Source: Utricularia gibba (lineage: Eukaryota; Streptophyta; Magnoliopsida; Lamiales; Lentibulariaceae). From it: a stretch of DNA of 64,000 nucleotides. The notes beneath the pieces were generated by a model. That model searched no databases, was not told the origin of the DNA, and worked only from the letters and a program-made list of their open reading frames with translations. The stretch spans positions 186,001-250,000 of the forward strand of contig NEEC01000027.1 in the NCBI GenBank assembly GCA_002189035.1, in the 5' to 3' direction. This document shows positions 1-64,000 of this stretch, piece by piece (position 1 is the first letter of the stretch; every line of letters starts with the position of its first letter). The position numbers and the translations under genes are program-made.

Positions 1-964
1 ACCTTAGCTAAATTAGCTAATTTTGAATGCTGAAATACTTCTAAACTGAGATAACTTATGCAGGTCCACGCTGCATCGTGTCATTGGGCATGGCAAAGAA
101 AGATATTCCGTATGTCCTGAAACTACTGCTACATCTTCACTATATTTGCTATTCTAACCCTGTAGTTTGCATTGCGAAATTCTGGCAACTAGGGGTATGA
201 TCCTATGAATCCACTTAGCATGCAACTTGAGCTACTTCTTTATGGGGTACAACACACTAAATAGTAAACAATTTTTTGTTCAGTAAAAAAACCCACTTTT
301 GCCATAAGTCTCGCCAAAGATGCAGTTTTACTAAAATCATGGTGGAATATACTTGTTAGTGATACTATTGGCAGGAGATATCCGGTTATTACTTGTGCAT
401 TTTTGATGTTATACACATGGAAGGGACACTTTTTATTTGTATGTTCTGATGGCAGATAGCTTGCTTTCTTGAGCCTAATCATGAGTGCGTTATCGAATGC
501 TTACCAACATGCAAGTCAAATGAGAATCCTCCAAAGTGAGTATAAACTCTCTTTTTGCAGTAGATATTTTTGTCTTGTGCATCTTCGAAGTGCATTTCAC
601 TGTACTGTAGATCATTTCTCACACGTAAATTGATTGTATTTTTCACTGTCATCGTTGCTGCGAATGTCTTCAAAGGTTCCCTCCCATTACATGTGAAGAA
701 TATATGCTTCAAAAGTATAAAGAGACGCATGCTGATCTCAAGTCCTACCGTTGATTTAATTCCAAATGCAAAAGCAACAAGGTTTTCTCAAGTAAACAGA
801 GCTTCTTCTGTAAGATGCTGTTGAGAAGGTCTTATAAAGTGGAATGGGCTTGATACACCATGCCAGTTTCCATTGTAGCTTTACTGAAATTTGGATTCTG
901 TAAGTATATGTAATACCTGACTTTTTGCTCTCCGTGGCAAAGGCTTTGTTTCAGTATACAGATC
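1..964. other. intergenic, no gene seen
   Basis: AT-rich sequence downstream of the MCTP gene, whose stop codon is on its right edge. All open frames here are short, lack recognisable protein similarity and lack splice-consistent partners. It probably holds the MCTP 3' untranslated region and spacer DNA. Confidence 0.5.
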
Positions 965-3319
965 TCAGAGCATGCAGTCAGCACGTGATGGCAAACGTCG
1001 AAAGAAACTGGTGTGTGGAGAAGGCATCTTACTTCTGAACCGAGGGTGTCTGAGAACGACGAATCCTGCAGTCAGCGCCATAATCTTGAAGGGAGTTATG
1101 TAGAGCGCTGCCGCCGAAAAAATGCAGAAAACCATGAAAATAGTGGTTGCCCTTGGATCCCTCCATTCCAAAAGTGCTACAAATCTTTCTCCCTGCGTGG
1201 CTATATCTCCCAAAACAGTTTGTATCCTCCCTGCCACGCTCCTCAGTCTGTCATACCTCAACCGAAGGATATTAGGAGGCTTAGACGTTGGGAAAGTGTC
1301 GAATTCCTCATCCAGTTCATCTGCTACAGCTCCATCTGCCCAAGACATCTTGGTGTCCATATGGGGAGGATGCCGTGGTCTCGTCCTGAAATTCCATATT
1401 CCCACCACAAACATGTACAGAAATGCTGTTGGAAGGATCAGCTCCGGGTAGAAGATGAGTATGGAAAATAGGACGTGTACTAAGACGGTGGTTATGGGAT
1501 TCTTCCACTCACATACTTTTCCAAGCCATTTGGTGATGGAGATGACACCTGAAAAGAGTGAGACAATTCGAAAAAAGTTAGCTTTGCTCCTTCTCATGCT
1601 CCACATATGTGAATCAACATCCAGCATGTACTCCACAACTTCCTTCTTCAGGGGTGGCTCAGCTCTTTCCAATCTCGAGGCGACAATGCTCATTGCTTGA
1701 TGTCTCAAGCTTTCTAACTGATTCACGGTGAAGGGATGCAGGTAGTGCATTTTTGGCAGCAATGGCCTTACGTATAGATACATCAAGTGGCCGAAAGAGA
1801 AGCACGTAAAGCGAAAAGCCAGGTGGAGTTCGCCAGTTTTCTTCAGTCCAGAGGCTTGTAGGGAGATCAGTGGATAAGAATGTGTGTATATCCTATCAGT
1901 TTCGAGAGTCGAAAGGCGAATCCTTACCTTTCCTATCCTTGAATCCTTGGTGGGTTCACTTGCTCCCAAATGGCAATTGTCGAAGACTCCCAATGTGATC
2001 ACAGTGCAAGGATCATATACCTCCCAGGTATACTGCTCATTCCACTTGGGGCTAAGGCTTTGGAGTATGGTTCTGGTTCTCACCCATTTTCTGCCGTACT
2101 TGGCTACGCAGTAGGCGTCTGTGCCACCTTTTCCATCCTTGGTTTTCATCGCCATAAGCCCCTGTGCATTAAGGATTCCTAGTTCGAAAATCCCTACTGG
2201 CTTCTTCCACATCTGCTGTGCAGTTGGCCTCTGATCACTGATATACAAACTGGACTCATCCAGCACATGGTATCCTCCTTCAAGGCAGATCCTGAGATGA
2301 ATCCTTGTTGAAAACTTGTGCTCCTTTCTTCTATCTCCTTCAAGGATTCCAAACCCATACTTCTCAAGATTGTACCAGTTGGAAAGGATCTCACGGTGAT
2401 CCATTCGCCTCTCCAAGCCCTGCAGAGGTAAGCTGATTCTTCCCATAAGTTCATCCGTTGAAGGGGCGATCTTGTTTTCAACTGTGAGTACTAATTGCTC
2501 CTCAAAGGGCTCAGCAGCAACAAACACCAAGTCTTCATTCCAAAATGGATTGCTATTTGCCTTGCTTGAAGAAACACTCGTTTTCAGAATCTGGTTCCCA
2601 AGTTGGCCCTTCACGAACACCTCAGGTGCCTTGCTCTTGTCTTGAGACTCTACGTCCTGTGCTTCTATGACGTTTATTCGTAGATACCACAGCTTTGGGG
2701 AGACGTATACCTTTGATCTGACATTGTACACCCCTTCCCCACTAACAGAGGCTGCGTCAGAATGCCAGGCTTCAGGGAAGGCTTCGTCAGCTTGGGTCCC
2801 CATCCAAACCGCAACCATCACCTGCCCCTTCACCTTACGCTCACTGCTGCGATCTTGGAGACGATACCATTGCGGCGCTAGCGGACTGTCGGGTGGAATC
2901 CTTGTCGGAACCTCAGACAGATCAAACACAACCTTTCCGAGGTATTCATCTCTTCCAACCATCTCCCTGTCCCTCACGAAAATTTCCAGATCAGAAGACT
3001 GAATGTGGTCGCTGGAGAAGGCAAAAACTTGCCTCCACTCCGGATTATTCTTCTTCTCAAAATGCCTTGTTTTTCCCTTGTAGTTCCCGACCTTCACCTC
3101 CACATACGGATCACAGCTGCTGGAAATGGGATTTGGGGGAAGATCACGAGCTTTCACAACACGAACGTACAGATAATGCGTCTGCTCAACGAGATCATAA
3201 GTGGTGGCGGCCCTTTCCCCGCCTATCCACCCAACGCCGCCGCGAACCCCGCCGTGTGGCCATCGTTCTCCAAGTTCCGGCTTCGTATCCTTGACGCTGA
3301 AGTCCTCTTTCTGGGCCAT
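965..3319 (-). CDS. multiple C2 domain and transmembrane region protein (MCTP/FTIP family)
   Basis: Intronless frame of 784 residues, the usual size for the short MCTP/FTIP class. Three C2 domains are visible: about residues 48-150 (starts HYLYVRVVKARDLP), 205-320 (WYLRINVIEAQDV) and 375-490 (VGIFELGILNAQGL). Asp-rich loops such as CDPYVEVKV and TDAYCVAKYG should bind Ca2+ and phospholipid. The C-terminal 150 residues form the plant PRT_C region with two hydrophobic hairpins (about 640-665 and 735-765), ending in FFRRLPSRADCML, typical of the family. Family members tether ER to plasma membrane at plasmodesmata, and some (FTIP1, QUIRKY) control transport of FT or receptor signalling. The N-terminus EDFSVKDTKPELG resembles the FTIP3/FTIP4 branch. 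That sub-assignment is inference; the family call is firm. It is divergently arranged with the DUF810 gene starting at 3849. Confidence 0.95.
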   Translation of the reverse strand: MAQKEDFSVKDTKPELGERWPHGGVRGGVGWIGGERAATTYDLVEQTHYLYVRVVKARDLPPNPISSSCDPYVEVKVGNYKGKTRHFEKKNNPEWRQVFAFSSDHIQSSDLEIFVRDREMVGRDEYLGKVVFDLSEVPTRIPPDSPLAPQWYRLQDRSSERKVKGQVMVAVWMGTQADEAFPEAWHSDAASVSGEGVYNVRSKVYVSPKLWYLRINVIEAQDVESQDKSKAPEVFVKGQLGNQILKTSVSSSKANSNPFWNEDLVFVAAEPFEEQLVLTVENKIAPSTDELMGRISLPLQGLERRMDHREILSNWYNLEKYGFGILEGDRRKEHKFSTRIHLRICLEGGYHVLDESSLYISDQRPTAQQMWKKPVGIFELGILNAQGLMAMKTKDGKGGTDAYCVAKYGRKWVRTRTILQSLSPKWNEQYTWEVYDPCTVITLGVFDNCHLGASEPTKDSRIGKVRIRLSTLETDRIYTHSYPLISLQASGLKKTGELHLAFRFTCFSFGHLMYLYVRPLLPKMHYLHPFTVNQLESLRHQAMSIVASRLERAEPPLKKEVVEYMLDVDSHMWSMRRSKANFFRIVSLFSGVISITKWLGKVCEWKNPITTVLVHVLFSILIFYPELILPTAFLYMFVVGIWNFRTRPRHPPHMDTKMSWADGAVADELDEEFDTFPTSKPPNILRLRYDRLRSVAGRIQTVLGDIATQGERFVALLEWRDPRATTIFMVFCIFSAAALYITPFKIMALTAGFVVLRHPRFRSKMPSPHTSFFRRLPSRADCML

Positions 3320-3603
3320 GTCTGATCAGATGAAGTTTTGTTTCATGGTGGAACTCCAGAGAAGGATGCTTATTTATCTCAGAAAGCACCATTGCATCAC
3401 AGTGAGAAAAGAAAAAAAGGTTCTTTCTATTCCCACAAAGCTTCTCTGTAACACTTGAAATAAATTCCATCCTTTTTGTAGGTCGCCAGGATTCTCCGTT
3501 TGAAATGAACCTTGAAAAGAAGAGGAGAACCCAGCACCGCACCTACCCAAGAAGGAAGCTCGTAGTAGTGCATTTTCGAAATGTTAAAAATAAAAATAAC
3601 ATG

Positions 3604-3642
<39 letters not shown>

Positions 3643-3848
3643 TACGGAATGGAATTGATAGATGACTCGGAGAAAAGACAGACCGCGTGACGGGAATGTG
3701 CGATGAATTTTCTGGTTGGTTGAATGAATACTCGACGGTCAAGCTAAGAATCGAAGTTCCTCGGAAACGTAGGCTTGGGCTACCAGTTCACTCCTTGGAT
3801 CAGATTCCAGATCATTGAAGTTCCAGTTTCAGCGGCACTCGGAGCTTC
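3320..3848. promoter_or_regulatory. shared upstream region of divergent MCTP and DUF810 genes
   Basis: The 529 bases between two divergent start codons must hold both 5' leaders and promoters. The only clear structure is an (ATT)11 microsatellite at 3607-3640. No convincing TATA box or other element was identified by eye. Confidence 0.45.
3607..3640. repeat. (ATT)11 microsatellite
   Basis: Eleven uninterrupted ATT units between the divergent MCTP and DUF810 genes. A likely polymorphic marker. Confidence 0.9.
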
Positions 3849-6800
3849 ATGCACACAGCGACGGAGCGGAGCCATTTCAAGTTGATGAATCCTTTCGGGG
3901 AGCTGTTTGTGGATCTTTCGCCTTCCGAGCTCCGGGAGACTGCATACGAGGTTCTTGTTGCTGCGTGCCGGAGCCTGCCATCCGGTAAGCCGCTTACGTA
4001 TGCATCGGGATCGAGCTTTAAGGAGAGGTCTCAACAGCTGCCTGCGAGGCCGTCGATGGATGCGTCTGCGGCGGAGGGTACGGTGAAGGGGACTCTAGGC
4101 TTGCAATTGAAGGGTAGTGTACAGAAAGCCAGCGACATTTTCGGTGAGCGTCGTGCCGATTCGTTGAGGAGAGATGGAACTAGTTTTGGAGAATTTATGA
4201 GGGTTCAAATGAGGGTCTCGGAGCAAACTGATTCGAGGATCCGGCGTGGTTTGATGCGGGTCGCTTCAGCCCAGGTGCGTATTGGCTTTCTGCAACGTCA
4301 ACGTGTTAGAGCGGAGAAAGGAAATTAAAATTGATCCTCTTGGTTTGGCTGCGCAACTTGGTTTTGGTAGAGTTCGTACTGAGGATCCATTACAAATTGT
4401 CTGTCGCTGATTTACTTGATGGTGTGTAAAATGTCTTTTTTGACGCAGCATGGTTGAAACTGTTCTCTGAGAGTTTCATTTATTTGCAGCTTGGTAGGCG
4501 TGTTGAGTCGATGGTTCTGCCATTGGAGCTGCTGCGACAGTTCAGGATCTCAGACTTTTCCAGTGAGAAGGAGTATGATGCGTGGCAGAGGAGATACTTA
4601 AAGGTTCTTGAAGCTGGACTCCTCCTCCATCCAAGCCAGCCTCCTGAAAGAGCACCAGTAACTGCTCAGCGGCTTCGAAAGATTTTATACAAAGCATTTG
4701 AGAAACCAAATGAAATTTTGAGGAACAGTGAATCGATGGGCATTCTGTGCACTGTCGTGAATTCTCATGCTTGTAGCTCAGGATCAGATATGTGCCACTG
4801 GGCTGATGGGGTTCCTCTAAATCTTCATTTATACAAGATTCTTTTGGAGTCCTGCTTTGACGTAAATGATGAGTCCACCATTACTGCAGAGGTTGATGAT
4901 GTGTTGGATCAAATTAAGAAGACTTGGTTAATTCTTGGGATAAATCAGGAGTTTCACAATCTCTGCTTTTGTTGGGTTATGTTTCACCGATTTGTTACGA
5001 CAGGGGAAAACAAAGATGACCTTCTTTTTGGTTGTAGTCAGATGGTGTTGGAACTGGAAAAAGATGGTTTTTCATTCGTCAACAACGCATACTTAAAGAT
5101 CTTAAGCTCGATATTGGACATAATATCAGATTGGACCAGGACACGGCTTAATCAATACCAAGATGCTTTTTATAGGGGCAACATAGACTTAATGCAAGTT
5201 ACCTTATCTCTTGGCATATGCGTGGCTAAAATGGTGCGTGGCATGACTCAGAAACAAAGTAAGAAAATGGCATCTGTTGATGTGGCATGTGAACTTGTCG
5301 AGGCTTACATCAGGTCTTCTATGAACAATGCTTTTGTTAAGGCAAGCATTCTAAGATTTTCTTAGGAGATACTCCTCTTTTTTTTTTGTATATTTAAAGA
5401 TTGATTCCTTCGTCAATATCAGATTGCACCACTTGAAAAAATTCTTTGATGTTGTTTATTTCAATTCTGTTTCAAGTTCATATATAATTTTCTAGTTTGT
5501 ATTCGTCACTTCATTATATTTCCTTGGCTCAGGCTCTATTTTGCTCTGTCTGAAGACAGGAAAGAGAGAAGCTTCTTTCAAACAATAATTCCTCTACGGG
5601 CCAAAGGAGTGTTCTACCGTTTCTTTCCATACTTGCCCAGAACATTTGTGACATGGCGTATAACGAGAAGGAAATATATAGCCCTGTCCTTAAAAAATGG
5701 CACCCTGTAGCAACTGGTGTAGCAGTAGCTACGCTTCATTCTTGCTATGCAAATGAGCTTAAAAAATTCATTTTGGGCACAACTGAGTTAACTCCCGAAG
5801 CAATACAGGTTCTCCTAGCAGCTGAAAAACTGGAGAAAGATCTTGTGCAAATGGCAGTTATTGATTCAGTGGATAGTGAGGACGGAGGGAAAGCAATCAT
5901 CCAGGAGATGACTCCTTATGAAGCCGAGGCAGCAATCGGCAGCTTAGTGAAGTCCTGGATACAGGCAAGAGTTGACAGACTTGGAGAGTGGATTGAAAGG
6001 ATGCTACAAAAAGAGGTACCAAATCTCCCTTCTCTGTGTACCTTTTCCCCCCTGCTGCTATAGTGAACTCAAATGAATTTCAGAACACAGGATTTTTGAC
6101 CTTTTTTTTTTTGAGAAAATACCCTGCATTAAGCCATGACCAGTTGTGATGCTGGTTTAGAATAAATTGTTTTGCTTGTAATCACTAGAAGAGTTTTCTT
6201 GTGATCACTGTGTCCCATGAGTTCGAGCTGCTTAGAAGTATTCACTGGAATACTGCATTTTAGCCAACAAATGAGCGGCTGAGTTCCTTTTTAGTTGTGT
6301 GTGATTCTACGACTACAAAGTTTACGAATTTACCATTTTGAAAATATCAAGGAATTTACATGTAAGACTGGATGCCTGTTGGCTTTCTTAAATTCCAATT
6401 TAGCTGACTCTTGCTAACAGAGGCATGACACATTTGATTTCACCTTTTTTTGTTGTTATTATTATTATTATTTTTTTTTCAGGAATGGAATCCTCGAGCA
6501 AATCAAGGACGTTTTGCACCTTCTGCTACCGAACTTCTACGTTTAATAAATGAGATGCTGGAAGCATTCTTTTTGCTCCCAATATCTAATCATCCATCTT
6601 TGCTGCCAGATTTGATGATGGGACTCGATAAGTGCATTGAGAAGTACATCATGCATGCAGTGTCTGGATGTGGTAAAATCATCATGCAATTTGCACGTTT
6701 ACATGAATTATTGCAGATATTTATTATGTTATATTATGCAGGATCTCGACTTGCATATATTCCATCACTCCCTGGGCTCAGCCGCTGCACAACAAGTTCC

Positions 6801-7643
6801 AAAAAAAGTCCATTTAAAAGGCCTTCAGATAAGAAATCGTATGTCCAGGAGAGTAGTGAAAATGGTGGCTTTAGTTTGGCACGACTGTGTCTTTGTATTA
6901 ATACCTTTTACCACACCTTAAAAGAGTTGGAAGTATTTGAAAAACGAATAGTGCACAATCTGAAGAACATTGGATTTGCAGAAGATAACACTGTTGCCAA
7001 GGGCGAATTTATCCTGTCCAGATCATCTTTCATGGAAGGGATCAGGCAGCTCTCCGAGGCAACTGCATACAGAGTTGTATTCCATGATCTGAAGCATGCT
7101 TTCTGGGATTTCCTATACATTGGAGAAATCTCTTCATCGAGAATCGAACCATTTATGGAAGAGTTGGAGCGACACTTGGAAGTAATATCATCTGCAGTTC
7201 ATGACAGGGTTCGTACCCATGTGATCACCAGTGTGATGAAAGCCTCCTTCGATGGTTTCTTGTATATTTTGCTTGCCGGTGGACCATCCCGCACTTTCAC
7301 TCTACAGGATGGAGTGATAATTACTGAGGATTTCAATTCTTTAGCTGATCTCTTCTGGTCCAATGGAGATGGCTTACCAGCTGATTTAATCAGTAAACTA
7401 GCGGATAACATAAATGGAATCCTATCTCTCTTCCAAACATCTACTGAGGACCTTATCAAGAAATTGAGGTCTGCTTTAAATGTTGGAGGAGCATCAGCTA
7501 ATTCAAGGCTTCCATTGCCTTCAACGTCAGGTGAGTGGAGCCCCTCAGATCCTAACACCATTCTGCGTGTTTTGTGTTATAGAAAGGACAAGGTAGCATC
7601 GAAATTTCTCAAGAGAACCTATGGTTTGCCAAAGGCAATTTAG
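3849..7643 (+). CDS. DUF810 / unc-13 homolog family protein, copy 1
   Basis: Five exons: 3849-4274, 4490-5341, 5560-6015, 6483-6672 and 6742-7643, giving 941 residues. The second intron (5342-5559) starts with GC (TTAAG/GCAAGC) instead of GT. Family hallmarks are LSPSELRETAYEVLVAACRS near the N-terminus, VLPLELLRQFRISDF, SPVLKKWHPVATGVAVATLH, ELTPEAIQVLLAAEKLEKDL and the C-terminal VMKASFDGFLYILLAGGPSR (MHD2-like end). The best-known relative, Arabidopsis PATROL1, is a Munc13-like tether that moves the H+-ATPase AHA1 to the plasma membrane. This shorter branch is less studied, so a role in vesicle tethering is inference. The conserved N-terminal segment may begin at Met 3885, and the low-complexity N-terminus of copy 2 (59478-63562) is missing here. 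Exons 3 and 4 have exactly the same lengths as in copy 2. Confidence 0.93.
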
Positions 7644-8516
7644 CTCCAAATAGACAAACTGCTTTCTAAGTGCTGCACAATACACACTGCAGACACAAGG
7701 TAAATAGACTCAAGGCCTCCTGGATGCCCATTACATGATTTGCCATGATAAGGAGCCATACATGGAAGGTTGTTATTCAAAAGGTAGACTCGGTCCCTAC
7801 ATTTGCTGGGCATATGCTTGTGAAGAACGATAAATCTATTTTCTTGTCATGTGTTTGTGAAATTAGGAACTGCACAGTTGTGATGTATATGAGTGCATCA
7901 GCTCCATTTTGTTATACAGGATATGGTTACTGCAAGCTTTGAATTAATCCTTGTTATATAAAAGTAGCATGTGCTGATGACTGGTGATACAAGGACTTGT
8001 TGCAAGAAGATGAATAAGCCATGAACATTGACTGCAATCCATTTCTGGAAAGCATTTTTCCTGAGCACACTGTAAACTGGTGCATAACCAGTTTCATAAG
8101 AAACTCCACCTTTCATTCGGAAATGGGATTGGGGGCAAGTTTCTGTTCTCCCTTCCATGTTCAGTTAGAGGAGGATTCTACGGTGTACTGGTGCATTTTT
8201 CGGCACAGCAATCACCCCACAAAGAGCACCATCCAAAGCTTCTACGGTGTACTGATCCATGTCAGTGAGTGAATGATGCCGGTATTTGTTGGGTGCAGGA
8301 CGCCCACCTCTCGCTGCACATCGGCTCCTATAAAGACCAGTCATGAGAAGCAGCTGCTGCTGGAGAGGGGGATGGCAAAAGTCTGACTCAGATCCCCCCA
8401 GAATGTGAATGCAGTCGTTTGTTTTCCGACTGTATGTACTAAATGGTTTCTTATGTAGATTTGGGAAAAAGGAGATTGAATCCACCGTTGGGTGCTTGCT
8501 ACAAGAAGATCAAGTA
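7644..8516. other. convergent 3' flanks of DUF810 copy 1 and NSUN5
   Basis: No gene recognised. This stretch lies between two converging stop codons and should contain both 3' untranslated regions. A 15-base direct repeat, TTCTACGGTGTACTG, occurs at 8176-8190 and 8240-8254. A minus-strand open frame at 8165-8485 has no family resemblance. Confidence 0.45.
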
Positions 8517-11462
8517 TCAGGGAGAAGGAAACATCGAGGGATTTTTGAATCTGCGTCTTTTGCGTGAAGGGGGTACTACAAGCTTGAGCATCTTAGCAAC
8601 GAAAATGTTGAGCGGTTTTCTAGTGAGGCTGGCTCGTGGTTTTCGAACAAAAAGAGCAATGAAGAATCCTTCCCTGTCAATGGCCGGGTCTGTCCGCAGC
8701 AGATTTTGAGCTGAAAGGAGACACTCCCACAACAGGCATCAACTAATACTGCGCAGATAACCACAAATGCACGAAGCTGAATGCATATATGAAAATCTTA
8801 CCGCCTTCAAAGGTCGGAAAACCACGGCGAGGCCAGTTGGGAATAGCTGCGGCAAGTCTGAAGCCACGGGCGGAGGCGAAGTCCATCACAGAGTGGATCA
8901 CGTCTTCGTTTTCGGCCTGGTGTATTGAGCAAGTGCTGTATACGATTCTCTCGACGCCTGGAACTGCAGATATCACCACCAGGACCGGTAGGTGAGGACG
9001 GATGAAGCAGAGCAGCCTTGGAAGGTGACTGATGACTTACATGTGAGAGCATGCTGCAACACTTTTCTCTGAAACGCCGTGAGCTTCTGCAGGCGCCTCA
9101 TCTCCGCCTCATCACATGATACCCCTATCATGAATTGCATTGCGCATTCCATTATTTCTCAGAGCATACACTCCAATGCAACATCCTAAAGTTGCAGAGC
9201 ATTCAACCCCAGAAAAATGCATTTTTGTTGAGAGCAAGAGAAAACCTGAAGAATGCGAGGGGAGGAGATGATCCAGTCGGTCTAAGGCAGTCCCTGATCC
9301 AGAGCATGACGGATCCAAAAGTATGGCTCGGACCTGAAGGCAATGAGGTTAGCATCTCATCATCAAGTAAAGAGCAGGTAACGAATAATGATGATGAAGT
9401 TATGCTGAATACCTGTGAACATGAAGGATCTTGAGGGTTCAGACTTAGAAAGTCCACATGTTTAACTTCCACATCTGTCGCTTGTTAAGTTACCATTGAC
9501 TTAAGCAAATTTCTAAAGGGTTCTGTGCTTACTTGGTGTATGCCATTATGCTAAAAGTATGATGTTTTGGCTGAAAAGCCGGCAAGGATACTCGTTGCAC
9601 CTGCCAACTTGATGTTATTCTTCAGGCGCTCAAACCTTTGCTTGTGAAGCTCACAAGCTATAATTTTTCCCTTGCCCTTCATCAGAGCAGCAATGTGCAA
9701 CGTTTTGTTCCCAGGCGCTGCACATGCGTCAATTACCTTCAAATAAAAATGTTGTTAGGCAATTGTATTTGAAAGGAAACACAGATGAATAAGTTCAGGG
9801 ACACCTCCATATCACCCCTGTTTCGAAATCCGTACAGAAAAGAAAAAAAATTGCATTGTTAGAAGCACCAAACCTCCCATCCAGGTCTGGGTCCAAGAGC
9901 AGTAGCAGTCATAGCACTTGCTTTTCCCTTAAAACATGAAAAAGATTACATTTTTAAAATTCATGATTAGTAGTGGTATCTTCTTCTTTGGGGAAGGGAT
10001 GCAAAAAAAATAAAAAATAAAAATAAATAAACTTTAGTAAGGCTCCGGATATGCAGTACCTGCATGAAAATACTTCCATTCAGGACAAGAGGATGGTTAT
10101 GCAAATCAGTATCTGGCGGAAGAATCAGCAAATCTGGCACAGTGTCATCTATTTTGACCTGCTTCAAGAAGGTGAAAACTCACGCAAGCCTCCAACTTGA
10201 AGCTCATTATAATCATCAGATAAACTAAACAACAACAGGAGAAGAACAATATGTGCATGATGTACCTCATATTTCTGTTTTAACTCACTGATGGCTGATT
10301 CTGTATCCATTCTTAGAGTGTTCACACGAACATAACGAGGTTTTTGTATCCATCCTGGACACAGTGTGAGTTTCAGAAAAAGCATCTAAGGAGCAAGGCA
10401 TGAACGACGTTACAAATCAATTTCGAAACAACAGCAACTGGCAATGAAGTTGTCAAAATAATATGGCACACAGGTGCAGAAGAGCAATGAAAAATAGCAT
10501 ACCATTGTGCTTATCTAAAGCCAGCAAATCTTCTGAACTCTTTTGTCTCTTACACCTCAATACTCGTGATAAAGCCAAGTTCAAAGCATCCCTCTTCTTC
10601 ACGATAAACTTCTCAGCATCCCCTGTTAGTAAAGCTTGCTACAAGAAGAAAAAGGAAAAATCAATTCTTCCAAGACAAAGGAGACAGATGGAATTCAGTT
10701 TTCCTGAGAGTCACAGAAAGAAGGATGCAAGCAACTAGCACAGGCATATCTCTTGCAATACTGATGGAGTTCAATTTAGAGGGGAAACAATAATATATTT
10801 AACCTGCCCAAATAGTAAATCGTATATGACGATGTACATCAACTCTTTCTGCTTCTGCACGATGCAAACCAAAAGATAACATCATTATAATCAGGGTCAC
10901 AGAATAAGTCTATCACTCTCGACTGGTTGAATTTCAGCTATGGCTTTAGTACCTTCCACTTGGCAGTGAGAACACTTGCCTCTTCCATTACATCCTTGAT
11001 TACTGGAAGATCTGTAATTCGATAAACAATCACCATGACAACAACAAACATATTAAGAAAAATCGAAAAAGGCGTGTCTTGGAATTCATCCCTCTGAAAT
11101 CTATATTCCGGGTTTCATTTGTCATACACACATATGTAGCATTACTGAGAATGAAAGCAAAGACAATCCATCCTGGATACCAAATAACATAAATTAGAAG
11201 AGTGAAGCACCGGTGGCATACGCTTGAGGGTCTGGCAAACAAGGGCGAATGTAGCTCTTTTGTTCCTGATGGAAGGGCTATAAACAAGCGACTTAATTGT
11301 ACCAACAGCTCGGCGTCGAGCATCGCCCTGAAGCGCGCTGCGTAGAACTTTAGCAGCTTCTCTTCTAGCGAAATAAGCAGACCTTTCGGCGTTGCTCCGC
11401 CGCTTTCCTTCAGATTTTGTCCCTACCACCGCCGTTTTCTGCTGCTTCTTCCTCAGCACCAT
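8517..11462 (-). CDS. NSUN5: NSUN5-type 25S/28S rRNA (cytosine-C5)-methyltransferase
   Basis: Thirteen exons on the minus strand: 11462-11222, 11011-10953, 10854-10804, 10638-10503, 10354-10266, 10158-10060, 9927-9874, 9736-9592, 9474-9413, 9333-9246, 9124-9041, 8963-8802 and 8710-8517. They sum to 1464 bases (487 residues). Visible motifs are KPRYVRVNTL (PUA-like/RCMT N-domain), the SAM-binding PGWEVIDACAAPGNKTLH, motif IV DPSCSGSG and motif VI YSTCSIHQAENE with the catalytic Cys, then EGFFIALFVRK near the C-terminus. NSUN5/Rcm1 methylates one conserved cytosine of the large-subunit rRNA in the nucleolus. The basic N-terminus (VLRKKQQKT) fits nucleolar entry. SAM-dependent activity is expected because all catalytic motifs are intact. 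Family assignment is secure; every junction was chosen by GT-AG rule and frame continuity, not by transcript data. Confidence 0.92.
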
Positions 11463-12164
11463 GGTGAAGAGGAGAAGAAGCGCGCGTCGTTTTTGGGCAC
11501 ACTAATCCAACACTCCGATCAACTTGAATAAATCGGCCCACTGACCGCCGCCGAATGAGAACCCCTAGATAGGCCCACTTCGTATTTTGAAACAAAAAGA
11601 CAGAATTTCATATCCTTGCCAAACGCAAACACCATTGTAGCAGAGATGCCGAATAAGTAGAAGATTGAATAAAGATTTGAGCTTTATTGCTGTCTTCTTG
11701 CATATTCATATAAATCTCTGCGTTATCTGAATCCAATATCAGCAGTAATTTGTTTTTTTCCATTGAGAGGTGCAATGGAATGAACCAAACATACAAAAGC
11801 TTGTTACTCAGAGCTTTGTGAATTTTCAAATTAGGCGTTTTCTACATGATGAAGATCGATTGGATTTCCTAGTTAACGCTCTTGCTTATTCTTTTGCATT
11901 GAGTTCTGTGTCAAGTATCAGATCAGATCATAGTCAATGAGAACAAAAAGTTTACAGATGAAAAATGTAGAATCATTGCTGCAAGATATCAATCCAGTTG
12001 ACGGAAATAAGGAATACGAGGATAGGATCAAAACCAAGATTCTACCAATTTTTTAACTTCTGGGCAAGAGGATCGTATAGGAGGAAATGTAACTGGTTTC
12101 AGAAAATTCGGGTTCTACGCCTGATCCATGACTAGCAAAGAAGTAATTATTCCAAGTATAATCT
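11463..12164. other. intergenic between NSUN5 start and CX9C gene stop
   Basis: About 700 bases holding the NSUN5 promoter on the left and the 3' flank of the twin-CX9C gene on the right. Site II-like GGCCCA motifs lie close to the NSUN5 start (see separate entry). No other gene is seen. Confidence 0.5.
11535..11577 (-). promoter_or_regulatory. site II (TCP-type) motifs upstream of NSUN5
   Basis: Read on the minus strand, TGGGCC occurs at 11577-11572 and 11540-11535, about 75-115 bases upstream of the NSUN5 start codon. TGGGCY pairs are typical of plant ribosome-biogenesis and housekeeping promoters bound by TCP factors, which fits an rRNA methyltransferase. The functional assignment is inference. 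Confidence 0.45.
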
Positions 12165-12590
12165 CTAAGAACCTCCAGTGGAACTCTCAAATACCGCTCC
12201 ACCCGCATCGGTTTCCAGTAGCCGACGGAGATGCTTATCATCCAAATGCCGCTGAAAGTAGCCGGAGCAGAATATCAGCTCAAATGGAAATGGTCGAGAA
12301 GAAGAAGAAGAAGAGCTAACTCACCGATAAACACTCTCTGTACTTCTCCCACTCCAAAACGCAGTCTTGTTTATTCCAGTCACTCTTCAAGAACTTCTCC
12401 GAATACCATCTGCACATCAATCCCAGATCAGGGCTGCGATCAGTGCAAAATGTATGCACATCTATGAGGAATCGAACAAGTTGAAAAAAAAAATGTACAT
12501 GTTGAAGCAGTTGTGGTAAGCTGTTCTGAGATGTGCGCAAGGCGCCGTCGCCAAAGAGGACACGGCCTTCTTGTCTCTTAGGATCCCCAT
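12165..12590 (-). CDS. twin CX9C protein, TRIAP1/Mdm35 family (At4g33100-like)
   Basis: Three exons: 12590-12499, 12409-12325 and 12251-12165, totalling 264 bases (87 residues). The protein starts MGILRDKKAVSS and has two CX9C motifs, CAHLRTAYHNC and CVLEWEKYREC, joined through WYSEKFLKSDWNKQD, followed by RHLDDKHLRRLLE. Relatives enter the mitochondrial intermembrane space through MIA40, form two disulphides, and partner PRELI/Ups proteins that shuttle phosphatidic acid. Residues and spacing fit that fold exactly. The frame stays open upstream to 12827, but conservation begins at Met 12590, so I chose that start. The mitochondrial lipid-transfer role is inferred from the family. Confidence 0.9.
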
Positions 12591-13435
12591 CCTTATCACA
12601 TGATTTTGGTTGCAGAATGAGAATGTTGATCTGGCTTTCTTCGTGGCAACTCTTTCTACTGATGCCCACCACAGATGCAGTTCTTCTGGTAATGATTCTA
12701 CCGCTTTTCTCCTTCGTGGGTTTCCAGAGTACAACAGTGGAGAGTTGGGCCACAACCCATTTGCTGACAAAGTTTGGGTTTTTGGAGCGCCGACAAGTTC
12801 ACAAAGCCTAACCCTCGGGCTCCCCATTCAAGAACATTGAAGTTCACCAAAAAAAAAATGCGGATCAGACTGTGTCCTTTATTGCAAAGGTTTTCCAGAG
12901 CCACAATCATTCTTTTACACAAATCCATTGTATGCATGCAGCTTGCTTCTTATGAAAAGGGGAACAAGTTACTGCGTTGTTTTCAACGCAGGAAGGTTGT
13001 GACAGATCTTCAAAGGGTTCACATCAATGCAGCATGAGTGCATTCAAAATGAGAGCCATCTGCCCAGTACCCCTGTACCAGCTGCTGCTGCAGACGAACA
13101 ATGAGAAAGATAAACAAAAACCAACCACTTCGCTTTGTTTCTGGAGGCCACATCACCATTTTACACTATTTTCAAAGCAAAGATCAGTTCTGCAAATAAT
13201 ATACTTCTATCCACCTCCCCAATTTATTAACTTTCTATCTTCTTGATAAAAAAACTGCAGTTCTGAACTTCGTGTCCGAATACTTACAACTACTACTCAT
13301 TACTTTATCCACCTGAAGGTTCATATGTTAAGATTGTAGAGAAAATGCGAGGGATGTAAAGGCAACTCCTGAAAAACAACATGCAACACTGAAAAACTTC
13401 ACCTTTGTGTAGAAGATTGAATGTGCTGGTCAGGT
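12591..13435. other. intergenic between PP2C stop and CX9C gene start
   Basis: Upstream region of the CX9C gene and 3' flank of the PP2C. The minus-strand frame that continues the CX9C protein upstream (12591-12827) is probably 5' leader. No further gene is seen. Confidence 0.5.
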
Positions 13436-15200
13436 TCAGACATTAGAGGTGTTGCCTAAATCCACAGAGTTCATGTTGCGACTTGTCTTAATCTTTCTTT
13501 GAGGCTTCAGGTCTACAACAACTACAGTAACATTATCCTTGCTGCCTTTCTGAAGTGCGCGGTTCGACAGGTACTCTGCTGCTGCTTGGGATGCCGGATC
13601 GATTCCTTCCCCTCGTTCTCTGCCATCGACTCCGCCACCACCATTCGTTTTATGCCATAAAAGTATCCGCTTTCGAGCGAGGCTACAAACTTCCTCGTTT
13701 GTCATCACGTCCCACAAGCCATCACTTGCCAGAATCAGGCATTCGTCTTCCCTACTACGGGTAATGAAGTTCACTTCAGGGTTGGGAATGATCCACGGTT
13801 TCAGATATCTGTCACCTGGGAACATTGCCAGGCAAACCAGTCAGGATGGAAATACAACAGCTGGGTGACAGCATCATGTATAGACAGACATAGCTCATAC
13901 CGATAGACCGAGACATGGCAAGGACCCCGAACACACGATGCCCGTTCCATTGAATTACCTTCCCACCTGATGCTTCGATTCTTGCATACTCGTCTTCTCG
14001 ATTGGGCTGATAGGAGGAGTATGGCTATTGTAGTGAGACTAGCCATAGCTTAAAGACTGAAATGAGAAAAAAAAAAAAAAAAAAGTACCTTATGGTCTAC
14101 TGATAAGGCAATGGATTCCTTGCCATGGCAAAGCACGGCCCTTGAATCTCCACAATTAGCCACAATGATATGAGATGAGCAGACGATGGCAACCACTGCC
14201 GTCGAGCCGACAGTTTCTGGAGCAACAGGATCGAGGCCACCTTTCCCTGCGACTTCATCATCGACCTTGACAAAGCAGTTGGTGAATGCCCTCCTCCACA
14301 TCTCCTCACAGCTATCCTCATGTCCCTCATTTAGATTTGACATCATGATCCCCAGCTCTTCAAGCAAAGCGGAGTGGATGCGAACCTGACAATACTTGGC
14401 AACCTAAGGAAAAGAAACCATGACCATGAGCACAGTACAAAAACACAGCTGCTGCATCTGGGAACAATGATATTGCTCACCTGAGAGCCTCCATGACCAT
14501 CATACACACCAAAAAAATGGGCTGTTAAGTGACTCAACCGTGAAGGTAATCCATCAATCAAACGATTACTAGCTACCATTTCAAGGGGAATTTTCAGCAA
14601 CCGGGGAATGGTTGCAACTGCATCTTCCATCTCAGGTCTCCTACCACATACAGATAGAAAACCCCAAAGAGGGACATAGTCCACCTGAAAGATGCTGCGA
14701 CTAATCCTCCCAGTACGCATTTTATGAAGATGCATATCAAGTGCAGATGATTTCGAGCTAGCAGCATCTTCTGTTTCGTCCCTAACACCAAAAGGAACGG
14801 AAGTATGGCCTCCAGAAACCCTGCTGTCGCCTGGATTTTCCAAACTTGCATATTTTGAAAGAATCTCAACATCGATATTGCTTCTCTCGGCATCATGAAA
14901 AGGCACACCTGTTACAGAACTGATCTCAAAACTTAGTAAATCATCACCACATAGGCTACTCGTATCGCTGACTATCGAACAGCTATCTAGAAGGGAGTCG
15001 CCCTCCAAAGATGAGGAGCCATCTTCTACATTTTCCTGCTCACCCACATCACTACCTACGCAGTTGCTGCTATCAAAAGCTAGCACGGGGGACGTGCCAC
15101 ACTTAGTTTCCCTAGGACCCGGAAACAGTGACGAACCAATCAAAGTGCACAATCTCTTAGGTTCAGATTCAGGAAACGAGTTAGGTTGATCGGCCATCAT
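13436..15200 (-). CDS. group A protein phosphatase 2C (HAB/ABI-like, ABA co-receptor)
   Basis: Four exons: 15200-14481, 14403-14089, 14006-13901 and 13815-13436, summing to 1521 bases (506 residues), close to Arabidopsis HAB1. A variable 190-residue N-terminus precedes the catalytic domain. Visible motifs are VCGRRPEMEDAVA, FFGVYDGHGGSQVA (metal-binding Asp), VGSTAVVAIV, NCGDSRAVL, VFGVLAMSRSIGDRYLKPW, LILASDGLWDVM and GSKDNVTVVVVDLKP. The Trp in KVIQWNGHRVFG matches the tryptophan lock that contacts ABA-bound PYR/PYL receptors, which marks group A. Such phosphatases keep SnRK2 kinases off until ABA arrives. An A18 run (14067-14084) lies in the intron just after exon 2. The HAB sub-branch is inferred from the long N-terminus and C-terminal wording. 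Confidence 0.95.
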
Positions 15201-16925
15201 GAAGTCATTACATCATATATAGATTCTATACCACTAAATTTAGCTATGGCCAGATGGGATCTCAAACCAGCATATCTTTGGCATCAACATCAACAATACC
15301 AGCACCTCGACAAGGGTTGCCTAAACCTCAGCAACAACTCTCATTATAAGAAAATGATTATTATCCTTTCTCAGATGTAAAAATAACCGAATCAATCATA
15401 TCCCAAGTTGAACCGATTACAACATACTTCAAAACGAAATCTCGGCATCTGGCTCCATTGAGGTCTGATACAGAAATAGCTTTCCAGATCCAATTCAGCT
15501 AAAGCACACCCATCCCAGAGTAACTGCTTCAGAAGGAAGCCCTTTCTGCTCTCTTGAATCTTGGCTGTCTGCTTCCAAAATGGAGAAATAAAATAAGGGA
15601 GACAGGCAGATCCTTCAAAAAATCACCCCAGCATCTGAATAACTAAAGGTAAAGTATCTAAATAAAGAGGATGTGAACCGAAAGCAAACACAGGCCACAG
15701 CCATTCATGAGCGTGTGGCCGAAAAGAGAGAAAATTGAAGGAAAAAAACGTTGATCTAAAAGAAAGAGCAGGTGTTTCAGGAATCACAGGGGAACCCTGA
15801 ACAGAAAAAGCAACTTTCTTTACAACTTCAAACTTTGATTGCCCTGGATCTGAGGCAAGCCGTGTCAACCCACTTATACAAATAGAGAGAGCCACCACTC
15901 CGTTAGTCCAAACTTTCTTTCAACTGTTAATAATTACTCTCTGTCCTTAGCTTCCGGATAGTATCAAGAAACGCAAACATATATTATATTATAAACCAGA
16001 CTATACACAATATATATCTCTATATACGTTGCACAAAACAAAAAAGCAACAACTACCCACATCCTCTAGATTGCAGAAAACTAACTGCAACCGGCTTGCT
16101 TCAAACCCAGATGAGAGATGCACAAATGGGAAACCCTTGGAGCGGATCCGGAGAAACTTAGAAGGTGGACAAGCCCTTTCTCTTCTTTTTTAGATAGTGG
16201 TGGCAAGTGTTGGCCGCGGGTCGCCTAGGCAGGGAGAACGTGAAGAAAAGAGACTCGAAAAGAGAAAAGGCTAAAGGCGGAATCGATCGAAGGCGATCAG
16301 AATCGCAAGCGAACAGTGTCGCACGAACCTCGCTGCTCAATTGGTGCCCATGGGCGCTACGCGTCGGAGGAATCCATCCAATCCCCGAGACCTCGAGGGA
16401 ATGCAATATAACTATTTATTATTATTATTAGTATTGAACTAAATAAAAGCTATAAAAATAACTCTTTTTTATATTCGGAATTTGATAAATGATTAGTATA
16501 CAAAACACATGATTTGATGAAGCAATGACTCACCACCTCCAGATGCATTCATTCTATGTGTTTAAATTAAAGATTCAATAGATAGCATATATAAATTATA
16601 ATAAAAAATATTATGGCATAATGATACCACGAATATAATGCTAATAATAATCTTTTTAATCGCATGAAAAAGTAAATAATTTGAAAATTATGTATCCAAT
16701 GTTCGTTTAAAAATACATATTCTCTCCTTTTTTATTGCTAAATAAAATTATGGTAAAATATGCAATAAAAACTATACGTTATATAATCTGGAAACAACAA
16801 CTAGTTCTGCTTTTTGTGTATTCATGATTTCACAAGTGAGATAACTAGGAATATATTCATTCCATTCCGGGAATATATGGTAGAGGAGTCCCTTTCATTG
16901 TAGATGCAGAATGCCCTACTCATAT
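15201..16925. other. PP2C upstream region and spacer
   Basis: No coding gene recognised. The first kilobase probably holds the PP2C 5' leader, perhaps with a leader intron as is common for group A PP2Cs. From about 16400 to 16800 it becomes strongly AT-rich spacer with short ATT runs. Confidence 0.45.
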
Positions 16926-17078
16926 TGGGCTGAATACAGAGCCAGGCCCAATAAAAAGGAAGTCTTCTCCATAGATTCATATTGGGCAGCCCAGCCCAAC
17001 AAAAAAGAACCAACGTTTTTTATTTATAGATCTTCGCTCCCTATCGTGGTTTCTTTTTCTCCTCCCGTAAAACCCTAG
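16926..17078 (+). promoter_or_regulatory. site II and telo-box promoter elements of RanBP1
   Basis: TGGGCT (16926-16931), GGCCCA (16945-16950) and further GGGC/GCCC motifs near 16983-17000 precede a telo-box AAACCCTA at 17070-17077, 46 bases before the RanBP1 start codon. Site II plus telo-box is a well-known pair in plant genes for translation and cell proliferation. The pairing is seen; its function here is inference. Confidence 0.6.
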
Positions 17079-17122
17079 TCTTTCGGCCAGATCTCGGTTC
17101 CGAGTTTTCCAATCTGTTGTTG

Positions 17123-18251
17123 ATGGCAAGCAACGCCGAGACTGTAGCCGCTAGACGTCCGGAGGATGAGGAGGAGGAAGATGCGAGGGCGGAAGATGAG
17201 GATACAGGGGCTCAGATTGCTCCCATCGTCAGACTACAGGAAGTTGCTGTTACGACGGGGGAGGAAAACGAAGATGTCCTTCTAGACTTGTTAGTTTTCC
17301 TACATCTTTGCATTATGTGCGGTTGTGTTCTTTTACAAATGCCCTGCTTGTCTATGTATGTATGTACCCACGGATGCAATTTTGATCTGCTTTATATCAT
17401 CCTGCTCTGATGCGATCGATGTTCTTTTTGGATACGGTGTTTGGATCGGGAGTTGGTGACGTTTTATGTTACGGCTGATTTGCATTTGCAGGAAGGCGAA
17501 GCTGTATAGGTTCGATCAGGATGGCAAACAATGGAAAGAAAGGGGTGTTGGCAATGTAAAGCTACTTAAGCACAAGGAAACTGGAAAAGTCAGGCTCGTT
17601 ATGAGGCAGAGTAAAACCCTCAAGATTTGTGCCAACCATCTCGGTGAGCAAAGGAGGATGTTTATATACGATATTTCTTTTCAACTGTGCATTCTAATCA
17701 GGAGATTGTTTGAATGCCTGTTTGTGGAATTGTGTTCAGTGCTGCCGTCTCTGAAGCTTCAGGATCATCAAGGAAATGACAAGTCCTGTGTATGGCATGC
17801 TGCCGATTACGCAGATGGTGAACTGAAACAGGAGACTTTCGCCATCCGTTTCCCCTCTCTGGAGAGTGAGTAGATCCTGCGTTTTACATTGATGCTAATC
17901 TTCATTGCTGCCATTTGTATGCTGTTATTTGTTCCTTTTGAACTTTCCCTGGGTTCTATATGTTGAATCCCTTAATGCCTTTTCTAATGAGTTCTGTGAT
18001 GCATCGCCCTTTGCCTCTCACGTAAAAGCCCCTGGTGTTTTTTCTTTTTTTCAGATTGCAGAACTTTCCGGGAAACTATTGAAGAAATAACAGAATCCGA
18101 GGCTAAAAAGGCTGGAGAAGATGAAGAAGCTGACGCTGCTGCCAGTCTTATTCAGAGTTTGAGTGTTGGTGAGACAGGGGAGGCCAGCGTTCCTGCAGGT
18201 TCAACCGCCCAAGATGATAAACCACAACCTTCATCCGCAGAAAAACCATGA
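17123..18251 (+). CDS. RANBP1: Ran-binding protein 1 (RanBP1)
   Basis: Four exons: 17123-17289, 17492-17643, 17740-17865 and 18055-18251, totalling 642 bases (213 residues). An acidic N-terminus ([14 protein letters not shown]) leads into the Ran-binding domain. Conserved pieces are [52 protein letters not shown] and [13 protein letters not shown]. RanBP1 binds RanGTP, stimulates RanGAP-driven hydrolysis and releases export complexes at the nuclear pore. All intron phases agree and the size matches plant RanBP1. The start is the first ATG in a good context after the telo-box. Confidence 0.95.
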
Positions 18252-19393
18252 TGGTGGGAGTGGTAATCGGGATTCTTTCGAGTCGCTTTTTCGGGTGGTG
18301 TCTGATTCATGAAAACTCTGGTGTGCTGCTGTCTTTTATAGTGGATCGGATCGTCCATTTATGAGTCTATCAATCTATGGGGCGGGTCTGTTTCGTGAGT
18401 CCAGTCCCCTGCGTGGTGGCCCTGGGTCAGCCCTGTTGGGCGGTTCTTCCTTCGATAGCATGGTTTGGGTCGTACGAGCTGTTCATCATCGCATACTTGC
18501 TCCTGCTCTTGTGTGTCTTGTGACTTTGCTTTTAACATTACGAAAGTTTCACCCCATTTCCGATCATTCAGCAGTTTGCAAAGTCGGTGGTCAGATTTGA
18601 AAACAACCCAAGGGGAGCACGTTAATCCCATAGTCTTCTCATACATGGAGGCCAGCAGCTAACACCTAAAGGCGCATCGCGAGATGCAGCAGCCTGGGGT
18701 CTTCTTCTTCTTCTTCACTGTAATCTATGGGGGTGTTTGTGCACAAGGGGCCGACTCGTACAAGACCACGTGTTGGGCAAGGGATATTTTGATGCGTTGT
18801 GTTCTGGCGTTCAAGATATTGGGGTGTGTTGTGTTTTCCCGTCCAAGACAGATAGATATTCGGGTGGCAATTGGGTCAAATCCATTTTCCGTATGTTTAG
18901 AGAAGACCCATCCATCCCAGTCTTCAACACACCATTTATTTATTTTACTAAAAAACAACATCAGACCTCACCAACAAGCTGCTTGACTTGCGTAGATGTT
19001 GGTTGGTAGAGAATGCAGAAGAAGAAGGAAGGTCAGACTCATGCTACGCAGTCAGCAACAGGAATGGATGATTCTCTTGTAGAATGAGACTCAAGTCCCT
19101 CCTTGTTCGCTTCTCACTCACTCTACCCACTTCAAAATGACCTGATTTCATGCAGGATGTCGAGCAGGTATTTATTATCTATGTAGCATCAGCATCAGTT
19201 ACGTATAAAAAAAGGGATGAAATGAGTGACGGACACTACAACTCTTGGCGGTGTATTCGGCCGCCGGCACCCGATCCTCCCCCTCCTCCTCGACGCGCCT
19301 GTGTCATGCCTTCATCGGCCATTCAGTACATACAGATAGGTAAACACACAAGGAGAAAAAAAAAAAAAAAAGGCAGGAGAGAACAAGTTCGTT
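18252..19393. other. spacer between RanBP1 and the MIR156 hairpin
   Basis: Contains the RanBP1 3' flank on the left and sequence downstream of the minus-strand MIR156 hairpin on the right, where the primary transcript tail would lie. No protein gene is supported; open frames here are short and unconserved. Confidence 0.5.
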
Positions 19394-19500
19394 GGTGACA
19401 GAAAGAGGGCGAGCACTCATGGCTTCGAGCATGAATGAGCGAGCCAGTGTCCATCATCTGTGCAGGAAAACACCATGAATGCCCACTCTCTTCTGTCACC
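19394..19500 (-). ncRNA. MIR156: MIR156 precursor hairpin
   Basis: On the minus strand the 5' arm (from 19500) reads GGTGACAGAAGAGAGTGGGC and the 3' arm (ending 19394) reads GCTCGCCCTCTTTCTGTCACC. About 28 base pairs form between the arms with only one bulge and one mismatch plus a few G-U pairs, and the loop is about 50 bases. The expected mature miRNA is TGACAGAAGAGAGTGGGCAT (19498-19479). It differs from canonical miR156 (from memory) at positions 16 and 20 only. The star strand GCTCGCCCTCTTTCTGTCA is also of the usual miR156* type. miR156 represses SPL transcription factors and holds plants in the juvenile phase. The orientation is fixed because the minus-strand 5' arm has the canonical core, whereas the plus-strand 5' arm has an extra base and weaker match. 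Confidence 0.88.
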
Positions 19501-19615
19501 GAGCTAACCCGGAACCCCAAAATGCTGCCGAAACAGCCCAGCCGAGCCTAGCCGCCTCCCTCAGGCTGTTCTCCTTCCATTGTATGGTGAAGTATTGGCA
19601 CTAGGAAACCCTGGC

Positions 19616-19622
19616 ATTTATA
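19616..19622 (-). promoter_or_regulatory. possible TATA box for MIR156 transcript
   Basis: TATAAAT on the minus strand, inside CTCTATAAATGCC, about 115 bases upstream of the hairpin. Plant MIR genes are transcribed by RNA polymerase II, often from TATA promoters. A start site near 19585 would follow. Position and sequence are seen; use as a promoter is inference. Confidence 0.35.
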
Positions 19623-20166
19623 GAGGGAGGATTCCAAGCCCCGCCATGGCTGCTGAATAGATGTGGGCATATTATATTGGATTTATTTTATCACGCGGAC
19701 ATCTGGGACTAACGACGATCATTCTAGATCTATTCACCATCCAAGACCCTCAACTTACCACCTCTTCGCCGTGTTCCTTTCACCATTTCCCATGTTTTTA
19801 CCACCACAAATAAAAAGACCATCACTTTAGCCTCCATGACTGCAAAATGTCTTCCAACAAAAGAGGAATGTCGACAAAAATCAAGTAGTTGTGGTGTTTA
19901 GTAAAGTTTAAAAGTGTTGTCCAAATTGATTCTAAAAGTAAGGGTAGTATGTATGGTATGATACATTTACCCCTGTCCTGTGCTGTGCTGGGGTGGGTGG
20001 GTGGACACAAGTCAATAAAAGTACTAGTACTCTAGTATTGGTGGCGGATAACCCCCAATTCAGTACCTTAGGCCATCCCAGAGAAGTAGTACAACTGCAA
20101 GCGAGCGGCATTTGTACTAGTGTTCTTTGGGTTAGAAACCGCAGCTGCAGCATCCATGACTCCAAG

Positions 20167-20305
20167 GTAGACAGCATTCATGGCTTCCAGCATGGGACTT
20201 TTAACAAAAAAAGACAAGGCGAATCCGGGCATAGAAAGAGAGGTAGAGCGAGCGAGCATTCACAGCTTCTTCCATGGATTGAGGTGCAACTCTCCTGCAA
20301 CTGCT
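20167..20305 (-). repeat. degenerate MIR156-like segment
   Basis: Plus-strand 20231-20275 (ATAGAAAGAG, then GAGCGAGCATTCACAGCTTC) resembles the star-arm side of the MIR156 locus at 19397-19430 (ACAGAAAGAG, GCGAGCACTCATGGCTTC) with an insert of about nine bases. A shorter fragment at 20173-20195 (AGCATTCATGGCTTCCAGC) repeats the same motif again. The opposite arm near 20285-20305 is weak, so a functional hairpin is doubtful. It looks like a decayed local duplicate. An alternative is chance similarity in GA-rich sequence. Confidence 0.3.
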
Positions 20306-20968
20306 CTGTGATTCCAGAAGAAAGAATGATCAAGGAGGTTAAAGGCATTACACACAATCAAAAGATTCATTCACACACCCATCACCATGCATGATAAGGC
20401 GTTGGGTTGCAGTCTCCAATGGTACCTGTCTTTCTCGCCATTTACTCTTCGTACAAGGGGCGTTTGGGTCAAGTAGCGATCACCCTCTCCAGAGGTGCCA
20501 CGTTTTGTTTATCCATGTGCCACCCTCTGCCAAAAATGCAACCAATCGATCTAAAAAGGTATAAAATAATTGACCTAGACCTCCACTTTTGTGGTTTTAC
20601 TACTAGGAATAGGAGTCGTCCACGTCCATCCAGCGCAGGGTGGCGCAGGGTATGGCCGAACCCAACCATACAATAAAATAAATGCAATACTTGGAATATT
20701 CAAATGACCCACTAACCACAGCTCTTACTTCTGCTACTAAAACCAGCTCTAAAACGCTTGAATGTATGAAACTCGGAAGCAAGCTCCTATAGGTGGTTCT
20801 TTCTGAATCAATTTTTTTTCCTTTATAAAGCAGTGCACGTGAGAATGTTCAAATTATCTAAGATCAAGCACTTGGTTAAAGAGTCGTACACGAGAAAAAA
20901 AAAAACATATAAGTTGATTATAAGATAGTAAATGACTAGATGTTGGCATGAGTTCTATTCGGTGGGTT

Positions 20969-21219
20969 ACGGGTTGAACTCATCAAATCAACATAAAAAA
21001 TTATAACTGACTAATAAAAAAATCAACAGGTTGACATATTAGACCTATCTAGGTCACGAGTTGGCTCCAATTATTCTACAATTTACATATATTAATATAA
21101 GTTGAACTTAATTCATTAGTTTTGAGTCCGAAAAATTAGTCTGATTAACTCATTTAATAAAAAACATACATTTTTTGTTGTTGTTGTACTATGTTTCAAA
21201 TCCAACCCATTCAACCCGT
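20969..21219. repeat. possible remnant element with inverted 10-mers
   Basis: ACGGGTTGAA (20969-20978) and its exact reverse complement TTCAACCCGT (21210-21219) flank AT-rich sequence rich in related CAACCCAT/GGGTTG words. This resembles non-autonomous repeat debris common in plant genomes. No target-site duplication was identified. Confidence 0.25.
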
Positions 21220-21741
21220 CAAGTCCCTATTACGGTTATGGATCCAACCCATGACAAATCAACCTAATGAATATTCGAGTTTAGCCGTATCCATGCCCAC
21301 CTCTAATGAATGACTATTTAAGTGGTTCAATAATGTTTATCAAGTAGTATTAATTTAAAATAAGGCTACCAAAACTTATGTATAAATATGTGTCATATTT
21401 TATAGTGATTTCAACTCTTTTCAAAACGGCCCAATCAATGAGTTGGTAACCGACAACTGGCCCAGGCCTATATTCCATTTTAGGGGTTTTTTTTTAAAAA
21501 AAAAATGACCCCCAAAGTGTATGTTTATGACTATGCTGCCCTTCACACAGAAAAAAGAGAGAGAAACAGCGGTGAGAAGAAGAAGACATATTCCCGGAAT
21601 CTCAAGTGAAAACGAGTGACCTGGAGTTGCTCTTTACTTTTAGGGAAGTTTTTGTGGATCCCCGGTTCTTGAAGCGAAACTTTTTCACAAGGTTGGCTTC
21701 TGGGTAAAGGAGATTCGCGAAGGAGGAGGAGAAATACTAGT

Positions 21742-24358
21742 ATGTGGAAATCCATATGTTTGACGATCGTCGCAACCGCTGGAAATAACATCGGGAAAGT
21801 GCTTCAGAAGAGGGGCACCCTCATTCTCCCTCCTCTCTCGCTTAAGTTCAACGTAAGTGATATGGATTTCGTGCTATTGAGGGATATGTTTAAGCCAATC
21901 GACCCTGTTGGGCTTTTTTCATTTTTTTGAATCTTGCGTTCCTGAATGGCTGATTTGATAATCGTTAGAATTTCATCTACTTAAAAATTGGACGGTTAGC
22001 GTCGCCATTCATCGAATGGTATCGTGGATGTAAATATCGGAGCGTGTGGGTTGTTCGTAGGACCATGCTCAGTTTTTGGATCATCGTCATTTTTTTAATC
22101 CTGAAAGATAATCATGTACATTGAGTTCTTTTTTCAAGTTTCTCATTGCCCTATAAATCAAGAGCTTCTTGATCCTGGTGAATCGTGTGGATGATTGAGT
22201 AAAAGAACTGTGAGCAGTTCTTCTTTCACCTTATAAGGAATGGCCTAATGATTTATTTCCCAGGTTATACTAGCATATATTTCCAACGTCACGTGGATTA
22301 CTGGTCTCTTGATGGACTTGAGTGGAGCTGGCTTGCTGCTTCTTGCAATCTCTGAAGCTCCGGTAAATTCTACAAGACTTATTCTTATACTCTCTTCGAT
22401 AACTTGATATGGGGGCAAGCTTTTCCACCTGTCTTGTATTGAAATTGAATATAGAAAAAAAATGTTTATCCGAATGTGCCCTTGTTCATTTTGGTGATAA
22501 CTAAATTCACTATTCTATGTACAGGTGTCAGTTGTTCAACCTGTTTCGGGCTGTGGGCTTGCTATTCTTTCTGTATTTTCCCATTTTTATCTTAAGGAAA
22601 TTATGAATGCTGTTGATTGGATAGCAATCGTCCTTGCTGCTGTTGGTACCATAGGTAAATCTAAATTACTAGCAATGCAAAGCTAATTACCAGGGTCTCT
22701 TGATCCTCTCTCTATGCTTTTTTTTTTCTATAGTCTGCAATGAAATTTCATGGTAAGTGTGCCACTCTTTCTTGTGTTGATTACATGTTCAGATATCCAT
22801 ATGCTTTATTGGCCTTTGATACGTACATTGTATGCATCTTCCTTGCATCCTTGTGAGGGAATGAAAAACTTTAGTTCGTTATGTAATGTGGATTTAGGTG
22901 TTGGTGCTGGAGCTGAAGAACAGGCAACTTCTTCAATTCTGGTTTCTCGCTTGCCATTGCTGATACTCATCATAGCTTTCTTGTTTGTAGGTATCCTATC
23001 CTAATCAAAGAAGAGTCTTATCTTCTTGCTTGAAAGACAATATTTCTGCTGACTTGTATGGCTCATTGTTTTTTTCTTTTTTGAAAATAAAACTTAGTAC
23101 TTGAAGATGTTAGTGTAAGCTTTAGGTGCTTGATTGTGTTGATGCCCATTTTACTTATTGCACTAGAAGAAGGTATGCTGGGTTGTTTGTTGTATGGATG
23201 GGGTTCAATCTACAAAAAGTTGATATTAAAGCTTCAGAAAATACTGTGTAATTATTTCCCAAGTAACCCTGACGCCTGACAGGATCACCGGTTCTGGGAT
23301 TATGATGCGTAGCTTTCACTGTGTTAAGAAGCTGTTTTTTTTTTTTTTTCATATCATGGCATTTATGTGATTTATCATTAGCTTCCATTATTCCCTTTCT
23401 GTGATGTTCTTATATTTACCACCAGATACTGCTCAATGGGTGGGTTCGTCTCCAGCGACACAAATCCAAAGACCAGGCATTGGTATGTGAAGTATGTTCT
23501 CATTGAAAGCATGATCCAGACACTTATTTTGTTGGGCGCCATGATACATACAGGTGCTTCATGAAGTTGTTGAGGAGGTTGTTTACGGAGTGGAGGCTGG
23601 AATTTTGTTTGGGTAGGGGCACATTTTGAAGTTTTATTCTGTTGGACCGTTGTTGACACAACCTGTTTTGGGTTGACTGGCTGAACCAAACACGGGGAGA
23701 TTTTAAGGTGAATTGTGATTTCAGGATATCATCTGTAATATCAAAGATCGGATTCGAGTTCATGAAGCAAGGACATGGAAAATTCATTCTTCCCATCTGC
23801 ATTTCAATCTCTGTCCTGTGCAGCACATTTGGCTTCGTTTATCAGGTAAATTCATTTTATTTCAACGTAACATAGTAGCTGCTTTTGCCAACCTGCTCTT
23901 GCTCGTACTTCAAACAGACCAGAGGGCTGAAGCAAGGGAGGGCAATTGTTGTAACTACCTGTGGTGCCGTATCTGCAATCGTGACTGGTGTCCTGTGTGG
24001 CATGTATGCACTTGGAGAAACACTGCCCTCATCTCCTTCTGCTCGCCTCATGCTCCTTCTTGGATGGTAAGGCAGGCTTCAATTGATGCAATGATTCCCA
24101 TAGAATAACTCAATTTGTACTGATTTATGTTGTTTCACAACGCTTTGTTGGTGCAGGGTGTTCATCATTATGGGTGTTAGTTTGCTGGTCTTCTCATCCA
24201 GTGTTGTTGGATACCTCCCGAAGCAGTGGCGGCGACTGTCACGAAGCGGCATCGAGAGAAAGGCCTCAAGCTCCGGGCGCGCGCGGGAGGCGAATCCCAG
24301 CAGCACCTCAAGCACCCTGCATCACCTGCTACCCTCCCCAGCCAAGGAAAAGCCTTGA
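21742..24358 (+). CDS. NIPA9-like magnesium transporter
   Basis: Nine exons: 21742-21852, 22264-22362, 22525-22654, 22898-22986, 23426-23482, 23554-23612, 23725-23845, 23918-24066 and 24157-24358, summing to 1017 bases (338 residues). The protein has about nine hydrophobic segments of the DMT/NIPA fold. Conserved stretches are ATAGNNIGKVLQKRGTLILP, VSVVQPVSGCGLAILSVFSH, FYLKEIMNAVDWI, TRGLKQGRAIVVTTCGAVSA and the terminal TLHHLLPSPAKEKP. They match plant NIPA9 better than NIPA1-8. Family members are probable Mg2+ carriers in endosomal or plasma membranes; substrate is inferred from animal NIPA proteins. The donor at 22987 (GTAGGT) was chosen because it restores the family sequence FLFILLNGW. 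Confidence 0.92.
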
Positions 24359-25409
24359 CCCCCCCTCTCACTGCATCCCTCCCCCAAGTTGTCACTCAAC
24401 CTTTGAATCATCAGTAAACCTGTTCCACCATTTCAGTCGAAGATTGGGGGACGCAGTGGGGCCGAATAAAGATAATTAAAAAGATTCTGGTGTTGAAAAA
24501 GAAATATTATATTAATCGGGGGGCGCAGAGGAAATGTCAGTATTTTAGGGGACAGGAGCCGCGAGACCAAATCGAAGCCTACCTAACCCCCAAAGCGGGC
24601 CCCCACGCCCCTCCCTCCCCGTGGGACGAGCAAAGGGGATCCAATGCTGCCGCCCTTCTTCATACGCATCGAGAATCACGCTTTTAACCGTACTTTTTCA
24701 CGCTCCACCTCTCCTTTTTCCCCCTCCCCCCCTTTCATTTTGAATCTTCACTAACTCCCCACTAATACATAAATTCTATTCTTTTTTTAGTCCCTAATAT
24801 TACTATATACTATTTTTTATTAAATTAATAATAAAAAAACAATAACAATGTTAGGAAGTAGCACTTGGATGGGGCGGTGGCAATTGGTGTAATTTCCGGT
24901 AGGAAGGAGGGTGAATGTGAGAGGAGGCTGCAGAGCGGGAACCCGCAGCCATTGTATTGTTTTGAATTTCGAAACTGCCCTCCAATGCCGACAAACCTAA
25001 TTTGTTAAAAATAAATATTCTTTTTTTTAAAAAAAAAAAAACCCCCTCCACTAAGAAGGCCGTTTTTCTTTTCTTTTCTTTGTTTTAAATCTGTTTGCAT
25101 TTCTACTCAAGTTGTCACCCTTTTTTATTTTAATTATTTCTGAGGGGATGATGTCAAGTAGTATTACATTGATTGCAATGAATGAGAGCAATCTTGCAGG
25201 GAGATTTTTGTCTTGGCCTTCAATGGCAACAACAACGACTTGAGAGGCTTTATTACTCGCACTAGTCTTATGTTATAGTTCAAATTCACCACCACCAACT
25301 CCTCATCCCTTCTCCTTCCCCCGCTTTTCATTTAATATCCTTTTTTTTTTTCTGGCCTCTGGAGTTCCAGGCTCTTCCTTTGACTGGTTTGTGTTGGTCA
25401 AGGAGCAGG
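24359..25409. other. intergenic between NIPA9-like and IQD genes
   Basis: 3' flank of the NIPA9-like gene, then AT-rich and poly-pyrimidine spacer (C/T tract near 24705-24740, A run at 25029-25041), then the IQD promoter and leader. No gene is seen. Confidence 0.5.
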
Positions 25410-27095
25410 ATGGGGGCCTCAGCGAAATGGGTCAAAGCGCTACTGGGAACCAAGAAAGGAGAAAGGGATGAAATTGTAAGCACGTGGTTTCAATCCTCTA
25501 AGTATTTGAGTTTCCCATTTTTACAGTGAGTGTGGTGTGGAGTAAGAACGTTGCATTTCGTTCGACGTTTTTTGTTTTGTGTTTGAAGGAAAAAATGTAT
25601 CTGAAAAGCAAGAAGTGGAAGTTTTGGACTGCATCTATCGGAGACATTGGGGGTCTTCTAGAAAGGGGCATAAGAGAAATGCAGGGTCAGATTTGTTTTG
25701 CGACTCTTCATCTGTGAACAATGATGTCTTCTCTGCTGCTGTTGCGACTGTTATTAGAGCCCCCCCTAAAGATTTCAAGGCTGTAAGAGAAGAATGGGCA
25801 GCCATTAGAATTCAGACTGCGTTCAGAGGATTTCTCGTAAGCTTTTCTGAGTCATGCTTCATGCCATTCTTTTCCCAATCTCGTTGCTTTGCTGGGCGTG
25901 GTCATTTTCCTTTTGACTGTGTAGACCGATTCTTTTTGTTCGAACTTGATTCTAGGCGAGAAGAGCAAGAAGGGCATTAAGAGGACTGGTGAGGCTTCAA
26001 GCCATAGTGAGAGGGAGACAGGTTAGGAAACAGGCTGCCATAACTCTGAGGTGTATGCAAGCTCTTGTCCGTGTTCAAGCTCGGGTCCGAGCCCATCGTG
26101 TACGCATGTCCGCAGAGGGTCAAGCAGTGCAGAAGATGCTGAATCAACGCCGTGATCAGTTGAAAATGGCTGAGGTATATATTCATCTCAATGACATTTT
26201 TGTATGCTACTAAGAAGTCTTCTTTTCATTGTATATTGGTTGTCTTAATTGCTGTGGTTCATATAGGAGGGATGGTGTGACAGTAGAGGAACTCTGGAGC
26301 AAGTTAAAGCCAAGATACAAATGAAGCAAGAGGGAGCTGTTAAGCGAGAAAGAGCACTTGCATATTCACTTGCACAGAAGGTGGTATCCATTTGCGCTCT
26401 CCATCCTTGCTTCCAATTAGAAAATTAGACTCGCTCATTTGCTTCTGTGGTTTGCTTCTACAGTTCAAAGCAAACCTTGGAACAGATTCTTCAATGCATT
26501 TTCCGGTGCCGTCTTCAAAGTGCAGAGAATTCGATAACAACAGCTGGGGTTGGAGTTGGCTGGAGAGGTGGATGGCTGCAAAGCCTTGGGAAAACAGAGT
26601 GGAGCAACACACTACTACTGATCAGCTCTCACTGAAAACTCCACCACCTTGTAAAAACAGAGGGATGCTGTGAAAGAGACTGTGCCCCATTCCGTGATTG
26701 TGAAGAAGCACGGTGTTTCAAAAAGGGTGTCAGCCAGGCCTCCACTAGCGACTCACTCATCTTCTAGCCCAAGCTCAGATCTAAGATACGATGAGAGCTC
26801 AGGTTCTTCTTCATTCTTCACAACCCCAACTCCTATTTCGAGAAAAGCCATGGGATCGGATAGAACAGACGAGGGCAGCAGTCGGGAACCGAGCTACATG
26901 AGCATGACTGAAGCAACCAGAGCCAAGCAGAGGCGCCTTAAACTGAAGAAAAGCATGGACGAGCCCCATCCTCTTCAGAAATCAATGGCATGCAGCTGCG
27001 GTGATCCAGGAAACAAGGGCGGTCTGAATTCGAACTCCAGGCCACTGAATCCACCAACGAGATTAGAAGCTTCGTCTATGAAGTGCAGCAACTGA
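25410..27095 (+). CDS. IQ67-domain (IQD) calmodulin-binding protein, two apparent frameshifts
   Basis: Exons 25410-25475, 25589-25836, 25956-26174, 26267-26380 and 26464-27095. The N-terminus [13 protein letters not shown] then SKKWKFW is typical of the IQD5-8 group. The IQ67 domain follows ([57 protein letters not shown]), then [16 protein letters not shown] and [19 protein letters not shown]. IQDs scaffold calmodulin at microtubules and the cell cortex. Two one-base deficits break the frame, in G5 at 25649-25653 and in A5 at 26653-26657. Adding one base at each gives about 426 residues, the family's usual length. Both lie in homopolymers, so sequence error is likelier than pseudogenisation, but the latter is not excluded. 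Confidence 0.85.
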
Positions 27096-28243
27096 GAAAA
27101 TGCCTAGAAACTTGCAACACCTTGTTGTGCCCATTGACTTCCGTATCATGGTGTCTCTAAGCCCATTGAGTTTTTGTGTACTGCATTTGGACCATTTCAT
27201 TCATCGAGATTCGTATCTGATGGAGCCTTAGAATGAGCAGGCATACCCTGTCCTGTCATCAACAACGAAAGACTCTTTGAAATCGATGGGCCTGGTTCAT
27301 TCCCATTTGAGCTGTGCTCTCGATCGAGGCTGTGTTTTTAAATAAAAAGCCCATTTCAACTGGGCTGGATTTATTTAACAAAAAAAAGAAATCTATAATA
27401 AAAATTTCACATTATGGCGTCATAATTTGTTTATTGTACGGCTTTCAGACGCAAATGACTTTGTTAATCATTAATGATCATTACTCACGTGTACTTTTAT
27501 TTAAAATAATACATCCAGCTGTTTGATTCCACCCGTACAGTAGGTAGGTACTATTGCAAATATGATTTCTTTTATTAGAGTAATAATTAATTCCGTTTTA
27601 ATTCATTCGCCATGGCGCATAATCTACAAAATATTCTTATCATGAATAATTAAGATATAATGTCTGCCCATGCAATTCCTTTACTATATAAAAATAAAAC
27701 CATGTCCGAATTTTTTATTAATTCAATTCAGAACTTGTCCGGAAATTGAATTCGCTAAAAACAAAATCCGGGATAAATTAATATATTTTTTTAATATTGT
27801 ACTGGAAATATGGGACGCGAATTCAATCATGGCCGTTGATTGGTAAACCCACATTTCCAGATTTGAGCAGGAAAAAGATTGATTTGCGGTCGAAGTCTGG
27901 TTTATTAATCAGAAAAATGGTTTTAAAAAACGAAATCCATAAAAAGTTATGGAACAAGTCATAAATGTAGTATCTAACTGGGAGCAGGGCACCAAATGCA
28001 AGTAGGTGGAATTCTTGTCATATGATCAAGTATGCATTTGATGTGTGACTCCACTCCAATCATGCAACCCTTTTTTCCTACTTATTTATTCATTTTTGTT
28101 AACACTTGTTTATTCAAGACAAAGGCCCTGTAGGGTAGGGGTAGGGGAGCGGGGGATGCCTGCCTTTATCCTCACTTCAGTTACATTTTCCCTTTCGAAG
28201 AGCACCAATTGTGTGTTTTCCTTCCTTGTTCTACTTCACAAGC
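27096..28243. other. AT-rich intergenic spacer
   Basis: IQD 3' flank followed by AT-rich sequence with no recognisable gene or repeat, then the upstream region of the NHL gene. No RNA gene was recognised. Confidence 0.5.
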
Positions 28244-29029
28244 ATGCCTCAGCATCACGCCGCTCCGGGCAAGGTAGCCGCGGCGGCGGCACACGCGGCT
28301 CCGCATCTGAAAATCAACCCGACGCGCCATCCTGGGCGCCCAGCTCCATCGACGACGACGCGCCGCTGCCGGAACAAGAGAATCTTCACCTGCCGACGCT
28401 TCCTCTGTGTCGCCTGTTTGTGGACAATTATCGTCCTTATCGCTCTACTCCTGGTGGCCACCATCTCCGGGGCAGCGTTTTACGTTCTCTACCGTCCCCA
28501 CAACCCCATCTTCTCCGTGGATTCCCTCAAGATCTCAGTCTTCAACCTCACCACCACCCCCTCCGACGACTCCACGCATCTCACCACCCGAATCAACGTC
28601 ACGCTCTCCGCCAGAAATCCCAACAACAAAATCACATTTTTCTACGACCCCGTTGCCATCTCGCTTCTCAGAGGCTCCATCTTGTTAGCCAACGGTTCGT
28701 TCTCGAATTTCACCGCCTCGCCGGAAAGCATCCAAGTGATCCACACACAAATGGGCGTGGATTCCGAGATCCTCGACGGCGAGTTCGCGCGATCGCTGAC
28801 GTCAGATCTGAAGAACCGTAAGGGGATGCCGATGGCGATTCAGGCGGATACAATGGTAGGGGTGAAAATCGAGAAATTCAAGATGAGCAAGTTCGGGATC
28901 AGAGTGGCGTGCGACGGAATACGCTGGAGGGTTCCCAAGGGCAAAACTGTAAATTCAGCTGCCGACACCGACCGTGCAAAGTGTAAGGTTGACTTGAGAA
29001 TCAAGATCTTCAAGTTGTTTTCATTTTGA
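28244..29029 (+). CDS. NDR1/HIN1-like (NHL, LEA_2) membrane protein
   Basis: Single exon, 261 residues. A basic, low-complexity cytosolic N-terminus (KVAAAAAHAAPHL, PSTTTRRCRNKR) ends in a Cys-rich patch. One membrane helix follows at about residues 53-80 (WTIIVLIALLLVATISGAAFY). Then comes the LEA_2 domain with YRPHNPIFSVDSLKI, NVTLSARNPNNKITFFYD and several N-glycosylation sites. The layout matches NHL6-type proteins, which sit in the plasma membrane and are linked to defence and abiotic stress. Start is the first ATG; the upstream in-frame codons have only a GTG. The coding region is GC-richer than its AT-rich flanks, common for intronless plant genes. Confidence 0.93.
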   Translation: MPQHHAAPGKVAAAAAHAAPHLKINPTRHPGRPAPSTTTRRCRNKRIFTCRRFLCVACLWTIIVLIALLLVATISGAAFYVLYRPHNPIFSVDSLKISVFNLTTTPSDDSTHLTTRINVTLSARNPNNKITFFYDPVAISLLRGSILLANGSFSNFTASPESIQVIHTQMGVDSEILDGEFARSLTSDLKNRKGMPMAIQADTMVGVKIEKFKMSKFGIRVACDGIRWRVPKGKTVNSAADTDRAKCKVDLRIKIFKLFSF

Positions 29030-29727
29030 TTTTTTCCGACACCTGTCAAAAATATTTATGAATATTTTTTTAATTGCATTATTCAATTCTTGATGTAGAC
29101 TTAATAATATAGTTATGGTGGATAATATTTTTAATTTATTCCGAAAAATAACTCCCTCCAACTACCTCGACCCTCTTTCGGTTAATGGGCCCAATGTTGG
29201 GCTTCTAGTGTGAGCCCAGAAAACACAGTGTCACAAACGTGGCAAATTTTGGGCCGTGAATTTTTCAATCAATGACTCTTTTAGCCCCCGATGGCACATC
29301 AGTATCATCCATGTGACCAGAGGTTTTCTAACGACCGTACGGGTTAGATCTGGAAAATCCATAGGTAGGATACATAGTTATTGCTAATCGCCCGCCAATC
29401 GTCTTTAGATTTACCTACCTCATTAGACCTTGGGCCAGTGGGTCCGACGGGCTTACGGGTCAGGCCCGAACTGTAATGCAAACGGACTAGATTGCAGTGG
29501 TATATAACGGATCCGACCCGCTATGGAGGCTACCGTTCCACTGGACGCTCCACCATTCTTTTCGATCAACATCGCTTCATCTCATGCGTTCTATGTGATT
29601 GGTACCTGTGGTCGCCTTTAGTTTGGGTTTTGCGCAAGTTGAGCGGAAGGTCTTCGCCGCCGGAAAATTGTAGAATCACCGTGCGCCGGGAGCCGTTTAG
29701 TCTGCGCTGCCGGCGCGCGAACGTCAA
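29030..29727. other. intergenic between NHL and KEA genes
   Basis: Short spacer with the NHL 3' flank and KEA upstream region. It carries several site II-like words, including the palindrome TGGGCCCA at 29186-29193. They are 540 bases from the KEA start, so their use is uncertain. Confidence 0.45.
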
Positions 29728-32700
29728 ATGAGTAGATCTTTCGCCGCTGCTGTTTTGCTTTTTGTGGTTCTAGCTGCGGCGTCGACGACTTCCATTGCGG
29801 TTCCCGAGAATTCGAACGCGGTGGAGGATGTTGGGGGTTCCGTGACGAATGCAACTGGAATTGAAGCCAATGGAAATAAAACGACGTTTGCCGATATGAT
29901 TGATCGTGCACTTGCACAGGAATTTCGGGAGAACGAGGATCAGACCCAAGGTATGCTAGATCTGTAGCCCTTTGAGCTTTTTGATCTATTTCTTGCGACC
30001 CTTGCTTAGTTGGTTATTTTGATAGCAAGGTAAATCTTAGAATGGAGATTTGTTTGAATCTGGAAAAAAATTGATGACATCATGTACATTGACTTTTATT
30101 GTCCATGCCCACATCTTTGCGTTTGTGAATTATTTGAGATGGTTTTGTTGTCTAAGACAGCACTTGCACTTGGATTTATTGGTTACTTGACTCGATCTAT
30201 TCAAGGATCTAGCGAAGTTGGTGACCCAGTGAATTGTTCCTTCATTTTCCAGTTGTGGATCCATGTTTTTTTTTCATTGTTGGCATTCGTTCGTAGTGTT
30301 GTAAGTTCAGTTGATGAATAAGATGCTTCACTATGATTTTATCTTTGAATGTTTCAGCAAATGATGCTGGTAGCTTCAACAACACCGTTGCTGATAATGA
30401 GGTTGGTTAACTTCTTCCGCTGTAACACTTCCTGTGATATTAGCTGTGAAATCCTATTGGCTACCCTATACACAATGATGGTCTTGAATGAAAGCACAAA
30501 CTGTGGTTTCTGCGTTGAAATTTGCTTTCGTGAAATCCTGTTGACTACCTTATACCAAAGCCGCTAGCATAAACTCTCAGTAATCATGACTGGAGTTCTC
30601 GATGAGTTTGAAGTACTCGAGATGGGGTTACTTTGTAAGGGTTTTGCACATCTCTTCTTACGATCTGTCATGTGGTCAGGGTGTACTGGAAACAGTGGCC
30701 AGAGTCAAGACGAAGAAAAATGAAACAAAGGATGAAAAGTACTAATATTATACAGTTGATCTCAGATTTTGTTGCCTGAAACACTGATATTATGCATAAA
30801 AAACCTCGCTTCTTTCTTTGTAATCTTAGGTCCTTTAAGCTTCATCAAGTGTTTAATCTCGACAATGACAACGGAGCTGAGGAGACACCAACGCTAATTG
30901 ATCGGAAGGTAAAGTGATGTAGCTTGATTGTTTTTAATCAGAATTGAAGACATTCCTTATCCATATAAAAAATACAATTAAAATTTATGTTGTTTTCAGG
31001 ACAACGTGTTTATTATATCAAATTTCAAGTCTAAATACCCAGTGCTACAATTAGATTTAAGGTAAACTACCTGCTTAGTGTGGGTACATCAGTTTTATGC
31101 CTTTTTGTTTTCTTTACCTTATGTTCGTTTTATAGGCTCATATATGATCTTGTTGTCGTCATTGTATCTGCAACATGTGGTGGGATTGCATTCGCTTGTG
31201 CTGGACAACCAGTATGATCTTCAAACTTGGCTCAGTTGCGTGCTTCTGCCCATCATTTTCTAATCATTCTTCTTTTTGTATTGTAAAATTACTCGCAGGT
31301 TTTTACTGGATACCTATTGGCTGGATCGGTAGTTGGACCTGGGGGGTTTAATGTAATCAGTGAAATGGTTCAAGTATGCTTCTCTTCAAGTTACCATCTG
31401 ACGGTTTCTTTTTTGTGTTACTGCATATTCTTAAAAAAAGCACTTTAAAAAGAGCATTTATTGACGCACATCATTGTTCTAAGTAAATTTTTGCTGAATT
31501 CTCATGAGAGCAAACTTTTTCAACTGGCTGTGGTTCATTTCTTGGAATTTGTACACTTATAGTATACTTCTGATCTGAGTTTGTATGAATATTGAGAATT
31601 AAAAATGCAGGTTGAAACTGTTGCCCAATTTGGGGTTATATTCCTGCTTTTTGCGCTGGGATTGGAATTTTCTACAGCAAAGGTCCCTTCATTGATATGA
31701 AATCATGTCCTCTACCCCTGTTTCATTCTAATATGTTCATCTCCTTCCACAGCTTCGAGTAGTTCGTGCGGTTGCCATTCTTGGGGGCTTCTTCAAATTC
31801 TTCTTTTCATGTGTCTCTGTGGTATCATTGCATCCGTAAGTTAATGAAGTATGTTGTAACAGATACCCCATGCTATGTATTAAAAAAAAATGGAAAACTA
31901 GAGTTTTTTCAGGCTATAACCTCGAATTAGGAAATATACAGGATAAAGTTTGAGGAAATTGTATATGCTGAATATATTCATGCTATTTAATTATAAAAAA
32001 AATATTTGAACCCCGGGAATTTGTAGTTTTACTTTCCTTTTAACTTTGTTTCCATGTTAAAAGAATAACACCTGATTGTCGTTGTTGCAGCTTTGTGGTG
32101 GTAGAGCTTCTGAGGGGGTTTTTGTTGGTGCTTTTCTTTCAATGTCATCCACTGCTGTAGTAAGTTTTGATTTACATGCGCTTTGGTTGGCTATGATACT
32201 CTTTAAAGCACATTCTAATTATGATTTTATCCAGGTCTACAAATTTTTGATGGAGAAAAATGGTACGAATGCTCTTCATGGTCAAGTGACTATTGGCACC
32301 TTGATTTTACAGGTAGTTTCCGAATGGTACCTTGATGAATATTTCACATTTCTTTCAAAGTACCCATTTTACTTGAAATAAGGAAAAATGCAGTGTCTCT
32401 CCTCTTATTGTTGGTTTCACGAGGCATATTTTATTTCCATTCTGCCTAATTGATCTTTTTTTCTGCTGAGTACAACACTTTGTCATTTTGATCCTTATTT
32501 CTTGGCTTCGAGATCTGTAGGACTGTGCTGTTGGTTTACTTTTTGCTCTGCTTCCAGTGCTCGGTGGAACCTCTGGTCTCATGCAAGGAGTAATATCAAT
32601 GACTAAGTCGTAAGTTCTTCCTGTTGTTTTATAAATGCTCTGAATGCCCCCTAATTTCATTGTGTGTTTGTTGCTCTTGCCACTTATATATATATATATG

Positions 32701-34488
32701 TGATATACAGCTCACATTTTTTAAGAGATGATCAAAGAGCGCTTGTTGTTTTTTTCCAGCAGAAATCTAGGCTAACAGAGTAACTAAAATAATGATTCAG
32801 TTTTTTCAAACATGTGACACTGTATCATTCTGGCAGTCATCTGTTAGCCATATTCTCTTTTGGAGAATTGTTAGCTGCAATCAAACTTTGTGGTATTCCC
32901 TTGATCAGGTTGGTACTGTTGATTCTTTTCTTGGCTGTCCTGACAATATTATCACGTACTTGGGTGCCTTGGTTCCTGAAACTGATGATAAGTTTGTCAT
33001 CTCAGGTAAAAATACATGAATTCGTGTCCCTCTATCTATTTATTTATGATATAGTTGTTGTGAGGTTTACAAGTAGATTTTTTATTACAAATTTGAATCT
33101 GTTGGTTTCTTGTCCCAAAATTGTTTTTTCCAGACAAACGAACTTTATCAGTTGGCATCTGTCGCATTTTGCCTACTTGTTGCTTGGGTAAGTTTATTAT
33201 TGTTGTTGAAACAGACAGATATTCTCTATGTAATGCTAATGATCATTGAGGATTGTGTCCGTTATTCACTAGGTTTCATGTTATATCTTAGCCACCACCT
33301 ACACCAATATCTCTCAACTGTTACAGTGCAGTGATAAGCTGGGCCTTAGTTTGGAATTGGGTTCATTTGCTGCTGGAGTAATGATAGCAACCACTGATCT
33401 TGCTCAGCACACACTTGAACAAGTGAGATTGCAGTTACCTGATTTATTTGCACACCCTTCACTAATTTAGACACAATTATTTGAAGCATGCTTATGATCA
33501 TGTGTATGTACACATTATTTCACAATAACCACACTTTATAGGTTGAACCGATCCGCAACATGTTTGCTGCCCTTTTTCTTGCGAGCATTGGGATGTTGAT
33601 CCACGTTCACTTTCTTTGGAATCATGTTGATATCTTGCTTGCGTCAGTTATTTTGGTGGTCATCGTGAAAACAACTGTTATCTCAGCGGTGGTCAAGGGA
33701 TTTGGTTATAACAACAAAACTTCAGTTCTAGTAAGATTCTGCTGTGTATATCTCATTGTTGGCTTTTTTCCTTGTTCCATATGTACCAATCCCCCCTTGA
33801 TAAAACACGTAGGTGGGAATGTCATTGGCACAAATAGGGGAGTTTGCTTTTGTCCTACTTAGTCGGGCCTCGAACCTGCATCTTGTTGAGGTAACTGTTG
33901 CAAAATTAGATCTGGCATCGACTCCCATCCTTTTCACAGCAATCCTTGCGCACACGCTCATGCATTTCTTCCAAGAAATTTTATTTTGCGTGACGACCTA
34001 ATTTGTTTCTTCAGGGAAAAGTTTACCTGCTTCTCCTTGGGACAACGGCACTCAGCCTGGTATGATGACTTCCGTTTCGTTCGTGTGTGTAATTTGCTAA
34101 TGGTACTTGATTGGTAATTTGTACCCTAGTACTGCACTGTTTTTGTCATTGATTGCTTTTTTGTGGGTACAGGAAGTTAAACTGTCTTTACAATGTCTTG
34201 CTGTTCTGCAGGTTACCACGCCTCTGCTTTTTAAGTTGATACCAGCTGTTGTGCACCTCGGCGTGCTGTTGCGCTGGTTCTCGCCCGATTCTTCATCCGA
34301 GGTAATAGATACGGAGTCCCTTGATCTCGCTCCGATGCAGTATTGAGAATACATAACATGAGCTCCTTGGCACCTCTTTTTTCCTGCAGATTGGGTACAA
34401 GGCCGACAACCTGCGCTCGGAAGGCACCACGCACACCAAGCAGAGGATTGCTCTAATTTCCAAGGACCTGTTGATACATGAAGGGTGA
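29728..34488 (+). CDS. K+ efflux antiporter KEA4/5/6 type, one apparent frameshift
   Basis: Twenty exons: 29728-29950, 30358-30401, 30680-30738, 30830-30908, 31000-31061, 31136-31211, 31299-31373, 31611-31682, 31753-31835, 32091-32159, 32235-32312, 32521-32609, 32909-33005, 33134-33187, 33327-33422, 33542-33730, 33813-33890, 34015-34059, 34212-34301 and 34390-34488. A signal peptide precedes a soluble N-terminal region, then the CPA2 membrane domain (FTGYLLAGSVVGPGGFNVIS, FGVIFLLFALGLEFS, SRTWVPWFLKLM, AQIGEFAFVLLSRASNLH). This subgroup lacks the C-terminal KTN domain and balances K+ and pH in Golgi, TGN and prevacuolar compartments. Exon 9 is one base short in G5 at 31783-31787; adding one G restores LLQILLFMCLCGIIAS and a 585-residue protein. 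All other junctions keep frame. Confidence 0.92.
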
Positions 34489-36074
34489 AGGGAGGATGAT
34501 TACAAGGATCAAGGGTGGTCCGGTCCGGTCCGTTCGACCCCCAAGGCAAGCAGGCATCCTACCCGAGTCGAGGACTGGTTGGTGACTCGTCTCCATTTTT
34601 TCCCTCGTCCTATCCTCTAACAGCAAGACATGAAAAGTCGCTGGTGGTGTGGCTTGCTTTCTCCACAACTCCGCCAACAACTGTATAGCAAGTAATCTAA
34701 CAGCTACATGCGCAAGCAATTCCGTCCCTCCATTATTACGAAGATCAGCAGTGTACCTAATCCCCCTGGCTCTTTGAGATTTTGTAATGCCTCCCTTTCC
34801 ACCCTTGTATTGTATACATAGATCCTTCCCCCACCCCCTGTGTTTCTATACGGTTTCCTGTTGTATTCTTTTTTGAGTTGTGAATGCGGCCGCCAACCCG
34901 GTTTCTATGAACTTTGGAATGGAGGGCGGCGCTGGTTATATGCAGGCCACCAAATCATGCGCCAACAAGGGACAGATTGAACGTGAGGGGTAAGTAGTGT
35001 GTTTTCCCCTTCATTTATTTAGGGTGACGGATCAGGTCACCGGAAAAAGTGATAGATCCGCAAATACGATCTTCCGCGTGGGGACAGGAATTCAGTTTCC
35101 GGTGGTGTTATCTGAGTCGGAGTTCCAGCACGCAGCAGGAACACGACTGGATTGCATTAAAAAATAACGACGGTGTTGTGTTCGTACATCTAAGACTAGA
35201 GACTAGAGTGTATCTATTGAGGGAGTCTCGTCTTTATGGGCTTCAGCTTCAGGCCCATGCTTTTTGGGGCTCCTTGGGCTATTGAGGAAACACTCCAACG
35301 GCATCAGCATTGCATCCGGGTGCTCCTCCGTGACCACTACCAGCGACCCACAATCTTGGACCTGAGGAAACCATCCCATACGATGTGGGAGTCAATGCAA
35401 CTTCACAAGGAGCCAGCCGGAGATGCATTCATTGCAGAAGCCCACTCATAACCCCAGGGAGTCAGTTGCTGATTATCTGCCTGCTTGTATATCAAGACCC
35501 GAGACCGAAATTCAATTCCGACACACACAGAAATGGGCGGAGATGTCCAAGAATAGCCCTGCCCAACAGATACTGCAGTTGATACCTATCCCTCGAAACA
35601 TCTGCCCTTCTCGGTGTCATCCGTAGAGGGCAGTTCAGTTCCGGTCACATAAGCCATTTATTTCCACGAGTTGCGAATGTTGGGTTGAAAAGCAACAAGA
35701 ACACATAAATTAAGAAATCACAGTCTCGATAATTTGATTTTTTTAAAAATATTTCTGATAACTCAGTTGATCAGCTATCTTTAAAATTCAAGTAATTGGA
35801 TGTTTAGGTATTTCCCAACTTTAGAAAACTTGATCATAACAATATAATACTCAGTCAAGTCTTAGATTCATTAATTTACTCCTTCAATAATTAAATTATT
35901 AAAATTAAATATTAGAACAATTGCGTCGTGAATGACGACGGCTCCGGATCCACGCGGTTTTAAGTTTTCTCTTACCACCACATGTTTGCCGCCCGATCTC
36001 TTCTTCAAATATCCGTTCATGCTTGCTCTGTGATCTGCAGCTCCAACAATTCTGGCTTCTTTTTTCGTTTGAAG
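34489..36074. other. intergenic between KEA and lectin receptor kinase
   Basis: KEA 3' flank to about 34880, then unannotated sequence with a few 60-80 residue plus-strand frames (35049-35626) that match nothing I recognise. The last 300 bases are AT-rich and serve as the kinase upstream region. Confidence 0.45.
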
Positions 36075-37973
36075 ATGTGGCCTGCAGCTGCTCTTGTGTT
36101 ACTCTCTCTCTTGCTCCCTCAACTCGCGTTGTCCCAAGGCTTCCAAGGGGCTGATATTTTGCTCAGAGGCGCAGCCAGCGTTCCTAATGCCAGCAGCGCT
36201 CTGCAACTCTGCGACGCAGCAGGGGGGCGAGGACTGAGCAGGGCATTTTATGGCCGTCCAATACGATTCAAAAGCCCATTCAGTTCTATGGTTTATAGCT
36301 TCTCCACAACTTTTGAGTTCTCAATGCGCACCGGGTACATGCTCTTCGTAGTGGTGCGGACGCCTGACGTCGACCCACTTGGTAGCATCTTCAGAATCGA
36401 TATCGACTCCTCAAATAACTACGTTGGTCTTCAAATCAATGATTCAGTTAATGAGATCCCTAGAATTCCTTTTTACAGAGGAGAAAATGGGTCCTTTGTT
36501 GATCTGATAATCGGGAGTGGTAATCGAACTCAATTGCGCCTCGAGTATAATTCGACGTCTCAGGAAACCCGAGTGTTTTTGACCACCCCTTCTGATCAAA
36601 ACTTGGTATCTCGGGTACAACCCCTTCACTTACTAAGACACGATCTTTCTGACGTCGTCAGTGATTTTATGCATGTGGGCTTCGCTACAGATTGTGTGCA
36701 AGACCAGAAACTCTTGAATGCTTGGAATTTCGCAATCAACGATGATGGATTTGAGTTCAAACCCGTTGGACCTCTGACACTGGGGCCCCAGTGGAAGACA
36801 GATCTAGCGTCCCTGGCACCTATTATCGCTTATATTATCCTTTTTTCTGCCTTATTGGCCACCTATATAGCAGTTTGCGTTTGCTGCATTAGAAGGAGGA
36901 GGAGGAAGTTCTCCGAGCTGATCGAGGATTGGGAAGGAGAACTGAACTACATTTCTCACAGGTTCAGGTACAAGGATCTGTATGTGGCTACCAAAGGTTT
37001 CAAAGATACTGAGGTATTGGGGAAGGGGGGATTTGGAAAAGTTTACAGAGGCGTGATTCCTCGTCACAACGTTGAAATAGCCATGAAGAGAATCTCTCAC
37101 GACTCATCGCAAGGGATGAAGGAGTTCGTTGCGGAAATCGTAAGCTTAGGGCGTCTTCGCCACCGGAATGTGGTCCCTCTCCTCGGATATTGCCGGAGAA
37201 AAGGAGAGCTTTTACTAGTGTACGAGTACATGCCAAACGGGAGTCTTGATAAATTTCTTCATGGACACCAGTCAGCCTCCACCCTCCGGTGGCACGAACG
37301 ATTCAACATCGTCAAAGGCGTGGCATGTGGGCTTCTCTATCTGCACGAAGAATGGGAGCAAGTTGTGATTCACAGAGATATCAAACCAGGGAATGTTCTG
37401 TTGGATGCTGAACTGAATGCAAGGCTGGGGGACTTCGGGCTTGCAAAACTGCACGCCCATGGCGCGAACCCAGCCACCACTAACATCGTGGGTACCATGG
37501 GGTACATAGCGCCAGAGCATATGAGAACCGGCAAGGCAACAAAGAGCAGCGACGTGTTCAGCTTTGGGATCCTTTTACTGGAAATCGTATCAGGTAGACG
37601 GCCCATTGACAGAGATGCTCCGGAGGAGAAGGTGGTTTTGTTGGATTGGGTCCATTCTCTGTGGGATGAAAAGCAGATTCTTGATGCTGTTGACCCAAAC
37701 TTGAATGCTGCTTACACTAAAGGGGAAGCAGAGTTGCTACTGAAAATAGGGTTATTCTGCTGTCATCCACGACCTGATTTCCGGCCAAGTGCACGGGATA
37801 TCATGGGATACCTGGAAGGTTTGAGGTTTCCGGAAGATGACTGTACGAATGCATTGCGCCATTGGCTGCCCGAAGGAAACGAAGGCTTTCAATCAGCCAT
37901 GTTGCCATCGACAGGCACTGGTCCTAGTGTTGCCTTGTCCATATCACATTCGCTTATGCACATTGGACGCTGA
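36075..37973 (+). CDS. L-type lectin-domain receptor kinase (LecRK), divergent lectin domain
   Basis: Intronless, 632 residues from Met 36075. I chose this Met because it opens directly into a signal peptide (MWPAAALVLLSLLLPQLALS); the frame is open further to Met 35982. A legume-lectin-like ectodomain spans about residues 25-240 (YSFSTTFEFSM, FRIDIDSSNNYVGLQIN, AWNFAINDDG). The membrane helix is at 247-272. The kinase domain has GKGGFGKVY, the Lys in IAMKRIS, HRDIKPGNVLLD, DFGLAKL and GTMGYIAPEH, so it should be an active RD kinase. The metal-binding loop normally between the EFDT-like strand and NHVGI is shortened, so sugar binding through Ca2+/Mn2+ is doubtful. LecRKs sense extracellular ATP, NAD+ or pathogens; the ligand here is unknown. 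Confidence 0.92.
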   Translation: MWPAAALVLLSLLLPQLALSQGFQGADILLRGAASVPNASSALQLCDAAGGRGLSRAFYGRPIRFKSPFSSMVYSFSTTFEFSMRTGYMLFVVVRTPDVDPLGSIFRIDIDSSNNYVGLQINDSVNEIPRIPFYRGENGSFVDLIIGSGNRTQLRLEYNSTSQETRVFLTTPSDQNLVSRVQPLHLLRHDLSDVVSDFMHVGFATDCVQDQKLLNAWNFAINDDGFEFKPVGPLTLGPQWKTDLASLAPIIAYIILFSALLATYIAVCVCCIRRRRRKFSELIEDWEGELNYISHRFRYKDLYVATKGFKDTEVLGKGGFGKVYRGVIPRHNVEIAMKRISHDSSQGMKEFVAEIVSLGRLRHRNVVPLLGYCRRKGELLLVYEYMPNGSLDKFLHGHQSASTLRWHERFNIVKGVACGLLYLHEEWEQVVIHRDIKPGNVLLDAELNARLGDFGLAKLHAHGANPATTNIVGTMGYIAPEHMRTGKATKSSDVFSFGILLLEIVSGRRPIDRDAPEEKVVLLDWVHSLWDEKQILDAVDPNLNAAYTKGEAELLLKIGLFCCHPRPDFRPSARDIMGYLEGLRFPEDDCTNALRHWLPEGNEGFQSAMLPSTGTGPSVALSISHSLMHIGR

Positions 37974-38286
37974 CATGGCTAAGTTGCTTCAGCCTGCAGT
38001 GGTTGGGTTCATCCAAGAGACTGTGAGATCTACACGATTTAGTGAAGTTAAGAAAACACAAGGAATACATATAATCACCAAGCTTATCATGATGGGTTTC
38101 TGAAGTTCCAGTTATTACACATGATTCAGCAACTTTTTAAGGGATACCCTTATTCCAGTCTGGAAAAGAAAAGCAACACACAAACTTGGATGTATCTGAG
38201 CCTCGAGGCAGTAATCGAAGCAGAAGGTCATTGCACGTTCCGTTCTAAAAAAAAACATTCGGGCAAACCAATAGTACAGGTTTTAG
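37974..38286. other. convergent 3' flanks of LecRK and NDUFS7
   Basis: Only 313 bases separate the two converging stop codons. They should contain both 3' untranslated regions. Nothing else is seen. Confidence 0.5.
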
Positions 38287-39543
<1,257 letters not shown>

Positions 39544-39621
39544 TTTTTCAATTTTACCTCTCGAACTTTCCGAGGCGCAGAGAACAACAGACAAAAAAAG
39601 ACAGAAACGGAAGTCGTGATG

Positions 39622-39630
39622 ACGTGGCCT
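39622..39630 (-). promoter_or_regulatory. ACGT-core (G/C-box hybrid) upstream of NDUFS7
   Basis: TGACGTGGC lies about 80 bases upstream of the NDUFS7 start codon, within likely promoter or leader. TGACGTGG/CCACGTCA is a bZIP binding word. Use is inference. Confidence 0.3.
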
Positions 39631-40575
39631 CGCTTGGTCCATTGCACCCACTTGCGTGTCATTTTCGTAGAGTGTCCGTCCGCGTGGCGGACTCGCGCGT
39701 CTCCTTCCACGATGGCTTCCCTTGAAAAATTTCAATTTTGTAGTTAAAAAAAATGTATATTTATAAAGGTCCCGTTTTTTTCCATCCATCCATCCATTCA
39801 ACCCTTGGGCCGATCATAAAAAACAAACACATTAGTAAAAGTGACATAATTAACCATTCAACCGACCGCTAACCCCCCCTGGGCATGTTGCATTCCGAGA
39901 CACGGAGGGCGGTTCATTGCTAGGTTGCATCAACATGAGTGAGATTTGGAATGCCTGTGTGAGATTCATTGATTTAAGTAAACTGATTTTTAGGATGCAT
40001 TACTTTAAAATATATACACTTTACATAAATTAATATAATTATTAAGGAATATTGAGACAAGATACCATTCAATCTCAAAATCTAAGTTAGTAAATGAAAA
40101 ACATACTAGAAAGAAGCTGATTGTGTTTGTTGATTATATATATACGCACACGTAAGTTATACGCACGGGGCGCGTGATTCCCCACGAATCCGAGCGAATC
40201 ATGCAACCTAGGTTCATTGTTTGTGAATATTTTAAGAGGAGGAGGGCAGCCCAACCCAGCCCGGTTGCAGCCTGCCTGCTGCTTTTATTGGTGTTATTAA
40301 ATGGGGATGGCATTAACTGAGCAGTTCCTCCCTCCACAAAGCTAAGCTTTTACTTGGGGGATCGCTCTTCTTTTCCTGCTTGCCCAAAACCCCTCCCTCC
40401 CTCCCTCCAGTGTCCGCCCGTCCGTCCGTGTCCCCGCCCATAAATAAATGCTTATCTTTAGCATCTCGTTTCTTAAATAATTAACCCCAAACACCAAACC
40501 CAAATCATTTTTTTCATACCTAAAATATCCAATTCTTTGGATGCTGGTGATTCATTGCTAGGCCATCCGATGGTC

Positions 40576-40581
40576 CACGTG
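40576..40581. promoter_or_regulatory. G-box CACGTG with adjacent ACGTGG
   Basis: CACGTG followed six bases later by ACGTGG. G-boxes bind bHLH/PIF and bZIP factors. It lies about 680 bases upstream of the glycine-rich membrane protein gene, so assignment to that gene is tentative. Confidence 0.25.
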
Positions 40582-41053
40582 AAACGTGGTATTCCTATTA
40601 ATCAGCATAGATGGTGGTGTGTTTAAACCACAAAGTCATGCAAGTGGTGACGTGGGAGGTTGGCTAGAGAGAGCTTACAGAGATAGATAGATAGGTGATT
40701 TTGGTGTCGGGATCTGGACTGCATTCATTTCAAATGTGATTTGGATTCTAACTCCATATCAGACATCCAACCCCAAATTTTACTATATATAATTCATCTT
40801 ATCCTTAAAAAATGCGCTCAATTTGAGTGTTTAATTAATCATGTCTAATTATAAGTAGGATTCATGCCAAGGCAGGTGAACCGAACCAGAATTAGAAAAA
40901 AAAAAAAAGGGAATAAAGTTGGAAGAAAATTGCCGCGCCACGTTGCCACCTTCTCAGCTCGCCTTTTCTCTCTCTATAATCCATCACTTTTTCTCTCTCT
41001 CAACCCATTCTCTTTCTCAAAACCCCCAACCTCATCCCCCCCTATATCTATAG

Positions 41054-41075
41054 CCTCTCTCTCTCTCTCTCTCTC
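41054..41075. repeat. (CT)11 microsatellite
   Basis: Uninterrupted CT dinucleotides in a pyrimidine-rich leader about 180 bases before the start codon at 41258. CT-rich leaders are frequent in plant promoters and 5' untranslated regions. Confidence 0.85.
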
Positions 41076-41257
41076 GTGCGGGGCGGGCGAGGTTATCCGG
41101 CGTAAAGGTGGGACGATTCGCCGGACTTTTAACGGCGCTCTGCGTTCAATGCCAGTGGAAGTCACCGCCCTTTCTTGATCGGGAAATTTATCCATCCCTT
41201 GTCGATCGGCTTCTGCTTCGTCCACATCTGCGGTACTGATGTCATGACTATTATCGG

Positions 41258-44200
41258 ATGGCGAATCGCGTGTTCTTGCATAGGTTATCGCTTTCGGAGC
41301 CAATGATAGGCGTGTTGGTGCTATTATTGCTCTCAATTTTGGGGAATCGGCCGTCTATTGTCGTCGCTGCGTTGGAAGGGGATGCTCACTTGTTTTTCGA
41401 CCCCGATGGGTTTCTTTTCCGCCAGGATTACTCACCACCTGCTCCGCCACCGCCGCCACCACATCCTCCATCGGTCACTTGCGAGTCAGATCTCGGCGGT
41501 GTTGGTTCCTTAGACACAACCTGTCAGATAGTCTCCGACTTGAACCTATCTAACCATGTGTACGTGGAGGGCAAGGGTAATCTGGTAATTGCTCCTAACG
41601 TTACCGTCAATTGCTCGTCGTTTTCTGGATGCGAGTTTTCTGTAAATGTAACTGGTAACTTTACGCTGGGCGAGAGTTCGTTTATACTCTGTGGAACCTT
41701 TGAGTTGGTTTGTGATAATGCCGTTTTTGGGAATGGCTCTGCCGTCAACACTACTGGTTTGGCCGGCTCACCTCCACCCCAGACTAGTGGGACACCGCAA
41801 GGCGTGGATGGAGCTGGTGGAGGTCATGGGGGCAGGGGTGCCGCATGCTTGAGAGATACGAGTAAGCTTCCTGAAGACGTGTGGGGAGGTGATGCATATG
41901 CGTGGTCCAGTTTGGGGAAGCCCTGGAGTTATGGTAGTAAAGGGGGGACAACGAGCAAGGAAGTGGATTATGGAGGTGGTGGCGGAGGCAGGGTACTATG
42001 TGTTGTTAAGAATATCTTGGAGTTGAATGGCACTATCTCAGCTGATGGAGATGATGGGGGAGCCAAAGGTGGAGGTGGTTCCGGTGGTAGTATCTACCTC
42101 AAGGCTCACAAGATGTAATTTCTTTGTCTGTTATTCATTTCATTGAGTTGGCAAGTTTTTTTATTCTATTGCTAACTTGAATTGGACTTTGATGTCCTTA
42201 TATTCCCCTAGGAATTCTGAACTTAGCATTTGTATCAATCTAATATCCTCGTGATATCTCACGCTACCACGACTGAGGTGTTTTCTGCAATTTTGAATGT
42301 TGATCTATGTCGTATGTTTACAGAATTGAACTGAACTTATTTTTCCCGACCCTTCTACAGTTTATTTGACATCTCAATTAACGATAGCTGCATGTCATTT
42401 TTATATTTCAGCTTTCTTGTATCTCAAGCTGCAGAATTTGATGATGAGTTAAATATGAAGAGCAACTTAGTTGATTTGTTTTACCTTTTTTTTAATCATT
42501 GTTTTGTGCGCCTATTTTGATTATTTTCCTATCATGCAACAAACTTCAACACTTTTTCGAAATTGCAGGACTGGCTTTGGAAGAGTAAGTGCGTGTGGGG
42601 GTAGTGGTTTTGGTGGAGGTGGTGGCGGAAGAGTATCTGCTGATATCTTTAGTAGGCATGACGAACCAACCATTTCTGTTCATGGTATCCTCCGTCTCCG
42701 TTTAATTTGTGACAAAAAGTTATTATGCTCTTCTTCTTATGTTCTTTTTAAATTCTTTTAGACGCTCCATGGTTTAAATTCTTTTTATGTTCTTTTTGTG
42801 ACACCTTGTTTGGTTAAAGTAGTTTTTCCCTTTGTCATCTGGGCCTATCTTGTACCCCTCATCATTGTATGCATACTGTTCCAACATTCTGAGATGCCAG
42901 TGATTTTACTGTTTGCTGAATTTCAAGGTGGAAGCAGCTTTGGTTGCCCTGAAAATGCGGGTGCAGCTGGAACATTTTATGACACTGTTCCACGCACCCT
43001 TACTGTCAGTAATCATTATAAACCTACTTACACGGATACACTCCTCATGGACTTCCCTAATCCATTATTGACGAATGTTTACATCCGGAATCAGGCACGG
43101 GCTGCTGTCCCATTGCTTTGGAGCCGTGTCCAAGTTAGTTTCTTGTTCACTAGATCATTAGTTATTGTAGTAGAGTGGTTTTTTTCTTCTCATGATTGTG
43201 AGTTTAACATATCCATGCTTATAATTCAAGGTTCAAGGACAGATAAGTCTATTGGATGGAGCAGTTCTTAGCTTCGGGCTTGCCCATTACTCAATGTCGG
43301 AATTTGAACTGCTTGCAGAAGAGCTTTTGATGAGCGATTCTACGATTAGAGTAAGCAACAGTTTTTTTTTTACTTTACACCATCATTGGGAGTGGTTATT
43401 ATTTTAAGCTCCAGCATCGTTTTCTACTACCATCATTAGTTCAAGTTATGTTTTTATAGTGAAGTTGCATTTTTTAATTCACTTCCTTCTCCAGGTTTTT
43501 GGTGCTCTTCGCATGTCTGTCAAAATGTTTCTAATGTGGAACTCGAAAATGCTGATAGATGGTGGTGGGGATGAAAATGTCGAAACTTCATCTCTTGAGG
43601 CTAGCAATCTGATTGTACTTCGGGTAAGTAAGTAGTTTATGAACCTGCACCGTTTTCTTGAGCTAATAGATTTTCTGGCTGTCTTGTTGTCCACAGAAAG
43701 CATCTCTTATCCACTCAAATGCAAATCTGGGGGTGCATGGACAGGGTTTATTAAATTTAACTGGGCCTGGAGATTGCATAGAAGCCCAAAGACTAGTTTT
43801 GTCATTGTTTTACAGCATCAATGTAAGCCACCTTTGTTGATTTGTGTGTTTGAATCTTTGTGGCATGCTTCCATTTTACTTTCTCTTTGTTCTGCCACCT
43901 CCTTTAAGTTTACCATGTGTAGCTCATTTCTAATTTGATTCTTCATCTGACTTGTACTGGCTGCCCTTACCAACTGACTCATTATTTTTTCTTTTAGCTA
44001 GTTTCATTTTTAAGTAAACTGTATTTGATAACCGTCTGTTTGATTTTGATTTCACATTGTTTGTCATGCTTGATGAAGATTGGACCTGGATCTGCACTGC
44101 GCGGACCTTTAAAAGGCTCTTTAGAAGATGTCGTGTGAGTTCAAACTCCTGTCTAAATTTCCTAACCCTCTTTATTTTTCTGATATTTATGTGGGTTTCT

Positions 44201-47200
44201 TGTCAGGACTCCTAAACTTAATTGCGATTCGGAGGATTGTCCTGTGGAATTACTTCACCCACCCGAGGATTGCAATGTGAATTCGTCTCTGTCTTTTACA
44301 ATGCAGGTGCTTTTTGCTATTATAACATTTAGCTGCATATGATTTGCTGCCTTTTATGCTCTCTACATGGCAAGCTCTTGTTTTTTTTTTAAAGCCTTCA
44401 CTTTAAAGAGTTCTTCTATTTTTCTTGCATTTGAAAAATAATTCTATACATCGATTATGACATAGGTCTGTCGGGTTGAGGATATCCGGATTGAGGGTTC
44501 TGTTGAAGGTTCTGTTATTCATTTTCATAGAGCCAGGACTATCATGGTCCAATCTTCTGGGATTATAAGCACATCTGGAATGGGTAAATTTCCTTTATTC
44601 AACTAAATGTAGATTTACTTTCCAGTTGATGAAACCAAGACGTTCAGTGGAAAGAAATTTGTAGTTCTTGGTCTTGTTACTTGCACTCTGAATTGTAAGC
44701 AATTTGCGGAGATAGAATTTGGGGCAAGCAGTATGAACTTTCTGTAACAGCCTCGTTTGGTATGATGCTCATTCAAGGGTCCTTCGATGTAGGCAGAGTC
44801 ATCACTTTTATTCTTCACTTGTGTTCCTTCTATGACATTAAGTTGATATTTTATCGTCCATGCCCTTACATGCATGTATAGGGTGAAGGGGTAATACATG
44901 GGGAAGCTTTAGTAGGGTCACCTGAGTTCACATTATTTCATGTTTGCGCCACTCTGCTTTTATGCCCTCCCCCTTCCCCCTCCCTCCCTTCTCTTTGTAT
45001 TATCATGACAACGATGATGATAAGTTTTCTCTACCTTCCTTCCGCTGAATTTATGGATTAGTGTTTTGTCTGATTCATGTTTTGTTTTCCATAAAATATG
45101 ACCTTATTTTCAACGAGTTTTGACTCACTGCATTGTATGCTTCGATTTAGGATGCCATGGTGGGCTGGGCCAAGGAATGGTATTAGACAATGGTGTAGGT
45201 AGTGGTGGTGGGTATGGTGGAAAAGGTGGAATGGGATGCTACGGTGGTCACTGCGTTGAGGGTGGCATGCCATATGGAGATGCTGATTTACCATGTGAGT
45301 TGGGCAGTGGGAGTGGAAATGATAGCTTGGCTACATCGACAGCTGGTGGTGGTATTCTGGGTGGGCTCACAATTTTTGGCTCTTGTTTTACTTTATTTAC
45401 TCTTATGTTGACAAGTTTGTGCCTATACTCTTCAACCTCCTCCAAGGCTTAAACTATCAATATTTTTTGTGTTGTTGAATTATCAATCATCAAGTTGTAA
45501 ATATGTTACTTTGGATACATCCTCCATGCATAGAGCATGCTAACGTTCTCTCATTTCCCTGTCAATGCAGTCATGGGTTCCTTCGAGCATCCCTTGCAGA
45601 GCCTATATGTTCAAGGCTCAGTTAAAGCAAATGGAGACAGTGCTCTTGGTAGCTCACAGGAGGATCTTTCAACCAATGGATTAAGTATGGGACTCGGAGG
45701 TGGATCTGGTGGTACCATTTTGTTGTTCTTGCGTTCTTTTGATCTGGTTGAGTCTGGAATGTTGTCTGTGGCTGGAGGTCACGGTAGCCTGGGTGGGGGT
45801 GGAGGTGGTGGTGGTGGAAGAATTCATTTCCATTGGTCGGATATCCCTGTTGGTGATGTATACTGGCCACTGGCAGTAGTGAATGGAACTATTCATGCAG
45901 GGTAAGCCAGCACACCGACATAAGTTTGATGACTCCCATGCATATTAATTTTTTTATGGGTGTTCCAATTTTTCTACCCTTTCCTTTTGATTCAGCCTTG
46001 ATTATATCCTGATTGTTTTTGGTAATCTGTCATGTGCACTTGGTGGTACTAATAGGGCTGTGCACTCTGGACTAAATTGATGTGTTATCTCATATGGATG
46101 GCCGGCGACTTTGTTGACAATTCAATGTGACGAAATTTCATGGATATGCTTTTATCTCCTGTTGTTTTGAAATGGATGCGTTTACAGAGCTTTTCATTTT
46201 CACTTGGTTGTCACCAGCTCCACATGTTCGCACCTGATGGTGCTGTGTAGAAATTATTGGTAGATTAGGTTACCCATCTTGGTTACTATATCCTAGAAGT
46301 CTGGTTTAATTACATACGGTTAAGGTGAATCCTTAGAATAATTTTGAAATTGCCTAGTGGCCAGTTTTTCAATTAATAATTTTCGTAACAGTGGCGGACT
46401 TGGTGGAAACCACAGCCAAATGGGGGAAGATGGAACAATCAGCGGAAAAGCTTGCCCCAAGGGGCTTTACGGAATATTTTGTGAGGTAATTCGCCTTATT
46501 CTCTCTTGTATGCCCCTCTTTCACCTTGTCCCTGTATTTTGGCCACGATATGTTAATTGACTATAGATTAGCCTTCTCCTATGCTCTAATGCATAGTGAG
46601 TGAGACATTATTAGACATGGAGTAGAACTAGTGTGACTTGAAAATCCGTTTAAAAGATACATGACTGGATCTTCAATCTTCATCGGCTAGCTTGATGTCT
46701 TAAACTTGCAGGAATGCCCAGTTGGCACTTATAAGAATGTGACAGGCTCTGATCGATCACTTTGCTTTTCATGCCCAAATGATGAGCTTCCTACTCGTGC
46801 AGTCTATGTTCATCTTCGAGGTACTCTATACTCATGTCATCTTTGTGTTTTCACAGTTGTTCTTTCTTGCACTGCCAGTAAGTGCTATCTTGTTACCACG
46901 TGACATTAGTTTAATCGATAACAGGTGGTATTACTGAAACGCCATGTCCTTATCAATGTATTTCTGAGAGATATCACATGCCACACTGCTATACTGCGCT
47001 TGAAGAATTGATATACACCTTTGGAGGACCCTGGTTTTTTGGCCTTCTTCTTTTGGGTCTTCTGATTGTATTAGCTATTGTATTAAGTGTTGCACGTATG
47101 AAATTCATTGGCGTTGAAGAGTTGCCAGGGCCTGCTTTCACTCAACAGAGTTCTCAGATAGACCATTCATTTCCTTTCCTGCAATCCCTTAATGAGGTTC

Positions 47201-49658
47201 CCTTTTGTTTCATCAAGTTGCCCTTCTTTTGGATTCGGTGCTGCATTTTTATGAAAAATTGATCTCCATTCAGGTTCTGGAAACTAACAGAGTTGAGGAG
47301 TCGCAGAATCATGTACATAGGATGTACTTCATGGGTCCAAACACATTTAGTGAACCTTGGCATCTACCTCACACACCACCTGAACAAGTAAAAGAAATAG
47401 TGTAAGTCTTTAGGGTTTGGCTATAAATTATCTACATTGTCCATATTTTTCTCCTGGTGGTGTATCTTGTCTTGAAAACTCGAAGTCCAAATGTATTTAA
47501 CTTGCTTTCGTTGCAGATATGAGGGTGCATTTAATTCTTTCGTGGATGAAATTAATGCTCTGGCTGCATATCAGTGGTGGGAAGGATCAGTTCATAGTAT
47601 TCTTTGCATTGTTGCGTATCCACTTGCATGGTCATGGCAACAATGGCGACGACGGATGAAGCTGCAAAAATTAAAAGAGTTTGTGCGATCTGAATATGAT
47701 CATGCTTGCTTGCGCTCTTGCCGGTCACGTGCTCTCTATGAAGGATTAAAGGTTGATTTTTTGTTCATTTTTTCTTGTCTTGGCTTTTGATGAATAACGT
47801 AAGACCTTCATAAGCATTTTCCTTGGTGTGGCTCAAACTTGGTAGCTTTTGATGAATCATTGGTGTCCATGGTGAATATGTTTTGCGGTAGTGGATGTTC
47901 TTAATTGAATGGATATCAGTGTGGATACTGAATTCTCAGTTTGATTTTCGTTCTTTCTTTCTCGCTTGTTTTGCATACAATTATGCAACACTGTTGTTAA
48001 ATTGTAGGTGGCTGCCACACCAGATCTGATGCTGGCGTACATTGACTTCTTCCTCGGTGGTGATGAAAAGAGGAGTGATCTTCCTCCTCGTCTCCATCAA
48101 AGATTTCCAATGTCCATATTATTTGGGGGTGATGGAAGCTACATGACTGCTTTTTCTCTTCACAATGATAATGTCATCACCAGTCTCATGAGTCAGGTTT
48201 GCCATTTTCCTACTTGAGACTTGAAGCTGTTGCTCGAGATTTTTCTTAACTTAGAACACGTCGTGTGATTCTTAACATAGATAAACTGTTTTCAGTCTAT
48301 TCCACCTACTGTCTGGTATCGTTTTGCTGCTGGTTTGAATGCTCAACTGCGCTTGGTGAAAAGGGGATGCCTCAGGTCAAAGTTTCGACCTGTCATTCAG
48401 TGGCTTGAGGTTACTGCAAACCCAGCATTGAGGGCTTATAGTGTGCACGTGGATCTTGCAAAGTTTCAGGCCACAGCCAGTGGGTATTGTCATTATGGAA
48501 TTTTGATATATGCTGTTGAACGGGATATTGGCCTTTCACTAAGGTTTCTCGATGGAGCATCTGGGAATGATCATGAGTCACCGTATGAATCTCATTCTAA
48601 ATTACTTATAGTATTGTCTGCCTAGTATTGTAGGTAAACATCCATTATGGGAAAGCATGCTCACGTCTTATTGCTTTGTTTTGTTGTGTAGTTCCATCAG
48701 TACCCACTTGAAAGACGAAGGAAGTACTGGGGTTTATTTGAGGAGGAAGAATCATGCTGGGATTCTAGATATCAACAGTTTGAAAGCTCTCGAGGAGAAA
48801 AGAGATGTGTTTTTTCTTATCTCTTTTCTTATCCACAACACTAAACCTGTTGGCCACCAGGTACATTCTCTTCCCTCCCAGTCGTTATTGATGCACATTT
48901 CTGCTCGTTCCAGTCAAATCTTCTCCCTTAGTTGTATCTTAACTTATGTTTAGGTGAAGGTCACTTTTTTTCTTGCTGAAAATACTGTAAATTCCTTTTA
49001 CTGCAGGACCTTGTCGGCCTGGTAATCTCCATATTGCTTCTAGGAGATTTTAGCCTTGTGCTGCTTTCATTTCTCCAGTTGTATTCATTTTCATTGGTAG
49101 ACGTCTTTCTAGTTTTGTTCATTATACCGTTGGGCATTTTACTTCCCTTCCCTGCTGGGATCAACGCTTTGTTCAGTCATGGATCCAGGCGATCAGCTGG
49201 CCTTGCACGCTTATATGCTTTGTGGAACCTGGCATCACTAATTAACGTGGTATCTTACGCTTACAACATTTTCTATGTTTTCAGACAAATAATTTACCTT
49301 TTGTGGTCGATGATAATATGTATTCGTTCTTCCCAGGGTGTCGCATTCTTGTGCGGCTACATTCACTTTCATTCGCCGTCGAGCCGAAGACCTCCATATT
49401 TTCAGCCTTGGAAAATGTAAGACTCTCAACCAACAACCACCCAAGGTGTGTTTAACTACTTGTTGTGGCCTGGTTTTGATGAAGCTTGGTTCTCCACTAT
49501 CTATCTACAGGGATGAGAGTGAATGGTGGATATTCCCTCTCGCTCTTGTGTTGTGTAAATGCGTGCAGTCAAAGTTCGTAAATTTGCATGTCGCAAATTT
49601 GGAGATCCAGGATCGTTCTTTGTACAGCAACGACTTCGACTTGTTCTGGCAGTCCTAG
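41258..49658 (+). CDS. large glycine-rich plant membrane protein (At5g11700-like), function unknown
   Basis: Twenty-two exons: 41258-42114, 42569-42684, 42928-43133, 43231-43350, 43495-43623, 43697-43822, 44079-44134, 44207-44306, 44466-44583, 45151-45360, 45571-45901, 46392-46485, 46712-46820, 46925-47196, 47274-47401, 47517-47751, 48008-48196, 48296-48582, 48692-48860, 49007-49249, 49337-49416 and 49511-49658. They sum to 4323 bases (1440 residues). A signal anchor and Pro run (PPAPPPPPPHPP) precede a long extracellular part with many N-glycosylation sites and Gly-rich turns (YGGGGGGRV, GGGGGGGGGRIHFHWS), suggesting beta-helix repeats. A Cys-rich segment (CPVGTYKNVTGSDRSLCFSC) resembles ephrin-receptor-type modules. 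A membrane helix follows (FGLLLLGLLIVLAIVLSVAR), then a cytosolic region with more helices near the C-terminus (ISILLLGDFSLVLLSFLQLY). Biochemical role is unknown for the family. Confidence 0.92.
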
Positions 49659-51408
49659 TAGTATTTATTCCTCGAGCCAGCAAAGCCAACAACCCTCCTC
49701 ACACACGCCCATCAGGTTTTTGACATGGGCTTTTTACTGCTATATCGTCGCAGCAGCAGCAGCTTAGAAGAGGCTAGTAGAGTCATTGAGTGACACAGGT
49801 TAAGTTCAGGGGTAGAGGAAAAGCGTGCTGGGGAACGAACAGACAACGACTGCCACAAGACAACAGAGTTCGGGCAGGCGTTTCTTTTGTTCTCCTGTCT
49901 TCGGTTTGTGTAAATATCAAATGCAGACCTGTATCTTGCACTGCGTCGCGTCATTGATCAAATTCATTCGGCTCCTCTGCAATCTCCCGAGGGTTGAAAT
50001 TATAGCGTCATTGGCTTCATTATTTCAATTGAGGATGCTTGGGTACTGGGAACGCAAGCAAGCATCGCCACATAGGCATCATAGGCTGCACTCAGACAAG
50101 AGACGGGAGTTGGCCGGGCCGTGGGTGGACTAGTGCTTAGCCCATCCTTTTTAGCGCCCCTGGTTTGTTGGGCCAACCCTGCAAACATAAAATGGGCTTA
50201 TCCCTTTCGGCGTACGGCGGTCACCGTCCTGATCGCCGGGGCAGCTGGGGGACTTTTCGCGAGCCAGGCGTCAATTTCACGCCATTACAGCTTTTCATTT
50301 TCTGTTGCCTCTCACACGCGCGCGCGCCGCTTTCAATGGTGAATTTAGGAATCGCGGCCCGCCCAGGTTCGATTGATTGATCGTACAAGAAATGTGTGGA
50401 TGATCATATGATGTGCGAGGTGGAAGGAAATCGTCACAGAGCTCCGGTTGCCCTCATATATTTCACTTTTTATCTTGTGTTTCTACTTTGCATTCAATTC
50501 CACATTTAGATTTTGTCCTCGGTTGGTTGCATGATCTTCCGTAACCGGTTGTATTGCTTTATTTTGTAGTCGAAACCTGAGAAAAAAGCTGCGATTATGG
50601 AGGATTTCCAAGAACCTTGAAACATGCTCCTGTTGGTGGTACCAACAAGTACATGGTAACCCAAGGGAACCTGGAACTGTGATTAGAGTGAAGAACGTAT
50701 TGATATTCTTCCTTCTTTTTCGTTCACCGAGTTACTTCATTCGGTCCTTAAGGTAACCTGTGCCCTTGATGGCCCCTGCCCCTTCCGTGGATACAGTATT
50801 TTGAAAAATACACATTGAGACTGTGGGGTTGGTGCCATGGTTAAAAGAGTTGTATTGATACTCACTGATTTGGAATCATTACAACTCTCTGGATAGTGAT
50901 TTATGCATATCTCCTAAACCATTTCAGGCCATTGATCAGATTCCCTAAAGACCAATGCATGAAGTGGCTGAAAAGCGTGGTACATACATAGCTCATAAAA
51001 AGCAGGATGAATGATAATACCACAAGGTAATTTCGTGGAGCTGGTGGGATAACGGTGAAGAAAAGAAACCCTTTTTGGCCGATCGCTCCCGCCCAGCGCA
51101 ACCTCGTCGTTGAGAGCATCGGCGGTGACCTCATTGAACAGGGCCTCTGATGTCGAGGGGCTGAAATCGGAATGATGTTTCTTGGAATCCTTATGCAGTG
51201 CCTCTTCCCTCAAGATTTTATACAAAAGAAAAGAAAAATCTTTCACAAAAACGCACTCACTGACTAGGGCGAGCACCCCCAGGCCAAAAGGGATGGTTTA
51301 TTAGGTGAGGGGATTGATTACACACGAGATTATTCTTCATATATATTTGCATTCAAAACCAGGATACTAGTTATTGCATTGGATCATATCCTCGAGGTTG
51401 ATGCCTCT
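49659..51408. other. intergenic between two convergent genes, no gene supported
   Basis: 3' flank of the glycine-rich protein gene, then spacer, then the 3' flank of the AHP gene. A 120-codon minus-strand frame at 50914-51276 matches no family I know and has no splice partners, so I do not call it. Confidence 0.45.
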
Positions 51409-52348
51409 TTAGGGCGCCTCCCTTGCGACCTGCGGGCAGTTTGATGGCAAAGTGCGATGACAATGATGGATCAGCAGTCCATTAAAAAAGAAGAGGTGGG
51501 GGGTGGTGAATACCAGCAAGTAGTTATCCAGCTTCCTTTTGAGTGTTGCATGTTCTTGTACCACCTCTTGATATGTCTTCATGCAACTTCATTGTTCATG
51601 AAGACAGCACGAGCCATAGGAGGGGGAAAATAGCACGAATCACTATGATTATCTAGAAAGTAAAATAGTACTGTGTAACACGAAGTTCGAATTTTTACCC
51701 TTCCTTGTCCCCATTTCTGCAGTGCCCTTGAAATAGGTTGCACGCCTTCTTGATCCTCTTGGCTCCAATGCTGCAAGATGAGCAGGTCCGGAGTATAGGG
51801 TTTGTTTGCTCTTCAGATTCATTAGAAGGCACTTACTATGTTTGTTATTTTTACCTTGAACTGCTACCCTTCATCTGATGCATAATGTTTTCCATCTTCT
51901 CGAAGTCCGAGGAGCTCTCTTCCCTGAACACATGGTTTAAGGTAAGCATCTTTTCTAATCCCTGTTAGTGAAAGGTGCTTCACTCACATGCATGACTTTA
52001 GGTTTCTGATAAGCCTGGCGGAATCCGAAAAGTAAAGCTTCACGATCTCCTCTACAAAGAAAGGGTTGGCATCGTCCTGCAGTTCTTCCAGTTGGTTGAA
52101 CTGTTCATCCAGGTATCCCTGCATGCCAAAAACTTCGTGTATAGTTAGCTCTTTTGCAATAAAACGTGAGGGCTTAGAAATAATTGTCTTGTACTGCCTC
52201 TTCGGACTCATGGGGACGGTGATTCTAGGTTCGATCGATCACAATAGTGACCACTGATAAGATTTCATTAGGTGTGTGAGATGAGAACCTGGTCAAAGAG
52301 ATTTTTCCTCATTTGAGCAGCTTGGAGTTGACGGTGATTCCCTGCCAT
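51409..52348 (-). CDS. histidine-containing phosphotransfer protein (AHP)
   Basis: Six exons: 52348-52289, 52118-51988, 51923-51855, 51770-51699, 51586-51514 and 51429-51409, giving 426 bases (141 residues). The HPt fold is clear: QMRKNLFDQGYLDEQFNQLE, ELQDDANPFFVEEIVKLYF, SDSARLIRN, the phosphorylated His in MHQMKGSSSSIGA, then CNLFQGHC and QEVVQEHATLKRKLDNYLL. The last exon encodes only VAREAP. AHPs carry phosphate from cytokinin receptor kinases to nuclear response regulators. The His is present, so this is a working relay rather than an AHP6-like inhibitor; wording is closest to the AHP4 branch. The tiny last exon is supported by family C-termini such as LARQ; reading through the last donor would give a longer, unconserved tail. 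Confidence 0.9.
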
Positions 52349-53914
52349 CCTAAAAGAGGCCAAGAGAAAAAGGTGGGCCTTTTTCTTTCTTTTGCGTTTG
52401 AACTATCTGTCTCTGTGTTTCAAACCAATGTGGCTCGCAGCGCATATATATAGAGTGGGGGGACACAAAAGAGTGGTGGTGGTTTAGCAGACAACCCGCA
52501 AGTGTCTTTAGTTGTTGTTTCGTGTATGTATGGATATGATTTACAAGACAGTGACTAATAGTTGTTGTTTCATGCTAATAGTTCAGAAACGCTTCTTCTA
52601 ACATTTTCCTTTTTTTTCAAATCCGATGTTGGATAGGTGATCAGTGTAGCACTCACTCAGTGCACTCCCTTGTGGTCTCAACAAGTGCCACGAGATGCTT
52701 CGCTCTTGGTGTGAATTTGAGGTTCACCAGACGACACTGAACTTGGTTGGAAGAAAAACAAAATGGAGAGGCGCTCTCACGCAATTCCAAAGCAGGATGC
52801 TTGATGGGTATTGAGGAGCATAAAACTAGACGTAAATGTTGTTGTGTGGTCACAAAAGACTTAGTTCCCTGCCTTTCTCAAAGCTAACAAAAGCATCTGT
52901 TAACAACTTGAGCTCTGTCTCATCTTGACCCGAAACCGATGTATTATTCTCTAACGTTCTTATCCTCTTCCTTCAAAATTTCAAACATGTGTCCCCCTCC
53001 CGTTCCTTTGAAATAAGTGAAGGAATAATTCTACCATCTCCTGACCTGAGGCCTGTAATTTCGCGTCCGTTTAGTAGTAACATTGGGCTGCCATTTTTGC
53101 AGCCCATTGCTGACGAACCGGTAGATGGAGCAAGCCATGTGGATCACGTATATGCGAGAAGAGAACCAACAAATGTCAATTTTGGATGCAGTAGTAATCC
53201 ATGCATCATCTTAATCGTCGATGATGACGTTTACCCACCACCGGTTGTGCTTAATGGGTAAAATTGCAGCAGTATCAGGAGCTACCTTTTACTGGACGCC
53301 AAAGGGCTCGCTGATCCTGATCATGTGTGTCGTCGGAGTCATCGGGGGTAAGTCTGAGTACGTCGTTTCCTAAACGATGGAGGGATTCCGGTGACAAAAC
53401 ACGGCGTGTGAAATGGGAAGGCGTTGGCTCGCCTTCGCCTGTTGCCTGGTGGGAGGGAGAAATATTATTATGAATCAGCTTTAAGGAGAAATAAACAGGG
53501 CGCTAGCTGATTGGTCACCATAATTACTGTCATAATTACACCTGGGTATTTCTGTCTCCCCTGGGAGTTGAGGTTCGCCAGTTGCCAGTCGATCTGATTC
53601 ATCAAGTCCTCGATTCTCTCATCTCGAGGCTTTCAGAATTCCCGGTTGGGTTAATCGGGCTTCGAGTTGTTTTCTTGCGATGCGATCTGCACCTGAATAG
53701 AGCTGCTTGCTTGTCTCCGGAGATTGTTTCTTGTCGATTTGTGGTAGCTGGTGGGGGTTTAGGTGCATGCGCGATCTGAGTTCTCAGTGGTGAGGAGGTA
53801 TCAGGTGAATTGGTGTGGCCTATTCACGGAAAGTAACAAAAGTTTGTTCTTTTCGAGGCTCGTTTTGCGTGGGGGACACGAAGTGATGATTTGGGTGCAC
53901 GGGAGAAGGTGAAA
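52349..53914. other. divergent upstream region of AHP and MUT9-like kinase
   Basis: No gene recognised. It must hold the AHP promoter and the kinase leader. The sequence just before 53915 stays open in the kinase frame back to a stop at 53834-53836, with a good acceptor-like site (TTTGTTCTTTTCGAG) ending at 53857, so an upstream coding exon is possible. Confidence 0.45.
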
Positions 53915-56900
53915 ATGGACGAGCAAGATAGTGGTGGTAAAGGCAGTGATAAGGGTTTAGGAGTTGAGGATGAGGGCAGTACTGCACCTATTCCTGAAAG
54001 GGTTTGTGACAATACTTATGCCTCTTAGCTTCTTATGACATTTCAATTTTTAATCGCATTAATATGCGCTCGCGTTTGCATTTTGATGGATTTCTTCGGC
54101 CGGAGGTTAGAAAAAAGAAAATGTTACAGATTTGTGGCAGTGTTTTTGAATTGAAGGTGGTGGTTCAATTTTTTATAGGTTGCCTAAATATGTCCTTTTG
54201 AGGGGTCTTGCATATACCTCTTGTTTAGGGGATTGTGGACTGTAAGGAGATGGGTGTCCCTTGAAGGATTGAGTATTTGTTCGTTTCAGAATTGATTGAA
54301 AATCCATTATTTTTTTAATATTTTATTCTGTGCTGATGATTATGACAGTGATCGGCTTTCATCTATGACTACTGGATTCGATCTTTAGATGATTACTGAA
54401 ATATCCTATTGGTTTCATGGTGCTTCTTTTTTTTGTGTTGGAAAACGCAGTTGCAATTCCAGTTTCCTCTGGATGTTGTTATCTTAAAGTTCATTAAGGG
54501 GCCTAGGATTCTTTTTGTTTACTCCAGATGTGCCTCTGTGTCACAGGTGCTAGTTGGTGGCTCTCCTGCTTACAGAGTAGAGGCGAAACTTGGGAAGGGT
54601 GGATTTGGACAAGTGTATGTTGGTCATAGAATAAACCCTCCAAATCCAAAAGAAAGAATTGGCCCAGGCGCCGTAGAGGTACATTCATAGTCTTCTTATT
54701 CTTTTATTGTTGCACAAATGTTTCTGTTTCTCCAATTTTTTTTTCTCTCTTTTAGGTTGCATTGAAGTTTGAGCACCGCAGCAGCAAAGGGTGTAACCAT
54801 GGACCACCTTATGAATGGCAAGTCTACGGGTGAGCTTATGTTCTTCCTTCTTCTCTCATCCTAATGTTAATTTGACATGCTTTAGTTTTATCTATTTTTG
54901 CCTTCCTGCTTTGCACCCTCATTGTAATATTCCAAGCTTAATAATTTTCTTGGGTTTTACATGTTCTAGTGCACTTGGTGGTAGCCATGGAATTCCACGT
55001 GTACACTACAAGGGGAAGCAAGGTGACTACTATATTATGGTATGGGTTCATATACAAAGCTTCCCTTAATCTCGGCTCATTGCACGCTTGATTAGTTTTT
55101 GTTTTTTCTTTTTTCAGGTTATGGACATGCTTGGCCCTAGTCTGTGGGATGTATGGAACAACAATTCCCACACGTTAGTCTTCCTTGGTGTATGCAGTTA
55201 GATTTCCTTTTTCACCATTATAAGAATTCACACCTAACATTGAAATATCATGTTTGCAGAATGTCCATTGAAATGGTGGCATGCATTGCCATTGAAGCAA
55301 TCTCGATTTTAGAGAAGTTGCACTCTAGAGGGTAATTTTTTTGAGTCTCGACTTTTAGGCCTGGAAAAAGTGATTGGAGATGATCGAATGCTTTCAAAGT
55401 TCTGTAGTGATTTCAATATTTAATCTCCAGAGAAGTGTAGCTCTTTTCTGGAGATGCGACAACTAAGTTGCTTTGAGAAGTTGATCTCTGAATATATGTT
55501 CCGGTTTTTGGTCTATAGATGCTAACATTGAAGATTTGTGTGTAGCTTCACCAGTTATACATATGCTGGAATTTTATCTTCAATTGAATTCATGTTATTT
55601 TACTGAAATACATGTCTTATGCTATTACAGATATGTTCATGGTGATGTGAAGCCAGAGAATTTTCTTCTTGGTCCTGCTGGAACTTCAGATGAGAAAAAA
55701 CTTTTTCTGATTGATCTGGGTTTGGGTAATATAACTTGTCCTCTGGTGAATGCTGGAGAGATTTTCCAGTGGAGTGTTCTCTACTCACCGTTTGTGCTTA
55801 CTTTTCAGCTACCAAATGGCGTGATAACTCAACTGGTCTTCATGTCGAGTACGATCAACGTCCCGACGTTTTCAGGTGAAATTATGAACCCTTCTATCAT
55901 ATGTCCTGTTCCTTCATAGTATAATTTTCCATGTTTATTAATATATTAACTGCTGAGCAGGGGAACTGTCCGGTATGCTAGTGTACATGCACATCTTGGA
56001 AGAACTGGAAGTCGCAGAGATGACTTAGAGTCCCTTGCTTATACTCTCATTTTTCTTCTCAGAGGCCGGCTGCCATGGCAAGGGTATCAGGTTATTATTC
56101 GTCGCTGTGCTCGCATTTTTTATTCTTGTTTATGGTAATCGTCATGAATTTTCAATGATGGTCTTTTTAGGGTGAGAACAAGGGGTTCCTTGTTTGCAAG
56201 AAGAAGATGGCAACTTCTCCAGAGGCACTTTGTTGCTTCTGTCCTGCTCCTTTCAGACAATTTATTGAGTATGTCGTAAATTTGAAGTTTGACGAGGAGC
56301 CCAATTATGCAAAATACATATCCCTCTTTGATGGAATAGTTGGTCCGAATCCCGATATCCGGCCAATCAATACTGAGGGTGCTCAGAAGGTATCCTATTC
56401 TGTCCTGCATTTTGTAAGGATTCGTCTACTAATGTTTTCTTCGAATAAATTACAATCTGTTCCAAAACAACTACTGCTTTGTGAAGTTGATATATCAAGT
56501 TGGGCATAAAAGAGGAAGGCTTGTGATGGATGAAGATGATGATGAACAGCCTAAGAAAAAAGTTCGAATGGGGATGCCTGCAACTCAATGGATTAGTGTG
56601 TACAATGCTCGACGACCAATGAAGCAAAGGTACAGTGCTTCTGTGCTTTTCGGCCTGATAGCCCCAGTTAAGATACACAACTAAGTTACTTAGCTCTGAA
56701 CCTGCAGGTACCACTATAATGTTACAGATACAAGACTTTCTCAGCATATTCAGAAAGGAAACGAAGATGGGCTGTACATTAGCTGTGTGGCATCGTGCTC
56801 CAATCTTTGGGCTCTTATTATGGATGCCGGCACTGGCTTTACAAGTCAAGTTTATCAACTATCACCTCAATTTTTACACAAGGTTCTAAATTTTGTGTGA

Positions 56901-57873
56901 TTTGGATACATCTGTGCTCCTTTTTACCTGCAGTTTTATGATTTGTTCGCAGCACATATGCCGTGATATTTAATCTAATTTCGGTTACCTATACAGGAAT
57001 GGATCATGGAACACTGGGAGAACAACTATTACATCACTGCAGTAGCTGGAGCAAACAATGGGAGCTCACTAGTAGTGATGTCCAAAGGCAAGATTCTGAT
57101 TCCAGTCTGACATATTTTCTGACTTTAAATTGAACCGCTTTTCGATAAAAACGCAGGTACCCAGTATCTTCAACAGTCGTACAAAGTGAGCGAAGCTTTT
57201 CCATTTAAATGGATTAACAAAAAATGGAGGGAAGGCTTCCATGTCACTGCCATGGCTACTGCAGGGACGAGATGGGCGATCATCATGTCTCGTGGGGCTG
57301 GTTTTTCAAATCAAGTAAGCCTCTCTTTATTTCATTTACGTTAGTGTTAAGAGTTGAGCTTGATCAAGTAGTGGCGGACATGAACATATCCCTATAATAC
57401 ATTGATTGAATCACCTCATTTGCGTCCACTGATTGAACTATGTATTCATATTTGTTTGTCCTAGATAAGCATTTGTAAGAAACAGTATGCAAAATCATGG
57501 ACAAGGAGACAAACTGGCCAACTTACCTCTTGACTTTCTTTTTCAGGTGGTGGAGTTGGACTTCCTGTATCCAAGTGAAGGCATTCATAGGAGATGGGAC
57601 TCTGGCTACAGAATCACCTCAGTTGCAGCAACGTGGGATCAGGCGGCCTTTGTTCTTAGCGTTCCACGAAGAAAACCAGCAGACGAAACTCAGGAGACCC
57701 TACGAACATCAGCTTTTCCTAGTGCCCATGTGAAGGTTTCCTTTGATGCATTAGTTGTTACCTACCGCTCGTTCCATCTCCTTGCCTGATTCTCATCTTC
57801 TCCTTTCTGGCAGGATAAATGGGGAAAGAATCTCTACATTGCATCTGTGTGCTATGGAAGAACTGTTTCCTGA
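53915..57873 (+). CDS. MUT9-like / photoregulatory protein kinase (casein kinase I-like)
   Basis: Sixteen exons: 53915-54001, 54547-54678, 54756-54829, 54970-55039, 55118-55173, 55260-55331, 55631-55725, 55809-55875, 55961-56090, 56171-56389, 56487-56629, 56708-56882, 56997-57087, 57157-57314, 57547-57735 and 57814-57873, totalling 1818 bases (605 residues). The kinase domain has [37 protein letters not shown] and LIDLGLATKWRD. HGD and DLG replace HRD and DFG, as is normal for this family. The plant-specific C-terminal half includes [20 protein letters not shown] and ends [18 protein letters not shown] kinases phosphorylate histone H3 Thr3, PIF3 and CRY2 in light signalling. The intron after 57087 is GC-AG. 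Known members are about 80 residues longer at the N-terminus, so an upstream exon may be missing. Confidence 0.93.
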
Positions 57874-58376
57874 AGCAATGGAGACCCTCATCGTAGTTTA
57901 TTGATGCTCTTCCCTAACCAGTGGGTGACAAGGCAGTTTCCAAGTTTTTTGCGGAAGAGCCCAGTTCACCTTTCTTCACATGGCACTTGTATTTGACCAG
58001 CTCCATCCAGATGTTTTAGGCTGTTCCTTGATCCTCATTTAATGAAAAATGTATAGTTCTGAACTAGTGAGGTTATTCCAAATAGGGCTTCGATTTTGAT
58101 TCTATCCCTGCCATTGTGCACTCAAATCTGAATCAAGTGAACAAACCCCAAATCTGCAGTGCTACCAAATGCTCACCCTGGTCCCAAAAATAAAAACGAA
58201 GCACGAATATTTCACCAAGGAAAAGGACTTGGCCTGTCCACTCACACAGCATCTGTTCTCCGAGCCTGGAACAGAGGAAAACAGCAGCTTCCATCAAGAC
58301 TCATGTGAAGGTGGTCTGCTTTTTTGTCACTCCACAAATCCATATTTTGCTCCAACAAAAGCAACATCACCAAGTG
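57874..58376. other. spacer between MUT9-like kinase and DUF1677 gene
   Basis: About 500 bases containing the kinase 3' flank and the DUF1677 leader. The DUF1677 frame is open upstream to 58305, but without an ATG, and no second gene is seen. Confidence 0.5.
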
Positions 58377-59090
58377 ATGGCTGTGATTCAACCTCCCGTG
58401 ACCCATCGACGCCATCCATCGGCCAACATAATCCCTACTGGTGATCAACCACATAAACTGCATGTCGAAACCTCATCCACAGACGCTCCCAGAACCCCCT
58501 CCGTCTATAAAATCCACAGCCCCACTTTTCGGCTTGATGACTCATCGACAAACAACTTAGGAATCTTTTCAGCACGAGTCATGGCTCCAAACGGTGATGT
58601 CTTACCCAATATCAACCAGAAAACAGGGAAGATTACCAAGGAACTGTTGCTTCACCGCACGATCTCAGAAGTTTCATATGGTGCCAGTGACTTAAGCTCC
58701 CAGATATCTGAAACAGAGAGCGCGAAATGCGAGTGCTGTGGCTTGTTGGAGGAGTTCACGCCCAACTATGTGAAGCGGGTCCGTGAGAAGCACTGTGGTA
58801 AGATGATCTGCGGTCTGTGTGCAGCAGCAGTGAGCATGGAGAAGGAGAAGAATGGCGGCAAGATGGAAGCGGCTTTGCAGGCGCATGTGACCACCTGTGC
58901 TCGGTTCAATAAGGTGGGAAGGAGGTTTCCAGTACTTGGGCAGGCGGAGGCGATGAGGGAGATCTTACGGCGGAGCAGAGCCAAATCTCTGACCCTTGGA
59001 GAGAGGAGTGACACTAAATGGAACAAAGGCTCCATCATATCCAGAAGTTCCAGCTGCATTCCCGCCATAACCAGAGACTTTCAAATATGA
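58377..59090 (+). CDS. DUF1677 family protein, function unknown
   Basis: Single exon, 237 residues from the first in-frame ATG. The diagnostic Cys-rich block CECCGLLEEFTPNYVKRVRE, then KHCGKMICGLCAAAVSMEKE, sits at about residues 120-163. This is the DUF1677 signature and probably a small metal-binding fold. The rest is Ser/Thr-rich and likely disordered, with a conserved basic tail (LRRSRAKSLTLGERS). DUF1677 proteins are plant-specific with no known biochemical activity. Gene order next to a MUT9-like kinase and a DUF810 gene recalls Arabidopsis chromosome 2 (from memory). Confidence 0.9.
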   Translation: MAVIQPPVTHRRHPSANIIPTGDQPHKLHVETSSTDAPRTPSVYKIHSPTFRLDDSSTNNLGIFSARVMAPNGDVLPNINQKTGKITKELLLHRTISEVSYGASDLSSQISETESAKCECCGLLEEFTPNYVKRVREKHCGKMICGLCAAAVSMEKEKNGGKMEAALQAHVTTCARFNKVGRRFPVLGQAEAMREILRRSRAKSLTLGERSDTKWNKGSIISRSSSCIPAITRDFQI

Positions 59091-59477
59091 AACAACCCTG
59101 CAACCTGCGGACTTGCAATAATTCTATAGGTTCCTATTCAGAGGGATAAGAATAATTTTCTAGTTCAGATTTCACGAGAATTCGTATTAAATCAACAAAT
59201 ACAAGAATGAAACTGCAACAGCCTTCAGTGAACAATCATTATCGGTAACCAACAAAACCAGATATACGTTGACAGACATACCAGAAGAAATGTGACAGGC
59301 TGAATTCCTAACACCGTATGAGGATTTTTCGTATGATCAAACCCGCTACGCCTACTGGTGTATGGAATGCAGGTTTGAAATAGCACAGCTGTACAAGAAC
59401 CACCACAAGATAACAGAACCCTCCATTTTTAGGAACCAGATAGATTGGCAGTACCCTGATTAAATAGTTTGCTGCAC
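59091..59477. other. convergent 3' flanks of DUF1677 and DUF810 copy 2
   Basis: A stretch of 387 bases between two converging stop codons. It should contain both 3' untranslated regions; nothing else is seen. Confidence 0.5.
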
Positions 59478-62400
59478 TCATTGAAGTTTCCTGGGCAAGT
59501 TATAGGTCTTCCTAAGAAAGTTTGAAGCAGCTTCGTCATTCCTGTGACACAAAACTCTCAGCAAAGTGTTAGGATCAGATGAGCTCCATTGCCCCGAGGT
59601 TGGAGGCAAAGGAAGTCGAGGTTTAGAGGAGGAGCCATTTGTTCCAGAATTCATTCGTTTGTATAACTCGATGAGTCTCTCAGTGTCTGTTCGAAAGAAT
59701 GGAAGAATGTCTCTCGCTGTTGTTGAGAACTTATCAATAACATCATCCGGTAATCCATCACCATTTGCCCAGAAAAGATCCTTCAAGGACTTGAAATCCG
59801 CCTCTATCACCTGTGAATCCTGCAACGAAAAGGCTCGTCCAGGACCACCAGCAAGCAAAACTACCAAAAACCCATCGAATGACGCTCTCATTAGATCTGC
59901 AATGATCCGACTGCGAACTCTTTCATTAACAATATCTGCAACAATAGTCAGATGATGCTCAAGTTCTTGAAGAACAGGCTCGATCCGATGAGATGAAGGG
60001 TCATCAACATAGAGAGAATTCAGCAAAAGATGGTTCATGTCACAGAATATAACTTTATACGCAAGCCCTTCTGATAACTGCTGGACAGCTTCAATGCAAG
60101 CAGCTGGTGCGAGCTCAAACCTTTTCCCTAAACCATTTGAAAAGTCTTCTAAATGTGCAGATTCTGAGTTCCTCAATAGCGTAAGGATTCTTTTCTCAAT
60201 GACGTCCATTTCTGTCCGTATCTTGTGCAAAGAATTTATACGTACACACAATTGAAGCAGACTCACGGGGGCATTTCCATTGACGGTAGCAACCTGACGA
60301 TTCCTCTTCTGGGAAGTTGACACTGGTTTTTCTTTCTTCTTCCACTGAAACGTTGACCCAACAGTGCATCTGGTTAACATGGGCAGTTGTGGAAAATACG
60401 TTGTCCTTGATCCTGCATAAGTTCAACGACTGCTAAGTTCAACAACATTCACGTAATGAACTTCACTTCATCAAATGAGTATTACCACAGCCAGATTTAG
60501 CTTTAACTGCATAATGCTGGAGACATTTATCAAGACCGGTAACTATGTCAGGAAGGAGTGCAGGATGCATTGGTATTGGCAAACCAAAGAATGCATCCAA
60601 GGTCTCGTCAACTATTCTCAAAATCTCTATAGCTGAAGTGCCACAAGCCTCTTTATTAGTTCGTGGATTCCAGAGCTGTAAACAAAGAATAAAGTAGAGA
60701 ATTAGATAAATTACAATATTAATGTTAGTACATAACAACCAAATAAAAATAAACATATTTGAAAGATTTGACAAGGCTCAAGATTCAAGTGGAAAATAAC
60801 AGAACCAAAAACTTGTCCCCTGAACAGCCTAGCATTAGCTGTTAGCAGTGAAAAGGTACCTCCTGTTGGAGGTTTCTTTCGATCCATTCCCTTAGCCTGC
60901 CTATTCTGGTCTTAATCCATGCCTTCACCAATTTCGCCATTGCCCCTTCAGCTTCATAGGGTGGCATCTCACGGATAATTGCCTTCCCACCATCATCACT
61001 ATCTACTGATTCTTCAACAGCGATTTGGACAAGATCTTTTTCTAATTTATCCGCAGCTCTTAATATTTGAACAGCATCTGGTGTCAGTTCCGTGATGCCT
61101 GAAATGAATTGCTTTAGTTCATTCCCATAGCAAGCATGCAAAGTCGCAACTGCAATGCCTGCAGCAAGAGGGTGCCATCTCTTCAAGACAGGACTAAACA
61201 TGCGTTTTTCCTTCATTGCAAGCTCACTAACATCCTTGGATAAGATAGCAAGGACAGGTAGGGGATTTGGTTGGTCTCTTGATGATCTTCGGCTTGAATC
61301 AGCGGTTTCCATTCTCTGCAGGCCAAAAATGTAACATCTTTAAAAGTAAAACTGGTGCCCGCCATGCTCAAAAGGAGACAACAGGAATAAGCCATTACAC
61401 TGTATATCTCAAAAAAGGCCTAAAAAATCGCATGGGTTTGTGTCAACACATGCCAGTTAAACAAGGTCTCGCACAAAATATTGGAACTCTGATAAATGGA
61501 AAAACATGTAGCAATAATTCAACTTGCCTGGGCAAATGCAGTACGCAGTGATGATCTGATGTATGTATCAATCCGGCTAAGCACCACATCAACTTCATTT
61601 TTTCTTCTCCGACGATACTCATTTGATATGTCTTCAACCAAGATCTTAGCAGATGATACAGCTATAGAAACAATGCTTTGCAAAGAATCAATGTTCTGAT
61701 TGTCAAATGTCTCATGATAAGCAAGCAACCTCTTTTCAGCCCAACCCAATATGGCAGTCAAGGTGGAATTCAATACTTTAGGATACATGGAATCTTTAGT
61801 CATTGTCGCATCTTTGGCCACTTCAGGGAGTTGTTTGTCGGCTGCAAATAATAGATCACTCTCAGTTTGACCAGAAGCAACATATCGGTTGAACAAAACC
61901 CATGTAAAACACAGATTGTGCAGCATCTGATTTATTCCGAGAGTTCCCCACGTTTTTTTTATGAGTTCCATGAGCTCGTCAACCTCCTCCACAATGGATG
62001 TCTCATCATTAATATCAAAACACGCTTCTAGAAGCATTTCATAGAGACGAAGATTTAATGGTGAACCATCTGCCCAGTGGTAGCATTCAAAAACAGCCCC
62101 CTCAGATGACCTGTTTGCAAGTGCCAATACTGTCGTACGAAGAACTTGCATTGATTCATTATTTCTTTCAGTTTCAATGGGGCGATCTAAGGCGGCATTA
62201 ATGATATGGCCCAAACGTTGGGCTGCAGCATTACCCCTCTCCACAGGCACGTGGGGGTGCAAAAGCATGCCAGCTTCCAGCATTCGAAGGTTTCTCTTCT
62301 GCCACGCATTATACTCTTCTGGATCAGTAAAATCTGAAGATTTGAACTGTTGTAAAAGCTCCAGAGGAAGAATGATTGATTCTGATACTCTTCCCACCTA

Positions 62401-63562
62401 AATAAGAAAGAGTAAATCTGTAACCAGAAAAAGATACTGAGCATCATCATGTACAATTTCTACTTAAAAATACCATATACTGGGATTAAACACACCTATG
62501 AACAAGATGAATGCACACAGGAAATTCATTTGCTCAAGGAGGAACAAATGAGTGTTCTTAGTTTATCATATTTAGAAAAGAAGAGTAGACATAAACAAGC
62601 TTCAAATGGCTCAATTGTGACGTTCCCAGCCTCGAACACAGTGGCACACAAGAAAAATAACGCATCCTGAAAGACTCATTGATGTAAATGATCCTCCCAG
62701 GAAGGAAATTTATAAACGAAAATCGTGGAAAAAGGAAAAAAAAGAAATCTTAAGAAAACCACCCGCTCTCAAAATCATAAATTTAGATGCACCAGTATCC
62801 CCTCAGATTATGACACGTTACGCAAATTCCAGGTCTTAATTTAAGAACAAGGTGTCAATGATGAAGCGATAACCAGTATTATCAGTTTCAATTCATAAAT
62901 CTGAACATTTCTTTTACGCATTTTTCACTGCAAAAGAACCATCCTTTTTCTTTCTCGCCAACCTGGGTAGCAGAGATTCTCAACAAGCCCCTTCGAATTC
63001 TTAAATCTTCAGCCTCAGAAATCCCCATATGCATTCTCATCAGCTCACTGACACTAATCGGCTTCTTCACCTTCCCCGTCAATGAAGAATTACTCAAATC
63101 CATGCTCCGCCTGGAACTGCTGGATCTCATCCCAAGCGCTTTCTTCATCTTAGATGCTGCTGTAGAAGTCAGCGAACGCTGCAAACTCACTGGAGAATTG
63201 CCGTTGGCGGAAGCAGCACTGGCTGGCGAATTACCATGATCGCCGCTAGAAATGTAGTGCAGGGGCCTAGAGGAAGATGAGCGGTTCGCGGAGAGGAAGA
63301 TCTCGTAAGCGGAGGCTCGAAGATCTGAATCGGAAAGCGTCGGCGTTAGGTCACCAAACGGAGACGGCAGCGGCGACAGCGATGCGGTGGAGACAGCAGG
63401 ATTGAAACGAGAAGTTGCCGATGATGCGGACACTGAGGACGCCGCCGGCCCCGCCCCAAAGGAGGCAGATGAAAAGGAATCTCGCCGGGAATGCCCCAGC
63501 CCCAGCGTTTGATCACGGAAGAGAGACGCCATCGTAGCTGTGCCGGTACCGCTGTCGCTCAA
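59478..63562 (-). CDS. DUF810 / unc-13 homolog family protein, copy 2
   Basis: Five exons: 63562-62963, 62397-61528, 61315-60860, 60675-60486 and 60412-59478, giving 1016 residues (1006 if the second ATG at 63532, MASLFRDQTLGLG, is used; that start is the one conserved in relatives). The Ser-rich N-terminus leads into TLSDSDLRASAYEIFLSANR, IILPLELLQQFKSSDF, SPVLKRWHPLAAGIAVATLH, ELTPDAVQILRAADKLEKDL and DLMRASFDGFLVVLLAGGPG. It differs from copy 1 by a fuller N-terminus. The second intron (61527-61316) starts GCAAGT, a GC-AG intron at the same place as in copy 1. Exons 3 (456) and 4 (190) are the same length in both. A Munc13-like membrane-tethering role is inferred from PATROL1. Confidence 0.95.
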
Positions 63563-64000
63563 GTGTGATAGAGCAAAACGAGAAAAAAAAAAAAAGAAAG
63601 TAAATGTTAATCATAGCCCATTATTTATAGATTCTTCTATCATTTTATTCATATATTTTAATACATCATTAGCAAATTTACCCAACCAAAATGAAAAGGG
63701 CGTGCCGGCCATCAGCTAGTGGACCAGCATGCACGTATGGGTGGGGCCCACAGCCTCAATCGTGACGTGATTCACTAATACATCCCCAGCCAACCTTCCA
63801 CATCATTTTTATTTCTGACAAATATTACCTCTTTTAATCACAATTAATACGATTAAAACAGAATCCGCGCTTATGCAACTTATTAAAAATAAGAAATGCA
63901 CATAAAAATTTTAATATTTAATGAGAAAAAATAAAAACTATTTCAGATATAAGATTAACTTTAGAAAACGATGATTTTTTGGTGCAGGTGATCGTCAGTC
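63563..64000. other. upstream region of DUF810 copy 2
   Basis: AT-rich promoter region with an A-run near 63582-63594 and an ACGT-core word TGACGTGA at 63763-63770. No gene is seen before the window edge. Confidence 0.45.

Follow-up and report, generated by a model that had tools for sequence, protein, structure and literature searches.

We identified a MIR156 precursor hairpin on the minus strand of a 64,000-nucleotide stretch of Utricularia gibba DNA (the window; contig C496), and we consider it to be a functional MIR156 gene, one of two copies of a block duplication, with a probability of about 0.88, inferring its transcription, processing, targeting and age from sequence comparisons. miR156 is an ancient plant microRNA that sets the juvenile-to-adult timing, and a MIR156 gene in an angiosperm genome is unsurprising; apart from its slightly altered mature sequence, the locus is an ordinary member of this well-known family, and a new or at the least an unverified one. 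The initial annotation had proposed a minus-strand MIR156 gene here, and the fold, the family model, the conservation in a paralog and a conserved TATA box all back the proposal. The features on which the analysis turns are the following.

17487-17867 (C496:203487-203867), plus strand: RanBP1-domain exons, with a paralogous RanBP1 in the same arrangement beside the copy on contig C1
19394-19500, minus strand: MIR156 precursor hairpin (fold, Rfam, duplex geometry)
19394-19414, minus strand, 3' arm: predicted miR156 star GCTCGCCCTCTTTCTGTCACC, 21 nt, with a 2-nt 3' overhang
19479-19498, minus strand, 5' arm: predicted mature miR156 variant TGACAGAAGAGAGTGGGCAT, a 20-mer carrying A16G and C20U
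19616-19622, minus strand: TATA box TATAAAT, 123 nt upstream of the hairpin
20158-20202, minus strand: probable decayed second MIR156, a 3'-arm remnant (nhmmer E 4.7e-4; best match the C1 tandem partner, L011)
21742-24235, plus strand: exons of a NIPA9-like transporter gene that is present once in the genome; the product is a divergent NIPA/EamA-type membrane protein

Refolding of the locus gives exactly the stem claimed for it, with arms pairing over about 28 bases, one bulge and one mismatch: 28 pairs run inwards from 19500:19394, with mature A12 opposite C19408 as the mismatch and U19404 as the one-base bulge. The 151-nt fold reaches -65.6 kcal/mol, compared with -45.7 ± 4.0 kcal/mol for shuffled sequences (z -4.96; 0/200 shuffles as good), and the mean pairing probability is 0.94; the miRNA/star duplex contains the one mismatch and the one bulged base. 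The duplex criterion used for MIR156 was a single stem-loop with a 2-nt 3' overhang and ≤5 mismatches, and the window hairpin has this form. In a 301-base slice, the best Rfam family is MIR156 (RF00073; 55.5 bits, E 2.6e-11), and the same locus gives no match at the gathering threshold of 62. Because U. gibba loci with a perfectly canonical mature sequence (C1:8065551, C413:597620 and C505:2912113) likewise fall below 62, with RF00073 scores of 49.9-58.1 (54.7, 49.9 and 58.1 bits), we read this cut-off as a conservative curator setting and not as one that defines the family. The window hairpin thus resembles the family in its mature sequence in the 5' arm, its star in the 3' arm, its stem and its duplex geometry, and differs in the two mature substitutions, a longer terminal loop and a score below the cut-off. 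Matches to MIR156 and MIR535 on the plus strand of the locus are the palindrome read in reverse.

The predicted mature RNA agrees with canonical miR156 UGACAGAAGAGAGUGAGCAC at 18/20 positions; positions 1-15 are identical, and the only changes are at position 16 (A to G) and position 20 (C to U). Both these changes and the miR156 star in the 3' arm had been pointed out beforehand, and both are found in the sequence. The 20-mer at 19498-19479 (minus strand) is the sole miR156 match with ≤3 mismatches in the 64-kb window, where shuffles lead one to expect 0.01. The two substitutions are transitions that turn A:U into G:U and C:G into U:G wobbles, within the hairpin as well as against the usual SPL site. 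The A16G isoform TGACAGAAGAGAGTGGGCAC is on record in Brassica napus as bna-miR156_v21 (PMC3602245), in bamboo as phe-miRNA-156c (PMC4117519) and as a primer target in Larix (PMC12427833). These isoforms share the G at position 16 with the window variant, but they end in C whereas the window variant ends in U, and a miR156 form ending in GGGCAT was not found in a literature search that covered open-licence papers.

The exact variant 20-mer occurs at two sites in the genome, in the window (C496:205395, minus strand) and on C1 (7678231, minus strand). Between the two copies the mature sequence is identical at 20/20 positions, the 5' arm at 42/44 and the 3' arm at 35/38, whereas the loop agrees at 6/28 and the leader at 29/83, and blastn of the two loci over 3 kb detects no similarity beyond the hairpin. 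The star sequences are distinguishable, with C in the window and T on C1 at alignment column 224, so that star reads could be assigned to one locus or the other. The copies also have in common an alignable core promoter (~19585-19628), a block that runs through AATACTTC (28/39); the TATAAAT within it is matched by one at -115 in the paralogous C1 copy, the background frequency of the motif being 0.045 per 100 nt. That the arms and the core promoter were kept while the loop and flanks diverged is the pattern to be expected if purifying selection acts on a precursor that is transcribed and processed, as far as two copies can speak to it. With ~18 hairpins the family is redundant, and the two mature changes could be a sign that constraint here has been relaxed.

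Two other readings of the hairpin were considered. It might be a recently silenced paralog, its hairpin intact and its transcription or processing ended, as the large redundant family, the two substitutions in the mature sequence and the likely decayed neighbour at 20158-20202, which shows that copies decay here, would allow; a mature sequence that stayed identical in both copies though their loops and flanks diverged beyond recognition, together with a TATA core promoter kept in both, makes this improbable. Hairpins may also arise from short inverted repeats, MITEs for instance, so that a chance or transposon-derived inverted repeat could in principle resemble MIR156. We regard this as extremely improbable, given an expectation of 0.01 chance matches to the 20-mer, a family-level match that covers both arms, and the presence of only one other copy, which lies in a matching gene context.

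That context also speaks for a duplicated functional gene. On C1, RanBP1 lies at 7675542-7675939 (plus strand) and MIR156 at 7678231 (minus strand), in the same order and orientation as in the window, and a second MIR156, the upstream tandem partner (L011), lies 7.4 kb beyond the first, at 7685625 (minus strand). The window element at 20202-20158 (minus strand) matches this partner at 21/24 bases and is, by sequence, probably the relic of a tandem MIR156 copy. We rejected a further functional hairpin in the 20.1-20.4-kb region, which folds without a MIR156-like stem and gave no match in an Rfam search. Perhaps a further MIR156 3'-arm-like remnant is present at 20245-20281 (minus strand), upstream of the intact hairpin. 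Going by gene positions, the simplest history is an ancestral RanBP1-MIR156-MIR156 block that was duplicated, the window copy then losing its upstream MIR156, and the comparison points to an old duplication, in so far as its age can be judged in this way. MCTP and PP2C, searched as extra block markers, have no copies near C1:7.68 Mb. The window also carries two PATROL1-like genes, at 6438-7643 (plus strand) and 59478-60422 (minus strand), ~52 kb apart and in opposite orientation.

An RF00073 search of the whole genome (100,091,633 bases, 516 contigs) gave 25 rows corresponding to ~19 distinct hairpins. In a tree of 18 of the MIR156 hairpins, the window copy pairs with C1:7678231 (support 94/89), and both belong to a six-hairpin subgroup (support 91/94) whose members have in common GTGACAG at the base and GTTTTCyTGCA / TGCTyGAAGC in the upper stem. 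We take this loop and stem motif to be of the Arabidopsis MIR156E/F type, presumably with GTGACAG...CTGTCACC at the stem base and GTTTTCyTGCA...TGCTyGAAGCyATG in the upper stem of MIR156E (AT5G11977) and MIR156F. The window locus differs from these in its mature sequence and in its far-side flank, which is RanBP1 in the window and COG8 in Arabidopsis. Elsewhere in the genome, four MIR156 hairpins lie within 14 kb at C505:2898433-2912192, three of them with the mature sequence TGACAGAAGAGAGTGAGCGC, and tandem pairs of MIR156/157-type hairpins ~225 bases apart are found at C402:1101872-1102180 and C413:597396-597716, each pair possibly on one transcript.

The NIPA9-like gene lies 2.2 kb from the hairpin and is arranged divergently with it. 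Its joined exons score 25.5 bits for PF05653, against a cut-off of 26.2, and above the cut-off for EamA; this divergence explains why a PF05653 search of the genome missed the gene. The initial annotation had named the neighbour NIPA9-like and proposed an ancient locus shared with Arabidopsis MIR156E. A single-copy NIPA/EamA-type gene does adjoin the hairpin, and it may specifically be the NIPA9 orthologue. We take AT5G11960 to be NIPA9, and AT5G11970 (DUF3511) and AT5G11980 (COG8) to be the genes flanking MIR156E. Arabidopsis MIR156E is AT5G11977 (PMC5570905), and AT5G11960 appears as an MGT-family gene in a magnesium-transporter study (PMC12396710); AGI numbers run with position on the chromosome, which puts the two genes no more than about two loci apart. 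By gene number, then, a NIPA gene lies near MIR156E in Arabidopsis as well. Genome searches for DUF3511 and COG8 homologues found none near the window locus: the COG8 homologue is on C451, and the DUF3511 genes lie on different contigs or at a distance of 92 kb from the C1 copies. The displacement of these presumed neighbours would fit a coincidental NIPA9 neighbourhood, as would the fact that, in the window, RanBP1 is the nearer flank kept between the window and C1 copies. However, the NIPA9-like gene is single copy, and we estimate, uncorrected for the choice of gene, a chance of ~0.1% that a given gene lies ≤2.5 kb from one of ~18 hairpins in 100 Mb. Coincidence is accordingly a possibility to be taken seriously and yet the less favoured one, and an ancestral locus common to the window MIR156 and Arabidopsis MIR156E is plausible, not proven.

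The suggestion that the changed bases alter SPL target strength holds as a prediction, with a small effect for most targets and one of opposite sign for a single target. A linked miR156 site (≤3 mismatches) was found for 15 SBP genes of the genome, and on these sites the variant has plant penalty scores of 1.5 to 4.5. On 14/15 of them it forms extra G:U pairs that raise the penalty by 0.5 to 1.0 and cost the duplex 0.8 to 2.2 kcal/mol of stability. At the remaining site, C3:4456101 (GUGCCCUCUCUCUUCUGUCG), position 16 faces a C that forms a pair with the variant but a mismatch with canonical miR156, and the duplex energies are -33.7 and -28.1 kcal/mol, respectively. The modelling thus predicts slightly weaker binding of the variant at most SPL sites and stronger binding at one. 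Position 16 lies outside the region most important for slicing, so the consequences in planta may be minor. The MIR156 at C402:1102097 (TGACAGAAGAGAGAGGGCAC) matches the C3:4456101 site still better (19/20 by eye), and the window locus is therefore not the sole candidate regulator of this SPL. This exact SPL site, C opposite position 16 included, did not turn up in the papers searched. It is conceivable, and in our judgement unlikely, that the A16G, C20U isoform is sub-functionalised, kept for SPL mRNAs with C opposite position 16 and so splitting miR156 control among SPL paralogs. Two further miR156 target-like sites, C98:2618566 and C412:83397 (both minus strand), have no SBP exon found nearby; they may mark SBP genes that were overlooked, or be orphan sites.

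If the locus works as a MIR156 gene, a Pol II transcript would start ~30 nt past the TATA box at 19622-19616 (minus strand) and contain the hairpin, and DCL1 would cut it to release the 20-nt miR156 and its star. The 5' U of the mature RNA is the AGO1 preference, and the loaded RNA would direct cleavage or repression of SPL mRNAs, helping to set the vegetative phase. The wobbles from the changed bases would keep folding and most targeting at slightly weaker pairing, with C3:4456101 bound better. RanBP1 would have been carried in the same block duplication; the upstream tandem partner is still there on C1, whereas its window counterpart looks decayed. A published small-RNA survey of this species (PMC8333044; libraries PRJNA526734) reported 71 miRNA loci, placed miR156 among the five families giving 94% of the miRNA reads, and found DCL1, HYL1, SE, HST1 and AGO1 conserved, so that the plant has the processing machinery and abundant miR156, to which this locus may contribute.

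The locus adds a well-supported member, with a variant mature sequence conserved in a duplicate, to the MIR156 genes of a plant whose genome is minute. It also offers one testable case of co-variation between a microRNA isoform and its target at position 16. MIR156 sequences are, save rarely, too short to allow orthology to be traced; if the MIR156-NIPA linkage is common to U. gibba and Arabidopsis, MIR156 orthology would be traceable by position.
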